A DNA stretch of 64,000 bases from Aestuariivivens insulae (GTDB lineage: Bacteria > Bacteroidota > Bacteroidia > Flavobacteriales > Flavobacteriaceae): NCBI RefSeq assembly GCF_022662195.1, contig NZ_JAKMCS010000002.1, positions 186,001 to 250,000 on the forward strand. Reading direction: 5' to 3'. Of the stretch, positions 1-64,000 are shown one piece after another. Position numbers and translations under genes: made by a program. The notes below the pieces were generated by a model. That model worked only from the letters and a program-made list of their open reading frames with translations, was not told the DNA's origin and searched no databases. How positions within the stretch are numbered: the first letter of the stretch is position 1; each line of letters starts with the position of its first letter.

Positions 1-450
1 TCCTGTTCCGTGATCGATATAAAACGATTCGCCTATGGTTGCTCCTGGGTGGATATCTATTCCCGTGATACCATGGATATATTCACTCATCATTCTGGGT
101 AGAATATGAACCTTTTGTTTATACAACTCATGACTCAATCTGTAAATTGAAATGGCATGAAAACCGGGGTAGGCCAAATAAATTTCTTCTAAACAATGCG
201 ATGCTGGGTCATTACATTCGAATGCAATGGCATCTAAATCTAATTTACGCCTTACCTCTGGTAGCTTTGCCTTAAATATTTCCCAAGCTCCTTCACCATT
301 GCCCATATTGAGCTTGGACAGAATTTTAAGAAACGTTGTTTCTAAATATTCGGCATGTGCCTCTTGTTGTTCTTCATCAAAAAGTGAATAAAACAACCGT
401 CTGGTAAACGTTTTAACAGTGTCTTTTAGACAAACATTATAACTTTTCAT
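1..450 (-). CDS. cysE: Serine O-acetyltransferase, N-terminal part (cut by window edge)
   Basis: This frame starts at ATG 450-448 on the minus strand and runs off the left edge after 150 codons without a stop. The last visible residues (IDIHPGATIGESFYIDHGTG) are the left-handed beta-helix hexapeptide repeats and active-site His/Asp region of serine acetyltransferase, which makes O-acetylserine from serine and acetyl-CoA. The N-terminal helical part precedes it, with YPGFHAISIYRLSHEL typical of the family. It follows the sulfate reduction genes in the same direction, so it would supply the carbon acceptor for the sulfide they produce. The spacer to the upstream gene contains a short palindromic repeat, so cotranscription is likely but not certain. 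Confidence 0.9.
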   Translation of the reverse strand, partial: MKSYNVCLKDTVKTFTRRLFYSLFDEEQQEAHAEYLETTFLKILSKLNMGNGEGAWEIFKAKLPEVRRKLDLDAIAFECNDPASHCLEEIYLAYPGFHAISIYRLSHELYKQKVHILPRMMSEYIHGITGIDIHPGATIGESFYIDHGTG

Positions 451-478
451 GTGTTAATATTCATTTTTTTCAAAGGCC

Positions 479-508
479 ATGCTTCGACTTCGCTCAGCAC
501 AGGAATGT
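479..508. repeat. Short dispersed intergenic repeat (TTCGAC...GCTCAG type)
   Basis: The spacer between the flavoprotein gene and cysE contains CTTCGACTTCGCTCAGCAC, the same motif type as at 6556-6581 and 25862-25889. These are short intergenic REP-like sequences and carry no reading frame. Confidence 0.5.
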
Positions 509-616
509 AACATTCAAATTACCATTTCCGCTATGTGTTTAAAATTTAGGCATGAATGTTTCATCACTACTCTTGATCGTAAATTAAATCACGAAGTTAC
601 ACAATTATAATTATTA

Positions 617-1666
617 TTAAATAGCCTGAACCACTGCTTTGGGTGCTTCTTTACGTGACCCATCAAAACCGTCTATCCCACTAACCGTTGTATATTTTAA
701 CACATGTCTTTTACCCGGATTGATAATTCGGTATGCCGCCTGGCACATTAAAGTCGCCTCATGGAAACCACAAAGTATTAACTTTAATTTTTCTGGATAG
801 GTATTCACATCACCTATGGCAAATATACCGGGTATATTGGTTTGGTAATTTGATGTATTGTCTACCTTTATTGCATTTTTCTCTATCTCCAAGCCCCAGT
901 TTCCTATAGGACCTAATTTTGGAGATAATCCAAATAGTGGAATGAAATGATCTGTCTCTATCGTTGTTGTCTCGCCTTCCTTGGTTACCGATACTGCTTC
1001 TATTTTACCATCGCCGTGCAAGGCAGTAACTTCGGCAGGTGTTATTAGGTTGATTTTGTTCAACAAAGTTAGCTCCCTTACTTTTTCTACGGAATCCAAT
1101 GCCCCTCTAAACTCATTTCTTCTATGTACCAATGTTACTTCTGAAGCTACATCGGCTAAAAAGATACTCCAGTCTAAAGCGGAATCTCCTCCTCCAGAAA
1201 TTACTACTTTCTTATCTCTATAGAATTCCGGGTTTTTAATGATGTATTCAACCCCATTATCTTCATATTCTGCAATATTGCTTATAACTGGTTTTCTTGG
1301 CTCAAACGATCCTAATCCTCCAGCAATAGCCACAACTGGCGCATGGTGCTTGGTGCCTTTATTGGTGGTTACGATAAACGATCCATCCTCTAATTTTTCA
1401 ATGGTTTCTGCTCGTTCTCCTAAAGTAAATCCAGGCTCGAACTGTTTGCCTTGTTCCAATAGGTTTTTGGTTAAATCGCCCGCTAAAATTTCCGGAAACC
1501 CAGGAATATCGTAAATAGGCTTTTTAGGATAAATCTCCGAACATTGCCCTCCTGGTTGTGGCAAGGCATCAATTAAATGACACTTCAGTTTTAATAATCC
1601 AGCTTCAAATACTGTAAATAGCCCCGTTGGGCCTGCTCCTATGATAAGTATATCTGTCTTAATCAT
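617..1666 (-). CDS. Ferredoxin-NADP reductase-like flavoprotein (thioredoxin-reductase fold)
   Basis: The 349-residue protein has an N-terminal FAD-binding GAGPTG motif at about residues 10-15, the PGGQC segment near 40, an NAD(P)-binding GGGDSALDW at about 160, and a C-terminal FAD motif GDVNTYPEKLKLILCGFHEA. It lacks the CxxC redox pair of thioredoxin reductase, which fits the TrxR-like ferredoxin/flavodoxin-NADP reductases (YumC type). Its place at the end of the sulfate assimilation operon, downstream of the siroheme genes, suggests it feeds NADPH electrons through ferredoxin to the sulfite reductase. That role is inferred from position. No ferredoxin gene is in the window. Confidence 0.88.
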   Translation of the reverse strand: MIKTDILIIGAGPTGLFTVFEAGLLKLKCHLIDALPQPGGQCSEIYPKKPIYDIPGFPEILAGDLTKNLLEQGKQFEPGFTLGERAETIEKLEDGSFIVTTNKGTKHHAPVVAIAGGLGSFEPRKPVISNIAEYEDNGVEYIIKNPEFYRDKKVVISGGGDSALDWSIFLADVASEVTLVHRRNEFRGALDSVEKVRELTLLNKINLITPAEVTALHGDGKIEAVSVTKEGETTTIETDHFIPLFGLSPKLGPIGNWGLEIEKNAIKVDNTSNYQTNIPGIFAIGDVNTYPEKLKLILCGFHEATLMCQAAYRIINPGKRHVLKYTTVSGIDGFDGSRKEAPKAVVQAI

Positions 1667-1756
1667 GTTTTTAGATTTAGGTCTATCAGGTTTATTATAC
1701 CTTTTCTATTTAAAATTGCTTTGTTTTAATTGGGCAATTTTAAATAAGATCTGGTC

Positions 1757-2335
1757 TTAACGTTTCTTTATTAATCCTTTGGTGAATTCGTTTAAGGTTT
1801 CTACTTTTTCTTCGAAATCACCTTGTATTGTTTTTCTATATTCATTTAAATTTTTCACCAATTCGTCTATATTCTCTGGAATAACATCCTCAAAAAACTG
1901 ACGCAAGCGCTTCGCTGTTGTTGGTGATTTGCCATTGGTACTTATGGCTACTTTTACATTCCCTTTGGTAACAATGCCACCCATATAAAAATCGCAAAGC
2001 GGTGGGTTATCGGCCACATTCACCAAAATACTTCGCTTTCTACAGTGCTTATGTACTTTAATATTTACCTCAGGATCATTTGTCGTAACTACTACGATAT
2101 GCTTTCCCTTTAAATATTTCTTTTTATATGCATCATCAATTAACCTAACCTCACCTTGTTTAGCCAAGGCCAACGTGCCTTCTCGATACATAGGAGACAC
2201 CATGGTTACTGTTGCATCTGGACTTGACTTTAATAAAAAAGCCAACTTTTCCTCTGCCACATAACCACCTCCTACTATAAGTATGTTTAAGTGATTAGCC
2301 TTTAAAAAAATGGGATATAAATTATTTCGCTCCAT
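1757..2335 (-). CDS. Precorrin-2 dehydrogenase / sirohydrochlorin ferrochelatase (Met8/CysG N-terminal type)
   Basis: This 192-residue protein carries the Rossmann motif GGGYVAEEKLAFLL near the N-terminus and the conserved VNVADNPPLCDF and SPTTAKRLRQ segments of the CysG-B/Met8p family. It oxidises precorrin-2 to sirohydrochlorin and inserts iron to give siroheme, the cofactor of the sulfite reductase encoded three genes upstream. The methyltransferase half that is fused in enterobacterial CysG is a separate gene here, just upstream and two bases away. The protein is shorter than yeast Met8p. It is cytoplasmic. Confidence 0.92.
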   Translation of the reverse strand: MERNNLYPIFLKANHLNILIVGGGYVAEEKLAFLLKSSPDATVTMVSPMYREGTLALAKQGEVRLIDDAYKKKYLKGKHIVVVTTNDPEVNIKVHKHCRKRSILVNVADNPPLCDFYMGGIVTKGNVKVAISTNGKSPTTAKRLRQFFEDVIPENIDELVKNLNEYRKTIQGDFEEKVETLNEFTKGLIKKR

Positions 2336-2337
2336 AG

Positions 2338-3099
2338 TTAAGCCAAGGCAATATCTTCACAAATTGAACTTAATACAGTTCGCTGTTTCACTACTTCCCC
2401 TATTACAATTATTGCTGGCGAACCCAATTGTTTGTCTTCAACTATTTGCAGAATGGTACTAATGGTCCCTATACCTACTTTTTCATCTTTGGTGGTACCA
2501 CTTTGAATGATAGCTACTGGCACATCGTGTTTATTTTCTTTTAAAAACACATTAACGATTTCATTCAATTTATGCATACCCATTAAGATGACTACCGTTG
2601 CTGTTGACTTTGCAGCTAAAGTAACATCGGTTGACAATTGATGATTTTTGGTTGTACCCGTAATCACCCAAAAGCTTTCTGAAGCACCACGCTTGGTTAA
2701 AGGAATGCCTTGATATGCCGGAACCGCTATTGCCGAGGTAATACCTGGAACTACAAAAGTTTTCAATCCAAATGGTTTAACATAATCCAACTCTTCGGCT
2801 CCGCGACCAAAAATAAGTGGGTCTCCTCCTTTAAGGCGCACCACATGGCCTTTTTCTTTAGCTTTGGCAACAATAAGCTCATTAATCTGTTCTTGCTGAA
2901 AGGCATAACACCCTCTTCGCTTACCCACAAAAATAAGTTCGGCGTCTTTAGAAGCATAGTCAAGCAAAGCCTTGTTTACAAGTGCATCGTACAAAATAAC
3001 ATTGGCCGATTCTATAGCCTTAACAGCCTTAAGCGTTATTAAGTCTATATCGCCAGGACCTGCTCCTACTACCGTTAATGTTGGGATCTTTGAACTCAT
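2338..3099 (-). CDS. cobA: Uroporphyrinogen-III C-methyltransferase
   Basis: The 253 residues begin with the SAM-binding GAGPGDIDLITLKA motif and contain RLKGGDPLIFGRG and the PGITSAIAVPAYQGIPLTKR segment that define the SUMT family. The enzyme methylates uroporphyrinogen III twice to precorrin-2, the first step toward siroheme. It lies between sulfite reductase (5 bases upstream) and the Met8-like gene (2 bases downstream), so translation is probably coupled. The single-domain length is normal for stand-alone SUMT. Confidence 0.94.
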   Translation of the reverse strand: MSSKIPTLTVVGAGPGDIDLITLKAVKAIESANVILYDALVNKALLDYASKDAELIFVGKRRGCYAFQQEQINELIVAKAKEKGHVVRLKGGDPLIFGRGAEELDYVKPFGLKTFVVPGITSAIAVPAYQGIPLTKRGASESFWVITGTTKNHQLSTDVTLAAKSTATVVILMGMHKLNEIVNVFLKENKHDVPVAIIQSGTTKDEKVGIGTISTILQIVEDKQLGSPAIIVIGEVVKQRTVLSSICEDIALA

Positions 3100-3104
3100 T
3101 TGTA

Positions 3105-5207
3105 TTAAACCGCCTTTTCCAATGTTGTTTCCGATGCTCTAAAAGCTCTTACTTTCTCCAAAAACTCACTGGCGTTTTCTATATAGCTAGAAGCAAATTC
3201 CTTTGAAGGCGAAAATTTGTTGATTTGGTATGCAAGTTCCGAAAAAGAACCGCCTAAATCAATTTTTTCTGTTGTAACGAATAACTCATCAAACTGGCTA
3301 ATAATGCCTGCATGGGTATTTGTTCGCTTTTTTTCGGCTAACAATAATGCCTTCGCTGAATTTACCATAGAACTGTACGCATGGTAAATGGCACTAGAGT
3401 ATACGTTATTGCTAAATGCTTCTTTGGCGTTTTCAATTTTCTCTTCACTTTCTAAAAATAAAGTAGCCACTAAATCGATAACAACACCTGCACATTCACC
3501 AACACCAATTTCCTTTTCATACTTTTCTGTATTGCCCCAATCAATAAAATCGCTTTGGGTTAAGTTGGTAACATCCTGCAAATCTTGTAGGATATCATAA
3601 AAATAGCGCTCTCCTTTATCCTTATAATAATCAACAAACTTTTGTCCGTTAGCATTCGCTTCATAGTCATTTAAAATACGTCTCAACGCTTCTGGTCCTC
3701 GTTTACTAGGCACTTTCACCACTTTATCGGCGAATACGCCATTCCCATCGCCTTTATTTCCACCACCTAGCAATACTTGCAATGCAGGTGCCACCAATTT
3801 ATCTGGCGTACGAACAGACATTCCTTGAAAACCAATATTGGCCATATTGTGCTGTCCACAAGCATTCATACATCCACTGGCCTTGATTACCAAATCTTCA
3901 TTTTTTAAATAATGAGGATACTCTGTTTTTATAACACGTTCTAACTCATTAGCGATTCCTGTGCTACTTGCTATTCCTAAGTTACAGGTATCGGTCCCAG
4001 GACAAGCTGTAATATCTACTGCTTTATTATAACCAGCTTCAACAAATCCTAATTTTTCCAATTCGTTATAGAAAAACGGCACCAATTCACGCTTCACAAA
4101 TGGTATTACGATATTTTGGCGTAATGTTAAACGTATTTCTCCCGCTGCATAATTTTCAACTAAATCGGCTAACAGCCTTGCTTTATCGGTATAAAAATCT
4201 CCTAAAAGCACTTTAATACCTATAGCCACATATCCCTCTTGTTTTTGTGGAATAAGGTTAGTTGATTTCCAGGTTTCAAACGCTTGTTGGTCTTTTATGT
4301 CTACTGATGGAATATCTGTTATCTCTACTGGTTTTGATACTTCATAAGCATCAGCATCTATTGGCACCGACTTAAACTCAATCGCATTCTGTTCTTCATC
4401 TACCAAGACTTTAAAAGCCTCTAATCCGATATCTTTGATTAAGAATTTCATACGGGCCTTGGCACGACTTCTACGTTCACCATGGCGATCAAAAACTCTT
4501 AATACGCCTTCCATAATAGGAATGATCTTATCGGTAGTCACAAAATCGTAAAGCACATCGGCTTCACGTGGTTGAGATCCCAATCCGCCACCAATCATCA
4601 CTTTAAATCCGCGTTCACCATTTTTGGTTTTAGCGATAAAGCCTAAATCGTGCATATAGGACAATCCAGTATCTTCGTCTGATGACGAGAACGACACCTT
4701 AAACTTACGTCCCATTTCCTGACAAATAGGATTTCTTAAAAAGAAACGGAACAAAGCATCGGCATAGGGTGACACATCGAACGGCTCATTAACATCAATA
4801 CCTGCTGTTTCACTTGCTGTTACATTACGTACGGTATTCCCACAAGCTTCCCTAAGGGTAACATCATCTCGCTCTAACTCGGCCCATAATTCTGGGGTTC
4901 TGTTTAAATCGACATAATGGATTTGAATATCCTGACGCGTTGTAATGTGCAAACGCCCACGTGAATATTCATCGGATACTTCTGAAATTCGTCGCAATTG
5001 GTTGCTCTTTACTTTTCCGTAAGGCAATTTTATACGAATCATCTGCACGCCTTCTTGACGCTGACCGTAAACTCCACGTGCTAAACGTAAACTTCTGAAT
5101 TTCTCCTCGTCTATTTTCCCGTTATTGAACAGCTCAATTTTATTGGCCAATTCAATAATATCCTTTTCTACAACCGGATTTTCTATTTCTGTTCTAAAAC
5201 TTTGCAT
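3105..5207 (-). CDS. Siroheme nitrite/sulfite reductase with C-terminal HEPN-like domain
   Basis: This 700-residue protein has two ferredoxin-like half domains and the [4Fe-4S]-siroheme ligand set: ACPGTDTC near residue 397 (Cx5C) and SGCMNAC near 442 (Cx3C). The siroheme-binding arginines lie in RGRLHITTRQDIQ and IRLTLRQNI. In this operon it most probably reduces sulfite to sulfide with six electrons from ferredoxin. After about residue 570 a helical tail of about 120 residues (YSSAIYHAYSSMVNSAKALLL, NTHAGIISQFDELFV) resembles a HEPN domain and is absent from classical sulfite reductases. Nitrite reduction cannot be excluded from sequence, but the cys neighbours favour sulfite. Confidence 0.9.
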   Translation of the reverse strand: MQSFRTEIENPVVEKDIIELANKIELFNNGKIDEEKFRSLRLARGVYGQRQEGVQMIRIKLPYGKVKSNQLRRISEVSDEYSRGRLHITTRQDIQIHYVDLNRTPELWAELERDDVTLREACGNTVRNVTASETAGIDVNEPFDVSPYADALFRFFLRNPICQEMGRKFKVSFSSSDEDTGLSYMHDLGFIAKTKNGERGFKVMIGGGLGSQPREADVLYDFVTTDKIIPIMEGVLRVFDRHGERRSRAKARMKFLIKDIGLEAFKVLVDEEQNAIEFKSVPIDADAYEVSKPVEITDIPSVDIKDQQAFETWKSTNLIPQKQEGYVAIGIKVLLGDFYTDKARLLADLVENYAAGEIRLTLRQNIVIPFVKRELVPFFYNELEKLGFVEAGYNKAVDITACPGTDTCNLGIASSTGIANELERVIKTEYPHYLKNEDLVIKASGCMNACGQHNMANIGFQGMSVRTPDKLVAPALQVLLGGGNKGDGNGVFADKVVKVPSKRGPEALRRILNDYEANANGQKFVDYYKDKGERYFYDILQDLQDVTNLTQSDFIDWGNTEKYEKEIGVGECAGVVIDLVATLFLESEEKIENAKEAFSNNVYSSAIYHAYSSMVNSAKALLLAEKKRTNTHAGIISQFDELFVTTEKIDLGGSFSELAYQINKFSPSKEFASSYIENASEFLEKVRAFRASETTLEKAV

Positions 5208-5253
5208 TGCTCTACCTGACTTTTCCTAAAGGAAATATTATTAATTTTTAATC

Positions 5254-6501
5254 TTACTGAATAAACCCAGCTCCTACAGTACTATTGGATTGTGTATCGA
5301 TTAGGATAAACGAACCATTAGTTCTATGGTTTTTAAACTGATCGTAAAAAATAGGTTTATTTAATTTAAAGGTTACCGAAGCGATATCGTTCATTTTCAA
5401 TCCGCTTACGTCACTTTCAATACCAGAATAATCTGGATGGATCTTATAATTGATCCGATCTACTTTTGCTAATACTTTATTGACGCCATGTTGCACTACA
5501 TATTTTCCTCCTGGTGTTAACTGGTCGGTATCCATCCAACATACATTGGCCGTAAATTGTTTGTCTATACTTGGTAAATCCCCTTCCTTAACAATCATGT
5601 CGCCACGGCTTACATTAATATCATCTTCTAACGTAATGGTTACCGATGATCGCCTTGAAGCGGTTTCGTATTTTTGATCGTAAAAATAGATGTCTTTAAT
5701 CTTAGATCTGGTTTTAGATGGCAATACAATAATCTCATCACCAACACTTAAGTTCCCGCCATATACTTTTCCTGCATAACCTCTAAAATCATGGAATTCA
5801 TCGGTTTTAGGACGTATTACATATTGCACTGGAAAACGCGGTGTACCTACGTTAAAAATATCTGCTTTATCTAATTTTTCAAGGTGCTCCAATAAGGCTT
5901 CTCCTTTATACCAAGGCATCTTTTGAGATAAGTGAACCACATTATCGCCCTTCAATGCACTTACAGGAATGAATGTTATTTTTTGATCTTGATAATCTCT
6001 CTTACTCATTAATTCCGAAAAATCGGCTTTGATTTTGTTATAAACCTCTTCGGAATAATCTACCAAATCCATTTTATTGATCGCCACTACTACATCCTTA
6101 ATACGTAATAGGTTATTGATGAAAAAATGACGGTTAGTCTGCTCAATCACACCCTTTCTGGCATCAATTAAAATAATAGATGCTTGAGATGTTGAAGCTC
6201 CCGTTACCATGTTACGTGTATATTCTACATGTCCTGGGGTATCGGCTATAATATAACTTTTCTTAGCTGTTGAAAAGTAGATATGTGCCACATCTATGGT
6301 GATTCCTTGTTCTCTTTCTGCCACTAGTCCATCGGTTGCCAATGAAAAATCCAAATAATCGTAACCACGTTGTTTACTTGTCTTCTCAATGGCTTCCAGT
6401 TTATCTGTAGTCAACGATTTGGTATCATAAAGAATACGCCCTATCAAGGTACTTTTTCCATCGTCTACACTTCCTGCGGTTGCTATTTTTAATACTTCCA
6501 T
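5254..6501 (-). CDS. cysN: Sulfate adenylyltransferase, GTPase subunit
   Basis: The 415 residues carry the EF-Tu-like G motifs: GSVDDGKSTLIGR (G1), DTPGHVEYTRNM (G3) and NKMDLV (G4), followed by the two beta-barrel domains. CysN hydrolyses GTP to drive APS formation from sulfate and ATP by its partner CysD, encoded immediately upstream. The length matches CysN without a fused APS kinase domain, so no CysC activity is encoded here. The 46-base spacer to sulfite reductase is free of hairpins, which fits a single operon. Confidence 0.96.
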   Translation of the reverse strand: MEVLKIATAGSVDDGKSTLIGRILYDTKSLTTDKLEAIEKTSKQRGYDYLDFSLATDGLVAEREQGITIDVAHIYFSTAKKSYIIADTPGHVEYTRNMVTGASTSQASIILIDARKGVIEQTNRHFFINNLLRIKDVVVAINKMDLVDYSEEVYNKIKADFSELMSKRDYQDQKITFIPVSALKGDNVVHLSQKMPWYKGEALLEHLEKLDKADIFNVGTPRFPVQYVIRPKTDEFHDFRGYAGKVYGGNLSVGDEIIVLPSKTRSKIKDIYFYDQKYETASRRSSVTITLEDDINVSRGDMIVKEGDLPSIDKQFTANVCWMDTDQLTPGGKYVVQHGVNKVLAKVDRINYKIHPDYSGIESDVSGLKMNDIASVTFKLNKPIFYDQFKNHRTNGSFILIDTQSNSTVGAGFIQ

Positions 6502-6555
6502 TTTATTTTTAGCTATTAGCCCTAAGCTTTATTGGCTTAAATTTTATTTTATAAG

Positions 6556-6581
6556 ACCCTTCGACCATGCTCAGGGTAACA
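6556..6581. repeat. Short dispersed intergenic repeat between cysN and cysD
   Basis: The segment CCTTCGACCATGCTCAGGGT in the 113-base cysD-cysN spacer matches the TTCGAC...GCTCAG repeat type seen near 482 and 25865. It interrupts an operon spacer without a reading frame. Confidence 0.5.
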
Positions 6582-6614
6582 TCTTGTTTTACTTTTAACC
6601 TTGCACTTCTAATT

Positions 6615-7520
6615 TTAGAAGTATCCTTGTTGTTTACGTTTTTCCATAGCGGCTTCAGAACGTTTATCATCTATACGAGCACCGCGTTCAGAAATTGAAG
6701 AATCCCTAATTTCCTCAACCACTTTTGTAATGGTTGTAGCTTCAGACAATACTGCAGCCGTACAGCTCATATCGCCTACGGTTCTAAATCGTACCATTTC
6801 CTCAATCACTTCTTCATGATCATCCCTATATACTACTTCATCATCTGCAGACCATATTAAACCATCCCTTAAGAATACTTTACGCTTGTGGGCAAAATAG
6901 ATGGAAGGGATTTCGATATTCTCCTTTTCTATATAAGACCATACATCTAATTCTGTCCAGTTTGAAATAGGGAACACACGTACGTTTTGTCCTAAATCAA
7001 TCTGACCATTTAACATATCGAATAACTCCGGACGTTGGTTTTTTTCGTCCCATTGTCCAAAATCATCGCGCACAGAAAAGATACGTTCCTTTGCTCTTGC
7101 TTTCTCCTCATCGCGACGGGCACCACCAATACAGGCATCGAACTTAAATTCTTCTATAGCATCTAAAAGCGTTGTAGTTTGCAACATGTTTCTACTCGCG
7201 TAACGCCCAGACTCTTCTTTTACCTTACCTTGATCGATTGAATCCTGAACGTTTCTAACAATCAATTCCAACCCTAGCTCTTCAACCAATCTATCTCTAA
7301 ACTCAATTGTTTCAGGGAAATTGTGCCCCGTATCGATATGCATTAAAGGAAATGGCACTTTGGCTGGATAAAACGCTTTTACTGCTAACCTCACCAAGGT
7401 TATAGAATCCTTCCCTCCCGAAAACAACAAAACAGGTCTCTCGAACTGTGCTGCTACTTCTCTCATAATGTAAATCGCTTCGTTTTCTAGCGAATTGATA
7501 TGTGATGTGTCTCTATTCAT
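6615..7520 (-). CDS. cysD: Sulfate adenylyltransferase, catalytic subunit
   Basis: The protein has the PP-loop ATP motif LLFSGGKDSITL and the conserved HIDTGHNFPETIEFRD, GGARRDEEKARAKER and FPISNWTELDVW segments of CysD. It adenylates sulfate to APS together with CysN. The frame stays open to 7550, but I chose ATG 7520-7518 (MNRDTSHINSLENEAI), since the ten residues before it have no family counterpart. The resulting 301 residues match the family. The C-terminus (RIDDKRSEAAMEKRKQQGYF) is typical. Confidence 0.95.
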   Translation of the reverse strand: MNRDTSHINSLENEAIYIMREVAAQFERPVLLFSGGKDSITLVRLAVKAFYPAKVPFPLMHIDTGHNFPETIEFRDRLVEELGLELIVRNVQDSIDQGKVKEESGRYASRNMLQTTTLLDAIEEFKFDACIGGARRDEEKARAKERIFSVRDDFGQWDEKNQRPELFDMLNGQIDLGQNVRVFPISNWTELDVWSYIEKENIEIPSIYFAHKRKVFLRDGLIWSADDEVVYRDDHEEVIEEMVRFRTVGDMSCTAAVLSEATTITKVVEEIRDSSISERGARIDDKRSEAAMEKRKQQGYF

Positions 7521-7589
7521 TTTTATATTTTTTTCACTTGCCACTAACATACAAATGTTTTTTCGTTCTTACTAATACTCCCTAATTCA

Positions 7590-8210
7590 TTACGCATGTA
7601 AACCACATTCTCGATTTGCTAATGCTTTTGTTGGATCGAAATATTTAAATTCATTCGGAAGGCCATACTCTTCTAAATAAGCATCCAGTTTTTCATCAGT
7701 CCAATAATAAAACGGACTTACTTTTAAAACACCGTCTTTACTTAAACTAAAAATACCTATACTATTTCTAAATGCTGTTTGCCCCTGACGCAGGTTGGTA
7801 AACCATACTTTTGGTTTATGTTCTTCCATTGCCCTTCTAAAAGGTTCCAGTTTCACTTGCTCGGTAAACAAATCATGCTCTGGCGTATCAACACTTGGAA
7901 TACCCAATACTACATCGCGATGGGCTACAGTTTGCTTAGGCACATACAAATGAACATTTAAATTCAAATCTTTAATAACCTGTTCTGCATGACGGTAAGT
8001 TTGTGGCGTATTGTAACCTGTATCGCACCAAACTACTGGAATATTAGCTTCAACACGGCTTACCGCATGTAAAATAGCCGCTTCATAAGGTCTAAAATTT
8101 GTGGTAACCACAGTATCCTCACTAAGCTCAAATGCCTTTTTTATAATCTCTTCTGGCGAAGCATTTTTTAAGGCCTCGTTTAGTTCTGTTATTTGACTTT
8201 CGGTAAACAT
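7590..8210 (-). CDS. cysH: Phosphoadenosine phosphosulfate (PAPS) reductase family protein
   Basis: The protein has the CysH fold with VVWCDTGYNTPQTYRHAEQV, WFTNLRQGQTAFRN and the catalytic C-terminal ECGLHA. The extra CC...CxxC cysteines that bind the [4Fe-4S] cluster of assimilatory APS reductases are not present, so by that rule the substrate would be PAPS. No cysC (APS kinase) is in this operon, so the kinase must be elsewhere or the rule must fail here. I chose ATG 8210-8208, which overlaps the upstream stop as TAATG and implies translational coupling. An alternative start lies at 8222. Confidence 0.9.
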   Translation of the reverse strand: MFTESQITELNEALKNASPEEIIKKAFELSEDTVVTTNFRPYEAAILHAVSRVEANIPVVWCDTGYNTPQTYRHAEQVIKDLNLNVHLYVPKQTVAHRDVVLGIPSVDTPEHDLFTEQVKLEPFRRAMEEHKPKVWFTNLRQGQTAFRNSIGIFSLSKDGVLKVSPFYYWTDEKLDAYLEEYGLPNEFKYFDPTKALANRECGLHA

Positions 8211-8509
8211 TATTTTCCCCATTTTATATTACTCCATGCGCGCTCGTGAAAGAAATACAGTATCATTTTCGATACAAACTCTACTGAAGCAATGGCCGCA
8301 GCAGTTTCAACCTCTCCTATTATAATCCAAGATAAAGCCAAGGTATCCAGAGTACCTATAACCCTCCAGCTAATTGTTTTAGCTAAGCTACGCTTTACTT
8401 TTTCTGAAGACTGCGCTTCACTTATTGATAAATTTTCAGCTTCAGCACTGTTGATATCAATCACTTTTGTTTCCTTGTTGTTCTTATTTAAAATGGCATC
8501 AATAATCAT
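8210..8509 (-). CDS. DUF2061 family small membrane protein
   Basis: The 99-residue protein has a polar N-terminus of about 40 residues and then the DUF2061 core: SLAKTISWRVIGTLDTLALSWIIIG, a second hydrophobic helix, and FHERAWSNIKWG at the C-terminus. The family is small, predicted to be membrane-bound, and of unknown biochemical function. It is often found with sulfate assimilation genes in Bacteroidota. Here it is the first gene of the operon, with a promoter-like element about 45 bases upstream, and its stop overlaps the cysH start. A part in sulfate supply is suggested only by position. Confidence 0.88.
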   Translation of the reverse strand: MIIDAILNKNNKETKVIDINSAEAENLSISEAQSSEKVKRSLAKTISWRVIGTLDTLALSWIIIGEVETAAAIASVEFVSKMILYFFHERAWSNIKWGK

Positions 8510-8532
8510 TTGAATTCAATTTTAATATTAAT

Positions 8533-8549
8533 CCTATCGATTTAATAGG
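8533..8549. promoter_or_regulatory. Inverted repeat next to the cys operon promoter
   Basis: CCTAT-N7-ATAGG lies between the -7 element and the first start codon, about where transcription should begin. A repressor bound here would block initiation. The divergent Rrf2 regulator is the obvious candidate, but this is inference. Confidence 0.35.
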
Positions 8550-8554
8550 GATTA

Positions 8555-8583
8555 CAAAAGTAAAACTTTTTATTAGATAACAA
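8555..8583 (-). promoter_or_regulatory. Bacteroidota-type promoter of the cys operon
   Basis: On the minus strand TTG (8583-8581) is followed after 18 bases by TACTTTTG (8562-8555), a full match to the Bacteroidota consensus TTG-N17-23-TAnnTTTG. It lies about 45 bases before the DUF2061 start codon. Confidence 0.6.
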
Positions 8584-8672
8584 ACTGGTTTTACATTTTT
8601 TTAGGAAAAAGGTGCGTTTTTATGGATTAAGTGATAAGATTGAAAATAAAACAGGCTTATTTTAAGAAATTA

Positions 8673-9092
8673 TCAGCTATTTTTTTCAGATAGATCTGCT
8701 AAAGTGGTATTTCTAAATACTTGTAGTGTACTGTCGCGCACTTGGATCATGAGTTTATGAACACTACAAAGATTCTCATCGGGACAATCATCGCACTTTT
8801 CGTAAAAGTTTAAACTCACACAGGGCACCATAGCTATAGGTCCTTCTAAGACACGCATCACTTCGGTCATTAATATATCGGATGGTGCTTTTCTAAGGTA
8901 ATACCCCCCATGCTTTCCTTTTTTAGACCCTAGTATACCTGCCTTTCTAAGGGTAAGCAAAATGCTTTCCAAAAATTTTTGCGGAATCGATTCACTTTTA
9001 GCGATCTCCCCAACCTGTGCCGGAGTTTCTTCTTCCCTTCTAGCAATATAGGTCAATGCCTTTAAGCCGTATTTTGTTTTTTTGGATAGCAT
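8673..9092 (-). CDS. Rrf2 family transcriptional regulator with Cys cluster
   Basis: Starting at ATG 9092-9090 (MLSKKTKYGLKALTYIA) the protein has about 139 residues, normal for Rrf2. It shows the winged-helix DNA-binding segment (IPQKFLESILLTLRKAGILGSKKGKHGGYYL) and a PCVSLNFYEKCDDCPDENLC cysteine cluster like the Fe-S ligands of IscR/NsrR-type members. Upstream codons open to 9185 lack family character. It lies just upstream of the cys operon in the same orientation and is divergent from the GH88 gene. Control of sulfur assimilation is likely by analogy with CymR and other Rrf2 regulators, but is inferred. Confidence 0.9.
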   Translation of the reverse strand: MLSKKTKYGLKALTYIARREEETPAQVGEIAKSESIPQKFLESILLTLRKAGILGSKKGKHGGYYLRKAPSDILMTEVMRVLEGPIAMVPCVSLNFYEKCDDCPDENLCSVHKLMIQVRDSTLQVFRNTTLADLSEKNS

Positions 9093-9150
9093 GCTGCTAA
9101 TATAAATAATTAACTTAAAACGATTAAATAAATTATTGGCTATAAAATAT

Positions 9151-9169
9151 GACTCAATTAAGTTGAGTC
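9151..9169. promoter_or_regulatory. Palindrome GACTCAA-N5-TTGAGTC, candidate operator
   Basis: A 7-base perfect inverted repeat sits about 60 bases upstream of the Rrf2 start codon, flanked on both sides by ATAT. Its location in the divergent promoter region and its dyad form suggest an operator for the Rrf2 dimer. Confidence 0.45.
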
Positions 9170-9178
9170 TATATAAAG

Positions 9179-9196
9179 TATACAATCGATTGTATA
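9179..9196. promoter_or_regulatory. Perfect 18-bp palindrome, candidate operator
   Basis: TATACAATCGATTGTATA is a perfect 18-base dyad, ten bases from the previous palindrome. It ends 9 bases before a TATATTTG (-7-like) element at 9206-9213 that would serve the GH88 gene. A protein bound here would cover the -33 region of that promoter. Confidence 0.5.
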
Positions 9197-9205
9197 AAAT
9201 TTTCC

Positions 9206-9213
9206 TATATTTG
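9206..9213 (+). promoter_or_regulatory. Possible -7 promoter element of the GH88 gene
   Basis: TATATTTG fits TAnnTTTG and lies 52 bases before the GH88 start codon. A TTG occurs at 9190-9192, but the 13-base spacing is short, so the promoter assignment is tentative. Confidence 0.35.
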
Positions 9214-9265
9214 TTCTGTTAACAAAGCGTTTATCTACTAGTGTTGTTTACATAAATTAAGCTCC

Positions 9266-10462
9266 ATGAACAAAACCTCTTTTTACTTTGCCTTTTTAAT
9301 TATCACTTTGGCTGTTATTAGCTGTAACGATAAGACTCCCATATCCTTTAATTTGGATAATACTATTATAGAAAATGCAGAAGCACAATATACAGTGCTT
9401 TCGGATTCTATAATTTCAACGTTTGAAAGCAAAAAATTTATTCCTAGAACCACTAATAATAAAGACGAAGTAAAATTAGTAGGCATTTACGATTGGACCA
9501 GTGGTTTTTATGCTGGTTCGTTATGGTATTTAAACCTATTAACCAATAACCCCAAATGGGAGAATTTAGCTTTAGAATACACCAAAAAGTTAGATTCTAT
9601 TAAACATTGGGAAGGTAATCATGATGTAGGATTCATTATTGAGTGTTCATATGGAAACGCCTTAAAAAGAACACCTTCTAAGGTATTTGATAGTGTTATT
9701 GTTAGAACGGCTAAATCTTTAGCGACGCGATTCCGTCCTAATGCAGGTATTATTCAATCTTGGGATGCTTCAAAAAAATGGAACTGTCCAGTAATTATTG
9801 ATAACATGATGAACCTCGAATTGCTTTTTCACGCCACTAGAATTTCTGGTGATTCTACCTATTACAATATAGCGGTTTCACATGCTAACAAAACATTAGA
9901 AAATCATTTTAGGCCGGACAACAGTTCTTACCATGTATTAAATTATGATACAGTAAATGGTGGAGTCTTGAGCAAAAACACGCATCAAGGTCTATCTGAC
10001 GATTCTGCCTGGGCCAGAGGTCAAGCTTGGGGGCTGTATGGTTACACCGTTTGTTATAGAGAAACAAAAGACAAAAGGTACTTAGATCAAGCTCTAAAAA
10101 TAGCTGAATACATTAAAAATCATCCTAACTTACCTAAGGATAAAATCCCTTATTGGGATTATAATGCTCCAGCCCTAGAAAAAACACCGAGAGACGCCTC
10201 TGCTGCTGCAATTGCGGCCTCTGCTTTATATGAGTTAATTACTTATCTTGACGACAAAGGACAGCAATACAAGCAATTTGCGGACGAGATCATGACCAAC
10301 TTATGCAAAGCGCCCTATTTTGCAGACAAGGGAACCAATGCTGGATTTTTATTAAAGCATTCTGTTGGAAGTCTCCCTCATGGTGTTGAAATTGATGTCC
10401 CCTTAAATTATGCAGATTATTACTTTTTGGAAGCTTTGTACAGATTTAAAAACACCCATTAA
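9266..10462 (+). CDS. Glycoside hydrolase family 88 lipoprotein (unsaturated glucuronyl hydrolase)
   Basis: The 398-residue protein starts with a lipoprotein signal (FAFLIITLAVISC, lipobox Cys near residue 20), so it is probably membrane-anchored in the periplasm or outer membrane. The (alpha/alpha)6 barrel shows the GH88 hallmarks: HDVGF with Asp120, IIDNMMN with Asp179, which match the two catalytic aspartates of the family, and WARGQAWGLYGY. GH88 enzymes hydrate the 4,5-unsaturated uronic acid left by polysaccharide lyases. No lyase or SusCD lies beside it. It stands alone between the Rrf2 regulator and methionine genes. Confidence 0.9.
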   Translation: MNKTSFYFAFLIITLAVISCNDKTPISFNLDNTIIENAEAQYTVLSDSIISTFESKKFIPRTTNNKDEVKLVGIYDWTSGFYAGSLWYLNLLTNNPKWENLALEYTKKLDSIKHWEGNHDVGFIIECSYGNALKRTPSKVFDSVIVRTAKSLATRFRPNAGIIQSWDASKKWNCPVIIDNMMNLELLFHATRISGDSTYYNIAVSHANKTLENHFRPDNSSYHVLNYDTVNGGVLSKNTHQGLSDDSAWARGQAWGLYGYTVCYRETKDKRYLDQALKIAEYIKNHPNLPKDKIPYWDYNAPALEKTPRDASAAAIAASALYELITYLDDKGQQYKQFADEIMTNLCKAPYFADKGTNAGFLLKHSVGSLPHGVEIDVPLNYADYYFLEALYRFKNTH

Positions 10463-10472
10463 ACTGTAAAAA

Positions 10473-10850
10473 TTAAACGTAATTTAAGGCTTGTTCCAAA
10501 TCGGCAATAATATCGTCTATATGCTCTAAGCCTACAGATATACGTACCGAACCATCGGTAATACCTACTGCCGCCTTTACTCCTGGCTCTACTTTAGCAT
10601 GTGTTGTGCTTGCCGGGTGGGTTACAATAGTTCTCGTATCTCCTAAATTAGCCGACAACGAGCACATTTTTATATGATCAAAAAATGCACGCCCACCTGC
10701 TTTACAACCTTCAACTTCAAAAGCAACAATATTTCCTCCTAATCGCATTTGCTTTTTGGCAATATCGTATTTAGGGTGCGATTTCAAAAACGGTTATTTA
10801 CCTCATCTTTATTTAGGGTGACTTTCTAAAAACACCCATTTGGAAATATT
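10473..10850 (-). pseudogene. 3' fragment of O-succinylhomoserine sulfhydrylase (partial duplicate of metZ)
   Basis: An open frame of 104 codons is nearly identical to the last 100 residues of the intact gene at 12601-13767 (shared SHPKYDIAKKQMRLGGNIVA, KMCSLSANLGDTRTIVTHPA). Upstream of 10787 the DNA still resembles the intact gene for about 60 bases (ATTTAGGGTG/CTTTCTAAAAAC) but is frame-disrupted, after which similarity ends. The PLP-binding lysine and the N-terminal three quarters are missing, so the fragment cannot be a working enzyme. Differences such as CKAGG for GIEGG and HIKMC for NIKMC show it is not a recent exact copy. Confidence 0.85.
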
Positions 10851-10969
10851 CCATCTCACTTAGGTTATAATTGATTTAATGAATTATACTAAGCAATAAG
10901 AAATCACATACAACTCAAAAAAGGTTTTGAGTAAACCAGCTTTTAAACTTAAATAAATTGACTTATAAT

Positions 10970-11917
10970 CTATTTTAAAGAAAGTGCTTCACTAATTAAA
11001 TCAGCAGGAATTGCAAATCCAAGTCCTTCAATTCCAAAACCAGATAATTTGGCATTAACGACACCCAGCACCTCTCCTTTCTTACTAATCATAGGCCCGC
11101 CACTATTTCCACCATTAATACTGGCATCAGTCTGAATTAACTTAATCCCTTCACGTTCTCTGTCTCCTGAAATAATACCTTTACTCATCGTATTACCAAG
11201 TTCTATCGATTTTGGAGTCCCAATGACAAAAATATCATCACCCATACTATAATTCTTTTTGTCGGGCAAATTGAAATGTTTTTCAAAAGTATTATCAACC
11301 TTAAGTAACGCTAAATCTAAATCTTCATTCTGTCTAATTAATTTAGCATTAAGACTTTTTCCTTCTTTGGTCAATACGGTAATTTCATCTTTAGAATTAG
11401 CGACAACATGGAAGTTAGTAATCAAATAACCATCATTACTTACAACAAATCCGCTACCATGCCCCTCTTTTACTTTTACTGTCAATGCTGCCTTTATAGC
11501 ATCTTCTAAATTACTTACCGCATTCCCTTTACTTAACTCTATAACTTCCATCTTAGGGGCAATAACATTACTTTCCTTAGATAAAAAATCTTGAACTTTT
11601 TGATCATTTATGAAATTTAAAAATGATTTCGATATTGCATCATTAACAGCCATAGTCGCCGTTTCTTTTTTATTATAATCTATAGAAAACTCTCCTGAAA
11701 CAGCATCAAATTTCCTTTTGTATAAATTTTGCCCATAAAAATCTAAAAAACTCCATTCTATCCCTACATCTGCTTTAACAAAGGCCATCGTCGTTCTTGC
11801 AGCCCTTTGATGGACTAATTGTATATCTAATTTACTTATTTTAGCACTTAAATACGATGAATTAGATTTGCTTTTAAAAATAGTATTTGTAGAATCTGTA
11901 TACTTATACTTCAACAA
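10970..11917 (-). CDS. HtrA-like trypsin-fold serine protease domain (3' part of an interrupted gene)
   Basis: The C-terminal half is an S1C protease domain with the full triad: His in ITNFHVV, Asp in NEDLDLALLKV, Ser in INGGNSGGPM. No PDZ domain follows. The listed start is a weak TTG. The same frame stays open upstream without a good start to codon 12109, where it meets the TAA that ends the lipoprotein frame at 12110-12493. Protein-like sequence (EGQKFLFVKNTEFDIDEKDL) fills that stretch. I therefore think it is the distal part of one roughly 507-residue gene split by a nonsense codon. Whether any active protease is made is open. Confidence 0.75.
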   Translation of the reverse strand: MLKYKYTDSTNTIFKSKSNSSYLSAKISKLDIQLVHQRAARTTMAFVKADVGIEWSFLDFYGQNLYKRKFDAVSGEFSIDYNKKETATMAVNDAISKSFLNFINDQKVQDFLSKESNVIAPKMEVIELSKGNAVSNLEDAIKAALTVKVKEGHGSGFVVSNDGYLITNFHVVANSKDEITVLTKEGKSLNAKLIRQNEDLDLALLKVDNTFEKHFNLPDKKNYSMGDDIFVIGTPKSIELGNTMSKGIISGDREREGIKLIQTDASINGGNSGGPMISKKGEVLGVVNAKLSGFGIEGLGFAIPADLISEALSLK

Positions 11918-12109
11918 AATATTATTTAATGATTCTGTAAAAATAGAATTATCAAAGCTTATATCTTCATTATTCGAATCAATTTCCTTGAATTTGTATT
12001 TTTTGTTCTTCTTTAGTGCACGGTGTCTTATTCTTCTAATTTTAAGATCTTTTTCATCTATATCAAACTCGGTATTCTTAACAAATAAAAACTTTTGACC
12101 CTCGCTCTT

Positions 12110-12493
12110 TTATGCAATTGGAATTAATTTGTTTTTATTTATTACTTCTCTTTTATAATTAAAACTTTTAGGGCCATAATCCAAAAATGGAGGATAAAAA
12201 AGAAGTCCAAAAGGAACCCATGACATTATGTATAATGGCGATTTTTGATTTTGGTAATGAACTAGATATTCATCTTTATACCCTTCGGTAACAATCTTAA
12301 TTTGTTTTACACCTCTATCCCTTCTTAGCTTGGAAACAACAGATTTACCTTCCCCCTGTTTGACTCCATTTACATATACTATAGATTTACTGCTCTTAGT
12401 TTGAACACTTACCTTTTGCTGTTTCCCATTAAGAACTGAAGCGCAATTACTCAATAATAATGCGCATAATAATAGACTAAATACTTTTTTCAT
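12110..12493 (-). CDS. Small lipoprotein, 5' part of the interrupted protease gene
   Basis: The 127 residues begin with a lipoprotein signal (MKKVFSLLLCALLLSNC). Then follow a beta-rich PEGA-like stretch (SSKSIVYVNGVKQGEGKSVV) and a conserved-looking YIMSWVPFGLLFYPPFLDYGPKS segment. The frame ends at TAA 12112-12110, and the protease frame continues directly in the same phase after that codon. Either this is a stand-alone lipoprotein, or, more likely, the N-terminal anchor of a lipoprotein-protease now cut by a stop. It would be exported to the periplasmic face. Confidence 0.7.
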   Translation of the reverse strand: MKKVFSLLLCALLLSNCASVLNGKQQKVSVQTKSSKSIVYVNGVKQGEGKSVVSKLRRDRGVKQIKIVTEGYKDEYLVHYQNQKSPLYIMSWVPFGLLFYPPFLDYGPKSFNYKREVINKNKLIPIA

Positions 12494-12600
12494 TGGTTGG
12501 TTTTTAATAAATGTAATCCATATTAGACAACAGCTAATATATTACTTTATCTACAAAATACATCAATTAACAAGAAAAATATCATCAAACATAAAAAGTA

Positions 12601-13767
12601 TTACTTACCTAGTGCCTGCTCCAAATCGGCAATAATATCGTCTACATGCTCTAAGCCTGCAGATATACGCACCGAACCATCGGTAATTCCAACAGCCGCT
12701 TTTACTTCTGGCTCTACTTTAGCATGTGTTGTACTTGCCGGGTGGGTTACAATGGTTCTTGTATCTCCCAAATTAGCCGACAACGAGCACATTTTTATAT
12801 TATCAAAAAATGCACGCCCACCTTCTATACCTCCTTCAACTTCAAAAGCAACGATATTCCCTCCCAATCGCATTTGTTTTTTGGCAATATCGTATTTAGG
12901 GTGCGACTTCAAAAACGGATATTTCACCCATTTCACTTTAGGATGGCTTTCTAAAAACTCAGCTATTTTAAGGGCATTCTCACAGTGCTTTTCTGTCCTT
13001 ACCGCTAATGTTTCTAAAGATTTTGACAATACCCATGCATTAAACGGACTCATAGATGGTCCTGTAAGACGTGAAAACAAATAAATTTCCCGTATTAATT
13101 CCTTTTTGCCCACAGCAACGCCACCTAATACACGTCCTTGTCCGTCCATTAGTTTAGTGGCAGAATGTATAACTATATCGGCACCATGCTTAATAGGGTT
13201 TTGTAAGTACGGTGTTGCAAAACAATTATCTATAACCAAGAGTATATTATGCCTTTTGCAAATAGCACTTAATAAGTCTAAATCAATAACATCAACCCCA
13301 GGATTGGTAGGGGTTTCTGCATATAAAAATTTTGTGTTCGGCTTAATTAAGCTTTCTATGGTTTCTACCTCGTTGATATTAAAATACGAGCACTCGATAT
13401 TCCATTTGGGGAAATATTTTGTAAACAATCCATGAGTAGCTCCAAATACCGAACTACAAGACACCACATGGTCACCCGCATCCAATAATGTAGCAAATGT
13501 TGAAAATACTGCTGCCATGCCACTAGCAAAAGCAAAACCGCTCTCCGCTCCTTCCATCACACATACCTTCTCTACAAATTCGTTTACATTGGGATTACTG
13601 TAACGACTGTATAAATCACGTTGTTTTTCTTCAGCAAATGAGGCGCGCATTTCCTCGGCATCATCAAACACAAAACCCGATGTTAAATACAAGGGCACTG
13701 AATGTTCTGAAAACTGTGTCGTTTCCGTTTGAGTTCGTATTGCTGAAGTTTCAAATTTTTTGCTCAT
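12601..13767 (-). CDS. metZ: O-succinylhomoserine sulfhydrylase-type PLP enzyme
   Basis: The 388-residue Cys/Met-metabolism PLP enzyme has the lysine motif SATKLMDGQGRVLGG (Lys205), YSRYSNPN near residue 55, and the C-terminal THPASTTHAKV and GLEHVDDIIADLEQAL. It should form homocysteine from an O-acylhomoserine and sulfide. It is the last gene of the riboswitch-controlled operon. Because the fused MetX domain upstream is annotated as an acetyltransferase type, the true acyl group used by this enzyme and by the MetY paralogue cannot be settled from sequence. A broken copy of its 3' end lies at 10473-10850. Confidence 0.9.
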   Translation of the reverse strand: MSKKFETSAIRTQTETTQFSEHSVPLYLTSGFVFDDAEEMRASFAEEKQRDLYSRYSNPNVNEFVEKVCVMEGAESGFAFASGMAAVFSTFATLLDAGDHVVSCSSVFGATHGLFTKYFPKWNIECSYFNINEVETIESLIKPNTKFLYAETPTNPGVDVIDLDLLSAICKRHNILLVIDNCFATPYLQNPIKHGADIVIHSATKLMDGQGRVLGGVAVGKKELIREIYLFSRLTGPSMSPFNAWVLSKSLETLAVRTEKHCENALKIAEFLESHPKVKWVKYPFLKSHPKYDIAKKQMRLGGNIVAFEVEGGIEGGRAFFDNIKMCSLSANLGDTRTIVTHPASTTHAKVEPEVKAAVGITDGSVRISAGLEHVDDIIADLEQALGK

Positions 13768-13841
13768 TTTGTTTTACTTTTTTTGCCACGAATTCACAAA
13801 TTTGCTTTATTCATTCGTATATAAGTGACTCCTTTTCTTTT

Positions 13842-13866
13842 ATTCCCACATTCGTGGGAATGACAA
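13842..13866. repeat. Palindromic intergenic repeat TTCCCAC...GTGGGAATGACA
   Basis: TTCCCACATTCGTGGGAA (13843-13860) is an inverted repeat followed by TGACA in the metZ-metXthrA spacer. It is related to the elements at 25706-25730 and 25751-25779. Confidence 0.6.
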
Positions 13867-13905
13867 TCTCAATTGAAATCTCAAAATAATTTGAGAAGTT
13901 CTTCT

Positions 13906-16900
13906 CTAATTTATATGTTTAGATAATCTTAAAATATCTCCAAAAACACCTCTGGCCGTTACTTCGGCTCCTGCTCCTGCCCCTTGTATTACAATAGGCT
14001 GTTCGCCATAACTTTCGGTAAATATTTCAAAAATGGCATCACTTCCTTTTACATGTCCTAAAGTACTATCTTCTGGAATAGATACCAATTTCACTTCTAA
14101 ATTCCCTTTGTCCTGTGACAAATCGCCCGACAAATCACCTACATAACGCAACACGTGGTTTGGCTTTTGACTGTCTTTTATCTTTTGGAATTCTTCATCT
14201 AAAACATCCAGTTGCCCCAAAAATTCGGCTACCGAAATGTTTTGATAGGCTTCTGGGATTAAATTTTGAACCGAAACATCTTCAAATTCATTTTGTAAAT
14301 CCAATTCCCTAGCCAAAATCAATAACTTTCTTGCCACATCATTTCCTGAAAAATCCTCACGAGGGTCTGGCTCCGTAAATCCTTTATCGATAGTCTCCTG
14401 AACTATAGCACTAAACGGCTTGTCCTGTACCGAAAAATTATTGAACAAATAACTTAAAGTCCCTGAAAACACACCGCGTATTCTTGTAATGTTCTCTCCA
14501 GATTCGTGCAACAATTTAATGGTATCTATTAATGGTAACCCTGCACCAACTGTGGTTTCGTACAAATATTGTTTGTTATGTCCCTTTAGATGAACACGTA
14601 AATCTTTATAGAAATCATAAGAAATAGTATTGGCTATTTTATTGGACGACACCAAATCGAAACCAGCATCTACCAAAGGGGCATAGTTATCATGAAATGC
14701 CGCACTTGCCGTATTATCTACCGCAATCAAGTTTTCTAAATGGTGTGCTCTAGCAAAAGCTATAACATCCTCAACATTACTTTCTTGCAACGTGGTTTCA
14801 ATATTTTGTCTCCAATTGGCATCCACGCCATTTTTATTAAGTAAGAGTTTTCTGGAATTGGCAATAGCAAACACATTTAAGTTAACTCCCTTTCGCTTTT
14901 CAATATCGTCCTTAGATTTTAAAATCTGGTTGATTAGGGCGCCACCTACACCACCATGTCCAAAAATAGCAATATTTATCTTTTTTGAAATTCCGAAAAT
15001 CTCACCATGGATAACGTTTAAGGCTTTATGTAACTGGGTTTTCCTAACCACCAAACTCACATTTTTTCCTGTAACCGTGTTATTAAACAGCAAGGGTGTG
15101 ATTTGGTTTTTTATCAAGGCATTGAATGGCTTGTGGAACGAACTCAGCTCTATCCCTACAATAGAAATAACAGACACATCATCGACCACATCTATTTTGT
15201 TAACGTCCTGCGAATAGAAATCTTTTTCAAATTCACGTTCTAAAGCAATAACGGCCTGTGTCGCTTTATCGGCATCAATTATGAGCCCGATTCCTCTTTC
15301 TGAAGACCCTTGCGAAATAATGCTAACACTAATATCCTTATTCGCCAAAGCTCCAAATATTCGGGCATCTACCCCACTTTTCCCTAACAGGCCACGACCT
15401 TCTAAGTTCAATAAGGCTACATTATCCAATACCGATAGTGACGTCACTTCCTTCGAGCTTGGCTTTGCCGTAATTAGGGTACCTTCGTCGTCTGCATTAA
15501 AAGTATTTAAAATACGTAGATTGATATTTTTTTCAACCAACGGAATAATGGTCTTGGCATGCAATACATTGGCTCCAAAATTAGCCAACTCATTAGCCTC
15601 ACTAAACGACAATTCCTTAATTTTTTTGGCATCTTCAACCAAATCTGGATTGGCTGTGTAAATACCATTTACGTGGGTGTAGTTTTGCAGCTCTTCGGCA
15701 TCTAAATAATTTGCCAATAAGGCTGCGGTATAGTTACTGCCATTTCTTCCTAAAGTGGTGGTTTCATTTTTAGCGTTTGAAGCTATAAACCCTGTAACAA
15801 TATTAACAGCATCGCCATTGTTTTGCTTGAAATATGCTTTAATGTTGTCTTTTGAAAGTTGGGAAAGGGGCTGTGCATTGCCAAAAACATCATTGGTTTT
15901 AATAAGTTCCCTAGAGTCTGTTGCCTTGGCTTTTATTTGACGTTGGTTTAACAATGCCGAAACCATTTTCACGGACAATAATTCGCCTTGTGCCAAAATC
16001 TCGTCTTTGGTTTTCTTACTGAAATCCCTAAGCAAGCTAACCCCTTCAAATAATTTATCTAAAATTGAAAATTCTTCAGAAAAATCTATAGTAGGCAAAG
16101 GTTCTACTTGATATGTTTTGAAGGCTTCAAGCGAGGTTTTATAATCTTCGCCTTTTAAGGCTTCATCTAAAATAGTCTCAAGGTCATCGGTAGCATTACC
16201 TCTGGCGGAAACCACTACTGTGATACGCTCGCCAGCATTAACTTTATTTTCTATAATAGATAGGACGGTCTCCAATCCTTTTCCGTTGGCTAACGACTTA
16301 CCGCCAAACTTCAATACTTTCATTTTTTTCTTTTTAGAATTTGGCACAAAAATGCCTTCTATAATTTTTTCCAATTGTTCGTATTCCATTAAAAAGGCAT
16401 CATGCCCATGCACCGAATGTATTTCGTTATAGGTTACATTGGCATGGGTTACCGCCAATTGCTTATGGGTTTGCCTATTTTCTTCAGCTGTAAAAAACAA
16501 ATCGGAATCCACTCCTATAATATGTATGTTGGCCTCGATGAGTTCCAACACATTAAAATCGGCTTTACGGTCTTTGGTAACATCAATGGTCTTTAACAGC
16601 TGGTTCATTAATTTATAAGCCGACAATTGAAAACGCTCTTGTAACTTTTTACCATGATGAAGCAACCAGCTCTCCACATTGAAAATCTCCAAATCTTCAT
16701 TTTTGGAACGCTGAAAACGCTCCTTAAACGATTCTGGCGTACGGTAACATAGCATGGCATGCATACGGGCATCGTGCACTGGATTTTTGGAATTCAGTAA
16801 AAACTGTTCTTGTATTTGGCAATTGGCAATCAACCAATCGGTAGACTTCCAGTCGGTTGCCACGGTAATTAAGTTCTCGGTGAAATCGGGTTTTAAAACG

Positions 16901-17307
16901 GCCATTTCCCAAGCAATCCCTCCACCTAAAGAGCCTCCTATTGTTGCAAATAATTTTCCGGTATTGAGCCTTTCCAATCCTATTAAGAACAGACTGGCGA
17001 CATCGCGTGCGACAAAATCCTTATAGTTATCGATCACAAAACCATCGTAACCATTTCCTGGAATATTAAACGCCAAAACCGTATAGAGTTTGGTATCGAT
17101 AACCTTATTGTCACCAATTAAATCTTTCCACCAGCCATCTTCTCCCGAAACATTACTGTTTCCCGTTAGCGCATGGTTTACCAGCACTATTGGTGCCGTA
17201 CCCAACTCCAGACCGAACAGCTGATAGCTAAGCTTTATTTCAGGAATTAACGCTTTACTTCCTGTGATAAAGTCCTTAATAATGATATGTTCCAGCTCCT
17301 GTTTCAC
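13906..17307 (-). CDS. Trifunctional homoserine O-acetyltransferase / aspartokinase / homoserine dehydrogenase
   Basis: One 1133-residue frame joins three enzymes. Residues 1-328 are an alpha/beta-hydrolase of the MetX type (HALTGNSNV, nucleophile elbow GGSLGGG, catalytic His in HGHDAFL). Residues 329-770 are aspartokinase (VLKFGGKSLANGKGL, LGRNGSNYTAALLA, ACT region SIISQGSSERGIGLIID). Residues 773-1133 are homoserine dehydrogenase (IAIFGHGGVGGALINQIL, TTVGAGLPLIDTI, EPDPREDFSGNDVARKLL). The protein covers aspartate to aspartyl phosphate, semialdehyde to homoserine, and homoserine acylation. A methionine at residue 329 preceded by four lysines could be an internal start giving free ThrA. Such fusions are known in Flavobacteriia. 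Confidence 0.93.
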   Translation of the reverse strand: MKQELEHIIIKDFITGSKALIPEIKLSYQLFGLELGTAPIVLVNHALTGNSNVSGEDGWWKDLIGDNKVIDTKLYTVLAFNIPGNGYDGFVIDNYKDFVARDVASLFLIGLERLNTGKLFATIGGSLGGGIAWEMAVLKPDFTENLITVATDWKSTDWLIANCQIQEQFLLNSKNPVHDARMHAMLCYRTPESFKERFQRSKNEDLEIFNVESWLLHHGKKLQERFQLSAYKLMNQLLKTIDVTKDRKADFNVLELIEANIHIIGVDSDLFFTAEENRQTHKQLAVTHANVTYNEIHSVHGHDAFLMEYEQLEKIIEGIFVPNSKKKKMKVLKFGGKSLANGKGLETVLSIIENKVNAGERITVVVSARGNATDDLETILDEALKGEDYKTSLEAFKTYQVEPLPTIDFSEEFSILDKLFEGVSLLRDFSKKTKDEILAQGELLSVKMVSALLNQRQIKAKATDSRELIKTNDVFGNAQPLSQLSKDNIKAYFKQNNGDAVNIVTGFIASNAKNETTTLGRNGSNYTAALLANYLDAEELQNYTHVNGIYTANPDLVEDAKKIKELSFSEANELANFGANVLHAKTIIPLVEKNINLRILNTFNADDEGTLITAKPSSKEVTSLSVLDNVALLNLEGRGLLGKSGVDARIFGALANKDISVSIISQGSSERGIGLIIDADKATQAVIALEREFEKDFYSQDVNKIDVVDDVSVISIVGIELSSFHKPFNALIKNQITPLLFNNTVTGKNVSLVVRKTQLHKALNVIHGEIFGISKKINIAIFGHGGVGGALINQILKSKDDIEKRKGVNLNVFAIANSRKLLLNKNGVDANWRQNIETTLQESNVEDVIAFARAHHLENLIAVDNTASAAFHDNYAPLVDAGFDLVSSNKIANTISYDFYKDLRVHLKGHNKQYLYETTVGAGLPLIDTIKLLHESGENITRIRGVFSGTLSYLFNNFSVQDKPFSAIVQETIDKGFTEPDPREDFSGNDVARKLLILARELDLQNEFEDVSVQNLIPEAYQNISVAEFLGQLDVLDEEFQKIKDSQKPNHVLRYVGDLSGDLSQDKGNLEVKLVSIPEDSTLGHVKGSDAIFEIFTESYGEQPIVIQGAGAGAEVTARGVFGDILRLSKHIN

Positions 17308-17309
17308 CC

Positions 17310-18584
17310 TTAAATTTTATTAAATACGGCCTTTAAATCAGCTTTTAAATCTTCTATATCTTCTATCCCAACCGATAACCTAATTAAATCTGCCGATACT
17401 CCTGCCGATTCTTGTTCAGCTTCTGTTAATTGCTGGTGCGTTGTACTAGCCGGATGGATAATCAACGATTTGGTATCACCTATATTCGCCAATAAAGAGA
17501 ATAATTTAGTTTCATCTGCAATGGTTTTAGCAGCTTCAAAGCCTCCTTTAGCTCCAAAGGTTACTATTCCACTTTGTCCTTTTGGTAAATACTTATCGGC
17601 CAAAGCCTTGTATTTACTACTCTCTAATCCTGGGTAATTCACCCAAGCAACTTCATCTTGTTCTTCTAACCATTTGGCCAATGCCAAAGCATTTTCACTA
17701 TGTTGTTTAATCCTTACTGGCAAGGTTTCCAAGCCTTGTAAAATATTAAATGCATTGGTTGGACTTAAAGCACCACCAAAGTCGCGCAACCCCTCTAAAA
17801 TAAGCTTAAAGGTATATGAGGCCGCTCCCAATGTTTCATAATATTTTAAGCCATGATAACCTGCCGAGGGCTCGGTGAATTCGGGGAATTTTCCATTAGA
17901 CCAATCGAACGTTCCGGCATCTATTATCGCTCCTCCAATAGACGTCCCTTGCCCGCCAATATATTTTGTTAAAGAATGGATAACAATATTGGCCCCATGT
18001 TTTATGGGGTTTAACAGCACTGGAGTGGCCACTGTATTATCTACAATAAACGGCACTCCTGCTGCTTTAGACTGCTCGGCAATTGCTTCAATATCCAACA
18101 CATCTAATTTAGGGTTTCCTAGGGATTCCACAAAAAATGCTCGGGTATTATCTTGAACTGCTGCTCCAAAATTTTCTGGATTGGAGGCATCTACAAACGT
18201 TGTGGTTATTCCCAATCTTGGCAAAGTCACATTAAGCAAATTATAGGTTCCTCCATATAAGCTACTAGAGGCCACTATATGATCGCCAGCACGTAACAGG
18301 GTTAGCAATCCTGTAGAAATTGCCGATGTTCCTGAAGCAAAAACAACGGCTCCTATACCGCCTTCAACAGCTGCTAGCCGTTCTTGTAAAATTTGATTTG
18401 TTGGGTTATTTAAACGCGTATAAATAAACCCTAATTCTTTTAATGAAAATAAATTTGCGGCATGCTCTGAATCTCTAAAAACATAAGATGTCGTTTGGTA
18501 AATAGGCACTGCCCTAGTTCCTGAATGTTGTGTTACATCATGTCCTGAATGCAATGCATTTGTTGCTAGATTGTGTGTACTCAT
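17310..18584 (-). CDS. metY: O-acetylhomoserine sulfhydrylase
   Basis: The 424-residue PLP enzyme has the SLTKYIGGQGTSIGGAIID motif with Lys207 and the longer MetY-type insert (GKFPEFTEPSAGYHGLKYYE). It ends with GIEDIEDLKADLKAVFNKI. It condenses O-acetylhomoserine with sulfide to give homocysteine, linking the cys operon product to methionine synthesis. It is the first gene after the SAM-I riboswitch, and its stop lies 2 bases before the start of the trifunctional gene, so the two are translationally linked. Confidence 0.94.
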   Translation of the reverse strand: MSTHNLATNALHSGHDVTQHSGTRAVPIYQTTSYVFRDSEHAANLFSLKELGFIYTRLNNPTNQILQERLAAVEGGIGAVVFASGTSAISTGLLTLLRAGDHIVASSSLYGGTYNLLNVTLPRLGITTTFVDASNPENFGAAVQDNTRAFFVESLGNPKLDVLDIEAIAEQSKAAGVPFIVDNTVATPVLLNPIKHGANIVIHSLTKYIGGQGTSIGGAIIDAGTFDWSNGKFPEFTEPSAGYHGLKYYETLGAASYTFKLILEGLRDFGGALSPTNAFNILQGLETLPVRIKQHSENALALAKWLEEQDEVAWVNYPGLESSKYKALADKYLPKGQSGIVTFGAKGGFEAAKTIADETKLFSLLANIGDTKSLIIHPASTTHQQLTEAEQESAGVSADLIRLSVGIEDIEDLKADLKAVFNKI

Positions 18585-18673
18585 TTTTCTAATTTTTTTT
18601 ATTAATAAATTAATTAAAAATCCAAATGCACCTTATGGTGTACTTGATAGAAAAATGTTAAAAAGAAATTACA

Positions 18674-18694
18674 AAAATTACCGGAAGTAATTTT
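18674..18694 (-). terminator. Expression-platform hairpin of the SAM riboswitch
   Basis: AAAATTAC-TTCCG-GTAATTTT forms an 8-bp stem on the minus strand, immediately after the aptamer, and is followed by U-rich RNA (UUUCUUUUU within 20 bases). It is the likely regulated terminator, although the stem is AU-rich. Confidence 0.5.
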
Positions 18695-18697
18695 GTT

Positions 18698-18820
18698 GGT
18701 TATCTATCTTCAGGTGCTGAATTGACCGTTCAGCATAAAGTAGAATTTAGCACCTTCTCTATAAGTAGAGGGTTGCTAAGGTTTCACAGGGTCTAATCCC
18801 TCCACCTTTCTTGATAACAT
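18698..18820 (-). ncRNA. SAM-I (S-box) riboswitch
   Basis: Read on the minus strand, the segment contains the S-box core: GUUAUCAAGAAAGGUGGAGG, then CCCUGUGAAACCUUAGCAACC, then a GGUGCUAAAUUC stem. The 3' end (GAUAGAUAAC) closes the P1 helix with the 5' GUUAUC. It lies 114 bases upstream of metY and should switch the whole metY-metXthrA-metZ operon off when S-adenosylmethionine is plentiful. Limits are set from the P1 arms. Confidence 0.93.
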
Positions 18821-18851
18821 TTCAGCAAGTTTTTTTTGAACTTTGTGGATG

Positions 18852-18883
18852 CAAATATTCAGTTAGAAAAATTTAATATCCAA
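18852..18883 (-). promoter_or_regulatory. Possible promoter of the methionine operon
   Basis: On the minus strand TTG (18883-18881), 21 bases, then AATATTTG (18859-18852) gives a one-mismatch fit to TTG-N-TAnnTTTG. It would start transcription just upstream of the riboswitch. Confidence 0.35.
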
Positions 18884-18910
18884 ATTTTTTAAAGGAAAAT
18901 TCAGAAAAAA

Positions 18911-20476
18911 TCACTTTTTCTCCAAGTTCGCCAAGAATTTATTGCGTATTACATTGGCTATAGGCTCGTTGTTTATTTTAGACTCCAACCACGAAATAAT
19001 ATCTAAATATAAGAACGGACGTCTTTGGTAAGGATCATTTTCAAAGGTTTTTAATTTCTCAAGAAGCTTAATAAACTCGCCTCTAACTTCATGGGGATAA
19101 ATATCGCCCAAGCCCCTTAAAAATTTAATAATTTCTTTTTGTACTTCATAGAGGTCTTCCATTTTTATTAAAAACTTATAAGTGCTTCTAATCAATACGT
19201 CTAAATTATAATCCAACCCTGCTTCGTAATGGGCCACCAAATTCAAAATTCGGGAAAAACACAACAGGTCTTCTCGCATTTGCAAGGACTTATTGCTAAT
19301 AATCTTATCTAAAAACAAGATACATTTTTTAGTGTCTCCCGCTCCAAAATACATACTGGCTATTTTATAATAAAATACCATGATGTGATGCTCATCTATT
19401 CTATCCTTATACTTCTTAAGCTGTGATAAAAGTTCATCTATTAAAGGCAAGCCATCTTTAAAGCTACCCTCAATGAAGTGCAAGTTAAACTTATTGTTAT
19501 ACACATATAAAAAGGCCAATCCTTCATTATTGTCATCTAAAGGAAACCATTTCTCCTTGGTCACTTCTTCCAATTTTGTTAACGTGCTTTTAAACTTGTC
19601 GTACTGTCTTAAATAAAACAAGGCCTCTAACAAATAATGGTTACCCCTTAAGAAGAACACAGGGTTTAGCACAATCATATCCTTATTTTCATAAAACAAA
19701 TCCACCCATTTTGAAGCATACTTATAACAGGATAAAAAATCCACTGTTAAAAAACTATACCACAAATAGGATTTGTACAACCACAGTTTTTCACGAAAGC
19801 CTAATGTATTGATATCATATTTTGGGAGCCTGTCATTAAAATATTTGGTTATTATTTGATACTCCTTATCGTTTTTCACATAGCCTGTTTTAAGGAATAT
19901 GCCATATAACTGCAAAGACAGGTTAGATAATTTGCTCGCCAAAACATTTTGCAAACTCAACTCTTTGGCCTGAATGGTAAGTTCATCGGCGCGGTTGCTT
20001 ATGCTTCGGGTAATGTATTGCGACTCTATAACTTTTTCAAGTTCTACAATCTCGTAAGCTACATTTTTTTCTTCGTGTGCAATGGCTAAATTCTTGGCCT
20101 TATCCAGGATTTTTAAACTTTGCTTATATAATCCTTTATGGTATAGGATGGTAGCAAAATCTAACTGTTCTCGAATTTGGATCCTAATATTTTGGTGCGA
20201 TGGGTTTAAACGCAAACTTATTAGTATTTGCTTATATAGATGAGCCTTTAGGTTAGACAATTGCTGTTTCTTAACAATGCCTTTTTTAAGAATAGCAGCT
20301 TCATCGTAAACCGAAAGTTTATCAAGAATATTAAAAAGCGTTAAGAATTTTGAATCTTCATTAACTCCCAATCTCCCTACATAAAGTTTAAACTGTCTTT
20401 TTTCCGACTTAGACAATGACTTTATTAACACAAACAAATTATCTTTTTGCTCTCTTGTCATAGTTACAAAACTCAT
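18911..20476 (-). CDS. Conserved hypothetical protein, alpha-helical (TPR-like) repeats
   Basis: The 521-residue soluble protein has no signal peptide or membrane helix. Its sequence is a chain of amphipathic helices with TPR-like spacing (ILYHKGLYKQSLKILDKAKNLA, MFYF-type aromatic positions), but I recognise no catalytic motif. I do not know its function. It is transcribed toward the methionine riboswitch and divergently from leuA, with 133 bases between the two starts. It is probably a protein-interaction scaffold, judging by fold only. Confidence 0.75.
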   Translation of the reverse strand: MSFVTMTREQKDNLFVLIKSLSKSEKRQFKLYVGRLGVNEDSKFLTLFNILDKLSVYDEAAILKKGIVKKQQLSNLKAHLYKQILISLRLNPSHQNIRIQIREQLDFATILYHKGLYKQSLKILDKAKNLAIAHEEKNVAYEIVELEKVIESQYITRSISNRADELTIQAKELSLQNVLASKLSNLSLQLYGIFLKTGYVKNDKEYQIITKYFNDRLPKYDINTLGFREKLWLYKSYLWYSFLTVDFLSCYKYASKWVDLFYENKDMIVLNPVFFLRGNHYLLEALFYLRQYDKFKSTLTKLEEVTKEKWFPLDDNNEGLAFLYVYNNKFNLHFIEGSFKDGLPLIDELLSQLKKYKDRIDEHHIMVFYYKIASMYFGAGDTKKCILFLDKIISNKSLQMREDLLCFSRILNLVAHYEAGLDYNLDVLIRSTYKFLIKMEDLYEVQKEIIKFLRGLGDIYPHEVRGEFIKLLEKLKTFENDPYQRRPFLYLDIISWLESKINNEPIANVIRNKFLANLEKK

Positions 20477-20609
20477 ACCAACACATTGATTAACAATTAA
20501 TTAAACAAGCTATTACTGATTTAAACATCGTAATAACTACACAATGAATTCTATTTTTAAGAAACCAAAATATACATTCGTACTACAATAAGAAAATATA
20601 TTTTAATAA

Positions 20610-21785
20610 ATGTCTGATAATAGAGTCCAAATTTTTGATACAACGCTAAGAGATGGTGAGCAAGTTCCAGGTTGCAAACTTAATACAGAACAGAAATTAG
20701 TTATAGCTGAACAACTGGATAACTTGGGCGTAGATATTATTGAAGCTGGTTTTCCGGTATCTAGTCCTGGTGATTTTAAATCGGTTGAAGCCATTTCTAA
20801 AATAGTAAAAAACGCAACTGTTTGTGGTCTAACACGCTCGGTTGAAAATGATATAAAAGTTGCTGCAGAAGCCTTAAAGCTTGCTAAAAAAGCAAGAATC
20901 CACACAGGTATTGGAACATCCGATTCACACATTCAACATAAATTTAAATCTAACCGCGAAGCTATTATAGAACGTGCGGTTAAAGCGGTTAGCTATGCCA
21001 AATCGTTTGTAGAAGATGTGGAATTTTATGCTGAAGATGCCGGTAGAACAGATAATGAGTATTTAGCCCGTGTATGTGAAGCCGTGATTAAGGCCGGAGC
21101 TACCGTTTTAAACATTCCAGATACTACAGGGTATTGTTTACCACATGAATATGGTGCAAAAATTAAATACCTAAAAGAAAATGTAGCAGGCATCGATAAA
21201 GCCATTTTATCTTGCCATTGCCATAACGATTTAGGATTGGCCACTGCTAATTCCATTGAAGGGGTTATTAACGGTGCACGACAAATAGAATGTACCATTA
21301 ATGGTATTGGTGAGCGTGCTGGCAACACTGCACTGGAAGAAGTGGTCATGATTTTAAAACAACACCCTTATTTAAACTTAGATACAGGAATACAAACCGA
21401 AATGCTTTATGGCATTAGTCAGTTAGTTTCAGACAGTATGGGTATTTACACACAGCCTAACAAAGCTATTGTTGGTGCCAATGCGTTTGCACACAGCTCT
21501 GGAATCCACCAAGATGGTGTCATTAAAAATAGGGAAACCTACGAAATTATAGACCCTAAAGATGTTGGTGTGACCGAATCTGCCATTGTATTAACAGCAA
21601 GAAGCGGAAGGGCTGCATTAGCATACAGAGCTAAAAATATCGGGTATGAGTTAACCAAACTTCAATTGGACGAAGTTTACGTGGACTTCCTCAATTTTGC
21701 CGATAAGAAAAAAGAGATTGACGATAACGATATTCATCAAATTATTGAAAACAGCAAAGTATACAAAGAAATTACTTCTGCTTAA
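20610..21785 (+). CDS. leuA: 2-isopropylmalate synthase, short form
   Basis: The 391-residue protein begins with the [13 protein letters not shown] motif of the DRE-TIM metallolyase family. It contains [13 protein letters not shown] and [15 protein letters not shown], the signatures of isopropylmalate synthases. It joins 2-oxoisovalerate and acetyl-CoA in the first committed step to leucine. The C-terminal LeuA allosteric domain of long forms is absent, so feedback control may differ. Homocitrate or citramalate synthase is less likely because leuB follows 10 bases later. Confidence 0.88.
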
Positions 21786-21795
21786 TACGAAATAA

Positions 21796-22908
21796 ATGAA
21801 ATTAGACATAGCTGTTTTAGCGGGCGATGGTATAGGCCCAGAAGTTACTGCACAAGCCGTAAAGGTCTTGAAGGCCATAGCTATGGAATTTAACCATGTC
21901 TTTAACTTTAAAACAGCTTTGGTTGGCGCTTGCGCCATAGACAAAACGGGAACCCCGTTACCTGAAGACACTATTAGCATTTGTGAAAACGCAGATGCTA
22001 TTTTATTTGGGGCCATTGGACATACCAAATACAACAATGACACCTTGGCTACCGTACGCCCCGAGCAAGGCCTATTAGGGCTAAGAAAAACCTTTGATTT
22101 ACATACAAATATTAGACCTGTTATTGCTTACGACGATTTATTGCACAAATCGTCATTAAAAGTAAAACAAATTAAAGGCACAGATATTTTAATTTATAGG
22201 GAACTAACGAGCGGTATTTATTTTGGCGACAAGACCTTTAGTGATGATAAAGCCACAGATATATGCACTTATACACGTGCCGAAATTGAACGTGTTGCCC
22301 ACAAGGCTTTTAAAGCGGCCCAATCCAGAAAGGGCAAGCTTACTTTAGTAGACAAAGCCAATGTGCTTGCAAGTTCCAGACTGTGGCGCAAAGTTGTCTT
22401 GGAATTGGCCACCCAATACCCAGATGTAGCCTTAAATTGTATCTATATTGATAATGCGGCTATGGAACTTATTATTAACCCCAAACAGTTTGACGTTATT
22501 TTAACCGAAAACATGTTTGGCGATATCCTATCGGAAGAAGCCAGCGTTATTGTAGGGTCTATAGGTTTATTGGCATCGGCATCTATTGGAGATAAGCATG
22601 TGATGTTCGAGCCTATCCATGGGGCTTACACCAAAGCGGCCAACAAGGGGATCGCCAACCCTATTGCCTCTATTCTATCGGCAGCCATGTTATTAGATCA
22701 TTTTGGGTTGGTTGAAGAAGCGGCATTGTTAAGGGCTGGGGTAGATAAATCGTTGCAATTACATATTACCACACCCGACTTAAATACCAAATACGACCAT
22801 ATAACAACGAATAAAGTAGGCGATTTTATTGAAGATTTTATAAACAACCCTAACGAAACCAATTTAAACTTTACTAACATACATTTAGGACAATCCACTA
22901 TTATTTAA
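21796..22908 (+). CDS. leuB: 3-isopropylmalate dehydrogenase
   Basis: The 370-residue protein has the family opening LAGDGIGPEVTAQAVKVL, the substrate segment RPEQGLLGLRKTFDLHTNIRP, the DKANVLASSRLWRKV segment and the metal-binding ENMFGDILSEEASVIVGSIG. It oxidatively decarboxylates 3-isopropylmalate with NAD+. It forms a two-gene unit with leuA. leuC and leuD are not in the window. Confidence 0.95.
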   Translation: MKLDIAVLAGDGIGPEVTAQAVKVLKAIAMEFNHVFNFKTALVGACAIDKTGTPLPEDTISICENADAILFGAIGHTKYNNDTLATVRPEQGLLGLRKTFDLHTNIRPVIAYDDLLHKSSLKVKQIKGTDILIYRELTSGIYFGDKTFSDDKATDICTYTRAEIERVAHKAFKAAQSRKGKLTLVDKANVLASSRLWRKVVLELATQYPDVALNCIYIDNAAMELIINPKQFDVILTENMFGDILSEEASVIVGSIGLLASASIGDKHVMFEPIHGAYTKAANKGIANPIASILSAAMLLDHFGLVEEAALLRAGVDKSLQLHITTPDLNTKYDHITTNKVGDFIEDFINNPNETNLNFTNIHLGQSTII

Positions 22909-22951
22909 TTATTTTGAGTTAGTCACCAAATATTAAAATATTGGGATTTTT

Positions 22952-22978
22952 AAAAGCGCATCGAGAGATGCGCTTTTT
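22952..22978 (+). terminator. Rho-independent terminator after leuB
   Basis: AAAAGCGCATC-GAGA-GATGCGCTTTTTT forms an 11-bp stem with a U-run, 43 bases after the leuB stop. The A-run on the left makes it usable from the opposite side for the OsmC gene too. Confidence 0.9.
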
Positions 22979-23065
22979 TCATGTCTTAGGAAGCCTCAAA
23001 CCCTTTAGTGTCTGTATTTATAAAAATGAATGTTGTGTAATGGTTACTTGTGCTGCAACCCGTTT

Positions 23066-23536
23066 TTATCCTACTGTTGTTTTCGGGTTATGCCCAATTT
23101 TAAAATTACAGGAATTGGCTATAAAACACATTTTGTTGGCTTCTTCGTGCAATTGGTTTGCTTTAGCAATCATATTAGGGTCCGTAATTTTAACATTAGG
23201 ATTTAAGGTAACCTCCGTAAATTTTCCACTTCCATTTGCTATTTCATCCATAACCCCTGTTGCATTATCGAAATATTCCGTCACTACTATTTTGTGCACA
23301 GAACATAAATGTAAATACCAAAGCATATGACAAGCCGACAAGGAAGATAAAAAAAGGTCTTCTGGATTATATCTTGTTTTATCTCCCGAAAATGATGGGT
23401 CTGACGAACCATTTATTGCATCATACTTTCCGTTAACTACAATTTTATGGTTTCTATTATAAGACTTATAATTTAGTGTTCCAACCCCTTCGTTCCCGGT
23501 CCACTCAACTTTTATTTCGTAATTATGTTTTTTCAT
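23066..23536 (-). CDS. OsmC family protein
   Basis: The 156-residue protein has the OsmC/Ohr fold pattern: N-terminal beta segment (YEIKVEWTGNEGVGTL), FLSSLSACHMLWYLHLC with the first conserved cysteine, and MCFIANSCNFKIG with the second. Proteins of this family reduce organic hydroperoxides through a cysteine pair. It stands alone, convergent with leuB across the shared terminator. Substrate and regulation cannot be read from the sequence. Confidence 0.85.
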   Translation of the reverse strand: MKKHNYEIKVEWTGNEGVGTLNYKSYNRNHKIVVNGKYDAINGSSDPSFSGDKTRYNPEDLFLSSLSACHMLWYLHLCSVHKIVVTEYFDNATGVMDEIANGSGKFTEVTLNPNVKITDPNMIAKANQLHEEANKMCFIANSCNFKIGHNPKTTVG

Positions 23537-23642
23537 CTCAATTTCTAATCGATTTTTTGGTAAGCTTTATTAACGCAATGAAATTAATGAAAAGGCTAGA
23601 ACTTACTACCTAAAAGTTAAAAGCAATACGCAACACACATTA

Positions 23643-24152
23643 CTATTTTCGGGTCTTTAATTTATTCCATTCCGATTTATAGATCCGGAAAATGTTCACT
23701 TTGTTTTTATTATAGATAGTTACTTTATCGGTTTTCATTCCATTCTTTATCGCCACACGTTTAGATGGTTTATTTGTCAAGCTAATTATAGAGATTAAAG
23801 TGTCTGAAAAGTTATTTTCAAAAGCAAAATCCCTACATTTTTTTGCTGACTCTGTTGCAAATCCTTTATTCCAAAATTTAGGTAAAAGTGAATACCCAAT
23901 TTCTAATTCCTGTTTTTCATCAACGTTTTGAATTAAAAGCCCACAATGTCCAATTAACTTTCCTGTAGCTCTTTCAATTAAGGCATTCATCCCTCCCAAA
24001 TCGTTTTGATAGCGATGAAATTGTTTTTTATACCAATTTTCACATGCTGTTTCCGGACTTTTTAATTCAGAAATCCAATGTTGGGAAGTTATTGGTGCTT
24101 TATGAAATTCCAACCAATCATTAAAATCCGATAGTTTTATTTTTCTAAACAT
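23643..24152 (-). CDS. GNAT family N-acetyltransferase (RimJ/RimL-like)
   Basis: The 169 residues show the GNAT motif A region (LEIGYSLLPKFWNKGFATESAKKC) and the NKPSKRVAIKNGM segment typical of the RimJ/RimL group. It transfers an acetyl group from acetyl-CoA to an unknown amine. It is not part of the arginine operon, which ends 264 bases away on the other side. That spacer (24153-24415) shows no gene or clear regulatory element. Confidence 0.82.
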   Translation of the reverse strand: MFRKIKLSDFNDWLEFHKAPITSQHWISELKSPETACENWYKKQFHRYQNDLGGMNALIERATGKLIGHCGLLIQNVDEKQELEIGYSLLPKFWNKGFATESAKKCRDFAFENNFSDTLISIISLTNKPSKRVAIKNGMKTDKVTIYNKNKVNIFRIYKSEWNKLKTRK

Positions 24153-24415
24153 TATTCGTTCGGTTTCCTGATTTTCTAGTAGATATTTAATTTGTTCCTC
24201 AACCTGTATACAACGTGTTACACAAAAATTAGTGCTTGCCTATTACCGCTAAATGTTCAGCATAAACAAATACTTATTTTCTATTTATCTAAGCCAATAT
24301 AATCTTTTGGCAATTAAATTCGTGTTATAACTCTAGAGGACGCATTTCAATTTAGCACTTATTACACCTGTCTGCCTTTGGCTGAAACGAGCAGTTTCCT
24401 ATGAAAACGAGCCAA

Positions 24416-25690
24416 CTAACTCGGAAACTTCTCCCTAATCTTATCTAAACACAAGTTATGGATACTACCTGCATGGGTGTGCTTTTTAGAGGTATCCGGC
24501 ACGTAAGTTCCGTCCTGTACCTGCCCTCCTATTTTTTGGTAAGCTTCCCTAAAAGTTTGCCCTTCTACCACTAAGGTATTGATGTTATCTACCGTAAATA
24601 AATACTTATACAAATCGCTGTTGATGTCTATATCCTTAACAATGGCCCGCTGGATGGAGTAATTGAAAATATCAAGGATATCCTTAATTTCTTCGAAAGC
24701 AGCAATCATGTTTTCTTTCAATAACTGGTAATCCCTATGGTAACCACTTGGCAAATTATTGGTAATTAATACCATTTCACTTTGTAAGGCCTGTATCTTA
24801 TTGCACTTGCCACGAATTAACTCAAACACATCGGGATTCTTTTTGTGGGGCATGATGCTACTGCCGGTCGTTAATTCATCGGGAAAAGAAATGAATCCGA
24901 AATTCTGGCTCATATACAAACAAACGTCCATCGCAAAGCGCGCCATGGTGTTGGCCAAACTTCCCAAGGCTGCCGAAATGGTACGCTCATTTTTACCGCG
25001 TCCCATTTGCGCGGCCACCACATTATATTTTAGGGTTGCAAAGTCCATTTCTTTAGTTGTAAACTCGCGATCTATTGGAAATGAACTCCCGTAACCTGCT
25101 GCCGATCCCAACGGATTCTGGTCGACGGTTTTTATAGCGGCATCCAATAAAAACACATCGTCGATCATTAACTCGGCATAAGCAGAAAACCATAGACCAA
25201 AAGACGATGGCATAGCGACTTGTAAATGGGTATACCCTGGCAATACCTTATCTTTATAAACTTCGGCCTGATCTAATAAGGTTTCAAAAAGGGTCTTTAC
25301 TTTTTCCCTTACCAGGCTTAAGTTTTCTTTGTAATATAAATGACAAGCGACTAAAACCTGATCGTTTCTAGAACGTGCCGTATGTATCTTTTTACCAACA
25401 TTGCCTAACGTTGTGGTTAGCTCGTATTCTATTTTGGAATGTACATCTTCAAACTGTGCATCGATAACAAACTCACCAGCTTCAATTTCATTTTCCAACA
25501 CCTGTAAACCGCCTAACAATTGCTCTAATTCAATGGTGGTTAGAATACCTATCTTATGTAACATTTTAGCATGTGCCTTAGATGCTATAACATCGTATTT
25601 GGCAATATGGATATCTATTTCCCTATCGTTGCCTACTGTAAATTGTTCTATTTTTTTATCGATTGATATGCCTTTGTCCCAGAGTTTCAT
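24416..25690 (-). CDS. argH: Argininosuccinate lyase
   Basis: The 424-residue protein carries the fumarase/lyase signature GSSIMPHKKNP near residue 275, plus HTARSRNDQV and GYTHLQVAMPSSFGLW. It splits argininosuccinate into arginine and fumarate, the last pathway step. It is the last gene of the arginine/proline operon, separated from the argE-like gene by 256 bases that hold three palindromic repeats. The length is somewhat below the usual 450-460 but typical of Bacteroidota. Confidence 0.95.
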   Translation of the reverse strand: MKLWDKGISIDKKIEQFTVGNDREIDIHIAKYDVIASKAHAKMLHKIGILTTIELEQLLGGLQVLENEIEAGEFVIDAQFEDVHSKIEYELTTTLGNVGKKIHTARSRNDQVLVACHLYYKENLSLVREKVKTLFETLLDQAEVYKDKVLPGYTHLQVAMPSSFGLWFSAYAELMIDDVFLLDAAIKTVDQNPLGSAAGYGSSFPIDREFTTKEMDFATLKYNVVAAQMGRGKNERTISAALGSLANTMARFAMDVCLYMSQNFGFISFPDELTTGSSIMPHKKNPDVFELIRGKCNKIQALQSEMVLITNNLPSGYHRDYQLLKENMIAAFEEIKDILDIFNYSIQRAIVKDIDINSDLYKYLFTVDNINTLVVEGQTFREAYQKIGGQVQDGTYVPDTSKKHTHAGSIHNLCLDKIREKFPS

Positions 25691-25705
25691 CTATTTATTT
25701 TTATT

Positions 25706-25730
25706 TGTCATTCCCGTGAAAACGGGAATC
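25706..25730. repeat. Palindromic repeat upstream of argH
   Basis: TTCCCGTGAAAACGGGAA is an inverted repeat preceded by GTCA. It belongs to the same type as 13842-13866 (TGACATTCCC family). Confidence 0.6.
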
Positions 25731-25750
25731 TTATTATTTTGCTATCTTTT

Positions 25751-25779
25751 AATGGATTCCTGCCTACGCAGGAATGACA
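25751..25779. repeat. REP-like repeat, copy 1 of an identical pair
   Basis: A 29-base sequence containing GATTCCTGCCTACGCAGGAA is repeated exactly at 32989-33017. The core CCTGCCTACGCAGG is palindromic. Both copies lie in arginine-operon spacers. Confidence 0.85.
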
Positions 25780-25861
25780 GGATCGTTAAACGATAACCTG
25801 ATTCAACAATTCAATATAAATTTTTAATTCTTAAAAATTTAGAATCAAGATTATAGCCCAC

Positions 25862-25889
25862 TTACTTCGACAAGCTCAGCACAAGTGGC
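25862..25889. repeat. Repeat with TTCGACAAGCTCAGCAC core in an argE-argH hairpin
   Basis: AGCCCACTT and AAGTGGCT flank the TTCGACAAGCTCAGCAC core and can pair. A larger inverted repeat AGAATCAAGAT / ATCTTGATTCT encloses this at about 25850 and 25930. Confidence 0.6.
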
Positions 25890-25946
25890 TTTTAGAATAA
25901 AGACTGGATTTATATCTCGGTTCTAATATCTTGATTCTTGGTTCTA

Positions 25947-27014
25947 CTATAATATTACCCGTTTCAACAGTTCTATATATAGTTCTATGCCTTCTTCTAT
26001 TTCGTTTAGATAAATAAATTCATCTGCCGAATGTGAACGCGTACTGTCTCCTGGCCCTAACTTTAACGACGGACAACTTAATACCGCCTGATCGGATAGG
26101 GTTGGTGAGCCATAGGTTGTTCTTCCCATAGCAACGCCTGCTTTCACCAAATCGTGATCCATAGGAATGGATGACGAATTTAAGCGCAAGCTTCTTGGTT
26201 TAATGCTCGTACATGGTGATTGGGCCTGTAAAATCTCGGCGATTTCCGCATTGGTATAGGCATCGTTTACACGTACGTCTATTACCAAATCTACATGACC
26301 TGGCACCACATTATGCTGTGAGCCTGCATTGACCTGCGTTACGGTTAGCTTTACATCGCCTAAAGCTTCAGAGCCTTTTTCAAATTTAAAATCTTTAAAC
26401 CATTGTAACACATTTATGGTATTATAAATGGCATTATTATCGTTAGGGTGTGCCGCATGGCTTGGTGTTCCTGCTACCACTGCATCGAAAACCACCAATC
26501 CCTTTTCGGCTACCGCTAAATTCATTAGGGTTGGCTCGCCTACTATGGCCACATCTACCTTAGGGATGATGGGCAACATACTGTTCAGTCCGTTAGGGCC
26601 ACTGCTTTCTTCTTCGGCAGAAGCGACAATAACCAGATTGTATTTTAAATCTTTGGTATTATAGAAATAAGTAAAGGTTGCGATAAGGGATACCAGACAT
26701 CCTCCGGCATCGTTACTTCCCAAACCGTATAATTTACCCTCTTCTACAATGGCTTTAAACGGGTCTTTGGTGTAGGCACTGTTTGGCTTAACGGTATCGT
26801 GATGCGAGTTTAACAACAGGGTTGGTTTACTGGCATCGAAATATTTATTTAATGCCCAAACATTATTTTGTGTGCGTTTATAATCAATATCATAACGCTT
26901 AAACCAAGCTTCTATATGCAACGCGGTTTGGTCTTCTTCTGAAGAAAAGGACTGGGTTTCTATTAATTGTTTTAATAGATCGATCGCATCATTAGTTAAT
27001 TCTTGTGGCGTCAT
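25947..27014 (-). CDS. M20 family N-acyl-citrulline/ornithine deacylase (ArgE-like)
   Basis: The 355-residue metallopeptidase has NSHHDTVKP with the metal-binding His/Asp, GSNDAGGCL, and the AEEESSG general-base segment. A DVRVNDAYTNAEI dimerisation region and a final HSADEFIYL with a ligand His follow. In this pathway, where carbamoylation acts on acylated ornithine, the likely substrate is N-acetyl- or N-succinyl-citrulline rather than acyl-ornithine. Its stop lies one base from the argB start, so the genes are coupled. Substrate is inferred from argF'. Confidence 0.86.
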   Translation of the reverse strand: MTPQELTNDAIDLLKQLIETQSFSSEEDQTALHIEAWFKRYDIDYKRTQNNVWALNKYFDASKPTLLLNSHHDTVKPNSAYTKDPFKAIVEEGKLYGLGSNDAGGCLVSLIATFTYFYNTKDLKYNLVIVASAEEESSGPNGLNSMLPIIPKVDVAIVGEPTLMNLAVAEKGLVVFDAVVAGTPSHAAHPNDNNAIYNTINVLQWFKDFKFEKGSEALGDVKLTVTQVNAGSQHNVVPGHVDLVIDVRVNDAYTNAEIAEILQAQSPCTSIKPRSLRLNSSSIPMDHDLVKAGVAMGRTTYGSPTLSDQAVLSCPSLKLGPGDSTRSHSADEFIYLNEIEEGIELYIELLKRVIL

Positions 27015-27015
27015 A

Positions 27016-27792
27016 TTATAAGGTTATCGTTGTAAAATTATCATTTTCTTGGGTTAGCATGGATGTATTCCCCATATTTATACTGGACACGCCATGATGC
27101 AAGGCATCGAAACAATTTTCTAGTTTAGGAAGCATGCCATCGGCAATAATACCTTGCTCCAACAATTCACCATATAATTTGGCATCGATATGCTTAATGA
27201 CTGAATTCTTATCGTTTATATCTTTTAAAACACCATTCAATTCAAAACAATAGTAAATGGATGTTTCGTACAAATGGCTCATGCCTATGGCAATTTGCGA
27301 GGTGATGGTATCGGCATTTGTATTTAAAAGTTGCCCTTTACCATCATGGGTGATAGCACAGAAAACTGGTGTGAAATTGGCCGCTATTAATTTATTTACG
27401 GCATGATGGGCTACCGATTTCACATCGCCCACAAATCCAAAATCGACATCTTTTACTGGGCGTTTGTCTGAAGTGATGCTATTCGCATCGGCCCCTGTTA
27501 AACCTATAGCATCTACATTTAAGGCTTGCAGTTGGGCTACAATATTTTTATTTACCAACCCACCATAAACCATGGTAATGACTTCTAAGGTTTCGGCATC
27601 TGTAATACGTCGTCCGTTAACCATTTGGGATTCTATCCCTAATTTTGAAGCGATATGGGTAGCGCGCTTACCGCCACCATGTACTAAAATTTTCTTTCCT
27701 TCTAGGTTTGAAAACAATTTTAAAAACGCTTGCAAAGCTGATGCATCTTCAATAATGTTTCCTCCTATTTTTACTATGGATAGTTTTTCCAT
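27016..27792 (-). CDS. argB: Acetylglutamate kinase
   Basis: The 258-residue amino-acid kinase starts with IVKIGGNIIEDASAL and has LVHGGGKRATHIASKLGI, VNGRRITDAETLEVI and GLTGADANSI motifs. It phosphorylates the N-acyl-glutamate produced in the first step. The N-terminal extension seen in arginine-inhibited hexameric forms is absent, which suggests the dimeric, arginine-insensitive type, so transcript control may matter more here. Confidence 0.94.
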   Translation of the reverse strand: MEKLSIVKIGGNIIEDASALQAFLKLFSNLEGKKILVHGGGKRATHIASKLGIESQMVNGRRITDAETLEVITMVYGGLVNKNIVAQLQALNVDAIGLTGADANSITSDKRPVKDVDFGFVGDVKSVAHHAVNKLIAANFTPVFCAITHDGKGQLLNTNADTITSQIAIGMSHLYETSIYYCFELNGVLKDINDKNSVIKHIDAKLYGELLEQGIIADGMLPKLENCFDALHHGVSSINMGNTSMLTQENDNFTTITL

Positions 27793-27806
27793 ATATCATT
27801 TAATTT

Positions 27807-27879
27807 GTCATTGGAACATCAACGAAGTAATCTGTTTCCTGTGAAGAGATTGCTTCAATCGTGCCTCATTCGCAATGAC
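27807..27879. repeat. Long imperfect palindrome between argF' and argB
   Basis: GTCATTG (27807) pairs with CAATGAC (27879), and GAAGTAATCT with AGATTGCTTC, giving a 73-base hairpin-like element. It is a dispersed-repeat type common in this phylum and has no coding frame. Confidence 0.65.
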
Positions 27880-27888
27880 GTTCATTTC

Positions 27889-28830
27889 TTAATTATTACT
27901 TTCCAATATGTTTTTCAACACTAATTGTGCCGCGTAGGTCCTATTATTGGCTTGTTGAATCACAATAGAGCTATCGCTATCTAAAACGGCATCTTCAACA
28001 ATAACATTGCGTCTTACCGGCAAACAGTGCATGAATTTAGCATCTCCCAATTTCTCTTTAGTAATCATCCAATTGGGGTCTGTATTTAATACTTCCCCAT
28101 AGTCTTCATAACTGCTCCAGTTTTTCACATACACAAAATCGGCATCCTTAAACGCTTCTTCCTGATTGTGAATAACCGGTGTATCGCCTACAATTTCTGG
28201 AGACAGATTATAGCCTTTAGGATTTGTGATTACAAAATCCACATCCATTTTTTGCATGGCTTGAGTAAAGCTATTGGCTACGGCATGTGGCAATGCCTTT
28301 ATATGTGGCGCCCAGCTTAATACCACTTTGGGCCGTGCTTTTTTGGCGTGTTCTGAAATGGTAATCGCATCGGTTAAGCCTTGTAAGGGGTGTCCTGTAG
28401 CACTTTCCATATTCACAAGAGGTACAGATGCATATGCCTTAAAGGCGTTTAACACCTCTTCACTTTCGTCTTTTGCCTTATCGGTTAAGGTTGGAAATGC
28501 CCTTACCGCAATAATATCGCAGTATTGCGACACTACGGCTGCTGCTTCTTTGATATGTTCGGCCGTATTCCCGTTCATTACGGTGCCATCGCCAAACTCT
28601 ATCCCCCAGGCATCTCCCGAAACATTCATCACAATGGGGTTCATCCCCAAATTTAAAGCCGCTTTTTGCGTACTTAAGCGCGTACGCAAGCTAGAATTAA
28701 AGAATAACAAACCAAGGGTTTTGTTACGCCCTAACTCTACATGTTTTAAGGGATCCGACTTTAATGCTTTTGCGTCCTCAATCCAAGAATTGATGTCATC
28801 TATATCATGTATGGAGGTGTAATGTTTCAT
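27889..28830 (-). CDS. argF': N-acyl-ornithine carbamoyltransferase (N-succinyl/N-acetyl type)
   Basis: The 313-residue transcarbamylase has the carbamoyl-phosphate motif SSLRTRLST (residues 46-54) and the HCLPVRRN loop characteristic of the acylornithine-specific branch. Ordinary ornithine carbamoyltransferases carry a different SMG-type substrate loop. The family residue known to choose acetyl (Glu in Xanthomonas) or succinyl (Pro in Bacteroides fragilis) ornithine seems to fall at Ala90 (GNTAEHI), so the acyl group is undecided. It lies between proB and argB. Confidence 0.9.
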   Translation of the reverse strand: MKHYTSIHDIDDINSWIEDAKALKSDPLKHVELGRNKTLGLLFFNSSLRTRLSTQKAALNLGMNPIVMNVSGDAWGIEFGDGTVMNGNTAEHIKEAAAVVSQYCDIIAVRAFPTLTDKAKDESEEVLNAFKAYASVPLVNMESATGHPLQGLTDAITISEHAKKARPKVVLSWAPHIKALPHAVANSFTQAMQKMDVDFVITNPKGYNLSPEIVGDTPVIHNQEEAFKDADFVYVKNWSSYEDYGEVLNTDPNWMITKEKLGDAKFMHCLPVRRNVIVEDAVLDSDSSIVIQQANNRTYAAQLVLKNILESNN

Positions 28831-28864
28831 TGTTTGGTCTTTATTTTAAGGCTGTCTTGAAATT

Positions 28865-28879
28865 GTCATTCTGAATGAC
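28865..28879. repeat. Short palindrome GTCATTCTGAATGAC in the proB-argF' spacer
   Basis: This perfect 15-base dyad around a central base lies next to an AAGACAGTCTT dyad nearby. Together they form small hairpins in the 93-base spacer. Confidence 0.5.
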
Positions 28880-28923
28880 AAAACAAATCACTTATAAGAC
28901 AGTCTTGATTCATTTTTTAATCT

Positions 28924-29685
28924 TTATTTTATTTTTGTAAATGGTATTTTATTGTCGATCGCATTCAAAATAAAATTATCCTCTAAACCATTTACTATCC
29001 AAGTTTCAATATTTGCTTTTTTGGCTACCGCAGCTGCCTCTATTTTAGACTGCATTCCACCGCTGCCGTGTGATGATTTTGAATTAACAACCTCTCTTTG
29101 TAATGCTTCAAAATCTTCAACAAGTTCTATCGTTTTTGGTGTGCCATTTTCCATAGACTCCTTGGTATAGATCCCATTGGTATTGGTTGCGATAATGAAC
29201 AAATCGGCTTTCAACAAAGAAGCGGTTAACGCACCCAATTTGTCGTTATCGCCAAACTTAATTTCATCGGTTGCCACGGTATCATTTTCATTGATAATAG
29301 GAATGTAATTGTTATTGACCAATACATTAATGGTATTGACAATATTGGTCTTACTTTCCTTTTTTTCAAAATCGGAATAAGATAACAAACACTGCGAAGA
29401 CAATAAGCCATATTCCCTAAAAATTTCCTGATAGATCCTTATCAAGTGTGGCTGTCCTATAGATGCCAAGGCCTGCTTTACAAAAACTTCTTTTTGCTTA
29501 CTCTCCAACTTTACAAACTGTTTAGCTACGGCTATAGCTCCCGAACTTACAATAACAAACTCATGCGTATCTTGAAGCGCTGCAATCTGACTTGCTATAT
29601 CTTCAATTTTACCTCTTGAGATATTATTGGTCTCTTTGGTAAGGGTATTGGAACCGACCTTAAGTAATATACGTTTTTTCTTCAT
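28924..29685 (-). CDS. proB: Glutamate 5-kinase, PUA-less
   Basis: The 253-residue amino-acid kinase has LLKVGSNTLT, VSSGAIAVAK, NENDTVATDEIKFGDNDKLGA and SHGSGGMQSKIEAA motifs. It makes glutamyl-5-phosphate in proline synthesis. The C-terminal PUA domain of the E. coli enzyme is missing, so the form is the short one. It follows proA within the arginine operon, 113 bases downstream. Confidence 0.95.
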   Translation of the reverse strand: MKKKRILLKVGSNTLTKETNNISRGKIEDIASQIAALQDTHEFVIVSSGAIAVAKQFVKLESKQKEVFVKQALASIGQPHLIRIYQEIFREYGLLSSQCLLSYSDFEKKESKTNIVNTINVLVNNNYIPIINENDTVATDEIKFGDNDKLGALTASLLKADLFIIATNTNGIYTKESMENGTPKTIELVEDFEALQREVVNSKSSHGSGGMQSKIEAAAVAKKANIETWIVNGLEDNFILNAIDNKIPFTKIK

Positions 29686-29765
29686 CTATTTAAAAACTTA
29701 ACCAACTTAATAAAATTAGTCTTTAATCTTTATTGATTAGCACCAGCTTATTTCTTAGATGCCTA

Positions 29766-29793
29766 TTACCCGCCTTCCGACAGGCAGGTGGCT
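29766..29793. repeat. Palindromic repeat between proA and proB
   Basis: Read on the minus strand, ACCTGCCTGTCGGAAGGC matches the element at 62238-62260 (ACCTGCCTGCCGGCAAGGC) in 15 to 16 positions, so the family occurs at two loci 32 kb apart. Confidence 0.65.
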
Positions 29794-29798
29794 TCATG

Positions 29799-30995
29799 CT
29801 ACCGTATTTGTCCGTTACCGTGAACATACCATTTATTGGTCACCAAATGCTGCAGCCCTATAGGCCCGCGTTGGTGTAATTTATCGGTACTAATCGCCAA
29901 TTCGCCTCCAAGTCCTAATTGCCCGCCATCGGTGAAACGGGTTGAGGCGTTATGGTAAACCGCTGCCGTATCTACATTTTCCATAAACACTTTGGCCGAT
30001 GCTTCATTAGTCGTAATGATAGACGACGAATGTCCTCCAGAATATTTGTTAATCATGGCAATGGCGTCTTGGGTCGAGTCGATTTCTGCTATTGCAATCT
30101 TATAATCCAAAAACTCTTCATACCAAATGTCATTGGATTTGATAGCTTCGACGTGGTTAAATTTTGATAAAGCCTCATCACCTAAAATCTGGACATCAAA
30201 GGTTTTCAGTTTGGAGATTAAGCTTTTAATGAAATCTTCTTTATTTGGCAAATTCTTATCGATAAGCACTTTATCCAAAGCATTACACGCCGATATTTTA
30301 GCTGTTTTGGCATTAATAATAACGCTTGAAGCAATATCCAAATCGGCTTCTTCGTGAACATACACAAAGTTATTGCCACGGCCACTAACAATAACCGGAC
30401 AGGCAGCATGTTGCTTTACAAAAGCAATCAAACGTTCGCCACCTCGTGGCACTATTAAGTCGACTTGCTGTGTTGGTTTTTCCAAAAAGGCCTGGGTTTC
30501 GGTTCTGTTAAACTGCAAATACTCTACCCAATCTGTTGATGCACCATAAGCTTTTAAGGCCTCGTGCCACAATTCAACGATCTTTAAATTAGAATTGGTA
30601 GATTCTTTTCCCCCTTTGAGTAAGATTTTATTCCCCGATTTAAAGGCAATACCAGCCGCTTCTACGGTAACATCAGGGCGTGATTCATATATAATCAACA
30701 CCGTACCAAACGATGCTGTTTTATTATAGATCTGCATACCGTTTTCATGCTTAAAGCTAAAGCGTTCAATACCCACGGGATCTTCTTGCGACGCCAAGTG
30801 GGTCACAGATTTTATCATTTCATCTACTTTAGCATCGTCTACCTTTAAACGATCGTACATTGAAATATCCGAACCATCGTAAGCCTCTACATCTGCTTTA
30901 TTGATCTTAATAATCGCAGCCCTTTCTTGTTCTAAAAGTGCCGCCATCTTAAGTAATACAGCGTTTCTTGTTTCAATTGATAATAAGGTATTCAT
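29799..30995 (-). CDS. proA: Gamma-glutamyl phosphate reductase
   Basis: The start ATG 30995-30993 (MNTLLSIETRNAVLLKMAAL) gives 398 residues; the open frame reaches 31040 but those codons are not family-like. The protein is an aldehyde-dehydrogenase-fold enzyme with ESRPDVTVEAAGIAFKSGN, LIVPRGGERLI, the catalytic Cys in KISACNALDKVLI, and a C-terminal GGQLGLGGELAISTDKLHQRGPIGL. It reduces glutamyl phosphate to glutamate semialdehyde with NADPH. Its neighbour upstream is argD. Confidence 0.95.
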   Translation of the reverse strand: MNTLLSIETRNAVLLKMAALLEQERAAIIKINKADVEAYDGSDISMYDRLKVDDAKVDEMIKSVTHLASQEDPVGIERFSFKHENGMQIYNKTASFGTVLIIYESRPDVTVEAAGIAFKSGNKILLKGGKESTNSNLKIVELWHEALKAYGASTDWVEYLQFNRTETQAFLEKPTQQVDLIVPRGGERLIAFVKQHAACPVIVSGRGNNFVYVHEEADLDIASSVIINAKTAKISACNALDKVLIDKNLPNKEDFIKSLISKLKTFDVQILGDEALSKFNHVEAIKSNDIWYEEFLDYKIAIAEIDSTQDAIAMINKYSGGHSSSIITTNEASAKVFMENVDTAAVYHNASTRFTDGGQLGLGGELAISTDKLHQRGPIGLQHLVTNKWYVHGNGQIR

Positions 30996-31049
30996 GTTAT
31001 TTTTATTTTTTGTTTTGAAGCCCCAATATCGAGACTTCATAAATTTTCC

Positions 31050-32180
31050 CTAAGCCTTCAATACGTCGTTGAGAGCTTCAAAAAAGACATCTATATGTGA
31101 TTCTTGAAGGGTTAGTGGTGGAAGGATACGCAATATATTTGGATTTTTAGCGCTTCCTGTAAATATGTTGTGTTTGAAAATTAGTGCTTTTCTCAAATCT
31201 GCAATTGGGAAATCAAATTCCAATCCCAGCATCAAACCACGGCCTTTTACTTGTTTTACTTCTGGAATGGCTTGGGTTTTTTCTATAAAATAAGCCGATA
31301 TTTCCTTAGCATTCTGCATGAGATTTTCGTCCTCCATCACCTCCAAAACAGCTAGTGCAGCAGCACAGGCTAGGTGATTCCCTCCAAAAGTGGTGCCTAA
31401 CAAACCAAAGGATGCCTGGATATTAGGGTGGATTAATATCCCACCTACAGGAAACCCATTCCCCATACCCTTAGCCATGGAAATAATATCGGGTGCTATC
31501 CCGTGCTTTTGAAAAGCGAAGAAATCGCCAGTACGACCATAGCCACACTGAATCTCATCGGCTATATACAAAGCACCATATTGCTTACATAAGGCACTTA
31601 GTTTTTGGTAAAAATCGGTTGAAGCTTCATCCAATCCCCCTATACCTTGGATGCCTTCTACAATAACTGCACAAACATCCCCTGTTTTTAAAGCTGATTC
31701 CACGGCTTCAACATCCCCTAAATCAGCAAAAATCACTTCTTGTTGCGCATTGATTGGCGCTATAATTTTGGGGTTATCGGTAGCCGCTACAGCTGCCGAT
31801 GTACGTCCGTGAAACCCATTTTTAAAGGCTATCACTTTTTTATTTCCCGTATGAAACGATGCCAGTTTTAAAGCATTTTCATTGGCTTCGGCTCCAGAAT
31901 TGCATAAAAACAAGTGGTAATCCTCACAACCTGAAAGCTTACCTAACTTATCGGCCAAGGCTACTTGTAACGGGTTTTGAATGGAATTACTGTAAAACCC
32001 CAAATGCTGCACCTGTTCACTTACTTTAGAGACATAGGTTGGATGTGAATGTCCTACGGAAATCACAGCATGCCCCCCATAAAGATCAAGGTATTTTGTT
32101 CCTTTGTCATCATAAACCCAAACATCGTTGGCTTTTACGGGAGTAACATCATATAATGGATAAACGTCAAATAATGGCAT
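31050..32180 (-). CDS. argD: Acylornithine aminotransferase
   Basis: From ATG 32180-32178 (MPLFDVYPLYDVTPVKAND) the protein has 376 residues; codons up to 32225 overlap proC and are not used by relatives. It shows class-III aminotransferase motifs: NSGAEANENALKLA, DEIQCGYGRTG, and the PLP lysine in SMAKGMGNGFPVGG. It transaminates N-acyl-glutamate semialdehyde to N-acyl-ornithine. The proC stop lies one base before its start, so the two are coupled, pairing a proline gene with an arginine gene. Confidence 0.94.
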   Translation of the reverse strand: MPLFDVYPLYDVTPVKANDVWVYDDKGTKYLDLYGGHAVISVGHSHPTYVSKVSEQVQHLGFYSNSIQNPLQVALADKLGKLSGCEDYHLFLCNSGAEANENALKLASFHTGNKKVIAFKNGFHGRTSAAVAATDNPKIIAPINAQQEVIFADLGDVEAVESALKTGDVCAVIVEGIQGIGGLDEASTDFYQKLSALCKQYGALYIADEIQCGYGRTGDFFAFQKHGIAPDIISMAKGMGNGFPVGGILIHPNIQASFGLLGTTFGGNHLACAAALAVLEVMEDENLMQNAKEISAYFIEKTQAIPEVKQVKGRGLMLGLEFDFPIADLRKALIFKHNIFTGSAKNPNILRILPPLTLQESHIDVFFEALNDVLKA

Positions 32181-32181
32181 T

Positions 32182-32976
32182 TTAATTCTTTTTAATTTGA
32201 TTAATTTTTTCAAATGAAGCCACAATACCTTGTATTAAAGCCGAGCTTAAGCCTTGGTGTTCCATAGCATTCAATCCTTCAATGGTACAACCGCTTGGTG
32301 TGGTTACCCTATCTATTTCCTGTTCTGGGTGTTTACCGGTTTCTATTAATAAACTGGCCGCCCCATAACAAGTCTGAACTGCTAATTGGTGTGCTTCGTG
32401 CGCTTCAAACCCTAATTGGATAGCGCCTTGCGTTGTAGCACGTACCAAACGCATCCAGAATGCAATACCACTGGCACAAATAACCGTAGACGCTTGGATG
32501 AGTTCTTCTGGAATAACCAATGTTGTTCCCAACTGGTTAAATATATCCTGTGCTAAAGCCACCTTATCTTGGGCAATCCCGTTAGCCGCAATACAGGTCA
32601 TGGATTTACCAATAGAAATGGCCGTATTGGGCATTACGCGAATAATGTTTTTATCGCTTCCTATAATACCTTCTATTCTAGGAATTTCTACGCCTGCTGC
32701 TACCGAAATGATAATGTGCTTATTGGTGATTTTAGACGACACAATTTCCAACACCTTATCGATATGTTTGGGTTGCAATGCGAATATGACCATATCGGAC
32801 TGTTCCACGGCCAAAACATTATCATTCGTCACAGTAACGTTATCCAAGGCCTGGTAAGCATCTACATGTACCGTATTCTTGTCACTTAGATATAAAGAGG
32901 TAAACGTATTATTTTTTATAAGTCCCTTGGCTATCGAACTTCCTAAGTTACCTGTTCCTATAATGGCTATTTTCAT
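32182..32976 (-). CDS. proC: Pyrroline-5-carboxylate reductase
   Basis: The start is ATG 32976-32974 (MKIAIIGTGNLGSSIAKGL), giving 264 residues with the Rossmann motif first. An apparent longer start at 33018 reads through a REP-like repeat (peptide SFLRRQESI) and should be rejected. Conserved VRVMPNTAISIGKSM and VTTPSGCTIEGLNAME segments identify the family. It completes proline synthesis from glutamate together with proA and proB in the same operon. Confidence 0.95.
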   Translation of the reverse strand: MKIAIIGTGNLGSSIAKGLIKNNTFTSLYLSDKNTVHVDAYQALDNVTVTNDNVLAVEQSDMVIFALQPKHIDKVLEIVSSKITNKHIIISVAAGVEIPRIEGIIGSDKNIIRVMPNTAISIGKSMTCIAANGIAQDKVALAQDIFNQLGTTLVIPEELIQASTVICASGIAFWMRLVRATTQGAIQLGFEAHEAHQLAVQTCYGAASLLIETGKHPEQEIDRVTTPSGCTIEGLNAMEHQGLSSALIQGIVASFEKINQIKKN

Positions 32977-32988
32977 GATATATATTTT

Positions 32989-33017
32989 AATGGATTCCTG
33001 CCTACGCAGGAATGACA
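32989..33017. repeat. REP-like repeat, copy 2 of an identical pair
   Basis: This is identical over 29 bases to 25751-25779. It fills the argC-proC spacer just before the true proC start and misleads start prediction. Confidence 0.85.
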
Positions 33018-33023
33018 AATAGT

Positions 33024-34025
33024 TTAAAAATAAGTTGCTTTTAAGTTTAGCCCTGTGGTTTCCTCCAGACCAAACATTAAATTCATATTCTGGACGGCTT
33101 GTCCAGAGGCACCCTTCAATAAATTATCTATAACACTTGTTATTAACAATTTACCATTGTGCTTATGCAAATGTATTAAACACTTATTGGTATTCACCAC
33201 TTGCTTTAAATGCAAAGCTTCATCTGATACAAAAGTGAATGCCGCATCTTTATAAAAATCATTATAAAGTGTTTTAGCCTCTTCAACGGAACCTTCAAAA
33301 TCGGTATAGAGTGTTGCGAAAATACCTCTTGAGAAATTCCCCCTATTGGGCATAAACAAAATATCGGATGAAAAGCCGTTTTGCAATTGCTTAACCGACT
33401 GGTTGATCTCCCCTAAATGCTGATGCGTAAATGGCTTGTAATACGAAAAGTTATTATCGCGCCACGTATAATGCGTGGTTGCCGACAACGAGGTTCCAGC
33501 CCCAGTAGCTCCTGTAACCGCATTGATGTGTACGTCGTTATTTAACAATCCCGCATTTGCCAATGGCAACAAACCTAACTGAATAGCGGTAGCAAAACAC
33601 CCAGGGTTTGCAATGAAATTAGCATCTTTAACGGCTTCCCTTTGTAATTCCGGCAATCCGTAAACAAAGGTCTTTGCTTGTACTGAACCTGTTGAAGTGA
33701 AGACTTTATCAGCTTCTAACCTAAAATCATTTCCTAAATCGATAATCTTCGTTTTATCGGAAAACGTATTCGCCGACAAAAACTTTACAGAATTTCCATG
33801 TCCAAGACATAAGAATAGAACATCAATATCTGGATTCACCGTATCGGTAAACTCTAAATCTAGAGAACCTACCAAGTCCCCATGTACCTTACTTATTTTG
33901 TTTCCTGCGTTGGATGTACTGTACACAAAATTAATTACTGCATTTGGGTGATTGATCAATAATCGAATCAGCTCCCCCGCCGTATATCCTGCACCTCCAA
34001 TAATTCCAACTTGAATATGTTTCAT
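33024..34025 (-). CDS. argC: N-acetyl-gamma-glutamyl-phosphate reductase
   Basis: The 333-residue protein begins with VGIIGGAGYTAGELIRLLINHP and has the active-site Cys in NPGCFATAIQLGL and the DLGNDFRL segment, all typical of ArgC. It reduces acyl-glutamyl phosphate to the semialdehyde. It is 59 bases downstream of argG, across a strong perfect hairpin at 34045-34077. Confidence 0.95.
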   Translation of the reverse strand: MKHIQVGIIGGAGYTAGELIRLLINHPNAVINFVYSTSNAGNKISKVHGDLVGSLDLEFTDTVNPDIDVLFLCLGHGNSVKFLSANTFSDKTKIIDLGNDFRLEADKVFTSTGSVQAKTFVYGLPELQREAVKDANFIANPGCFATAIQLGLLPLANAGLLNNDVHINAVTGATGAGTSLSATTHYTWRDNNFSYYKPFTHQHLGEINQSVKQLQNGFSSDILFMPNRGNFSRGIFATLYTDFEGSVEEAKTLYNDFYKDAAFTFVSDEALHLKQVVNTNKCLIHLHKHNGKLLITSVIDNLLKGASGQAVQNMNLMFGLEETTGLNLKATYF

Positions 34026-34044
34026 GTTTATAATTTTTGCTTTT

Positions 34045-34077
34045 AGACCTGCAAGGTTTTTAAAACCTTGCAGGTCT
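34045..34077. repeat. Perfect 16-bp hairpin between argG and argC
   Basis: AGACCTGCAAGGTTTT and its exact complement flank a single base. On the plus strand it is followed by six T residues, but the operon runs on the minus strand, where no U-run follows. It is therefore more likely a repeat-derived RNA structure than a terminator of the operon. Confidence 0.8.
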
Positions 34078-34084
34078 TTTTTAT

Positions 34085-35260
34085 TTAAGAGTTTACTTGT
34101 TGATATATTTTATTTTGGTTGCCGAATATTTTAATAAATCCTTTTGCCTCATCTGCTGTCCAGCCTTTATTCTCTTCACCATAGCTACCAAATTTAGCAC
34201 TCATTAAATCGTGCTCTGACGAAATACCATCCAATGTAAAGTGGTATGGTTTTAAACTTACCGTAACATCGCCACTTACCTTATCTTGACTGCTTTGCAA
34301 AAAGGCTTCCATGTCGCGCATCACTGGATCTAAATACTGTCCCTCATGTAAGTGCATGCCATAGAAACTTGCAATGTACTCTTTATGTTGTAACTGCCAT
34401 TTAGTAAGTGTATGTTTTTCTAACAAATGGTGTGCTTTAATGGTAATTAAAGCTGCTCCAGCTTCAAAACCAACGCGCCCTTTAATACCTACAATGGTAT
34501 CTCCCACATGAATATCCCTGCCAATAGCATAAGCCGAAGCCAGATTGTTTAAGGTTTCGATATTTATTTCTGGGTCGTTTTCAATACCGTTTACAGCAAC
34601 CAACTCTCCTTTTTCAAATGTTAACTTTACCTTTTCTTCTTCGGTATGTTTTAATTGCGACGGGTAAGCCTCACTTGGTAATGGTTTTTCGGAAGTTAAT
34701 GTCTCCGAACCTCCAACGCTGGTTCCCCAAAGCCCCTTATTAATCGAATATTTTGCTTTTTCCCAGGACATATCAATCCCATTGGCTTTTAAATAATCGA
34801 TTTCTTCCTGACGAGTTAATTTTTCGTCCCTAATGGGCGTAATAATTTCTATTTCTGGAGCCAAGGTTTGAAAGATCATATCGAAACGTACTTGATCGTT
34901 TCCAGCCCCAGTACTTCCGTGTGCAATATATTCTGCCCCTATACTCTTGGCATATTCGATAATCTCGATGGCCTGAATAATACGCTCTGCACTCACCGAT
35001 AATGGATAGGTATTATTCTTTAAAACATTGCCAAAAATTAAGTACTTCACCACTTTTTGATAAAAGGTAGCTACTGCATCTATATTTTTATAGGTAGTAA
35101 CTCCCATTTTATACGCATTGGCTTCTATCTTATCAATTTCTGCCTTGGTAAAGCCTCCTGTGTTAACGCTTACTGCATGTACATCGTATTCTTTTGATAA
35201 ACTTACTGCACAGTACGATGTATCTAAACCTCCACTATAAGCTATTACTAATTTTTTCAT
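34085..35260 (-). CDS. argG: Argininosuccinate synthase
   Basis: The 391-residue protein has the ATP-binding PP-loop AYSGGLDTSYCAVSL at the N-terminus, HGSTGAGNDQVRFD, and GIDMSWEKAKYSINKGLWG. It joins citrulline and aspartate. It follows the GNAT gene by 7 bases as the second gene of the operon. The sequence belongs to the argininosuccinate synthase form common in Bacteroidota. Confidence 0.94.
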   Translation of the reverse strand: MKKLVIAYSGGLDTSYCAVSLSKEYDVHAVSVNTGGFTKAEIDKIEANAYKMGVTTYKNIDAVATFYQKVVKYLIFGNVLKNNTYPLSVSAERIIQAIEIIEYAKSIGAEYIAHGSTGAGNDQVRFDMIFQTLAPEIEIITPIRDEKLTRQEEIDYLKANGIDMSWEKAKYSINKGLWGTSVGGSETLTSEKPLPSEAYPSQLKHTEEEKVKLTFEKGELVAVNGIENDPEINIETLNNLASAYAIGRDIHVGDTIVGIKGRVGFEAGAALITIKAHHLLEKHTLTKWQLQHKEYIASFYGMHLHEGQYLDPVMRDMEAFLQSSQDKVSGDVTVSLKPYHFTLDGISSEHDLMSAKFGSYGEENKGWTADEAKGFIKIFGNQNKIYQQVNS

Positions 35261-35267
35261 CTCAATG

Positions 35268-35888
35268 TTACTTTTTGTCGTTTTTCTTTAAAAACATGGT
35301 TTCCTTGATATGTTTCAATCGATTAAAAACCTTTTCTTTAATTAATTTATGTTTCTTTTTTTCTTTTACCTTAGGATCATATAACATCCCCGTACACAAA
35401 CACATTTTTCTGTTGGTACGTGTTAACACATCATAATTTTTACAGGTTTGGCATCCATCCCAAAAAGACTGGTCGTCTGTAAGTTCTGAAAACGGCACCG
35501 GTTTATATCCCAAATCACTGTTCATTTTCATTACCGCCAATCCCGTAGTGATACTAAACACTTTAGCATCTGGAAACTTATTTCTGGAATGTTCAAATAT
35601 TTTATGCTTTATCTTTTTGGCCAACCCTTTTCCCCTATAATCTGGATGGACAATTAACCCTGAATTAGCAACATATTTGCCATGCCCCCATTTTTCTATA
35701 TAACAAAAGCCTGCAAACTTATCGCCATCCAATGCTATAACGGCATTACCGTTTTCCATTTTTGTTGCAATGTATTCTGGTGTTCGCCTAGCTATACCTG
35801 TACCTCTTACTGTAGCAGATTCTGCAATGGTTTCGCAAATAATTTCTGCGTATTTAATATGTGATGTATCGGCTATTACAACCTTCAT
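35268..35888 (-). CDS. GNAT acetyltransferase, candidate N-acylglutamate synthase of the operon
   Basis: The 206-residue protein has a GNAT motif A (NSGLIVHPDYRGKGLAKKIK) and starts the arginine operon, where pathway logic needs an enzyme acylating glutamate. No other argA/argJ candidate is in the cluster. Unusually, a C-terminal extension carries a cysteine group (DGCQTCKNYDVLTRTNRKMCLC, CxxC and CxC) and a lysine-rich tail, which could bind a metal. Its leader encodes Arg-rich mini-ORFs. The synthase role is inferred from position. Confidence 0.75.
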   Translation of the reverse strand: MKVVIADTSHIKYAEIICETIAESATVRGTGIARRTPEYIATKMENGNAVIALDGDKFAGFCYIEKWGHGKYVANSGLIVHPDYRGKGLAKKIKHKIFEHSRNKFPDAKVFSITTGLAVMKMNSDLGYKPVPFSELTDDQSFWDGCQTCKNYDVLTRTNRKMCLCTGMLYDPKVKEKKKHKLIKEKVFNRLKHIKETMFLKKNDKK

Positions 35889-35972
35889 TTCCCTATCTGT
35901 ATTAAGTTCTTTAATCGTTCTTTTTAAACTGCTGAACTGGACTCACCTAGCTCTATAAACTATTACACACCC

Positions 35973-36002
35973 TTACGGGCGACGGGGAAAATAATGGCGC
36001 AT
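35973..36002 (-). CDS. Possible second leader mini-ORF (MRHYFPRRP)
   Basis: ATG CGC CAT TAT TTT then CCC CGT CGC CCG TAA gives nine residues with three Arg codons. It lies 85 bases before the operon's first gene and shares CCGTCGCC with the longer leader peptide. Too short to assert as coding. Confidence 0.25.
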   Translation of the reverse strand: MRHYFPRRP

Positions 36003-36110
36003 AGTATTACTGTTAATGGTTAGATTAACTCTATTTTGAAATGCTATGATGAAATTTTTGGACAATTTGAAAAAAATTAAAATTACGTTAGGTTTGTTCA
36101 TTAGAAGTCA

Positions 36111-36182
36111 TTAGAAACAGCGGCGACGGCGCGCTGGCAAACTGGGTATGGCCCTACGTATTTTATTTTTTAAATTTTTCAT
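36111..36182 (-). CDS. Candidate arginine leader peptide
   Basis: The 23-codon frame reads MKNLKNKIRRAIPSLPARRRRCF and contains six Arg codons, four of them consecutive (CGC CGT CGC CGC), in an otherwise AT-rich leader. It lies about 220 bases before the first gene of the arginine operon on the same strand. The start overlaps a preceding 11-codon ORF (TCATGA) that has an AAGGAG sequence. This is the form expected of an attenuation leader sensing Arg-tRNA. No clear terminator hairpin was found downstream, so the mechanism is open. Confidence 0.5.
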   Translation of the reverse strand: MKNLKNKIRRAIPSLPARRRRCF

Positions 36183-36498
36183 GATGTAAAACTATTAATT
36201 TTATTTAACATCATTAACCGGACTCCTTATTTTTTAGTGAGAATTAACAATATTGAACAAAAAAAAACTATTTGTTAAAAAATATTTAATGTTTATAGGC
36301 TACTTTTTGTATTTCATAAAAAACTATTGACAAAATAAACCTCATTTCACTTAACACACTCAATCCCACCAACCTAAAACACTAAAAATTATCAAATACC
36401 AGATTTAAGCCAAACCCATTAGTTTTTTAAAATTCCCCAATTATGTAAATCCTAAAAAAATATTCTTATTGGTTAATATTATATATTAGCTTATTCTT

Positions 36499-39135
36499 AT
36501 GAAGTTTCAACATTCCATAGTAATTCGTTTGGCACTGTTTTTTACAGGGCTCATTATATTTTCCATTTTGTTATCGGGCTATTTGGTTTTTGAAAAGTCT
36601 TCAAAAGTTATTACTGAATACGCCAAAAATAGAATTATACATGAGTCGGAACTTGCCGAGCAGGCATTTTACGCCCTATTGAATGAAGTCTCTAACGACA
36701 TTGCCGTTATAGCATCAAGCCCTACATTGAACAATTATGCACTTGACCCATCAAGAAAGTCTACCAAAGACATTAACTCACTATTTCAAAGCATATTAAG
36801 CAATAAAGCTTCTTATTTTCAAATACGGTTTATTGGCGCAGAAAATAACGGAAAGGAGATTATTCGGTTTGATAAGAAAGATGGGGTTGTATTTCAATCG
36901 GACGACCTTCAGGAAAAAGGAAATAGGGACTATTTCAAGGAAGCCATACACATTAAAAAGGGTGAGCTTTATTTCTCTAAAATCAACCTCAACGAGGAAT
37001 ATGGTATTATTAGCAAACCATACACCCCAACCTTAAGAGCTGCAAGTCCCATTTTCAATACTAACAACAAAGCCATTGGAATTGTTATCATTAACGTAGA
37101 TCTAACCCGATTATATAACACCTTGGATAAAATATCCAAAGGAGAGTCCCAGCTTTATTTATTAGACAAAGCCGGCGAATATCTATATGCTTTGGATAAA
37201 GACAAATTATTTGCATCCCAAACAGGCAACGACTATAATTTTTATTCAGATTTTAAGATAAATCCCAACACTTCTTTCACTCCAAAGCAAGTCGAAACAG
37301 GCACTTCCGTAAACTTAAACAACAACCTACTTAGCTATGCTAAGCTATTAAGTTATTTTAAGGGCAAGCGAAACCTTTATTTGATTGCCGCTGTAAAACA
37401 AAATATTTTATTGCAAAGCGCACATGCAGTTAGAGCGAATAGCCTGCAGGCTTTACTTTTGGTATGTTTGATCTGTATTTTACTATCATGGTTTTTTGTA
37501 AGTATTATTTCAAAAAAGATCAATCAAATTACAAAGGCCATTAGTAATTATGATGAAGGTATGACAAGCGACATCCCCTTACCGGTTAACAGAAATGATG
37601 AAATTGGTGTTTTGGCCAGAACGTTCAAAAAGATGAAGGCTAAAATCGATCAAAACGTTAATAAACTTAATATCGCCCTAGAAAAAGAAAAACAGGCAAA
37701 GCAGCAGCGTGATGAGTTTTTACAAAACATGAGTCACGAATTGCGCACCCCACTTAACGCTATTTTAGGACTTACGCAACTGCTTAAAAAGAACACCCAA
37801 TCTAATGCCCAGTTGCCCATTATTGAAGCATTGGATAGAAGTGCCAATAATTTAGCTGGATTGGTTTACGATGTTTTGGATCACAAAAAAATAGTAGAAG
37901 GAACGTTACACATCGAATACAAACCAACCAATATTGCTCATTTGCTTCAGGATATTTACTCAAGTTACCAATATGAAGCCATTAGGAAAGGACTGGATTT
38001 TAATATTGAAATAGACAAAACACTTGAAAAAAGGAGATTTCAAATAGATCCTTTAAGGCTCTCTCAAATGGTTACAAACCTGGTTGTAAATGCCCTAAAG
38101 TTTACTACGGAAGGTAAGGTTAAATTGCAGGCACGAATATCGCCCAACAATCCAGAGCAGTTAGAAATAAAAGTAATTGACACAGGCATTGGTATTCTTC
38201 CAGAGAATATTAACAAAATAAATAACCGCTACTTTCAGGAAAGCAAAGAACTTTCGGGGCGTTATGGGGGTTATGGTCTTGGCCTGTCGATTGTAAAACA
38301 ACTCTCTTCTTTATTTGGTGGTTATCTTAGTGTGGAATCCCAAAAAGGGATTGGATCAACATTTTGTGTAACGATTCCTATTGTGCCAACTAACGACACC
38401 AAAGTAAAGGAAGAACAATCGATTAAAACCCAAGACGTTCCTGAATTAAAAAAACGTTACAAAATACTTCATATGGAAGACGATATGTCTACCATGGAAC
38501 TTATAAAGCATATTTTCACACACAAGTCTATTGAATTATATCAGGTGAGCAGCGTGAGTGAGGCCTCAAATTATTTAAGTGCCAATAAACCAGATCTTGT
38601 TTTTAGCGATTTATTATTAAATGATGTGCATTTGGAAGCACAATTGAACCAATGGGTACAATCCAAACAAATAACCTGCCCACTGGTGTTGGTATCTGCT
38701 TCAGAGCCCGAGGTGATGCAGACCATAACACCAATCTACGTCCAGAAACCGTTTCAGATAGATGAATTAAAAGATTACACATTTAAGATTTTGGGAGCCC
38801 ATGAATTTTCACAACCCAATTTTTCAAATCTTTATCACAATTATGACCATGACAAGGAAAAAATAGCAAGAGTCATCGATTTGCTTATTGATGAATTTGA
38901 AACCTACAAAGATAGAATTGAAAGGGCTGTAACCCATAAAGATCAAAAGGAGTGGGATGCCATATTGCACAAGCTTATTACGCACATTAATAATTTAGGA
39001 CTAAATTCCCTTTTAGAATCCTTACCAGAAAAAGTAGAAGCTCTTACTTTAAGCCAATTACAGGACGTACTAAATACCTTCAATTATTACTTATGTTGCT
39101 TTAGAGTGGAAAGGCGTATTAATTTAAAAGACTGA
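36499..39135 (+). CDS. Hybrid sensor histidine kinase with Cache, HAMP, REC and Hpt-like domains
   Basis: The 878 residues contain a TM helix at about 8-28, a periplasmic Cache-like sensor to about 305, a second TM at 312-333, and HAMP at 334-385. Next come HisKA with SHELRTPL (His413), HATPase (VNALKFT, GIGI, GYGLGLSIV), and a receiver with HMEDD, phospho-acceptor Asp704 in FSDLLL and VQKPF. A helical C-terminus (LHKLITHINNLGLNSL, His824) resembles a histidine phosphotransfer domain. It would relay phosphate to a response regulator, probably the convergent LytTR protein. Signal unknown. Confidence 0.9.
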   Translation: MKFQHSIVIRLALFFTGLIIFSILLSGYLVFEKSSKVITEYAKNRIIHESELAEQAFYALLNEVSNDIAVIASSPTLNNYALDPSRKSTKDINSLFQSILSNKASYFQIRFIGAENNGKEIIRFDKKDGVVFQSDDLQEKGNRDYFKEAIHIKKGELYFSKINLNEEYGIISKPYTPTLRAASPIFNTNNKAIGIVIINVDLTRLYNTLDKISKGESQLYLLDKAGEYLYALDKDKLFASQTGNDYNFYSDFKINPNTSFTPKQVETGTSVNLNNNLLSYAKLLSYFKGKRNLYLIAAVKQNILLQSAHAVRANSLQALLLVCLICILLSWFFVSIISKKINQITKAISNYDEGMTSDIPLPVNRNDEIGVLARTFKKMKAKIDQNVNKLNIALEKEKQAKQQRDEFLQNMSHELRTPLNAILGLTQLLKKNTQSNAQLPIIEALDRSANNLAGLVYDVLDHKKIVEGTLHIEYKPTNIAHLLQDIYSSYQYEAIRKGLDFNIEIDKTLEKRRFQIDPLRLSQMVTNLVVNALKFTTEGKVKLQARISPNNPEQLEIKVIDTGIGILPENINKINNRYFQESKELSGRYGGYGLGLSIVKQLSSLFGGYLSVESQKGIGSTFCVTIPIVPTNDTKVKEEQSIKTQDVPELKKRYKILHMEDDMSTMELIKHIFTHKSIELYQVSSVSEASNYLSANKPDLVFSDLLLNDVHLEAQLNQWVQSKQITCPLVLVSASEPEVMQTITPIYVQKPFQIDELKDYTFKILGAHEFSQPNFSNLYHNYDHDKEKIARVIDLLIDEFETYKDRIERAVTHKDQKEWDAILHKLITHINNLGLNSLLESLPEKVEALTLSQLQDVLNTFNYYLCCFRVERRINLKD

Positions 39136-39799
39136 TTTTTTGATACAACGTTTTTTCATAACTCTGGCTAAGTGGCACATGATCTTTACCAATTTCAATA
39201 ACGTTATTACCTATAGTGCTTATTTTGTTTAGATTAACAATATAAGAACGATGCACCCGCTGGAAGAAATCGGGCAATTTAGTTTCAAGGTCCTTTAGGG
39301 TCATGAGCGTTAATATTTTCTTTTTGGTCATAACCACAGAAATATAGTTGGCTTCAGATTTAAAATAGCAAACCTCTTCTAAATTTATTTTCACCAATTT
39401 ATTGCCATCTTTAATAAAGAGTCGAGCTTCTTTACTTTGATCATTTGAATGAAAAGCTTGTGCCTTTTGAAAGGCCTTAAAAAATCTAGGGAAGTTAATT
39501 GGCTTCACTAAAAAGTCTACTATCTGATCGTAATTATAGGAGTCTGAGGCAAAATTCTTATTCGATGTTATCATAATGACTGCCGTATTAGAAGGGGTTA
39601 TTTTTAAAATATCCTCCCCAGTAATATCTGGCAGGTTATAGTCCAATAGAATAACATTAAAGTGCGAACTATTAATGAGATTTATGGATTCAAATCCAGA
39701 CGTTGTGGTTACCACACTGGTCATGTCATCTATTTTACCACAAAAATGTTCCAACAAATCACACATCAAAGGATCATCATCAACAATAAGGCACTTCAT
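39119..39799 (-). CDS. LytTR family response regulator
   Basis: From ATG 39799-39797 (MKCLIVDDDPLMCDLLEHF) the protein has 226 residues; the frame upstream to 39853 lacks receiver character. The receiver has the DDD acidic patch, Asp53 in LLDYNLPD and LVKPINF. The LytTR DNA-binding domain (YFKSEANYISVVM, RVHRSYIVNLNKI) follows from about residue 130. Its 3' end overlaps the 3' end of the sensor kinase by 17 bases in convergent orientation. It faces away from the haloperoxidase-family gene, which starts 112 bases further on. Confidence 0.9.
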   Translation of the reverse strand: MKCLIVDDDPLMCDLLEHFCGKIDDMTSVVTTTSGFESINLINSSHFNVILLDYNLPDITGEDILKITPSNTAVIMITSNKNFASDSYNYDQIVDFLVKPINFPRFFKAFQKAQAFHSNDQSKEARLFIKDGNKLVKINLEEVCYFKSEANYISVVMTKKKILTLMTLKDLETKLPDFFQRVHRSYIVNLNKISTIGNNVIEIGKDHVPLSQSYEKTLYQKISLLN

Positions 39800-39910
39800 A
39801 GGTTCATCAAATAAAAAGAGTGTTTCGTCAAGCAATATAATCAATCCGTACAATAAAAGAGAGATCTATTAAGTAAAACATTAATATTGGCTTAACCAAA
39901 ACCAAAATAT

Positions 39911-41416
39911 ATGAAATTAAAATTACAGCAAGCTTTGCTTGTACTATCCTTATTTGTTGTATTCACCAATTGCAAAGATGAAAAGAAAGAAGCCATGGCC
40001 GATAATATGGCTCAAATGGAAGACGTACCAAGAGGAAAAGATAATGTTGTCTACCAATGGGCATATATAGCACTTGAAGGTACAGCGAATGACACTGATA
40101 AATTCAAACCAAGACCAACAATTACTTCACGATTTTTAGGATTAATTTTCACCTCTATGTTCGATGCCTGGACTCGATACGACGACAAAGCCAGCCCGGT
40201 TTATTTAAAGGATGTCGAGCGCCAACCCGAAGCCAAAAGAACTTTAAAGAATAAAGAAATTGCTGTAAGCTATGCAGCTTATAGAGCCCTAAGTGAATAC
40301 TATTATTCTGATAGTACCATGTTTAAGAATAAAATGATAAAGTTGGGCTTGGATCCTAATAATAAATCATTGGATCCAACAACTCCTGAAGGGATAGGGA
40401 ATCTAGCGGCAAAAATGGTTATTGAGGCCCGCAGACATGACGGTTCCAACCAATATGGTGACATAGAAGGCTCTATGGGCAAACCCTATTTTGATTACAC
40501 AGGATATAAGCCTGTTAATGATGCCGATAATAATGTAGATATCAACAGATGGCAACCAAAATATTTTTCAGATGGCAAAGGCGGTAAATTTGCTCCCGGA
40601 TGTTTAACGCCTTACTGGCAAAAAGTAAAACCTCTTTTGTTGGACAAAGCCGATCAATTCCGCCCTGGACCACCACCTATGATAGGTTCAGAACAATTAA
40701 AAGAAGAAGTAAAGGAAGTTATAGAATTACAAGCTAATTTAACCCCAGAACATAAAGCTTTGGTTGAGTTTATGCGCGATGGCCCTAAGTCGGTACAGCA
40801 AGCAGGTCACTGGTTAAAATTTGCACAAGACGTTTCGCTAAGAGACAACCATACATTAGACGAAGACGTAAAAATGTATTTTCTAATTGAATCGGTTGCC
40901 ATGGATGGTTTTATAGCTTGTTGGGACTCTAAGATGCATTACGATTTTGCTAGACCCTATGCTTTAGTCCATGAATATTATCAAGATCAAGTTATCGAGG
41001 CCTGGGGAGGTCCCGATAAAGGCATGATGAAAATGAAAGGCCAACAATGGCGCCCCTATTCCCCAGACACCTTTTTATGCCCCCCATTCCCAAGTTACGT
41101 CTCCGGTCATAGCACCATTAGTGGTGGATGCGCCGAAGCACTGAAATTGTTCACAGGAGATGACACCTTTGGCGTTGAAGTAGAACTGGTGCCAGGTGCG
41201 CTTACCGAACCTAATAATTTAGGGGATCCCGTTACCCTTAAGTTTCCAACCTTTACCAAAACAGGAGAAATGGCAGGAATATCTAGAGTTATGGGTGGTT
41301 ATCACATTCAGGCCGATAATATTGAAGGGTTAAATTTGGGGCGCAATATAGCACGTTACAACTACAAAAAATATTTGGAGCTTATAGGCGAGTCCAAGGA
41401 TAATGACAATATGTAG
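39911..41416 (+). CDS. Vanadium-dependent haloperoxidase / PAP2 superfamily lipoprotein
   Basis: The 501-residue protein has a lipoprotein signal (LVLSLFVVFTNC) and all three parts of the haloperoxidase/acid phosphatase active site: K341-x6-R348P (KMHYDFARP), P394-SYVSGH400S, and S458R-x5-H465-xxx-D469 (SRVMGGYHIQAD). These residues bind vanadate in haloperoxidases or phosphate in PAP2 phosphatases. The divergent helical scaffold is like the bacterial VHPO group found in marine Flavobacteriia. Halide specificity or phosphatase activity cannot be told from sequence. It is followed by DoxX-like and barrel genes. Confidence 0.85.
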   Translation: MKLKLQQALLVLSLFVVFTNCKDEKKEAMADNMAQMEDVPRGKDNVVYQWAYIALEGTANDTDKFKPRPTITSRFLGLIFTSMFDAWTRYDDKASPVYLKDVERQPEAKRTLKNKEIAVSYAAYRALSEYYYSDSTMFKNKMIKLGLDPNNKSLDPTTPEGIGNLAAKMVIEARRHDGSNQYGDIEGSMGKPYFDYTGYKPVNDADNNVDINRWQPKYFSDGKGGKFAPGCLTPYWQKVKPLLLDKADQFRPGPPPMIGSEQLKEEVKEVIELQANLTPEHKALVEFMRDGPKSVQQAGHWLKFAQDVSLRDNHTLDEDVKMYFLIESVAMDGFIACWDSKMHYDFARPYALVHEYYQDQVIEAWGGPDKGMMKMKGQQWRPYSPDTFLCPPFPSYVSGHSTISGGCAEALKLFTGDDTFGVEVELVPGALTEPNNLGDPVTLKFPTFTKTGEMAGISRVMGGYHIQADNIEGLNLGRNIARYNYKKYLELIGESKDNDNM

Positions 41417-41440
41417 CTAATAGATTTTTAAATTGAAATT

Positions 41441-41472
41441 CGTCCCTCGTACCATACAAGTTGTGAGGGACG
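41441..41472 (+). promoter_or_regulatory. Intercistronic hairpin between haloperoxidase and DoxX genes
   Basis: CGTCCCTC (41441-41448) pairs exactly with GAGGGACG (41465-41472). No U-run follows, so it is more likely an RNA-stabilising or processing structure than a terminator. Confidence 0.5.
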
Positions 41473-41493
41473 ACTAATTAAAGAGTTAATATT

Positions 41494-41925
41494 ATGACGC
41501 GTTTTATTTCAAGTATAAATAAGGATAGACTATTAAGTTTTAGCATTGGGGTAATATACTTATGGTTTGGGGCTCTTAAATTTTTTCCAGAACTAAGCCC
41601 TGCCGATGCATTAGCGAAACAAACCATTACTTTTTTAACCATTGGACTGATCCCAGAAACCATTAGTATTTTAATGTTAGCCATTATAGAAGTAGCTATT
41701 GGCTTGTGTTTAGTCTGCAATTTTCAACTTAAAAAAGTCGTTATTGCCGCCATTCTACACTTAGTGTTCACCTTTATCCCAGTACTGTTCTTCCCGGATG
41801 TTTCATTTGCCAAAGCACCTTTTGTTCTCACACTTGTAGGACAGTATATTATTAAGAACATCGTTATTATTAGTGCGCTATTATTCATTTATCCGCTAGA
41901 CAACTATAAGTTAAAGATGCATTAA
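41494..41925 (+). CDS. DoxX-like small membrane protein
   Basis: The 143-residue protein has four predicted membrane helices (SIGVIYLWFGALKFF, ISILMLAIIEVAIGLCLV, VVIAAILHLVFTFIPVLFF, IIKNIVIISALLFIYPL), the size and layout of DoxX/DoxD-related proteins. The conserved WFGALKF helix is typical. Its function in the inner membrane is unknown. It lies between the haloperoxidase-family gene and the barrel gene, with short hairpin-bearing spacers, so it is probably cotranscribed. Confidence 0.8.
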   Translation: MTRFISSINKDRLLSFSIGVIYLWFGALKFFPELSPADALAKQTITFLTIGLIPETISILMLAIIEVAIGLCLVCNFQLKKVVIAAILHLVFTFIPVLFFPDVSFAKAPFVLTLVGQYIIKNIVIISALLFIYPLDNYKLKMH

Positions 41926-41969
41926 AAAACCAGCATCATATTAATCAAACAAATTTTAAAACATTTAAT

Positions 41970-41987
41970 AGGGGACTTTGTTCCCCT
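41970..41987 (+). promoter_or_regulatory. Intercistronic hairpin before the barrel gene
   Basis: AGGGGA-N6-TCCCCT forms a 6-bp GC-rich stem 13 bases before the next start codon. It could occlude ribosome loading or mark processing. Confidence 0.4.
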
Positions 41988-42000
41988 TAACACTTTATTT

Positions 42001-43155
42001 ATGTTAAGTAGAAAATTAAAAGTTATCGTTTTTACAGTGTTATGTTCTCATTTTTGTACAACTGAGTTAATCGCTCAAGGTTGTGTTGCCATTCGTGGTT
42101 ATTCATCGTGCAGTGCAGGACAAATGATGGACAATGGCATAAACCTAAAACAAGGAGAATTTACCGTAGGTTCCAATTTTAGATATTTTGAATCGTTTCG
42201 GCATTTTAGAGGCAAAGAAGAGGAGACCCACAGAATTGAAGATGGCACACAGGTTATAAATGACTCCTATTTCTCTGATGTTACATTTAACTATGGTATT
42301 TCTGAACGGTTTTATGCTAATTTGTTAATTCCGTTTGTCGCCCACATAAGGTCATCACTGTACGAACACGGGGGCAATCGTTTGGACGACAGACACAACA
42401 CACGTTCCAGCGGTCTTGCAGATATACGATTGGGCGCGGGGTATTGGTTGGTTAAGCCAAATAGCAAGCCTTTTAATTTTGCCTTGGGAGCTGGCATCAA
42501 ATTACCCACCGGCGATTACAGTTATACAGACACCTTTTACAACCAGGGAGATAACAAAGACATGACGGCTGACAAAGTAGTAGACCAATCTATTCAACCC
42601 GGAGACGGTGGCCTAGGGTTTAATTTAGATTTCCAAGGCTATCATACTATGTCCCATCATTTTATGCTAACAACAACATTATACTACTTATTTAATCCAA
42701 GGGAAACCAATGGAGTGTTAACACGCAATGGTTCTAGTGAATTTTCGGTTCCCGATCAATATGCTGCGCAATTGGGGGTTCTGTATTTTTCTAAACTAAA
42801 AGGATTAAACGTGTATTTAGGCGGTAGATTGGAAGGTGTCCCTTCGACTGATTTAATAGGAGGCAGCGCAGGTTACAGGCGTCCAGGCTATGTTGTCTCA
42901 GTAGATCCTGGCCTTAATTACAGTGTCGACAATTTAGTGATGAGCTTAAATGTTCCTATTGCCCTGGAACGAAACAGGACACAAAGCTACCTTGACAAAC
43001 AAAGAACCGTCGAAACTGGAGTCTACAGACATGGCGATGCCGCTTTTGCCGATTACCTGATAAACTTTAACCTAACTTATAAATTCTCTAAGAAACGTGA
43101 AACAAAGGTTGCTAAGGCCTCAGCTAATTTACCTGATTTTAATGTTAAGAGTTAA
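42001..43155 (+). CDS. Outer-membrane beta-barrel protein of unknown function
   Basis: The 384-residue protein has a Sec signal (VIVFTVLCSHFCTTELIAQG) and then alternating short beta-strands with aromatic ends (GEFTVGSNFRYFES, FNYGISERFYANLLIPFV, LADIRLGAGYWLV, FNFALGAGIKLPTGDYSYTD). This resembles transporter-like barrels of the phenol-degradation MetA group and related outer-membrane proteins. A Cys pair (GYSSCSAGQ, GCVAI) near the N-terminus is distinctive. It ends the three-gene unit begun by the haloperoxidase-family lipoprotein. The transported or bound substrate is unknown. Confidence 0.75.
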   Translation: MLSRKLKVIVFTVLCSHFCTTELIAQGCVAIRGYSSCSAGQMMDNGINLKQGEFTVGSNFRYFESFRHFRGKEEETHRIEDGTQVINDSYFSDVTFNYGISERFYANLLIPFVAHIRSSLYEHGGNRLDDRHNTRSSGLADIRLGAGYWLVKPNSKPFNFALGAGIKLPTGDYSYTDTFYNQGDNKDMTADKVVDQSIQPGDGGLGFNLDFQGYHTMSHHFMLTTTLYYLFNPRETNGVLTRNGSSEFSVPDQYAAQLGVLYFSKLKGLNVYLGGRLEGVPSTDLIGGSAGYRRPGYVVSVDPGLNYSVDNLVMSLNVPIALERNRTQSYLDKQRTVETGVYRHGDAAFADYLINFNLTYKFSKKRETKVAKASANLPDFNVKS

Positions 43156-43215
43156 ACACTAAAATTCTATTATTTAGATTCCTTTTCCAAAGGGTTTGCA
43201 TAACCATTCAAAAAC

Positions 43216-43250
43216 AGAAAGCCCCGACACTTTGCTCCGGAGCTTTCTTT
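43216..43250. terminator. Bidirectional terminator between barrel gene and SusD
   Basis: AGAAAGC-CCCGACACTTTGCTCCGGA-GCTTTCTTTT forms a stem with a U-run on the plus strand and A-rich sequence on the left side. It lies between convergent genes and can serve both. Confidence 0.7.
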
Positions 43251-43286
43251 TGATCAAAACAAACTACTAAAAACAATATTAATAAA

Positions 43287-44879
43287 TTATGGTTGTATCC
43301 ATATTTTTACTTTTTCAGAATCTGTACCCCCTGTAACTGCTGTCCAATTAGTACGATTTGTTTCTCGCTCTGATGGCGGGTAAGTTAACCTGTTAAAATC
43401 GGTCACTAAACTAGTAGATGGCAATGGTACATTAGGTGTTGCATTATTTGTTCTTCTCTGCAAATTCCAAGCTTCAAATGGCTGATGTATCATTGCTATC
43501 CAGCTTTGCTTATAGATTTGACTTAAAGCTGTCGCCGCATCTGCACTGTAAGCTACTTCTGGATTAGTTAACATATCGTTCAATTCTGTTGGTGTTGGGG
43601 CTGCAGCTGCAGGTTTATTTACTGTCCAAATAGAATTGTAAGCATGGTTATACCAGAAATTAACAGACGCCGTTATGCCTTCTTCATAAAACGTTTTGGC
43701 CATAGTAGGGCTGGCTGACACTCCTGCTAACCCCCTGTTATATATTTCTGCTTTCAAAAAGCTTATTTGTGCACCTGTTATGATAAACTGGGGTATGGTA
43801 TGATCTTGGACGTAATACACGTTAAACGTTGCAAAATTAGACCTATTTGAATTCCAATCGGTCAACCTTCCTCCAATATGGGGATTACCTGTAACAGTTG
43901 GGGTGTTCGTATCAGGTACTTGCGGATAAGGCACCCATTCATCATCTTCATTGGGCTCAAAAAGAATAGGACATCTTAAATCATAAATACCTGAACCGTC
44001 AACAGCATTCGTACTGGACATAGCATTAAACATTGTAGACCCCATACGCATATAAGAGTTCCCCCTAAAGTAACCTTCCCTATTGTTTAATATAGTCGTT
44101 ACCGCAGGGTCTAACCATACATTCTCATTAGGGGCTAATAATGGCTTGTTTAAAGCATCTCCTATAATAGGTTCTGCAAATACTGCATCTTTGTCTACAA
44201 TAACCATAGCGTAACGCAAACGCAACGAGTTTGCAAACTTTATCCATTTACTAACGTCTCCTCCAAAAAGAACATCAGAGGCTCCTAAAGATACTTGAGA
44301 TGAACTTGTGGATAAATTATCCATAGCCCAGGTTAGATTGTTAATAGCATCTTCCATAATTGACTGTTGGTTGTCATAAACCGGCCTGAATGCAGAAGTA
44401 TCAAAAAACCCTCTACCGGCTTCCGTATAAGGCATATCACCATATAACAATGTAGTTGTTAAGGTTTTATAAGCTATAATCACTTTTGTCATCGCTAAAA
44501 CATTAGTCATACTGGCAGGGTCTTCCTCTTCTTCTATCAAATTTTCAATATCATATGAATTCGCTAGGTTTTTATAATAGTTCTTCCATGCCGCAGTGGT
44601 ATTATCATCTAAGCGATATCCCGAAGCAGAATACATTGCCGCCTGCTGATTCCATTGGTACAACCAAGCCACTGGCACTCTATAATGCGTAACCTCTTTT
44701 TGTAAGGATTCCAATAAACCTGCAAACAATCCCGGAACATTAGCCTCGTAGAGATTGGCTTGATAGTTTTGATTGATATCACCAAAATCATCATCACAAG
44801 AATGTATGGATAACAAACCAAGCATCAGTAATATGGTGCAAGCTCTTCTATATATAGTTTTTATATTATTTATCTTCAT
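43287..44879 (-). CDS. SusD/RagB family outer-membrane glycan-binding lipoprotein
   Basis: The 530-residue protein has a lipoprotein signal (ILLMLGLLSIHSC followed by DDD, an outer-membrane export pattern) and a SusD-like_2 type helical fold. Examples are NQNYQANLYEANVP near the start, AEIYNRGL near 375, and a C-terminal QSWIAMIHQPFEAWNLQRRTN. SusD proteins cap the SusC channel and bind the carbohydrate. It follows SusC by 18 bases. The ligand is unknown, and no glycoside hydrolase lies beside it. Confidence 0.93.
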   Translation of the reverse strand: MKINNIKTIYRRACTILLMLGLLSIHSCDDDFGDINQNYQANLYEANVPGLFAGLLESLQKEVTHYRVPVAWLYQWNQQAAMYSASGYRLDDNTTAAWKNYYKNLANSYDIENLIEEEEDPASMTNVLAMTKVIIAYKTLTTTLLYGDMPYTEAGRGFFDTSAFRPVYDNQQSIMEDAINNLTWAMDNLSTSSSQVSLGASDVLFGGDVSKWIKFANSLRLRYAMVIVDKDAVFAEPIIGDALNKPLLAPNENVWLDPAVTTILNNREGYFRGNSYMRMGSTMFNAMSSTNAVDGSGIYDLRCPILFEPNEDDEWVPYPQVPDTNTPTVTGNPHIGGRLTDWNSNRSNFATFNVYYVQDHTIPQFIITGAQISFLKAEIYNRGLAGVSASPTMAKTFYEEGITASVNFWYNHAYNSIWTVNKPAAAAPTPTELNDMLTNPEVAYSADAATALSQIYKQSWIAMIHQPFEAWNLQRRTNNATPNVPLPSTSLVTDFNRLTYPPSERETNRTNWTAVTGGTDSEKVKIWIQP

Positions 44880-44897
44880 GTTCTTTATTTTTATTAA

Positions 44898-47800
44898 TTA
44901 AAACCCTACCTTAACATTAAAACCAACTGATCTAATGCTTGGGAATGCAGACCATTGTAAGCCTTGGCCATTTCCTGTTCCGTTTATCCCCTCTGGATTT
45001 AACTTCTGTGGCAATGTCGTATATAAATAGAATAAATTCCTTCCTACTAAGGATACAGACATGTTTTGGAGTATTTTCGTTTTGTTTAAAATATCCTGGG
45101 GCACATTATAAGTAAGTGAAAGCTCTCTTAACTTAACCCAAGAGTTCTCAAACACCGATAAACTTCTAGGTCTATTTAAGTGAGACCAACCCGCATAAGT
45201 GATCCCATAATAATACACTGGATGAATAACACGGTCGTTCTCTCTGTTATCATCAACATTGTAACCTTCCATAACCATACCAACATTGGCCGTAGTACCA
45301 TCAGGATAAGTATACGGCAACCCAGCACCATCTTGTCTTGCCGCTGCTGTCTCAGGAGACAAACCACTACCCATAGCAACGGCATGGTCTACAGAATAAA
45401 TATCTCCACCTAACTTAAAATCCATTAAAGCACTTAGCCTAAAATTCTTGTATCTAAAAACATTACCAAGACCTCCAGTTAATTTAGGAGCTGCATTACC
45501 TATCTTCTTTACCTCATTAGACACAACATACTGGGTCCCTACAACTTCGCCACTACCATCTTTATTATATATATTGGTTACCTGTCGCCTGCCTTGGTCA
45601 TCCAACTCAAAGTCAGTTCCATAAATGGTTCCATAATTTTCTCCAACCGATGCTTTCATAAAAGCACCAAGGCTACCAAACACGGTAGCAATTTGTTGTT
45701 CTTCAACCCCTTCTCCTAAGGCTACTACTTTATTAGTATTTTTAGACCCATTTAAAGACACATCCCAAGAAAAGTTTTCATTTCTTAAAACTTTGGCATT
45801 AAGTATAAACTCAAATCCTTTATTGGTAAGCTCTCCAGAGTTAATCTTTACCTTTCCAGCTCCTGACGCCAGTGATATATTAGATGTAATAATCTGATTT
45901 TCAGATTTTATATCATAATAAGTCACATCAAAATTAACTCTATTGTTAAAGAATCCTAAAGCTAATCCTACCTCTTTTGACACAGATGTTTGAAATGTTA
46001 ATTCCTGTGGAGGAATAACATCGGGTCTAGAAATAGTAGTAACATTTCCATAAGCACTGGTAGTATACGTATTATCCAATTGGTATGGATCTGCAGCATT
46101 GGCACTTTTACCCAATGCAAACCTTAAGGCTCCATAATTAAGGGTTTCTTCGAAACTCCCTAAATCAAGTGCTTCAGTAAATACAAACGACGTACTTGCC
46201 GACGGATAAAATGTTGAATTGTCTCCTTGGGGCAAGGTAGAAGTATGGTCTTGTCTTCCAGTTACCTCTAAAAATAAATAATCTTTGTAAGACAGATTTA
46301 AAAACCCTAAATAAGAAAATGATTTAATATCATATCGTGTCTCATCAATTCTAGTATTATTTCTATTAGTCCAGTTAGACAACGAATACACATTAGGCAC
46401 TTTAAAAGGCCCTAAGTTCTGTCCTTTTACACCTGCCGAATTTGTTGAATAGTTGTTATACCCTAAAGTGAGGCTTGCATTAAATCCATCGGTTAAAAAA
46501 TTGTCTTTATGTAAGGTTGCCATGATATCTGTATTGTATGTTCTTGACTTACTCACTGTTTTTCTAAAAGAACCTCCATTAAGACCATTAGAATTTAATG
46601 TATTATTGACTTCTTCAAATCGTGTTCCTAATAAATCTGCCGATGTCCTTACAAAAGCATTCAACCATGGTGTGATTTCTGCATTCACTTTTATGGTGGA
46701 CAAGAATTGGTCTCTCCATAAACGGTCATTATTTTCATAAACATCCCAGAACAAATCCCTACTATATTCAGCATGAGGGTATGCTCCTCCAAAATTCACT
46801 CTATAACCATCGTATAAATCTTCTCCATAATACAAATCCTTTTCAAGCCCTTTATATTCCCTTGACATCCCATAGATATTAAATTTGGTCCAGGAATTAT
46901 TATTTCCAATTTCTGGTGTATTCAATCTAAAATTTTGATTATAGGCTGCATTAATATCTGCACTTAAAATTCTAGAAATATTCACATGAGATCCTAATGA
47001 GAGGCTATTACTCTTATAATTTGTATTCTCTACAACGGCATCGCCTTCTTTGTGAACATATCCCACCCTTATACTTCCAAAATCACTAGCTGATGAAAAC
47101 GATAAATTATGAGTTGTTTCCAAACCTTGCTTAAACATGTACTCTCGGTTATTAGGTTGTGGGGAGTAAGGCCTTGTTTCGCCATCCCACCATAAAGCTT
47201 GCGTACCATCGAGTCTAGGACCCCATGATGATCCTGCTCCAAACCAGCTAAAAATATCCCAGGTATTGTATCCTCCAGGTACAGTGCCATGAAATGAATC
47301 TACCCCTGAAGCCCCAGGGTAAGGGTTACCGCTCCAAGCCTGCGGGTATAAAATTGCCGGAAAACTCTTTCCGTCAGCTGTTTTAGGAAGCTCAGGATTT
47401 GCAGTAAACAATCCCGCTCTAAAACCACCTCCAAACTCATTTTGAACATCTGTAAATCGGTACACATCCGAAATAACGCTAGAGACATTGTATTGAATAC
47501 CAACCCCATCTCTTTTAGCACCTTTCTTAGATGTAATCAAGATCACACCATTAGCACCTCGTGCCCCATAAAGGGCGGCTGCACTAGGTCCTTTTAATAC
47601 GTTAATATCTTCTACTGTACTCATATCAAGGTAACTCAAATAATTACCCCAATCTCTGTAAGAGTCTTGGTTATTTCCAACATTGCCTTGTTCTAACTCT
47701 GTATTTTCAACAATAGCTCCATCAATAACTATTAAAGGTTGGTTTCTCCCAAACAAACTATTATTTCCTCTAATAACAATACGAGATGATGCATTGCCTA

Positions 47801-48617
47801 TACCATTAGATGTATTGATATTTAACCCAGCAATCTTACCTTGTAATCCTTGGGCAACATCTACAGGAGATGCTATTGTAACTTCTTCTGCCTTTATATT
47901 TTGAGCAGCATACCCCAATTCTTTACTTTGCCTCTTAATACCCAATGCCGTAGTAATCACAACTTCGCTTAACTGGCTAGTATCTTCTTCCAATACAACA
48001 TTGATTACAGTTTGGTTCCCAACAACTATCTCTTTAGAATTATAACCCACAAAAGAAACAACAAGCACAGATGATTGTCCAGAGACTGTTATGTTATAAT
48101 TTCCATCAAAATCGGTTGAGACACCATTAGATGTTTCTTTTTCAATAATGTTGGCTCCCGCTAGTGGCATACCTGTAGCATCTGTTATGGTACCTGAAAC
48201 CTTTATTCCTTGTTTTCTTATTATTTTACTTTTATCATCGAAGGTTTTTTTTAGCTTCTTTTGCTTAATTACTATTTGCTTTTCTAAATAAAGTATAGAA
48301 ACATTTAGCCCTTCAAACACATAATCGAGTATCTTAGATAATTTTCTTTCTTTAAAAGACACACTAACTGTTTTATTTAAAGGGAAGATCCCTTTTTCAT
48401 ACAGGAACTTATAATCTGTTTTGTGTTCTATTTCATTCAATACTTCTAATATCGTGACATTATCCATGCTAAGAGAAACCTTAGCATTTTGGCTAAATGA
48501 GTCGTTTGCATAGATTTGAAAAATTGAAAGCAATAGCAACAATCCGGTGAGTCTCATTTTCAAACTTAGATAAGAGACACGCCTGGTCATGACGGTCTCA
48601 TTAATAGATTTTTTCAT
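44898..48617 (-). CDS. SusC/RagA TonB-dependent transducer with STN domain
   Basis: The 1239 residues comprise an N-terminal signal, an STN domain (about 45-115, KVSLSMDNVTILEVLNEIEH), a carboxypeptidase-regulatory-like domain (140-215, ISGTITDATGMPLAGANI type) and a plug with NVLKGPSAAALYGARGANGVILI near 340. A long beta-barrel follows. The STN domain marks a receptor that also signals to the FecR/ECF sigma pair encoded next to it. It should import oligosaccharide across the outer membrane with TonB energy. Confidence 0.95.
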   Translation of the reverse strand: MKKSINETVMTRRVSYLSLKMRLTGLLLLLSIFQIYANDSFSQNAKVSLSMDNVTILEVLNEIEHKTDYKFLYEKGIFPLNKTVSVSFKERKLSKILDYVFEGLNVSILYLEKQIVIKQKKLKKTFDDKSKIIRKQGIKVSGTITDATGMPLAGANIIEKETSNGVSTDFDGNYNITVSGQSSVLVVSFVGYNSKEIVVGNQTVINVVLEEDTSQLSEVVITTALGIKRQSKELGYAAQNIKAEEVTIASPVDVAQGLQGKIAGLNINTSNGIGNASSRIVIRGNNSLFGRNQPLIVIDGAIVENTELEQGNVGNNQDSYRDWGNYLSYLDMSTVEDINVLKGPSAAALYGARGANGVILITSKKGAKRDGVGIQYNVSSVISDVYRFTDVQNEFGGGFRAGLFTANPELPKTADGKSFPAILYPQAWSGNPYPGASGVDSFHGTVPGGYNTWDIFSWFGAGSSWGPRLDGTQALWWDGETRPYSPQPNNREYMFKQGLETTHNLSFSSASDFGSIRVGYVHKEGDAVVENTNYKSNSLSLGSHVNISRILSADINAAYNQNFRLNTPEIGNNNSWTKFNIYGMSREYKGLEKDLYYGEDLYDGYRVNFGGAYPHAEYSRDLFWDVYENNDRLWRDQFLSTIKVNAEITPWLNAFVRTSADLLGTRFEEVNNTLNSNGLNGGSFRKTVSKSRTYNTDIMATLHKDNFLTDGFNASLTLGYNNYSTNSAGVKGQNLGPFKVPNVYSLSNWTNRNNTRIDETRYDIKSFSYLGFLNLSYKDYLFLEVTGRQDHTSTLPQGDNSTFYPSASTSFVFTEALDLGSFEETLNYGALRFALGKSANAADPYQLDNTYTTSAYGNVTTISRPDVIPPQELTFQTSVSKEVGLALGFFNNRVNFDVTYYDIKSENQIITSNISLASGAGKVKINSGELTNKGFEFILNAKVLRNENFSWDVSLNGSKNTNKVVALGEGVEEQQIATVFGSLGAFMKASVGENYGTIYGTDFELDDQGRRQVTNIYNKDGSGEVVGTQYVVSNEVKKIGNAAPKLTGGLGNVFRYKNFRLSALMDFKLGGDIYSVDHAVAMGSGLSPETAAARQDGAGLPYTYPDGTTANVGMVMEGYNVDDNRENDRVIHPVYYYGITYAGWSHLNRPRSLSVFENSWVKLRELSLTYNVPQDILNKTKILQNMSVSLVGRNLFYLYTTLPQKLNPEGINGTGNGQGLQWSAFPSIRSVGFNVKVGF

Positions 48618-48670
48618 ACTTTTGTTGTGGTTTAAATTAACTTAATTGACGTGTTTAAATCATTTTATGA

Positions 48671-48700
48671 AATCGGGAAATGTTGCAGCATTTTCCGATT
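48671..48700 (-). promoter_or_regulatory. 12-bp hairpin in the fecR-susC spacer
   Basis: AATCGGGAAATG and CATTTTCCGATT (one G-T wobble) flank a 6-base loop. It sits in the 151-base spacer on the untranslated leader of susC, with a T-run only on the plus strand, so an mRNA-structure role is likelier than termination on the minus strand. Confidence 0.5.
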
Positions 48701-48768
48701 TTTTTAATATCTATTATAAAATGATTTCTAATTTTAATGGTGTGTAACTTTAAATCATATGAATAGTT

Positions 48769-49911
48769 TTAAGGGTTAATAATTATTTTATTGGAATTAA
48801 TTGTATATGTAAAAGACGCCGCTTCACTTAAACTTTTCATAACCTGATCAATACCTTCTACATCAAATCTTGCTGTAAAATACCTGCTTTCTAACGCTTT
48901 ATAATTATTGGCAAATGTTACATCGTATTGCCTTTCCAATTTTTTAAGGATGTCGTTAAATCTCACCTCATCCAGTATAAGTCTGCCTTCAATCCAAGCC
49001 ACATGCTTATCAATAGTGGTTTCTTGTACTAAGATTTGTTTTTTATTTTTATCCCAAGTACCTTCTTGATTTGGTGATAGAGTAGAACTAACTTCATTAT
49101 TTAGACTATCACTAGCATAAAGCCCCACAGAACCTTCCACCAGTACCGTTTTAATATATTCGTCTTCTGGATAGGCAGACACATTAAACTGGGTTCCCAA
49201 AACGCGAATATTTAAGTCATTTGATTCCACCTCAAAAGGGTGTTCTTTATCTTTAGCTACATCAAAATAAGCTTCTCCATCATTAAGGAAAACCTGCCTC
49301 TTTACCCCTTTAATAAACTTAATTGGATATTTTATGGAAGTCCCTGCATTTAAATGTACAGACGTTCCATCAGACAATACAATATTGAATCGTTTACCGT
49401 AAGGAACCGTTAACGTATTATAAACTAATTTGTCCAAATCTGATTCCTTATCATAAGACAGTTTCTTTCCTATCTGAACTCCAATCACATCCCCTTCAAT
49501 ATTATAAACCTCTTGCGAGCTTTCATCATCTATGATTTTAATCGTCCCATCTTCCAGTTGTAATGTGATATTATTTTCTGTAGACCACTTTAATAAAAAG
49601 TTTTTCTGATAGAAATAATACCCTATTGATAAAAACAAAGACACTACAGCTGCGTACTTAAAAACAGATATCATTCTTTTCCCATTTTTACGCTTTGTCT
49701 TTGAAATTTCTATATACAATCGTTCTTTTATGGCTTTAGCATCTGGATCATTCACACTGAAAACTATAGCATAGTGGTCTTTTAAATAATCTTTAAAAAG
49801 CAATTTATTCTCTGGTGTCTTCACCCATTCAATCAATTTATCCAAATCTTTAGATGATGCCGATTTAGATAAATATCTAACTATAATTTTCTCAATACTT
49901 CCTGGTATCAT
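48769..49911 (-). CDS. FecR family anti-sigma factor
   Basis: The 380-residue protein has a cytoplasmic anti-sigma segment (1-80, IVRYLSKSASSKDLDKLIEWV), one TM helix (FKYAAVVSLFLSIGYYF, about 83-100), a periplasmic FecR domain (VPYGKRFNIVLSDGTSVHLN) and a C-terminal DUF4974 (FNDILKKLERQYDVTFA). It relays substrate binding from the STN domain of SusC to the sigma factor. It is cotranscribed with susC across a hairpin spacer, and the sigma gene is divergent, with 123 bases between the starts. Confidence 0.93.
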   Translation of the reverse strand: MIPGSIEKIIVRYLSKSASSKDLDKLIEWVKTPENKLLFKDYLKDHYAIVFSVNDPDAKAIKERLYIEISKTKRKNGKRMISVFKYAAVVSLFLSIGYYFYQKNFLLKWSTENNITLQLEDGTIKIIDDESSQEVYNIEGDVIGVQIGKKLSYDKESDLDKLVYNTLTVPYGKRFNIVLSDGTSVHLNAGTSIKYPIKFIKGVKRQVFLNDGEAYFDVAKDKEHPFEVESNDLNIRVLGTQFNVSAYPEDEYIKTVLVEGSVGLYASDSLNNEVSSTLSPNQEGTWDKNKKQILVQETTIDKHVAWIEGRLILDEVRFNDILKKLERQYDVTFANNYKALESRYFTARFDVEGIDQVMKSLSEAASFTYTINSNKIIINP

Positions 49912-50034
49912 AACATTATTTTAACTTAATACAAACGAAATTTACACAACCCTAACTTTTTCACTAATTTTTTTTTGATTTTATATTTTTTTAAGACTTT
50001 TACGTATATTTTCTCAAGTTTTTCTGCAACATAT

Positions 50035-50577
50035 ATGGACGATCTTTTTAAAGACCACAATAGTTTTATTGAATGCCTTAAAGATGGTGATAAAGAAGCA
50101 TACAACTATTTGGTAGACATTTATTATAAAAAGCTATTCGTTTATGCCCTAAGCTTAACTAACGACCATACCATGACACAAGACATTGTTCAAAATGTAT
50201 TTTTGAGGACATGGGAGTATAGAAAAAAGTTGCGTTCTGATTTTTCTTTGAATGGCTTTCTTTATAAATCGGTTTACAATGAATTTATTAACCAGTACCA
50301 CAGGAACCAATTTGTGTCTATATTAGAAAAATTTCAAGCAGAGGCCCTTAAAGAAGAGGCTGAAAATGTTGATCAAGATTTTTTTAAGAAAAAAATAGAA
50401 CTAATAACCAAAGAGATAGAGAATCTACCCCCAAAATGCAAACGTGTTTTTATGTTAAGCAAAAAAGACGGTTTAACCAATATAGAAATAGCTGAATACT
50501 TAAACACATCTATTAAATCTGTAGAAGCCCATATAACAAAAGCTTATTCTCTAATTAGAGGCAAATTAAGAAAATAG
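50035..50577 (+). CDS. ECF RNA polymerase sigma factor (Bacteroidota type)
   Basis: From ATG 50035 (MDDLFKDHNSFIECLKDGDKEAY) the protein has 180 residues, with sigma region 2 (LVDIYYKKLFVYALSLTNDHTMTQDIVQNVFLRTWEYR) and region 4 (LPPKCKRVFMLSKKDGLTNIEIAEYLNTSIKSVEAHITKA). An upstream in-frame start at 49975 lies in AT-rich DNA and is rejected. It should activate susC/susD and perhaps the whole locus when released by FecR. Its divergent orientation relative to fecR is less common than the usual sigma-fecR-susC order. Confidence 0.92.
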   Translation: MDDLFKDHNSFIECLKDGDKEAYNYLVDIYYKKLFVYALSLTNDHTMTQDIVQNVFLRTWEYRKKLRSDFSLNGFLYKSVYNEFINQYHRNQFVSILEKFQAEALKEEAENVDQDFFKKKIELITKEIENLPPKCKRVFMLSKKDGLTNIEIAEYLNTSIKSVEAHITKAYSLIRGKLRK

Positions 50578-50587
50578 CTTTGAAAGA

Positions 50588-51355
50588 TCACCTAAACTCC
50601 CTAACCCAAATATTACGATAGCTAACGCCACTGTTATCGCCATGATCCTGAAGCATTAAAGCCGCCTTTCCATGGGGCTCGTTTTTGGGCCAACCTATGT
50701 ACTCTGTTGTTCCTTGTATTTCTACATGATCCTGAATAAGCACATTATTATGCAGTACTGTAATGGTGGCCGATTTTGTTTTAACGCCATTAGCATTAAA
50801 TTGTGGAGCATGGTAAATAATATCATAGGTATTCCATTCGCCAGACGGCACCGAAGCTTTAGCCAAAGGCACATGTTGTTTGTATATGGCCCCTACCTGA
50901 CCATTCACATAGGTCTCATTATCGTTATTATCCAATACCTGAACTTCATAGCGTTCCTGTAAAAATACACCGCTATTAGCTCTATGCTGACCTATTCCTC
51001 TTACCTCCTTTGGAGATCGCCATTCGATGTGCAACTGAACACTTCCAAACTTACGTTTGGTTTGGATATTACCAGACTTATCCTTAACGGTCATACTACC
51101 ATCGGTATTTAACAACCAATTCACCTTACCTTTATCTTTGGATGATTCCCATGCATCGAAATTGGAACCGTCAAAAAGTACAATGGCATCAGAGGGCGCC
51201 GAATTATGACTTCCTGGCACTACTGTTTTAGGTACCGGCTTATAAAATTCCGTTGCCTCAGGTGTGGCTGGCTCTGTTACATGGTCATTACCTTGTGCTT
51301 GCACGCAAACCGAAACAGACATAAAAATTCCCAAAACCATTAAAAAACACTTCAT
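50588..51355 (-). CDS. DUF1080 (3-keto-disaccharide hydrolase family) protein, copy 1
   Basis: The 255-residue protein has a cleavable Sec signal (FLMVLGIFMSVSVCVQAQG) and a concanavalin-like DUF1080/PF06439 domain: IVLFDGSNFDAWE, QLHIEWRSP, NSGVFLQERYEVQVLDN, and a C-terminal LQDHGDNSGVSYRNIWVRE. Family members cleave 3-keto-glycosides, acting as 3-keto-glycoside hydrolases or 1,2-lyases. It is the last gene of the eight-gene oxidative operon and is exported. The sigma gene ends 10 bases away on the other strand. Confidence 0.88.
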   Translation of the reverse strand: MKCFLMVLGIFMSVSVCVQAQGNDHVTEPATPEATEFYKPVPKTVVPGSHNSAPSDAIVLFDGSNFDAWESSKDKGKVNWLLNTDGSMTVKDKSGNIQTKRKFGSVQLHIEWRSPKEVRGIGQHRANSGVFLQERYEVQVLDNNDNETYVNGQVGAIYKQHVPLAKASVPSGEWNTYDIIYHAPQFNANGVKTKSATITVLHNNVLIQDHVEIQGTTEYIGWPKNEPHGKAALMLQDHGDNSGVSYRNIWVREFR

Positions 51356-51386
51356 AACAATCTATATAGTAACAATCTTTACAAAA

Positions 51387-52124
51387 CTAAAGTTCTTTGA
51401 TTTTGATGTTTCTGAACCAAACAGGATTGCCATGATCCTGCAAGCCTATATGACCAGTTTGATATTTACCAAAGCCTTCCCAGCCTTTAAATTTGGAATT
51501 GTCTACCATCTTATCCCAACCTTCACCATGAACGGGAAATGTCATGACTTCGGTTCCATTCATCGAAACTTTCCCTTGGTTTGTTTTGTGATTCACTTCC
51601 AAAACACATAGATTCCATTCACCTGCCGGTTTTATTAAAGTATCTGGGCAAGCAATCATATCATATAGGGAACCCGCTTTGTGCGTTCCACCTTCCACAA
51701 AAGAATCGGGATGCTTTGCATTATCCAACACCTGAATTTCTGGGCCGGTTTGATAAGCTTCATTGAATTTTTCATCTTCAAAAACACTCCAAAAAATTCC
51801 ACTATTGCCTCCTTCTGAGATTTTCCATTCTAAAGACAATACAAAATTGGTAAACTTCTGTTTTGTGATAATATTTTTTCCGCCAGTTTCACCCGGTTTG
51901 AAAGCCATAGCGCCTTCTTCAATGATCCATTCCGAAGGCATTTCATCCATACGATAGCCTCGCCAATTATCAAGTGAATTGCCATCAAACAGTGTAATCC
52001 ACTCCTTTGCCACATCGGTTTCAACAATTCCAGCTGGATTTTCTTCAACAGCAACATTCTCTTTTTTTTGTTTACAAGAAACTGTAATTACTAAGGTTAT
52101 TAACAAATAAAAAAATGATCTCAT
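51387..52124 (-). CDS. DUF1080 (3-keto-disaccharide hydrolase family) lipoprotein, copy 2
   Basis: The 245-residue protein has a lipoprotein signal (FYLLITLVITVSC) and the same fold as copy 1: WITLFDGNSLDNWRGY, FVLSLEWKISEGGNSGIFW, GPEIQVLDN, LQDHGNPVWFRNIKIKE. The PEIQVLDN and QDHG segments mark the putative active-site face. It follows the GMC small subunit gene by 39 bases. A surface-exposed or periplasmic anchor would put it near the GMC dehydrogenase that makes its keto-substrate. Confidence 0.88.
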   Translation of the reverse strand: MRSFFYLLITLVITVSCKQKKENVAVEENPAGIVETDVAKEWITLFDGNSLDNWRGYRMDEMPSEWIIEEGAMAFKPGETGGKNIITKQKFTNFVLSLEWKISEGGNSGIFWSVFEDEKFNEAYQTGPEIQVLDNAKHPDSFVEGGTHKAGSLYDMIACPDTLIKPAGEWNLCVLEVNHKTNQGKVSMNGTEVMTFPVHGEGWDKMVDNSKFKGWEGFGKYQTGHIGLQDHGNPVWFRNIKIKEL

Positions 52125-52163
52125 ATGTACTAGCTTTAATTTTTTTTTATATAAATTATGTGT

Positions 52164-52871
52164 CTAACTAATTAAATTACCCTTATCATCCCATTGGGCT
52201 ACATCCCCTCTTTTCGATTGGTCTACGCATTTAGCCAACCATTCTTCTTCATATTCAAACCCATGCTTTTTTAGGATATGATCTGGCACACCATCCCAAA
52301 CATTTGATGTATTACCTTTATACCCCAGTTCATCTATTCCTATTTTTGAAGTATAGTAACCCGTAAGTGTTAAATTACGTAATCTGGTAAAAAATGCTTC
52401 TCCTTGTATTAACTCAGGTTTTGTTTGCCCGGGATAGGCTATTTGGTCGCAAATGTAAAATTGCTCTTCTTCTGAACACTTAATGAATTCCTTGTTGTAC
52501 AATTTATTACTAAAACTATCTAACCACATTAACCCTCCTCTCATGGGGATTTGATGCTCCTGTATATCTTTTACAATAAACTCTATAAATGCAACAGTAT
52601 CTGCTTCGGTTGCCGATGCATAAGCTGGACTCTTGGGCAATATGATATCGCAAAGAACAGCTATTGTTAAAAGCTCATGTTCGTTAAAGAATATAGATTC
52701 GAATAACTCTTTATCCCTTAACTTCTCGCTTTCAGTTCTTCCATACAAAGGAGTGTCATCGGGTTTAGGCATCCCTTCGGGTTTTGTCTCATTAGAGGAG
52801 CAACCATTCAGTGCAAGCCCTGTAGCAACCGAACCTAATAGTATTGACTTTAAACTATCTCGTCTATTCAT
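52164..52871 (-). CDS. Gluconate 2-dehydrogenase subunit 3 family protein (Tat signal), partner of GMC 1
   Basis: The 235-residue protein begins with a twin-arginine signal (NRRDSLKSILLGSVATGLAL) ending in a lipobox-like NGC. The conserved core (HELLTIAVLCDIILPKSPAYASATEADTVAFIEFIVKD) defines the small subunit of GMC-type dehydrogenases. In such complexes the small subunit supplies the Tat signal and carries the signal-less catalytic subunit across the inner membrane. Its start is 12 bases from the GMC gene's stop. This supports a periplasmic heterodimer. Confidence 0.9.
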   Translation of the reverse strand: MNRRDSLKSILLGSVATGLALNGCSSNETKPEGMPKPDDTPLYGRTESEKLRDKELFESIFFNEHELLTIAVLCDIILPKSPAYASATEADTVAFIEFIVKDIQEHQIPMRGGLMWLDSFSNKLYNKEFIKCSEEEQFYICDQIAYPGQTKPELIQGEAFFTRLRNLTLTGYYTSKIGIDELGYKGNTSNVWDGVPDHILKKHGFEYEEEWLAKCVDQSKRGDVAQWDDKGNLIS

Positions 52872-52883
52872 CCCTAGAAATTA

Positions 52884-54602
52884 CTAAATGTTTTGTCTTT
52901 TCAATTCACCAACAATATAATCGCAGGTTCGCCATGACAATGCCAGTATGGTCCACGTTGGGTTTTTATCTGCTTGGGATACAAAGGGCCCCGCATCTAC
53001 GATAAAAACATTATCTACATCATGTAATTGTTGGTACTTATTTGTCACAGATTTTTTCGGATCGTTCCCCATACGCGTAGTTCCCACTTCGTGTATAATT
53101 CTACCCGGGGCCAACAATCCAAAATCGTCTGCTTCCGTAGGCATATCGCCTAATGCATATCCTCCCATACCGTCTATAATCTCTTCAAAAGTATCGTGCA
53201 TATGCTTAGCCTGTAATCTTTCATGCTTACTCCATTGATAATGGAACCTTAACACAGGAATCCCCCATTCATCAACAACATCAGGGTCAATTTCACAATA
53301 ATTACTTTCTAATGGAATACTTTCGCCACGACCAGACAAACCTATTATGGCTCCATAAAACTTCTTTACGTCATCTCTTAAACCATTTCCGTAACCTCCA
53401 ACACGAGCCCCTATAAACTTATTTAAAACATCCATATCAAAACCGAAGCCGTATGCAGGCATTCGCAATCCTCCAGAAATCTCGATATGGTAACCTCTCG
53501 GGAAATTTAATTTTTTATTATCTCCCCACCATGGGGTATAGACATGCATTCCCCCAACGCCATCTTCATTATAGGTTTCCCTATTCATTAAATCGGGCAC
53601 AAATGCAGCACGTCCCGCGCCCGTAGAATCATGTAAATACCTACCAACCAATCCGCTACTATTTCCTAAGCCGTCTTTATGAATTTTACTTTTGGAATTT
53701 AATAAAATTCGAGCTGAACTGCACGCCGATGCCGCTAAAACAATTACCCTGGCATTTAACTTATATTCTTTTCTATCTTGTTTATTTATAAAAATAACAC
53801 CTGTTGCCTTTCCGGAATCATCTGTAACAACCTCCCTAACCATAGAATCTGTATAGAGCCTGATTTGTCCTCCAGATTTTTGGGCTGGAAAAATAAGGCA
53901 GGAGCCAGATGAAAAATCGGCATATGCACTGCATGACCTATTACACTGACTACAATAAAAACAAACGCCGCGCTCGTTATTGATCGCTTTTGTTAGTATG
54001 GACAATCGTGAGGGGTACACGGGCACATTAGCTTTTCTGGCGCCTTTTATATAATACATTTCATGGAGCCTTGGCTTAGGGGCAGGTAAAAAGAAGCCAT
54101 CGGGGTCATTGGGTAAATTTTCATTACTTCCAAAAACACCAATAAGCTTATCTACTTTATCGTAATAAGGTTTTACATCATCATAGGAAATAGGCCAATC
54201 ATCACCTAAGCCATCTAAACTTTTTCGTTTAAAGTCCAAGGGCCCAAACCGCAATGAAATGCGTCCCCAATGATTGGTCCTTCCTCCAAGCATTCTGGAG
54301 CGAAACCAATCAAATTTTGTCCCATTCTTCTTGGTGTATGGCTCACCTTCAATATTCCAGCCTCCATAAGCGGCATCAAAATCCCCAAAATCCCTAGTAG
54401 AGCTTGCGCCTCTCCTTGGCGATTCGTAAGACCATTTTAACTGTGTTCTTGACTCGGGATTAGCTGGATCGAAAAACGGTCCAGCCTCAATAACTGCTAT
54501 ATTTAAACCAGCTTCAGAAAGTATTTTAGTTGCCATACCTCCCCCAGCACCAGAACCTACTATAATAACATCGAACGTTTCTGGAGCTTCTTTTATTTGC
54601 AT
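52884..54602 (-). CDS. GMC family oxidoreductase 1 with predicted Fe-S cysteines
   Basis: The 572-residue flavoprotein has the FAD motif VIIVGSGAGGGMATKIL and, unlike classical GMC oxidases, a Cys cluster: C214-x5-C220-x3-C224 (plus C217) in GVCFYCSQCNRSC. That spacing equals the [3Fe-4S] ligand pattern of bacterial FAD-glucose dehydrogenase. The C-terminal GTTRMGNDPKKSVTNKYQQL and NPTWTILALSWR are conserved. There is no signal peptide, so export would rely on the small subunit. It probably oxidises a sugar hydroxyl, C3 by analogy with glucoside 3-dehydrogenases. Confidence 0.9.
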   Translation of the reverse strand: MQIKEAPETFDVIIVGSGAGGGMATKILSEAGLNIAVIEAGPFFDPANPESRTQLKWSYESPRRGASSTRDFGDFDAAYGGWNIEGEPYTKKNGTKFDWFRSRMLGGRTNHWGRISLRFGPLDFKRKSLDGLGDDWPISYDDVKPYYDKVDKLIGVFGSNENLPNDPDGFFLPAPKPRLHEMYYIKGARKANVPVYPSRLSILTKAINNERGVCFYCSQCNRSCSAYADFSSGSCLIFPAQKSGGQIRLYTDSMVREVVTDDSGKATGVIFINKQDRKEYKLNARVIVLAASACSSARILLNSKSKIHKDGLGNSSGLVGRYLHDSTGAGRAAFVPDLMNRETYNEDGVGGMHVYTPWWGDNKKLNFPRGYHIEISGGLRMPAYGFGFDMDVLNKFIGARVGGYGNGLRDDVKKFYGAIIGLSGRGESIPLESNYCEIDPDVVDEWGIPVLRFHYQWSKHERLQAKHMHDTFEEIIDGMGGYALGDMPTEADDFGLLAPGRIIHEVGTTRMGNDPKKSVTNKYQQLHDVDNVFIVDAGPFVSQADKNPTWTILALSWRTCDYIVGELKRQNI

Positions 54603-54633
54603 GGTTTAATTAGTTTAAAAAAGATTGATTAAT

Positions 54634-55686
54634 TTATAGTCCCAGTATTTTTTTTAATTGTTCTTTATCAGTTTCCCCTCCAGCAAAATCATCAAAACTG
54701 CGTTGTACCGCTTCAATAATATGCTTTTGAATGAAAGGAGCCCCTTCCCTAGCGCCTTGCTCTGAAGATTTAATGCAACACTCCCATTCCATAACGGCCC
54801 AAACATCGCATCCGTATTTGGTTAGTTTTGAAAAAATACCATTAAAATCCACTTGCCCATCGCCTAATGAGCGGAAACGTCCAGCGCGGTCTTTCCAATC
54901 GGCATATCCACCATAAACCCCTTGTTTACCTGTAGGGTTGAACTCTGCATCTTTTACATGAAAGGCTTTAATACGCTCATGATAGTAATCGATAAACGTA
55001 AGGTAATCCAATTGCTGTAATACAAAATGGCTGGGGTCGTAAAGTATACTTGCTCTATTGTGGTTTCCAGTAGCTTCTAAAAACCGTTCGAAAGTAATCC
55101 CATCATGTAAATCTTCCCCTGGATGAAGTTCATAGCAGACATCTACACCTTGCTCATCAAAATGATTCAATATAGGCAACCATCGGTTGGCCAGTTCATC
55201 GAACCCCATATCCACTAACCCATTTGGGCGTTGCGGCCATGGATAAACGGTAGGCCACAATAAAGCTCCAGAAAATGTTGCATGGGCATTTAAGCCCAAC
55301 CTTCTACTTGCTGTTCCGGATTTCTTTACAAAATCTATAGCCCAAGCTGTTCTGGCTTTCGGATTATTTCTCACGGCTTCTGGCGCAAAACCATCGAACA
55401 TCACGTCATAGGCCGGATGAACGGCAACCAATTGTCCCTGCAAGTGTGTAGAAAGCTCGGTTATCTCTAACCCATAAGCATTTACTTTGCCTTTTAATTC
55501 GTCGCAATAGGTTTGGCTTTCTGCAGCCTTTTCAACATCTATTAAATTGGATTCCCAAGTAGGTATTTGAATCCCTTTATACCCTAAATTTGCGGCCCAT
55601 TCGCACATCCCATCCAAACTGTTAAACGGTGCTTCATTACCTGCAAATTGTGCTAAAAAAACCGCAGGGCCTTTTATTGTTTTCAT
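54634..55686 (-). CDS. Sugar phosphate isomerase/epimerase-family TIM barrel (cytoplasmic)
   Basis: The 350-residue protein has the AP-endonuclease-2/xylose-isomerase-like barrel: WAANLGYKGIQIPTWES, NAHATFSGALLWP, DVCYELHPGEDLHDG, ASILYDPSHFVLQQ, AFHVKDAEFNPTG, WAVMEWECCIKS. Acidic and histidine residues of the divalent-metal site are present (ELHPGED, DPSHF, HVKDAE). No signal peptide is present, so it is cytosolic. Members act as isomerases or epimerases, and in 3-keto-sugar routes as hydratases. The substrate is unknown. Confidence 0.85.
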   Translation of the reverse strand: MKTIKGPAVFLAQFAGNEAPFNSLDGMCEWAANLGYKGIQIPTWESNLIDVEKAAESQTYCDELKGKVNAYGLEITELSTHLQGQLVAVHPAYDVMFDGFAPEAVRNNPKARTAWAIDFVKKSGTASRRLGLNAHATFSGALLWPTVYPWPQRPNGLVDMGFDELANRWLPILNHFDEQGVDVCYELHPGEDLHDGITFERFLEATGNHNRASILYDPSHFVLQQLDYLTFIDYYHERIKAFHVKDAEFNPTGKQGVYGGYADWKDRAGRFRSLGDGQVDFNGIFSKLTKYGCDVWAVMEWECCIKSSEQGAREGAPFIQKHIIEAVQRSFDDFAGGETDKEQLKKILGL

Positions 55687-55767
55687 TTATTTTTAATATT
55701 TAAAGGACATTTATGGTCCTTATTTAGTATTCGGCAGAATTCCATTTTAGTATAAAACGTGTTTACT

Positions 55768-56907
55768 TTAGTCTTCAATCTTCAACCAAACGTTTCCTTT
55801 TTGATGGGACTCCACAGCTTTTTCAATAAAACTCATACCTCGAACACCATCCATCATTGTTGGAAATTCTCCTGAATTGTAGGCTTCTCCTCGAATCGCC
55901 CTGGCCACACCTAAATATATATTAGCCATTGCATCAAAGATCCCTTCAGGATGTCCTGGTGGTAATTTTGTTCCATCCAGTGATAGGTCAGAATTATAGA
56001 CATGCCCAGGTTTATAAACTTGTACGGGTTTTTCATCGCTAAGCACATATAGATAATTGGGATTTTCCTGTTCCCATCTAAATCCCCCTTTATCTCCATA
56101 AATGGCTATGGCTAAATTATTCTCTTCCCCAGTAGCTATTTGACTGGAGCGAATAACGCCTTTAGCATTGGTATTAAAACGAAGTAAGGCAGTTCCATCG
56201 ATATCCATTTTATTATCTTCATATAAATAATTAAGATCTGCCAGAATAGCATCTATTTGCATACCAGTAGTAAACTCAATCATATTGAAAGCATGCACTC
56301 CAATATCACCAAAACAACAACTTATCCCAGCCTTTTCCGGATTTAACCGCCAGGTGGAAGCGCGCTTTTCCTGTTCATGTATAACAGGATTTAACCATCC
56401 TTGGTAATACTGTGCATCTATTTTTTGAATTTTGCCAAGCGCTCCCGCCTTGATCATTTCCCGCATTTGGCGCACCATTGGATAGCCAGTATAGGTATGG
56501 GTAACAGCAAATACCGCATTATGTTCTTCTAACACTGATTGCAATATCTTCGCTTCACTGAAGGTTGTGGTCATAGGCTTTTCACAAATAACCTGAAAAC
56601 CATTCTCCAAGAGCTTTTTAGCCATAGGAAAATGTAAAAAGTTTGGCGTAAGCACAGAACAAACCTGTATTCGTTCTTCTTTGGGCAGTTTAAGTTCTTC
56701 TTCTATTAAGGTGTCAAAATCAACATAAATACGATCGGTATTGATTCCTATTTGTTTTGCAAAATTGATATTATCTTCCCAAACCGGATTAAAAACCGCT
56801 CCTACTATTTCATAATTATCATTTATAAAGGAAGCTATTCTATGAAGCACCCCAATTAAGGAGTCTCCTCCCCCTCCAATAATTCCTAACTTTATTTTTT
56901 TTGCCAT
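55768..56907 (-). CDS. Gfo/Idh/MocA family oxidoreductase
   Basis: The 379-residue protein starts with a Rossmann motif (LGIIGGGGDSLIGVLHRIASF) and has VICEKPMTTTFSEAKIL with the family EKP lysine near residue 106. A C-terminal alpha/beta domain follows (CCFGDIGVHAFNMIEFTTG). It has no signal and would use NAD(P) in the cytoplasm. In known 3-keto-sugar pathways this family oxidises C3 or reduces the keto group back. Its position between an MFS importer and a TIM barrel suggests the cytosolic step after import, which is inferred. Confidence 0.88.
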   Translation of the reverse strand: MAKKIKLGIIGGGGDSLIGVLHRIASFINDNYEIVGAVFNPVWEDNINFAKQIGINTDRIYVDFDTLIEEELKLPKEERIQVCSVLTPNFLHFPMAKKLLENGFQVICEKPMTTTFSEAKILQSVLEEHNAVFAVTHTYTGYPMVRQMREMIKAGALGKIQKIDAQYYQGWLNPVIHEQEKRASTWRLNPEKAGISCCFGDIGVHAFNMIEFTTGMQIDAILADLNYLYEDNKMDIDGTALLRFNTNAKGVIRSSQIATGEENNLAIAIYGDKGGFRWEQENPNYLYVLSDEKPVQVYKPGHVYNSDLSLDGTKLPPGHPEGIFDAMANIYLGVARAIRGEAYNSGEFPTMMDGVRGMSFIEKAVESHQKGNVWLKIED

Positions 56908-56945
56908 TATTCGTTTCTAGAATTTATTTATAACTTTTAAGCAAT

Positions 56946-58154
56946 CTACACACGATTCGCTTCTAATTTTTTACGCTGGGTAAACAAAATACCAAACAGG
57001 AGTATTAATGCCAATGGAAAAAAGGCTATGTTACTTAAGGTTTCCTGTCCCGCTAATAATTCAGCTTGCTCCAAAGCCACCCCAGATTCCAATGCTGTTG
57101 CCTTAGCATTATCCAGCCATGAGCCTATTACAGGTTGCCAAATACTAGTTGCAAACATACCTGCACCTCCAATTAAAGACATGCCTAATGCGCCTGTATT
57201 TGGAACATATTCACTTACAAAACCAATCATGGTAGGCCAGAAATAACACACGCCAATAGCAAATAGGATAGCAGCCACATAGACCATTCCACCTGTAGCA
57301 GTACTCATCATGTAGATTGCTATTGTAGCGATAATTGAAGACATTAACAATACGCCCGGAGGATTTAACTTATGGATGATTGGCCCTGCAAAGTAGCGTC
57401 CAACAGCCATTAAGCCTGTTACCATCGCTAAAATTAACATAGGACTGGCACCAGAGTTGCCCAGTATTTTTTCAACCCATTGCTGGGTTCCTAATTCTGT
57501 AGTAGCGGTAAGGGTCATACAAACCACCATAAAAATGAATAGTGGCGACAGCAAACTTTTAATATTTACCTTAGTATCAGACACGATATTTTCACTTTTA
57601 GGAAATGTTTGTCCAAAGAATAAGATACCATAAAGCAACGTCGGAATTAACATAACGCCTATTTGCAGTTGCCATCCCATGTCAAAATCGGTCATAAACT
57701 TTGAAATCAATGCTCCAATTACAATTCCTCCCGGAAACCAAACATGAAATTTATTTAGCATGGTTGTGCGGTTATCCGTATACATTTCGGCAATAAGCGG
57801 ATTACAGGCTGCTTCTACCGAACCATTAGCAAAACCAATAAAAAAGGTTGATATAAGCAATGTCCAAAATCCACCAGCAAAAATAGTAAGCACCAACCCT
57901 ATTAGATGTGATACAAATGCTATCACCATGAGCTTACGTGGGCCTACTGAATTGTACACCAATCCCCCAAATATGGTAGCTATTGGAAAGCCAAGAAAAG
58001 CCATACTATTCACCCAACCTAATTCTGTATCGGATAACTGAAAATCGTTTCCTAATTGGCCTAAAATCCCTGCCCTAATAGCAAAGGTCATCGCTGTAAC
58101 AATTAATGCCAGGCAACTTGCTAAAAAAAGTTTGTTTTTGTTTATAGTTTCCAT
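56946..58154 (-). CDS. MFS transporter, probable sugar importer
   Basis: The 402 residues contain about twelve predicted TM helices, with FIGFANGSVEAACNPLIAEMY and the GLMAVGRYFAGPIIHKL loop typical of the sugar-related MFS branch. It lies between the lipoprotein isomerase and the Gfo/Idh/MocA gene in the eight-gene operon, so it may bring the oxidised or cleaved monosaccharide across the inner membrane. Substrate is inferred from neighbours only. Confidence 0.87.
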   Translation of the reverse strand: METINKNKLFLASCLALIVTAMTFAIRAGILGQLGNDFQLSDTELGWVNSMAFLGFPIATIFGGLVYNSVGPRKLMVIAFVSHLIGLVLTIFAGGFWTLLISTFFIGFANGSVEAACNPLIAEMYTDNRTTMLNKFHVWFPGGIVIGALISKFMTDFDMGWQLQIGVMLIPTLLYGILFFGQTFPKSENIVSDTKVNIKSLLSPLFIFMVVCMTLTATTELGTQQWVEKILGNSGASPMLILAMVTGLMAVGRYFAGPIIHKLNPPGVLLMSSIIATIAIYMMSTATGGMVYVAAILFAIGVCYFWPTMIGFVSEYVPNTGALGMSLIGGAGMFATSIWQPVIGSWLDNAKATALESGVALEQAELLAGQETLSNIAFFPLALILLFGILFTQRKKLEANRV

Positions 58155-58177
58155 ATTTATGGTTTAGTTTAGTTTGG

Positions 58178-59137
58178 TTAGTTCATTTCTGTTCCCACTT
58201 TTTCAAGTAGTTTTTTAGTAGCAAGAATACCTTCATCCTCACTTAATCTATCTCCCTCATACTCTACATCTATATATCCTGTATACCCAGCATCTTTCAC
58301 GATTTTAAGCATTTTGGCATAATCTATTTTGGTTTCATTACCAGCTTCATCAAAGTCGTATGACTTAGCGCTTATTGCTTTGGCAAAAGGCATTAATTCT
58401 TCAACGCCTTTATATCTATCATATTCTTCGTTGCAGTTGTGGACACCTCCTTTTATACAAAAGTTACCAAAATCGGGGAGCGTGCCACAGTTAGACATAT
58501 TGACTTGTTTCATGACAGACGATAACCATTCACCGTTAGAAGTATACCCCCCATGATTTTCCACTAAAACATTAATACCTTTAGTTTTGGCATACTCAGA
58601 TAATTTGCCCAAGCCCTGAACTGCTTGGTTCAATACTTCATCGTAAGTCCCATCGCCATGGGCATTAACCCTAACAGAATGACATCCCAAGGTTTTAGCA
58701 GCATCTACCCATTTTTTATGGTTTTCTACGGCAGCATCTTGCTCTTCAACATTACTCGAAGCTAAATTACCTTCACCATCAACCATTATTAAAAGGTTTT
58801 TCACACCGTGCTTTTCACTTGCAGCTTTCAATCTATTAACAACTTCATCAATCCCCAACTCTTCCACCTCTTTCTTATAGAGTCCGCTAACATATTCGAT
58901 AGCCTGAAAACCTAAACTGTGGGCTTCTTTGGCAAAATCGAAAGGACTAATTTCCCCGCTTCTTATTTTTCTATGCAAAGACCATTGTGCTAAGGAGATT
59001 TTAAAAAAGGGAGTGGCATCCATTTTTTCAACTGAATTGTTCATAGCTTCTTTTTTCTTTCCATTTGCACAAGAAACAACCACTAGTAGCGTCAAGGCAA
59101 TTGTAGACATTTTAATAATTGACTTTTTAAATTCCAT
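58178..59137 (-). CDS. TIM-barrel sugar isomerase/epimerase-like lipoprotein
   Basis: From ATG 59137-59135 the protein begins MEFKKSIIKMSTIALTLLVVVSC, a lipoprotein signal, so the 319-residue enzyme is outside the cytoplasm. The barrel shows FAKEAHSLGFQAIEYVSGL, HSVRVNAHGDGTYDEVL, NVLVENHGGYTSN, GTLPDFGNFCI and GYIDVEYEGDRLSEDEGI. The Glu-Asn-His and Asp-Phe-Gly metal-site elements are kept. It is the first gene of the oxidative operon. In this setting it may hydrate or isomerise the cleaved keto-sugar in the periplasm, which is inferred. Confidence 0.85.
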   Translation of the reverse strand: MEFKKSIIKMSTIALTLLVVVSCANGKKKEAMNNSVEKMDATPFFKISLAQWSLHRKIRSGEISPFDFAKEAHSLGFQAIEYVSGLYKKEVEELGIDEVVNRLKAASEKHGVKNLLIMVDGEGNLASSNVEEQDAAVENHKKWVDAAKTLGCHSVRVNAHGDGTYDEVLNQAVQGLGKLSEYAKTKGINVLVENHGGYTSNGEWLSSVMKQVNMSNCGTLPDFGNFCIKGGVHNCNEEYDRYKGVEELMPFAKAISAKSYDFDEAGNETKIDYAKMLKIVKDAGYTGYIDVEYEGDRLSEDEGILATKKLLEKVGTEMN

Positions 59138-59208
59138 CTGTTTTATTTTAACATCACGCAATCCTCCAAAAAAAACAACAATACCTTAAATGCTGTTATG
59201 GCTTATTA

Positions 59209-59232
59209 CACGATTTGAAATTAATTATCGTG
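59209..59232. promoter_or_regulatory. Inverted repeat CACGAT-N12-ATCGTG upstream of the oxidative operon
   Basis: The 6-base dyad lies 72-95 bases before the first start codon (59137), in the gap between it and the AraC gene. It is a candidate operator for the AraC-type regulator, although AraC sites are usually direct repeats. Confidence 0.35.
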
Positions 59233-59309
59233 AAAATAAAAAATCAATCGCCAACTCTTGTTTATTTTTATTCAGTGAAAGGATTTATACAATTATTTTA
59301 ACAGGAAAT

Positions 59310-60350
59310 CTAGTGCATTTCAAGTTCCAAACTTTCTTCAACCAAAAACCTATCCCTATATTCAATAGGTGTACATTTTTCATGCTTTTTAAAAACGGTC
59401 GAAAAATATTGGCTTGTTGAAAAGCCACAACTAAAAGCAATTTCAGCAATACTTAAATCGGGAGCCTCTATTAACAAGGTCTTTGATAACTCCACTCTTT
59501 TAATCATTAAATATCGCATTGGCGTTAAATTGGTTAGCCTTTTACAATGGTGAGTAAACCTGGTTAAGCCAACCCCAGCAGATTTGGCCATCTTACCGAT
59601 TGTCCAATCGTCAGAAAGGTTTTTATCCAATTCCTTCAAAAACAGCTGCACACTTCTTGAACTATCAATAAGGTCTTCGTTTAAGGTCACATCTTCAGAA
59701 TTCAACAAGTCCAACAGCAAAATCAACAAATAATTAATCAACAGCCTTATCCTTGACGCATTACTACCATCGTCATCTGTATTAACTACCTGACTTATAC
59801 GCTGAAAACAATCGCGAATTCTATTATCCGCTTTCCAATGCACCTTTTCGTTTTGCCTTAAAATGGTGGTCAATCGCTCCAAATCATTTGGCGCCAACAT
59901 AATCCATTCTGGCCATACCCACTTCTGGTGCGGCCTCCTCACCCCTAAATCCAAAATAACCCAATAGAACTTACCCATTCCAATTTTTGGATCCCCCACC
60001 TTATGTGCTTCCCAAGGTCTCGTAACCGTTAAACTATTAGGAAACAACATCATATCCTTTCCTTCTTGGGAATAGGGCATAGAACCAGATTCTAAAAAAT
60101 GAATTTCTATTCCTTCATTTCTATGCCAATCCAGACCCCAATCCTGAGGCTCATTAGCATCCCAATACCCTACACTATTCAAGCCAAGAGTATCGTCCGT
60201 CAAGCGGTCTCCCGGATAAGTATACCTAGCCAAAGCTTTAAACTTTAACTTCTTTCTATTTACGGCATCAACCAAGGGCAAACAGGTATCGGCATGATAC
60301 ACCACTCCCTCGGCTTCAAACGGCGCTATTTGCTGTGCATTTATTTTCAC
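59310..60350 (-). CDS. AraC family transcriptional regulator
   Basis: The 346-residue protein has an N-terminal cupin-like ligand domain (HFLESGSMPYSQEG, LFPNSLTVTRPWEAHKVG) and a C-terminal double HTH from about 245: WTIGKMAKSAGVGLTRFTHH, then LSIAEIAFSCGFSTSQYFSTVF, then TPIEYRDRF. It lies between the two divergent oxidation operons and upstream of the eight-gene unit, so it is the natural local switch for both. The ligand is likely a sugar, judging from neighbours. Confidence 0.92.
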   Translation of the reverse strand: MKINAQQIAPFEAEGVVYHADTCLPLVDAVNRKKLKFKALARYTYPGDRLTDDTLGLNSVGYWDANEPQDWGLDWHRNEGIEIHFLESGSMPYSQEGKDMMLFPNSLTVTRPWEAHKVGDPKIGMGKFYWVILDLGVRRPHQKWVWPEWIMLAPNDLERLTTILRQNEKVHWKADNRIRDCFQRISQVVNTDDDGSNASRIRLLINYLLILLLDLLNSEDVTLNEDLIDSSRSVQLFLKELDKNLSDDWTIGKMAKSAGVGLTRFTHHCKRLTNLTPMRYLMIKRVELSKTLLIEAPDLSIAEIAFSCGFSTSQYFSTVFKKHEKCTPIEYRDRFLVEESLELEMH

Positions 60351-60444
60351 TGAAAAAAATTGAACATTAAATCACCGCAAAATAGCTAATTTGCCTCTAA
60401 ATAAAAATTTCATCCACAAAAAAATTCCTTTTAAAACATTATAA

Positions 60445-62169
60445 ATGAGCTTATCCTGTTTAGATCCTTCTAAAGAAACTTACGACGCAATCGTTGTAGG
60501 AACTGGCATTTCTGGCGGCTGGGCTGCCAAAGAACTTTGCGAAAAAGGTTTAAAAACCCTAGTCCTTGAACGTGGCAGAATGGTAAAACATATTGAAGAT
60601 TACCCAACGGCACACCTAGATCCTTGGGACATGCCTAATGGTGGGGCCCCTACAAAGGAAACCAAAGAAAGGATGCACAAACAGCATAGAACCGGTTATG
60701 TTACCATGGAATACCGCAAACACTTTTTTGTAGACGATTTAAAACATCCTTATAATGAAAACAAGCGTTTTGATTGGATTAGAGGATACCATGTTGGCGG
60801 ACGTTCCCTTATGTGGGGCAGACAAAGCTATCGCCTAAGTGATATAGATTTTGAGGCCAACAAAAAAGAAGGCATTGCTGTAGACTGGCCCGTTCGCTAT
60901 AAGGATATTGCTCCTTGGTACGACCACGTTGAAGACTTTATTGGGGTAAGTGGTGAAAATTTGGGATTAAAACAATTACCAGACGGAAAGTTTTTAAAAC
61001 CAATGAACCTTAATTGCGTTGAAGAACATTTAAAGTCTAAAATCTCCGAGCATTTTGATGACGGCCGATTGCTCACCATAGGCAGGGTAGCCCATATTAC
61101 AGAAGGCACAAAACCAGGCTTAGGCAGAAGCACATGCCAATATAGAAACCGATGCATGCGAGGCTGTCCCTACGGCGGGTACTTTAGCAGTAATTCGTCT
61201 ACCCTACCAACCGCTGAAGCTACAGGAAACATGACCTTGAGACCAAACTCGATTGTTTACGAGGTGGTTTACGACGATACCACAAAACAAGCTACAGGCG
61301 TTAAAGTAATTGATGCTGAAACCAAAGAAAAAATTGAGTTTAAAGCTAAAATTATTTTCTTGTGTGCCTCCGCCATTGCTTCGGCCTCTATCCTGATGCA
61401 ATCCAAATCGGAACGCTTCCCTAACGGATTAGGAAACGACAGTGGCGAACTGGGACATAATATTATGGACCATCATTTTCATGTAGGGGCAAGAGCCAAA
61501 ACCAACCTTTTTAAAGACAAATACACCAAAGGCAGGAGGGCCAACGGCATCTACATCCCAAGGTTTAGGAACATTGGCGGAGAAACTGATAAAAAAGAAT
61601 TCAAAAGAGGCTATGGCTTCCAAGGTGGCGCAAGCAGATCAGGCACTTCCGAAATGGTTGCCGAACTAAAATATGGACCAGCTTTAAAAGAGGCCATCCT
61701 AAAACCAGGAGAATGGTCGGTTGGATTAACCGGTTTTGGAGAAACATTACCAAACCACAGCAACAGAATGTATTTAGATTACGAGAAATTGGATGAATGG
61801 GGCTTACCCACCGTAACCTTTGATGCCGATTTTGGAGAAAACGAACTCGCCATGCGTAAGGACATGCAGGAACAAGCGGTTAAAATGTTGGAAGCGGCAG
61901 GGTTTAAAGATGTAGAAGGGTATGATAATGTAGAAGGCAGAGCCATGGGATTGGGCATACACGAAATGGGTACTGCCAGAATGGGCAGAGACCCTAAAAC
62001 ATCGGTTTTAAATGAATACAATCAAATTCATTCTTGCAACAATGTATATGTTACCGATGGCTCTTTCATGACCTCGGCAGGCTGCCAAAACCCATCCTTA
62101 ACCTACATGGCCTTTACTGCCAGAGCGGCAAATCATGCAGCAGAGCAGTTTAAAAAGAATAACGCTTAA
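60445..62169 (+). CDS. GMC family oxidoreductase 2 with predicted Fe-S cysteines
   Basis: The 574-residue flavoprotein has the FAD motif AIVVGTGISGGWAAKEL and the same C231-x5-C237-x3-C241 spacing (STCQYRNRCMRGC) as the first copy, and ends with GTARMGRDPKTSVLNEYNQI and NPSLTYMAFTARAANH. It has no signal peptide and is followed after 122 bases by its own Tat-type small subunit. It is diverged from GMC 1, so it probably has a different substrate or site preference. It is divergent from the AraC gene. Confidence 0.9.
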   Translation: MSLSCLDPSKETYDAIVVGTGISGGWAAKELCEKGLKTLVLERGRMVKHIEDYPTAHLDPWDMPNGGAPTKETKERMHKQHRTGYVTMEYRKHFFVDDLKHPYNENKRFDWIRGYHVGGRSLMWGRQSYRLSDIDFEANKKEGIAVDWPVRYKDIAPWYDHVEDFIGVSGENLGLKQLPDGKFLKPMNLNCVEEHLKSKISEHFDDGRLLTIGRVAHITEGTKPGLGRSTCQYRNRCMRGCPYGGYFSSNSSTLPTAEATGNMTLRPNSIVYEVVYDDTTKQATGVKVIDAETKEKIEFKAKIIFLCASAIASASILMQSKSERFPNGLGNDSGELGHNIMDHHFHVGARAKTNLFKDKYTKGRRANGIYIPRFRNIGGETDKKEFKRGYGFQGGASRSGTSEMVAELKYGPALKEAILKPGEWSVGLTGFGETLPNHSNRMYLDYEKLDEWGLPTVTFDADFGENELAMRKDMQEQAVKMLEAAGFKDVEGYDNVEGRAMGLGIHEMGTARMGRDPKTSVLNEYNQIHSCNNVYVTDGSFMTSAGCQNPSLTYMAFTARAANHAAEQFKKNNA

Positions 62170-62237
62170 TTTTTTTTATATGAAATGCCCATTAGCAAAA
62201 AGTTGCAAACCAGCCGAAATGATAATAAGGGCATTCC

Positions 62238-62260
62238 ACCTGCCTGCCGGCAAGGCAGGT
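62238..62260. repeat. Palindromic repeat ACCTGCCTG...CAGGCAGGT type between GMC 2 and its small subunit
   Basis: The segment contains ACCTGCC and GGCAGGT arms and matches 29766-29793. It splits the GMC 2 and small-subunit genes, which otherwise appear to be one operon. Confidence 0.6.
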
Positions 62261-62291
62261 CTGACCAATAAAAAACAATGAAAATAAACAG

Positions 62292-62891
62292 ATGAAACGA
62301 AGAGAAGCATTAAAAAACATAGGCTTAACATCTGCCTTTTTTGTTGCAACACCCTCTGTAATTAGCTTATTACAAAGTTGCTCCAATGATGTCAAATCTT
62401 GGACTCCAGAATTTTTAAGTGAACAAGAAGGTGTGGTTTTAACAAACTTGGTCGATATTATTTTACCTAAAACAGAAAATTTGCCATCGGCTTTAGAGCT
62501 CAATATCCCGCAGTTTATTGACAAATACATGAATGAAGTTTTTGAAGATGAAGACCAAGGACAATACAAAACAGGATTTAACAATATCATTGGTCTGTTA
62601 AGGCCCAACCCTGAAGATGATATTAAAAAAATAACACCAGACAGTTACAAAGCGCTACTGGACAAACACATGTTAATTAAAGGAGAGGTCGATGAGGAAA
62701 GAGCATCCAATCCAGAATCTTTAGACCTAACAACATCCGAATTTTTAAACAGCATTAAATGGATGGCCATTAACGCGTACAAAACCACCGAAGAGGTTGG
62801 AGAAAAGGTTTTAGCCTACGACCCAGTTCCAGGAGCCTATTATTGTGGCAACCTACAAGAATTAACCGGAGGCAAATCCTGGTCTTTATAA
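62292..62891 (+). CDS. Gluconate 2-dehydrogenase subunit 3 family protein (Tat-like signal), partner of GMC 2
   Basis: The 199-residue protein begins with KRREALKNIGLTSAFFVATPSV, a twin-arginine-type signal, and has the family core (LVDIILPKTENLPSALELNIPQFIDKYMNEVF). It is shorter than the copy at 52164. As with that pair, it likely takes the GMC protein through the Tat system. The sequence shows the same ILPKTE segment as the first small subunit's ILPKSP. Confidence 0.88.
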   Translation: MKRREALKNIGLTSAFFVATPSVISLLQSCSNDVKSWTPEFLSEQEGVVLTNLVDIILPKTENLPSALELNIPQFIDKYMNEVFEDEDQGQYKTGFNNIIGLLRPNPEDDIKKITPDSYKALLDKHMLIKGEVDEERASNPESLDLTTSEFLNSIKWMAINAYKTTEEVGEKVLAYDPVPGAYYCGNLQELTGGKSWSL

Positions 62892-62908
62892 AACCCAACA
62901 TACAAATA

Positions 62909-63703
62909 ATGCAAACTAAACTATTTACAAAAAACACATGGCTTCTACTCTTGTGCCTCGTTATTTTAACTAATTGCCAAAACAAGACCAAACAACAAGC
63001 CGAAAACTGGAAATCTTTATTTAACGGCAAAGATTTAAACAATTGGATCATTAAAATAAAAGGGCATCCTCTGGGAGAGAATTACAAAAACACCTTTATT
63101 GTTGAAGATGGCGTTATGAAAGTAAACTATAAGGCTTACGATTCTTTTAACAATGCATTTGGCCATATTTATTACAAAAAGCCTTTTAGCAATTATAAAT
63201 TCAGAATGCAATACAGATTTACTGGCGAACAGGTAAAAGGCGGCGCTGGATGGGCAACCCGAAACAGTGGCATCATGGTTCATTGTGAAGACCCTAAAAA
63301 TATAGGACTAAATCAAGACTTTCCTGTTTCAATAGAAGTTCAACTTTTAGGCGGATTAAATTCTGGCGAACGCCCAACAGGGAATTTATGCACCCCTGGT
63401 ACTCATGTCGTTATAAATGACGAACTTTACACATCGCACTGCATTGATTCTTCATCTAAAACATACAATGGGGACCAATGGGTAAATGTTGAAATTGAAG
63501 TGAGAAACGATTCTATAATCAAGCATTTCATTAATGGCAATAATGTACTCACTTACTACAAACCCCAAATTGGGGGGCCAGTGGACTATAATGCCGAGCT
63601 ATGGAAAAGCAAAGAAGGTACTCCTTTAAAAGGAGGCTATATTTCATTACAAAGCGAAAGCCACCCTGTTGAATTTAAAAATATTGAGATTTTAGAACTT
63701 TAA
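62909..63703 (+). CDS. DUF1080 (3-keto-disaccharide hydrolase family) lipoprotein, copy 3
   Basis: From ATG 62909 (MQTKLFTKNTWLLLLCLVIL) the 264-residue protein has a lipoprotein signal ending TNC. The domain shows WKSLFNGKDLNNWIIKIKG, FRMQYRFTG, NSGIMVHCED, SIEVQLLGG and a final LQSESHPVEFKNIEILEL. It keeps the DUF1080 frame but diverges from copies 1 and 2, and in place of the QDHG segment has QSESH. It ends 1 base before the next gene's start codon. Confidence 0.86.
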   Translation: MQTKLFTKNTWLLLLCLVILTNCQNKTKQQAENWKSLFNGKDLNNWIIKIKGHPLGENYKNTFIVEDGVMKVNYKAYDSFNNAFGHIYYKKPFSNYKFRMQYRFTGEQVKGGAGWATRNSGIMVHCEDPKNIGLNQDFPVSIEVQLLGGLNSGERPTGNLCTPGTHVVINDELYTSHCIDSSSKTYNGDQWVNVEIEVRNDSIIKHFINGNNVLTYYKPQIGGPVDYNAELWKSKEGTPLKGGYISLQSESHPVEFKNIEILEL

Positions 63704-63704
63704 A

Positions 63705-64000
63705 ATGATAAAGACCATTACAAAACTTAACACTTTATTTTTTTTGGGGTTACTATCAAACGTAGCACTATCACAAAACTTTAAAGATTATTCCCAGCAA
63801 GTAGAGAGCGCATCTATTTCCATAGACATGGTCGCTATTGAAGGTGGCCATTTTATAATGGGCAATGACCAAGGCAAAGCTGATGAAAACCCAGCTCACA
63901 AGGTGTCCGTTGATGATTTTTGGATAGGTAAATATGAAATAACTTGGGAGCAGTACGACGCCTTTGTATATGCAAATTTTGATGCTTCACAATTTCAAGA
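63705..64000 (+). CDS. Formylglycine-generating-enzyme-like (SUMF1) protein, N-terminal part
   Basis: From ATG 63705, directly after the DUF1080 stop (63703), the frame is open to the window end (98 codons). A signal peptide (LNTLFFLGLLSNVALSQ) precedes the FGE domain start: MVAIEGGHFIMGNDQGKADENPAHKVSVDDFWIGKYEITWEQYDAFV. FGE-fold proteins oxidise a sulfatase cysteine to formylglycine, and many relatives have other roles. No sulfatase is in the window. It is exported, unlike most true FGEs. Confidence 0.85.
   Translation, partial: MIKTITKLNTLFFLGLLSNVALSQNFKDYSQQVESASISIDMVAIEGGHFIMGNDQGKADENPAHKVSVDDFWIGKYEITWEQYDAFVYANFDASQFQ

Follow-up and report, generated by a model that had tools for sequence, protein, structure and literature searches.

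Tandem arginine-rich leader ORFs and a conserved RNA hairpin module upstream of the arginine operon of Aestuariivivens insulae as candidate ribosome-mediated attenuators

Organization of the arginine locus

The window analyzed here is a 64,000-nucleotide stretch of the genome of Aestuariivivens insulae (contig NZ_JAKMCS010000002.1, positions 186,001 to 250,000), and the arginine locus lies on its minus strand. The first gene of the operon (35268 to 35888) encodes a GNAT acetyltransferase (PF00583), which could catalyze the N-acylglutamate step, and is followed by argG, encoding argininosuccinate synthase (34085 to 35260; PF00764 and PF20979). The remaining genes (24416 to 34025), assigned from Pfam matches and ORFs, are argC, proC, argD, proA, and proB, those for a transcarbamylase, an argB-like kinase, and an argE-like M20 peptidase, and argH (25690 to 24416), which was named by inspection only. 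The Pfam assignments identify the genes downstream of the leader as genes of arginine synthesis. The host GNAT shares 91 to 92% identity with GNAT of Aestuariivivens, and the gene is carried by 200 of 299 genomes of the host family, Flavobacteriaceae. The arginine repressor ArgR (PF01316) is absent from the host genome, and only 1 of 199 genomes of the family gave a match, with a borderline score, in a search that detects ArgR in Bacteroides. Elsewhere in the window, a SAM riboswitch (RF00162, 76.8 bits) is located at positions 18697 to 18820 of the minus strand.

The region upstream of the GNAT gene, initially annotated at positions 35889 to 36200, was enlarged to comprise a putative promoter, two leader ORFs (ORF1 and ORF2), and two hairpins (P1 and P2). 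The initial annotation described a 23-codon ORF with six Arg codons, four of them in a row, 220 bases upstream of the first gene. This ORF (ORF1) is present on the minus strand, with 222 bases between its end and the first-gene start codon. A second mini-ORF with three Arg codons, also described there, exists as the 9-codon sequence MRHYFPRRP, but conservation shows it to be the tail of the approximately 30-codon ORF2 and not a separate ORF. Both mini-ORFs contain CCGTCGCC and are local GC peaks, as had been stated. Conservation of the Arg codons in relatives, set beforehand as a test of the annotation, was observed.

For comparison among relatives, 32 upstream regions were aligned, 112 were then examined, and 164 distinct regions were later assembled, 152 of which contain a recognizable element. 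In the common layout, an Arg run closes a leader ORF, and two hairpins come after it at a near-constant distance from the gene.

Putative promoter and ORF1

The sequence TAGTTTTA (36187 to 36194) was identified as a putative −7 element, for which the Bacteroidota consensus is TAnnTTTG (PMC7366714). Because this element ends 4 nt before the ORF1 start codon, the arg leader transcript is probably leaderless or nearly so. Among relatives, TAnnTTT[GA] occurs at positions −20 to −4 of the first leader ORF in 81 of 89 loci with ORF1, compared with 8 after shuffling, and at the same positions of ORF2 in 22 of the 37 loci that lack ORF1, compared with 7 after shuffling. With the motif directly upstream of the first leader ORF, that ORF is probably the first to be transcribed. 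A scan for sigma-70-type promoters and terminators was set aside as uninformative because its consensus is not that of Bacteroidota.

ORF1 (36111 to 36182) encodes the leader peptide MKNLKNKIRRAIPSLPARRRRCF, with 6 Arg codons among 23, including the four-Arg run CGC CGT CGC CGC (36120 to 36131). None of 2,000 dinucleotide shuffles of the leader yielded an ORF of 8 to 45 codons with at least 6 Arg codons and an RRRR run, which argues against a chance origin. A loose filter, which admits a few spurious cases, detected ORF1-like ORFs with a conserved Arg-rich end at 115 of 152 loci, and approximately 89 of them have a typical start. The fraction of synonymous differences in ORF1 is 0.41, compared with 0.27 expected, and it rises to 0.52, compared with 0.31 expected, in the C-terminal half; the other two frames show little or no synonymous excess. 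The comparison among relatives thus establishes ORF1 as a translated ORF with its Arg codons.

The early codons of ORF1 contain the 5′ arm of a predicted hairpin, H1 (AAAAAATAAAATACGT, 36156 to 36171), which pairs with positions 36070 to 36088. The latter segment, ACGTAATTTTAATTTTTTT, consists of the 3′ arm and a U-tract, is terminator-like, and lies directly upstream of the ORF2 start; the partner of the early ORF1 codons is the ACGUAAUUUUAAUUUUU stretch adjoining that start. A further stem in the predicted fold, H1b, is formed by GTTTG (36138 to 36142) and CAAAC (36092 to 36096), and inspection of the alignment by eye showed that the pairing is kept in relatives as GGTTT/AAACC and GAGTT/AACTC. 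The H1 duplex energy is −8.35 kcal/mol with the sequence's own partner; partner swaps gave −6.90 kcal/mol, and the best of the 20 reached −7.24 kcal/mol. The ORF1/H1 region is more stable than shuffled sequences, with a mean z of −1.3. A U-tract precedes ORF2 in 74 of 115 loci with ORF1, compared with 6 of 37 loci without ORF1 and 6 of 43 ordinary genes of the window, and it occurs in 67 of the 89 ORF1 loci with a typical start, compared with 23.5 expected. The association between ORF1 and the U-tract is thus established at the level of sequence comparison, and it suggests that H1 and the U-tract form a terminator-like hairpin that was acquired together with ORF1. This assignment is uncertain, since the H1 stem is A/U-rich and hence weak for a terminator. 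In addition, the outer arm of H1 lies upstream of the footprint of a stalled ribosome, so that stalling might not fully prevent H1 from forming. Together, these features suggest that ORF1 is a second arginine sensor in a large subset of loci.

ORF2

The second leader, ORF2 (35973 to 36065), has the sequence (TTG)SKNFIIAFQNRVNLTINSNTMRHYFPRRP-stop, with a start at TTG 36065, which is GTG or ATG in relatives, or alternatively at ATG 36101, and a C terminus of FPRRP-stop. In all 135 loci with a strict motif, no stop interrupts its frame over at least 20 codons upstream, compared with 25% and 19% for the other two frames; these loci are related and their counts are not independent, and the other frames of the same sequences served as the control. 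The fraction of synonymous differences is 0.46, compared with 0.25 expected, in the clade of the window and 0.43, compared with 0.28, elsewhere, and the excess is confined to the ORF2 frame. Over the 12 codons that precede the last Arg pair, Arg codons average 2.1 in the ORF2 frame, compared with 0.47 and 0.29 in the other two frames and 0.64 in shuffled sequences. The frame, synonymous-difference, and Arg enrichment tests indicate that ORF2 is translated together with its Arg codons.

ORF2 is commoner than ORF1 and is often the sole leader, in which case it is still Arg-rich and still directly behind the promoter motif. This distribution bears on the possibility that ORF1 is the only arginine attenuator and that ORF2 and the P1/P2 hairpins have another role, for instance in RNA stability, in pausing of RNA polymerase, or in a fixed coupling of translation. 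Such a division of roles would fit the ties between the U-tract and ORF1 and the lack of a terminator after ORF2, but it is unlikely given how widespread, Arg-rich, and promoter-proximal ORF2 is.

In 134 of 152 ORF2s, one codon separates the last Arg from the stop, mostly as RRP-stop. The TnaC leader also ends in Arg-Pro-stop, and ORF2 might likewise be a ligand-induced arrest peptide whose nascent chain senses free arginine or a related metabolite and arrests at Pro-stop. TnaC needs conserved peptide residues and a ligand, whereas in ORF2 the stop is displaced in 18 of 152 loci, the upstream peptide varies between clades, and Pro is replaced by Thr (RRT) in L085, L088, L106, and L107 with the P1 pairing intact. 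Since these replacements and displaced stops occur with P1 pairing kept, Pro and the stop are not essential. Although SpeFL (orf34) of Salmonella offers a precedent for a leader ORF responsive to arginine or ornithine (PMC6386406), an arrest peptide is therefore a very unlikely explanation of ORF2.

The P1/P2 RNA module

The end of ORF2 overlaps the first of the two hairpins. P1 (CGCCC-GUAA-GGGUG, 35968 to 35981) takes in the final Arg and Pro codons of ORF2 together with its stop codon, and the P1 pairing is retained in the variants CGCAC/GUGCG and CGCCC/GGGCG. P2 (GAGCU-AGGUGAGUCC-AGUUC, 35934 to 35953) has a near-invariant GGUGNGUCC loop. A P2 stem of at least 5 bp is present in 142 of 152 loci, with 29 distinct stems, compared with a mean of 87 and a maximum of 101 loci when 3′ arms were swapped (200 trials). 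The bulge adjoining the P2 stem has 0 to 3 nt, depending on the locus, and causes P2 to be misaligned, and covariation was therefore evaluated in a set with a uniform bulge. In this 35-sequence alignment, all six outer P2 pairs vary on both sides, which was matched in none of 500 shuffles, and P1 is nearly invariant. RNAalifold analyses of three groups revealed P1 and P2 as the only helices between ORF2 and the gene. These comparisons establish the P1 and P2 pairings.

The same data bear on two further explanations. One is that the Arg codons arose by chance in a GC-rich stretch, or that the element is a DNA operator, as P2 is also a DNA dyad. Chance is refuted as a whole explanation by the shuffles described above and by the conservation, frame, and covariation tests, and the variable bulge and covarying arms of P2 are as expected of RNA; either version is extremely improbable. 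The other is that P1/P2 is a riboswitch that binds arginine or another ligand directly, with the overlapping ORF being incidental or accessory. The near-invariant loop and the strong covariation do exceed the needs of a plain hairpin. However, those Arg codons that lie outside P1 and P2 show synonymous evolution and are enriched solely in the ORF2 frame, the module consists of just two short hairpins with no compact aptamer, and a search of Rfam 15 at both gathering and permissive thresholds gave no relevant match in the host leader or in those of 8 relatives. A riboswitch is thus quite unlikely.

Downstream of P2, no U-tract or intrinsic terminator was found, as the sequence is T-rich in 16 of 152 loci, and neither RNAalifold nor a comparison of linker/P2 pairing with a swapped control revealed a mutually exclusive antiterminator after ORF2. 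A candidate anti-P2 hairpin formed by the P1-P2 linker was unconvincing, with energies of −0.74 kcal/mol for the sequence's own linker and −0.60 kcal/mol for swapped ones (best swapped, −0.73 kcal/mol). A candidate pseudoknot between GGUG of the P2 loop and CGCC of P1 was dropped because the CGCAC variants retain the GGUG loop. The claim that the leader has the form of a ribosome-mediated attenuator holds insofar as an Arg-rich leader with conserved Arg codons precedes an arginine operon. The classical form is not supported: of the two leader ORFs, ORF1 alone is associated with a terminator-like hairpin and a U-tract, and the more widely conserved ORF2 is followed by P1 and P2, with neither a U-tract nor a detectable antiterminator.

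Classical attenuation seems to be present elsewhere in the host genome, since a His-rich leader, MNFIHTHHHFQTYAQAK, lies upstream of hisG (L227, G000:C33, mini-ORF at L227 positions 1189 to 1242), and behind it come a T-run and a GC-rich hairpin, AACCCGTTTGAGACAATCAAACGGGTTTTTT, a strong terminator in the form of a classical his attenuator.

Distribution among Flavobacteriaceae

A covariance model of the module, R1, detected one strong copy in the host genome (E value, 2.9e-15; next match, 3.4), which establishes it as single copy there. The module is present in 176 of 299 Flavobacteriaceae genomes, nearly always as one copy, and no convincing match outside the family was found in samples of the order and the phylum. 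Matches outside the family, with E values of 0.001 to 0.009, fell in terminators and a repeat array and were judged to be due to chance.

Several loci depart from the common layout. In L219 and L220, the usual GNAT was not found and another protein of approximately 195 amino acids comes first, with the module still located before the argG operon. L190 (Polaribacter) is among the few loci that keep the hairpins with fewer Arg codons. In L016/L197 and L037, the module lies farther upstream of GNAT and ORF2 extends through P1 (RRPLRV, RRPLGV). L051, L057, L068, L075, and L089 carry short inverted-repeat insertions between P2 and GNAT, such as ATTCCTGATAAAACAGGAAT. The genus g128, which is presumably Flavobacterium, has lost the module and retained GNAT. 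Its loci L224 and L225 have no P1/P2 upstream of GNAT and contain a mini-ORF, MNKISLHITSLSRTNSPITSPEVRTLSL or MNKISLHITSLSRTISPGTSPEVRMLSI, after a promoter-like TACTTTTG; with two conserved CGG codons, this mini-ORF is possibly a diverged arginine leader.

Proposed mechanism

The leader is best explained as a device for ribosome-mediated sensing of arginine, with tandem attenuators in series, to which a probability of about 0.8 is assigned; confidence in any specific output step is much lower. The single copy at the operon, the near absence of ArgR, and the his leader of the host genome speak in favor of this reading. Points against it are that neither a terminator nor an antiterminator was found after ORF2, the weak H1 stem, the few loci that keep the hairpins with fewer Arg codons, and the loss of the module from g128. 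Judging from the position of the promoter motif, transcription would start just upstream of ORF1. When charged tRNA-Arg is ample, ribosomes would complete both leaders and depart. H1 and the U-tract could then form behind ORF1, P1 and P2 would fold where ORF2 ends, and the arg operon would be expressed at a lower level. If charged tRNA-Arg runs short, we infer that ribosomes would stall at the Arg codons. A ribosome stalled in ORF1 would sit in the H1 loop and mask the inner stem, and one stalled in ORF2, on the Arg codons of the P1 5′ arm, would keep P1 from folding and leave the operon on. Since the 5′ arm of P1 starts at the last Arg codon and would thus be covered by a stalled ribosome, which in ORF1 would mask the inner part of H1, derepression upon starvation is the simplest reading; we likewise infer this direction of control and the action of H1 as a terminator. 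Candidates for the output of P1/P2 are RNA polymerase pausing, Rho, RNA decay, and translation.

More tentatively, and with odds somewhat below even, ORF2 and P1/P2 may represent a leader-peptide switch of a new class, one whose regulatory codons lie inside the hairpin that they control and whose output is something other than an intrinsic terminator. Such a switch might have become the main arginine control in much of Flavobacteriaceae after the loss of ArgR, with a terminator-type arginine leader later added in front.

Comparison with known systems and significance

The trp, his, and ilv attenuators share with the arg leader a short ORF in which codons for the amino acid made by the operon abound, its position at the transcript start and upstream of that operon, and an RNA structure placed so that ribosome position can control it. 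Unlike them, the arg leader has two tandem leaders, with the regulatory codons at the end of ORF2 inside the controlled hairpin; it also lacks an intrinsic terminator/antiterminator pair after ORF2, and the hairpin of ORF1 is A/U-rich. No description of arginine leader peptides in Bacteroidota or of P1/P2 was found in the open-access literature; a comparative study of attenuation reportedly published by Lopatovskaya et al. in 2010 might mention Bacteroidota.

Consecutive Arg codons also occur in orf34 of the Salmonella speF leader, where ribosome pausing alters mRNA folding (PMC6386406). However, the target of orf34 is ornithine decarboxylase, Rho and RNase G take part in the control, and both the sequence and the RNA are different (PMC6386406). 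In Staphylococcus aureus, the leader ORF rbfL senses arginine limitation via pausing at Arg codons, but there, a rare AGG codon is used, pausing makes the ribosome-binding site of a biofilm regulator inaccessible, with repression upon starvation as the result, and a hairpin pair of the P1/P2 type is not part of rbfL as described in that account (PMC13009471). Within the same bacterial family, leader-peptide attenuation of amino acid operons has been proposed for Flavobacterium psychrophilum (PMC9723704), and those leaders, like the module, lie upstream of amino acid operons. With regard to the novelty suggested initially, attenuation by amino acid leaders had already been inferred there, although the main text of that report does not name arginine.

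The arg leader offers a clue to the way in which arginine synthesis may be regulated where ArgR is missing. It contains a conserved RNA that Rfam 15 lacks and that lends itself readily to experiment, and it presents a natural arrangement of two leader-peptide sensors, one after the other, on a single transcript. It would also open attenuation to direct tests in Bacteroidota, a phylum in which promoters and the initiation of translation are unlike those of Escherichia coli.
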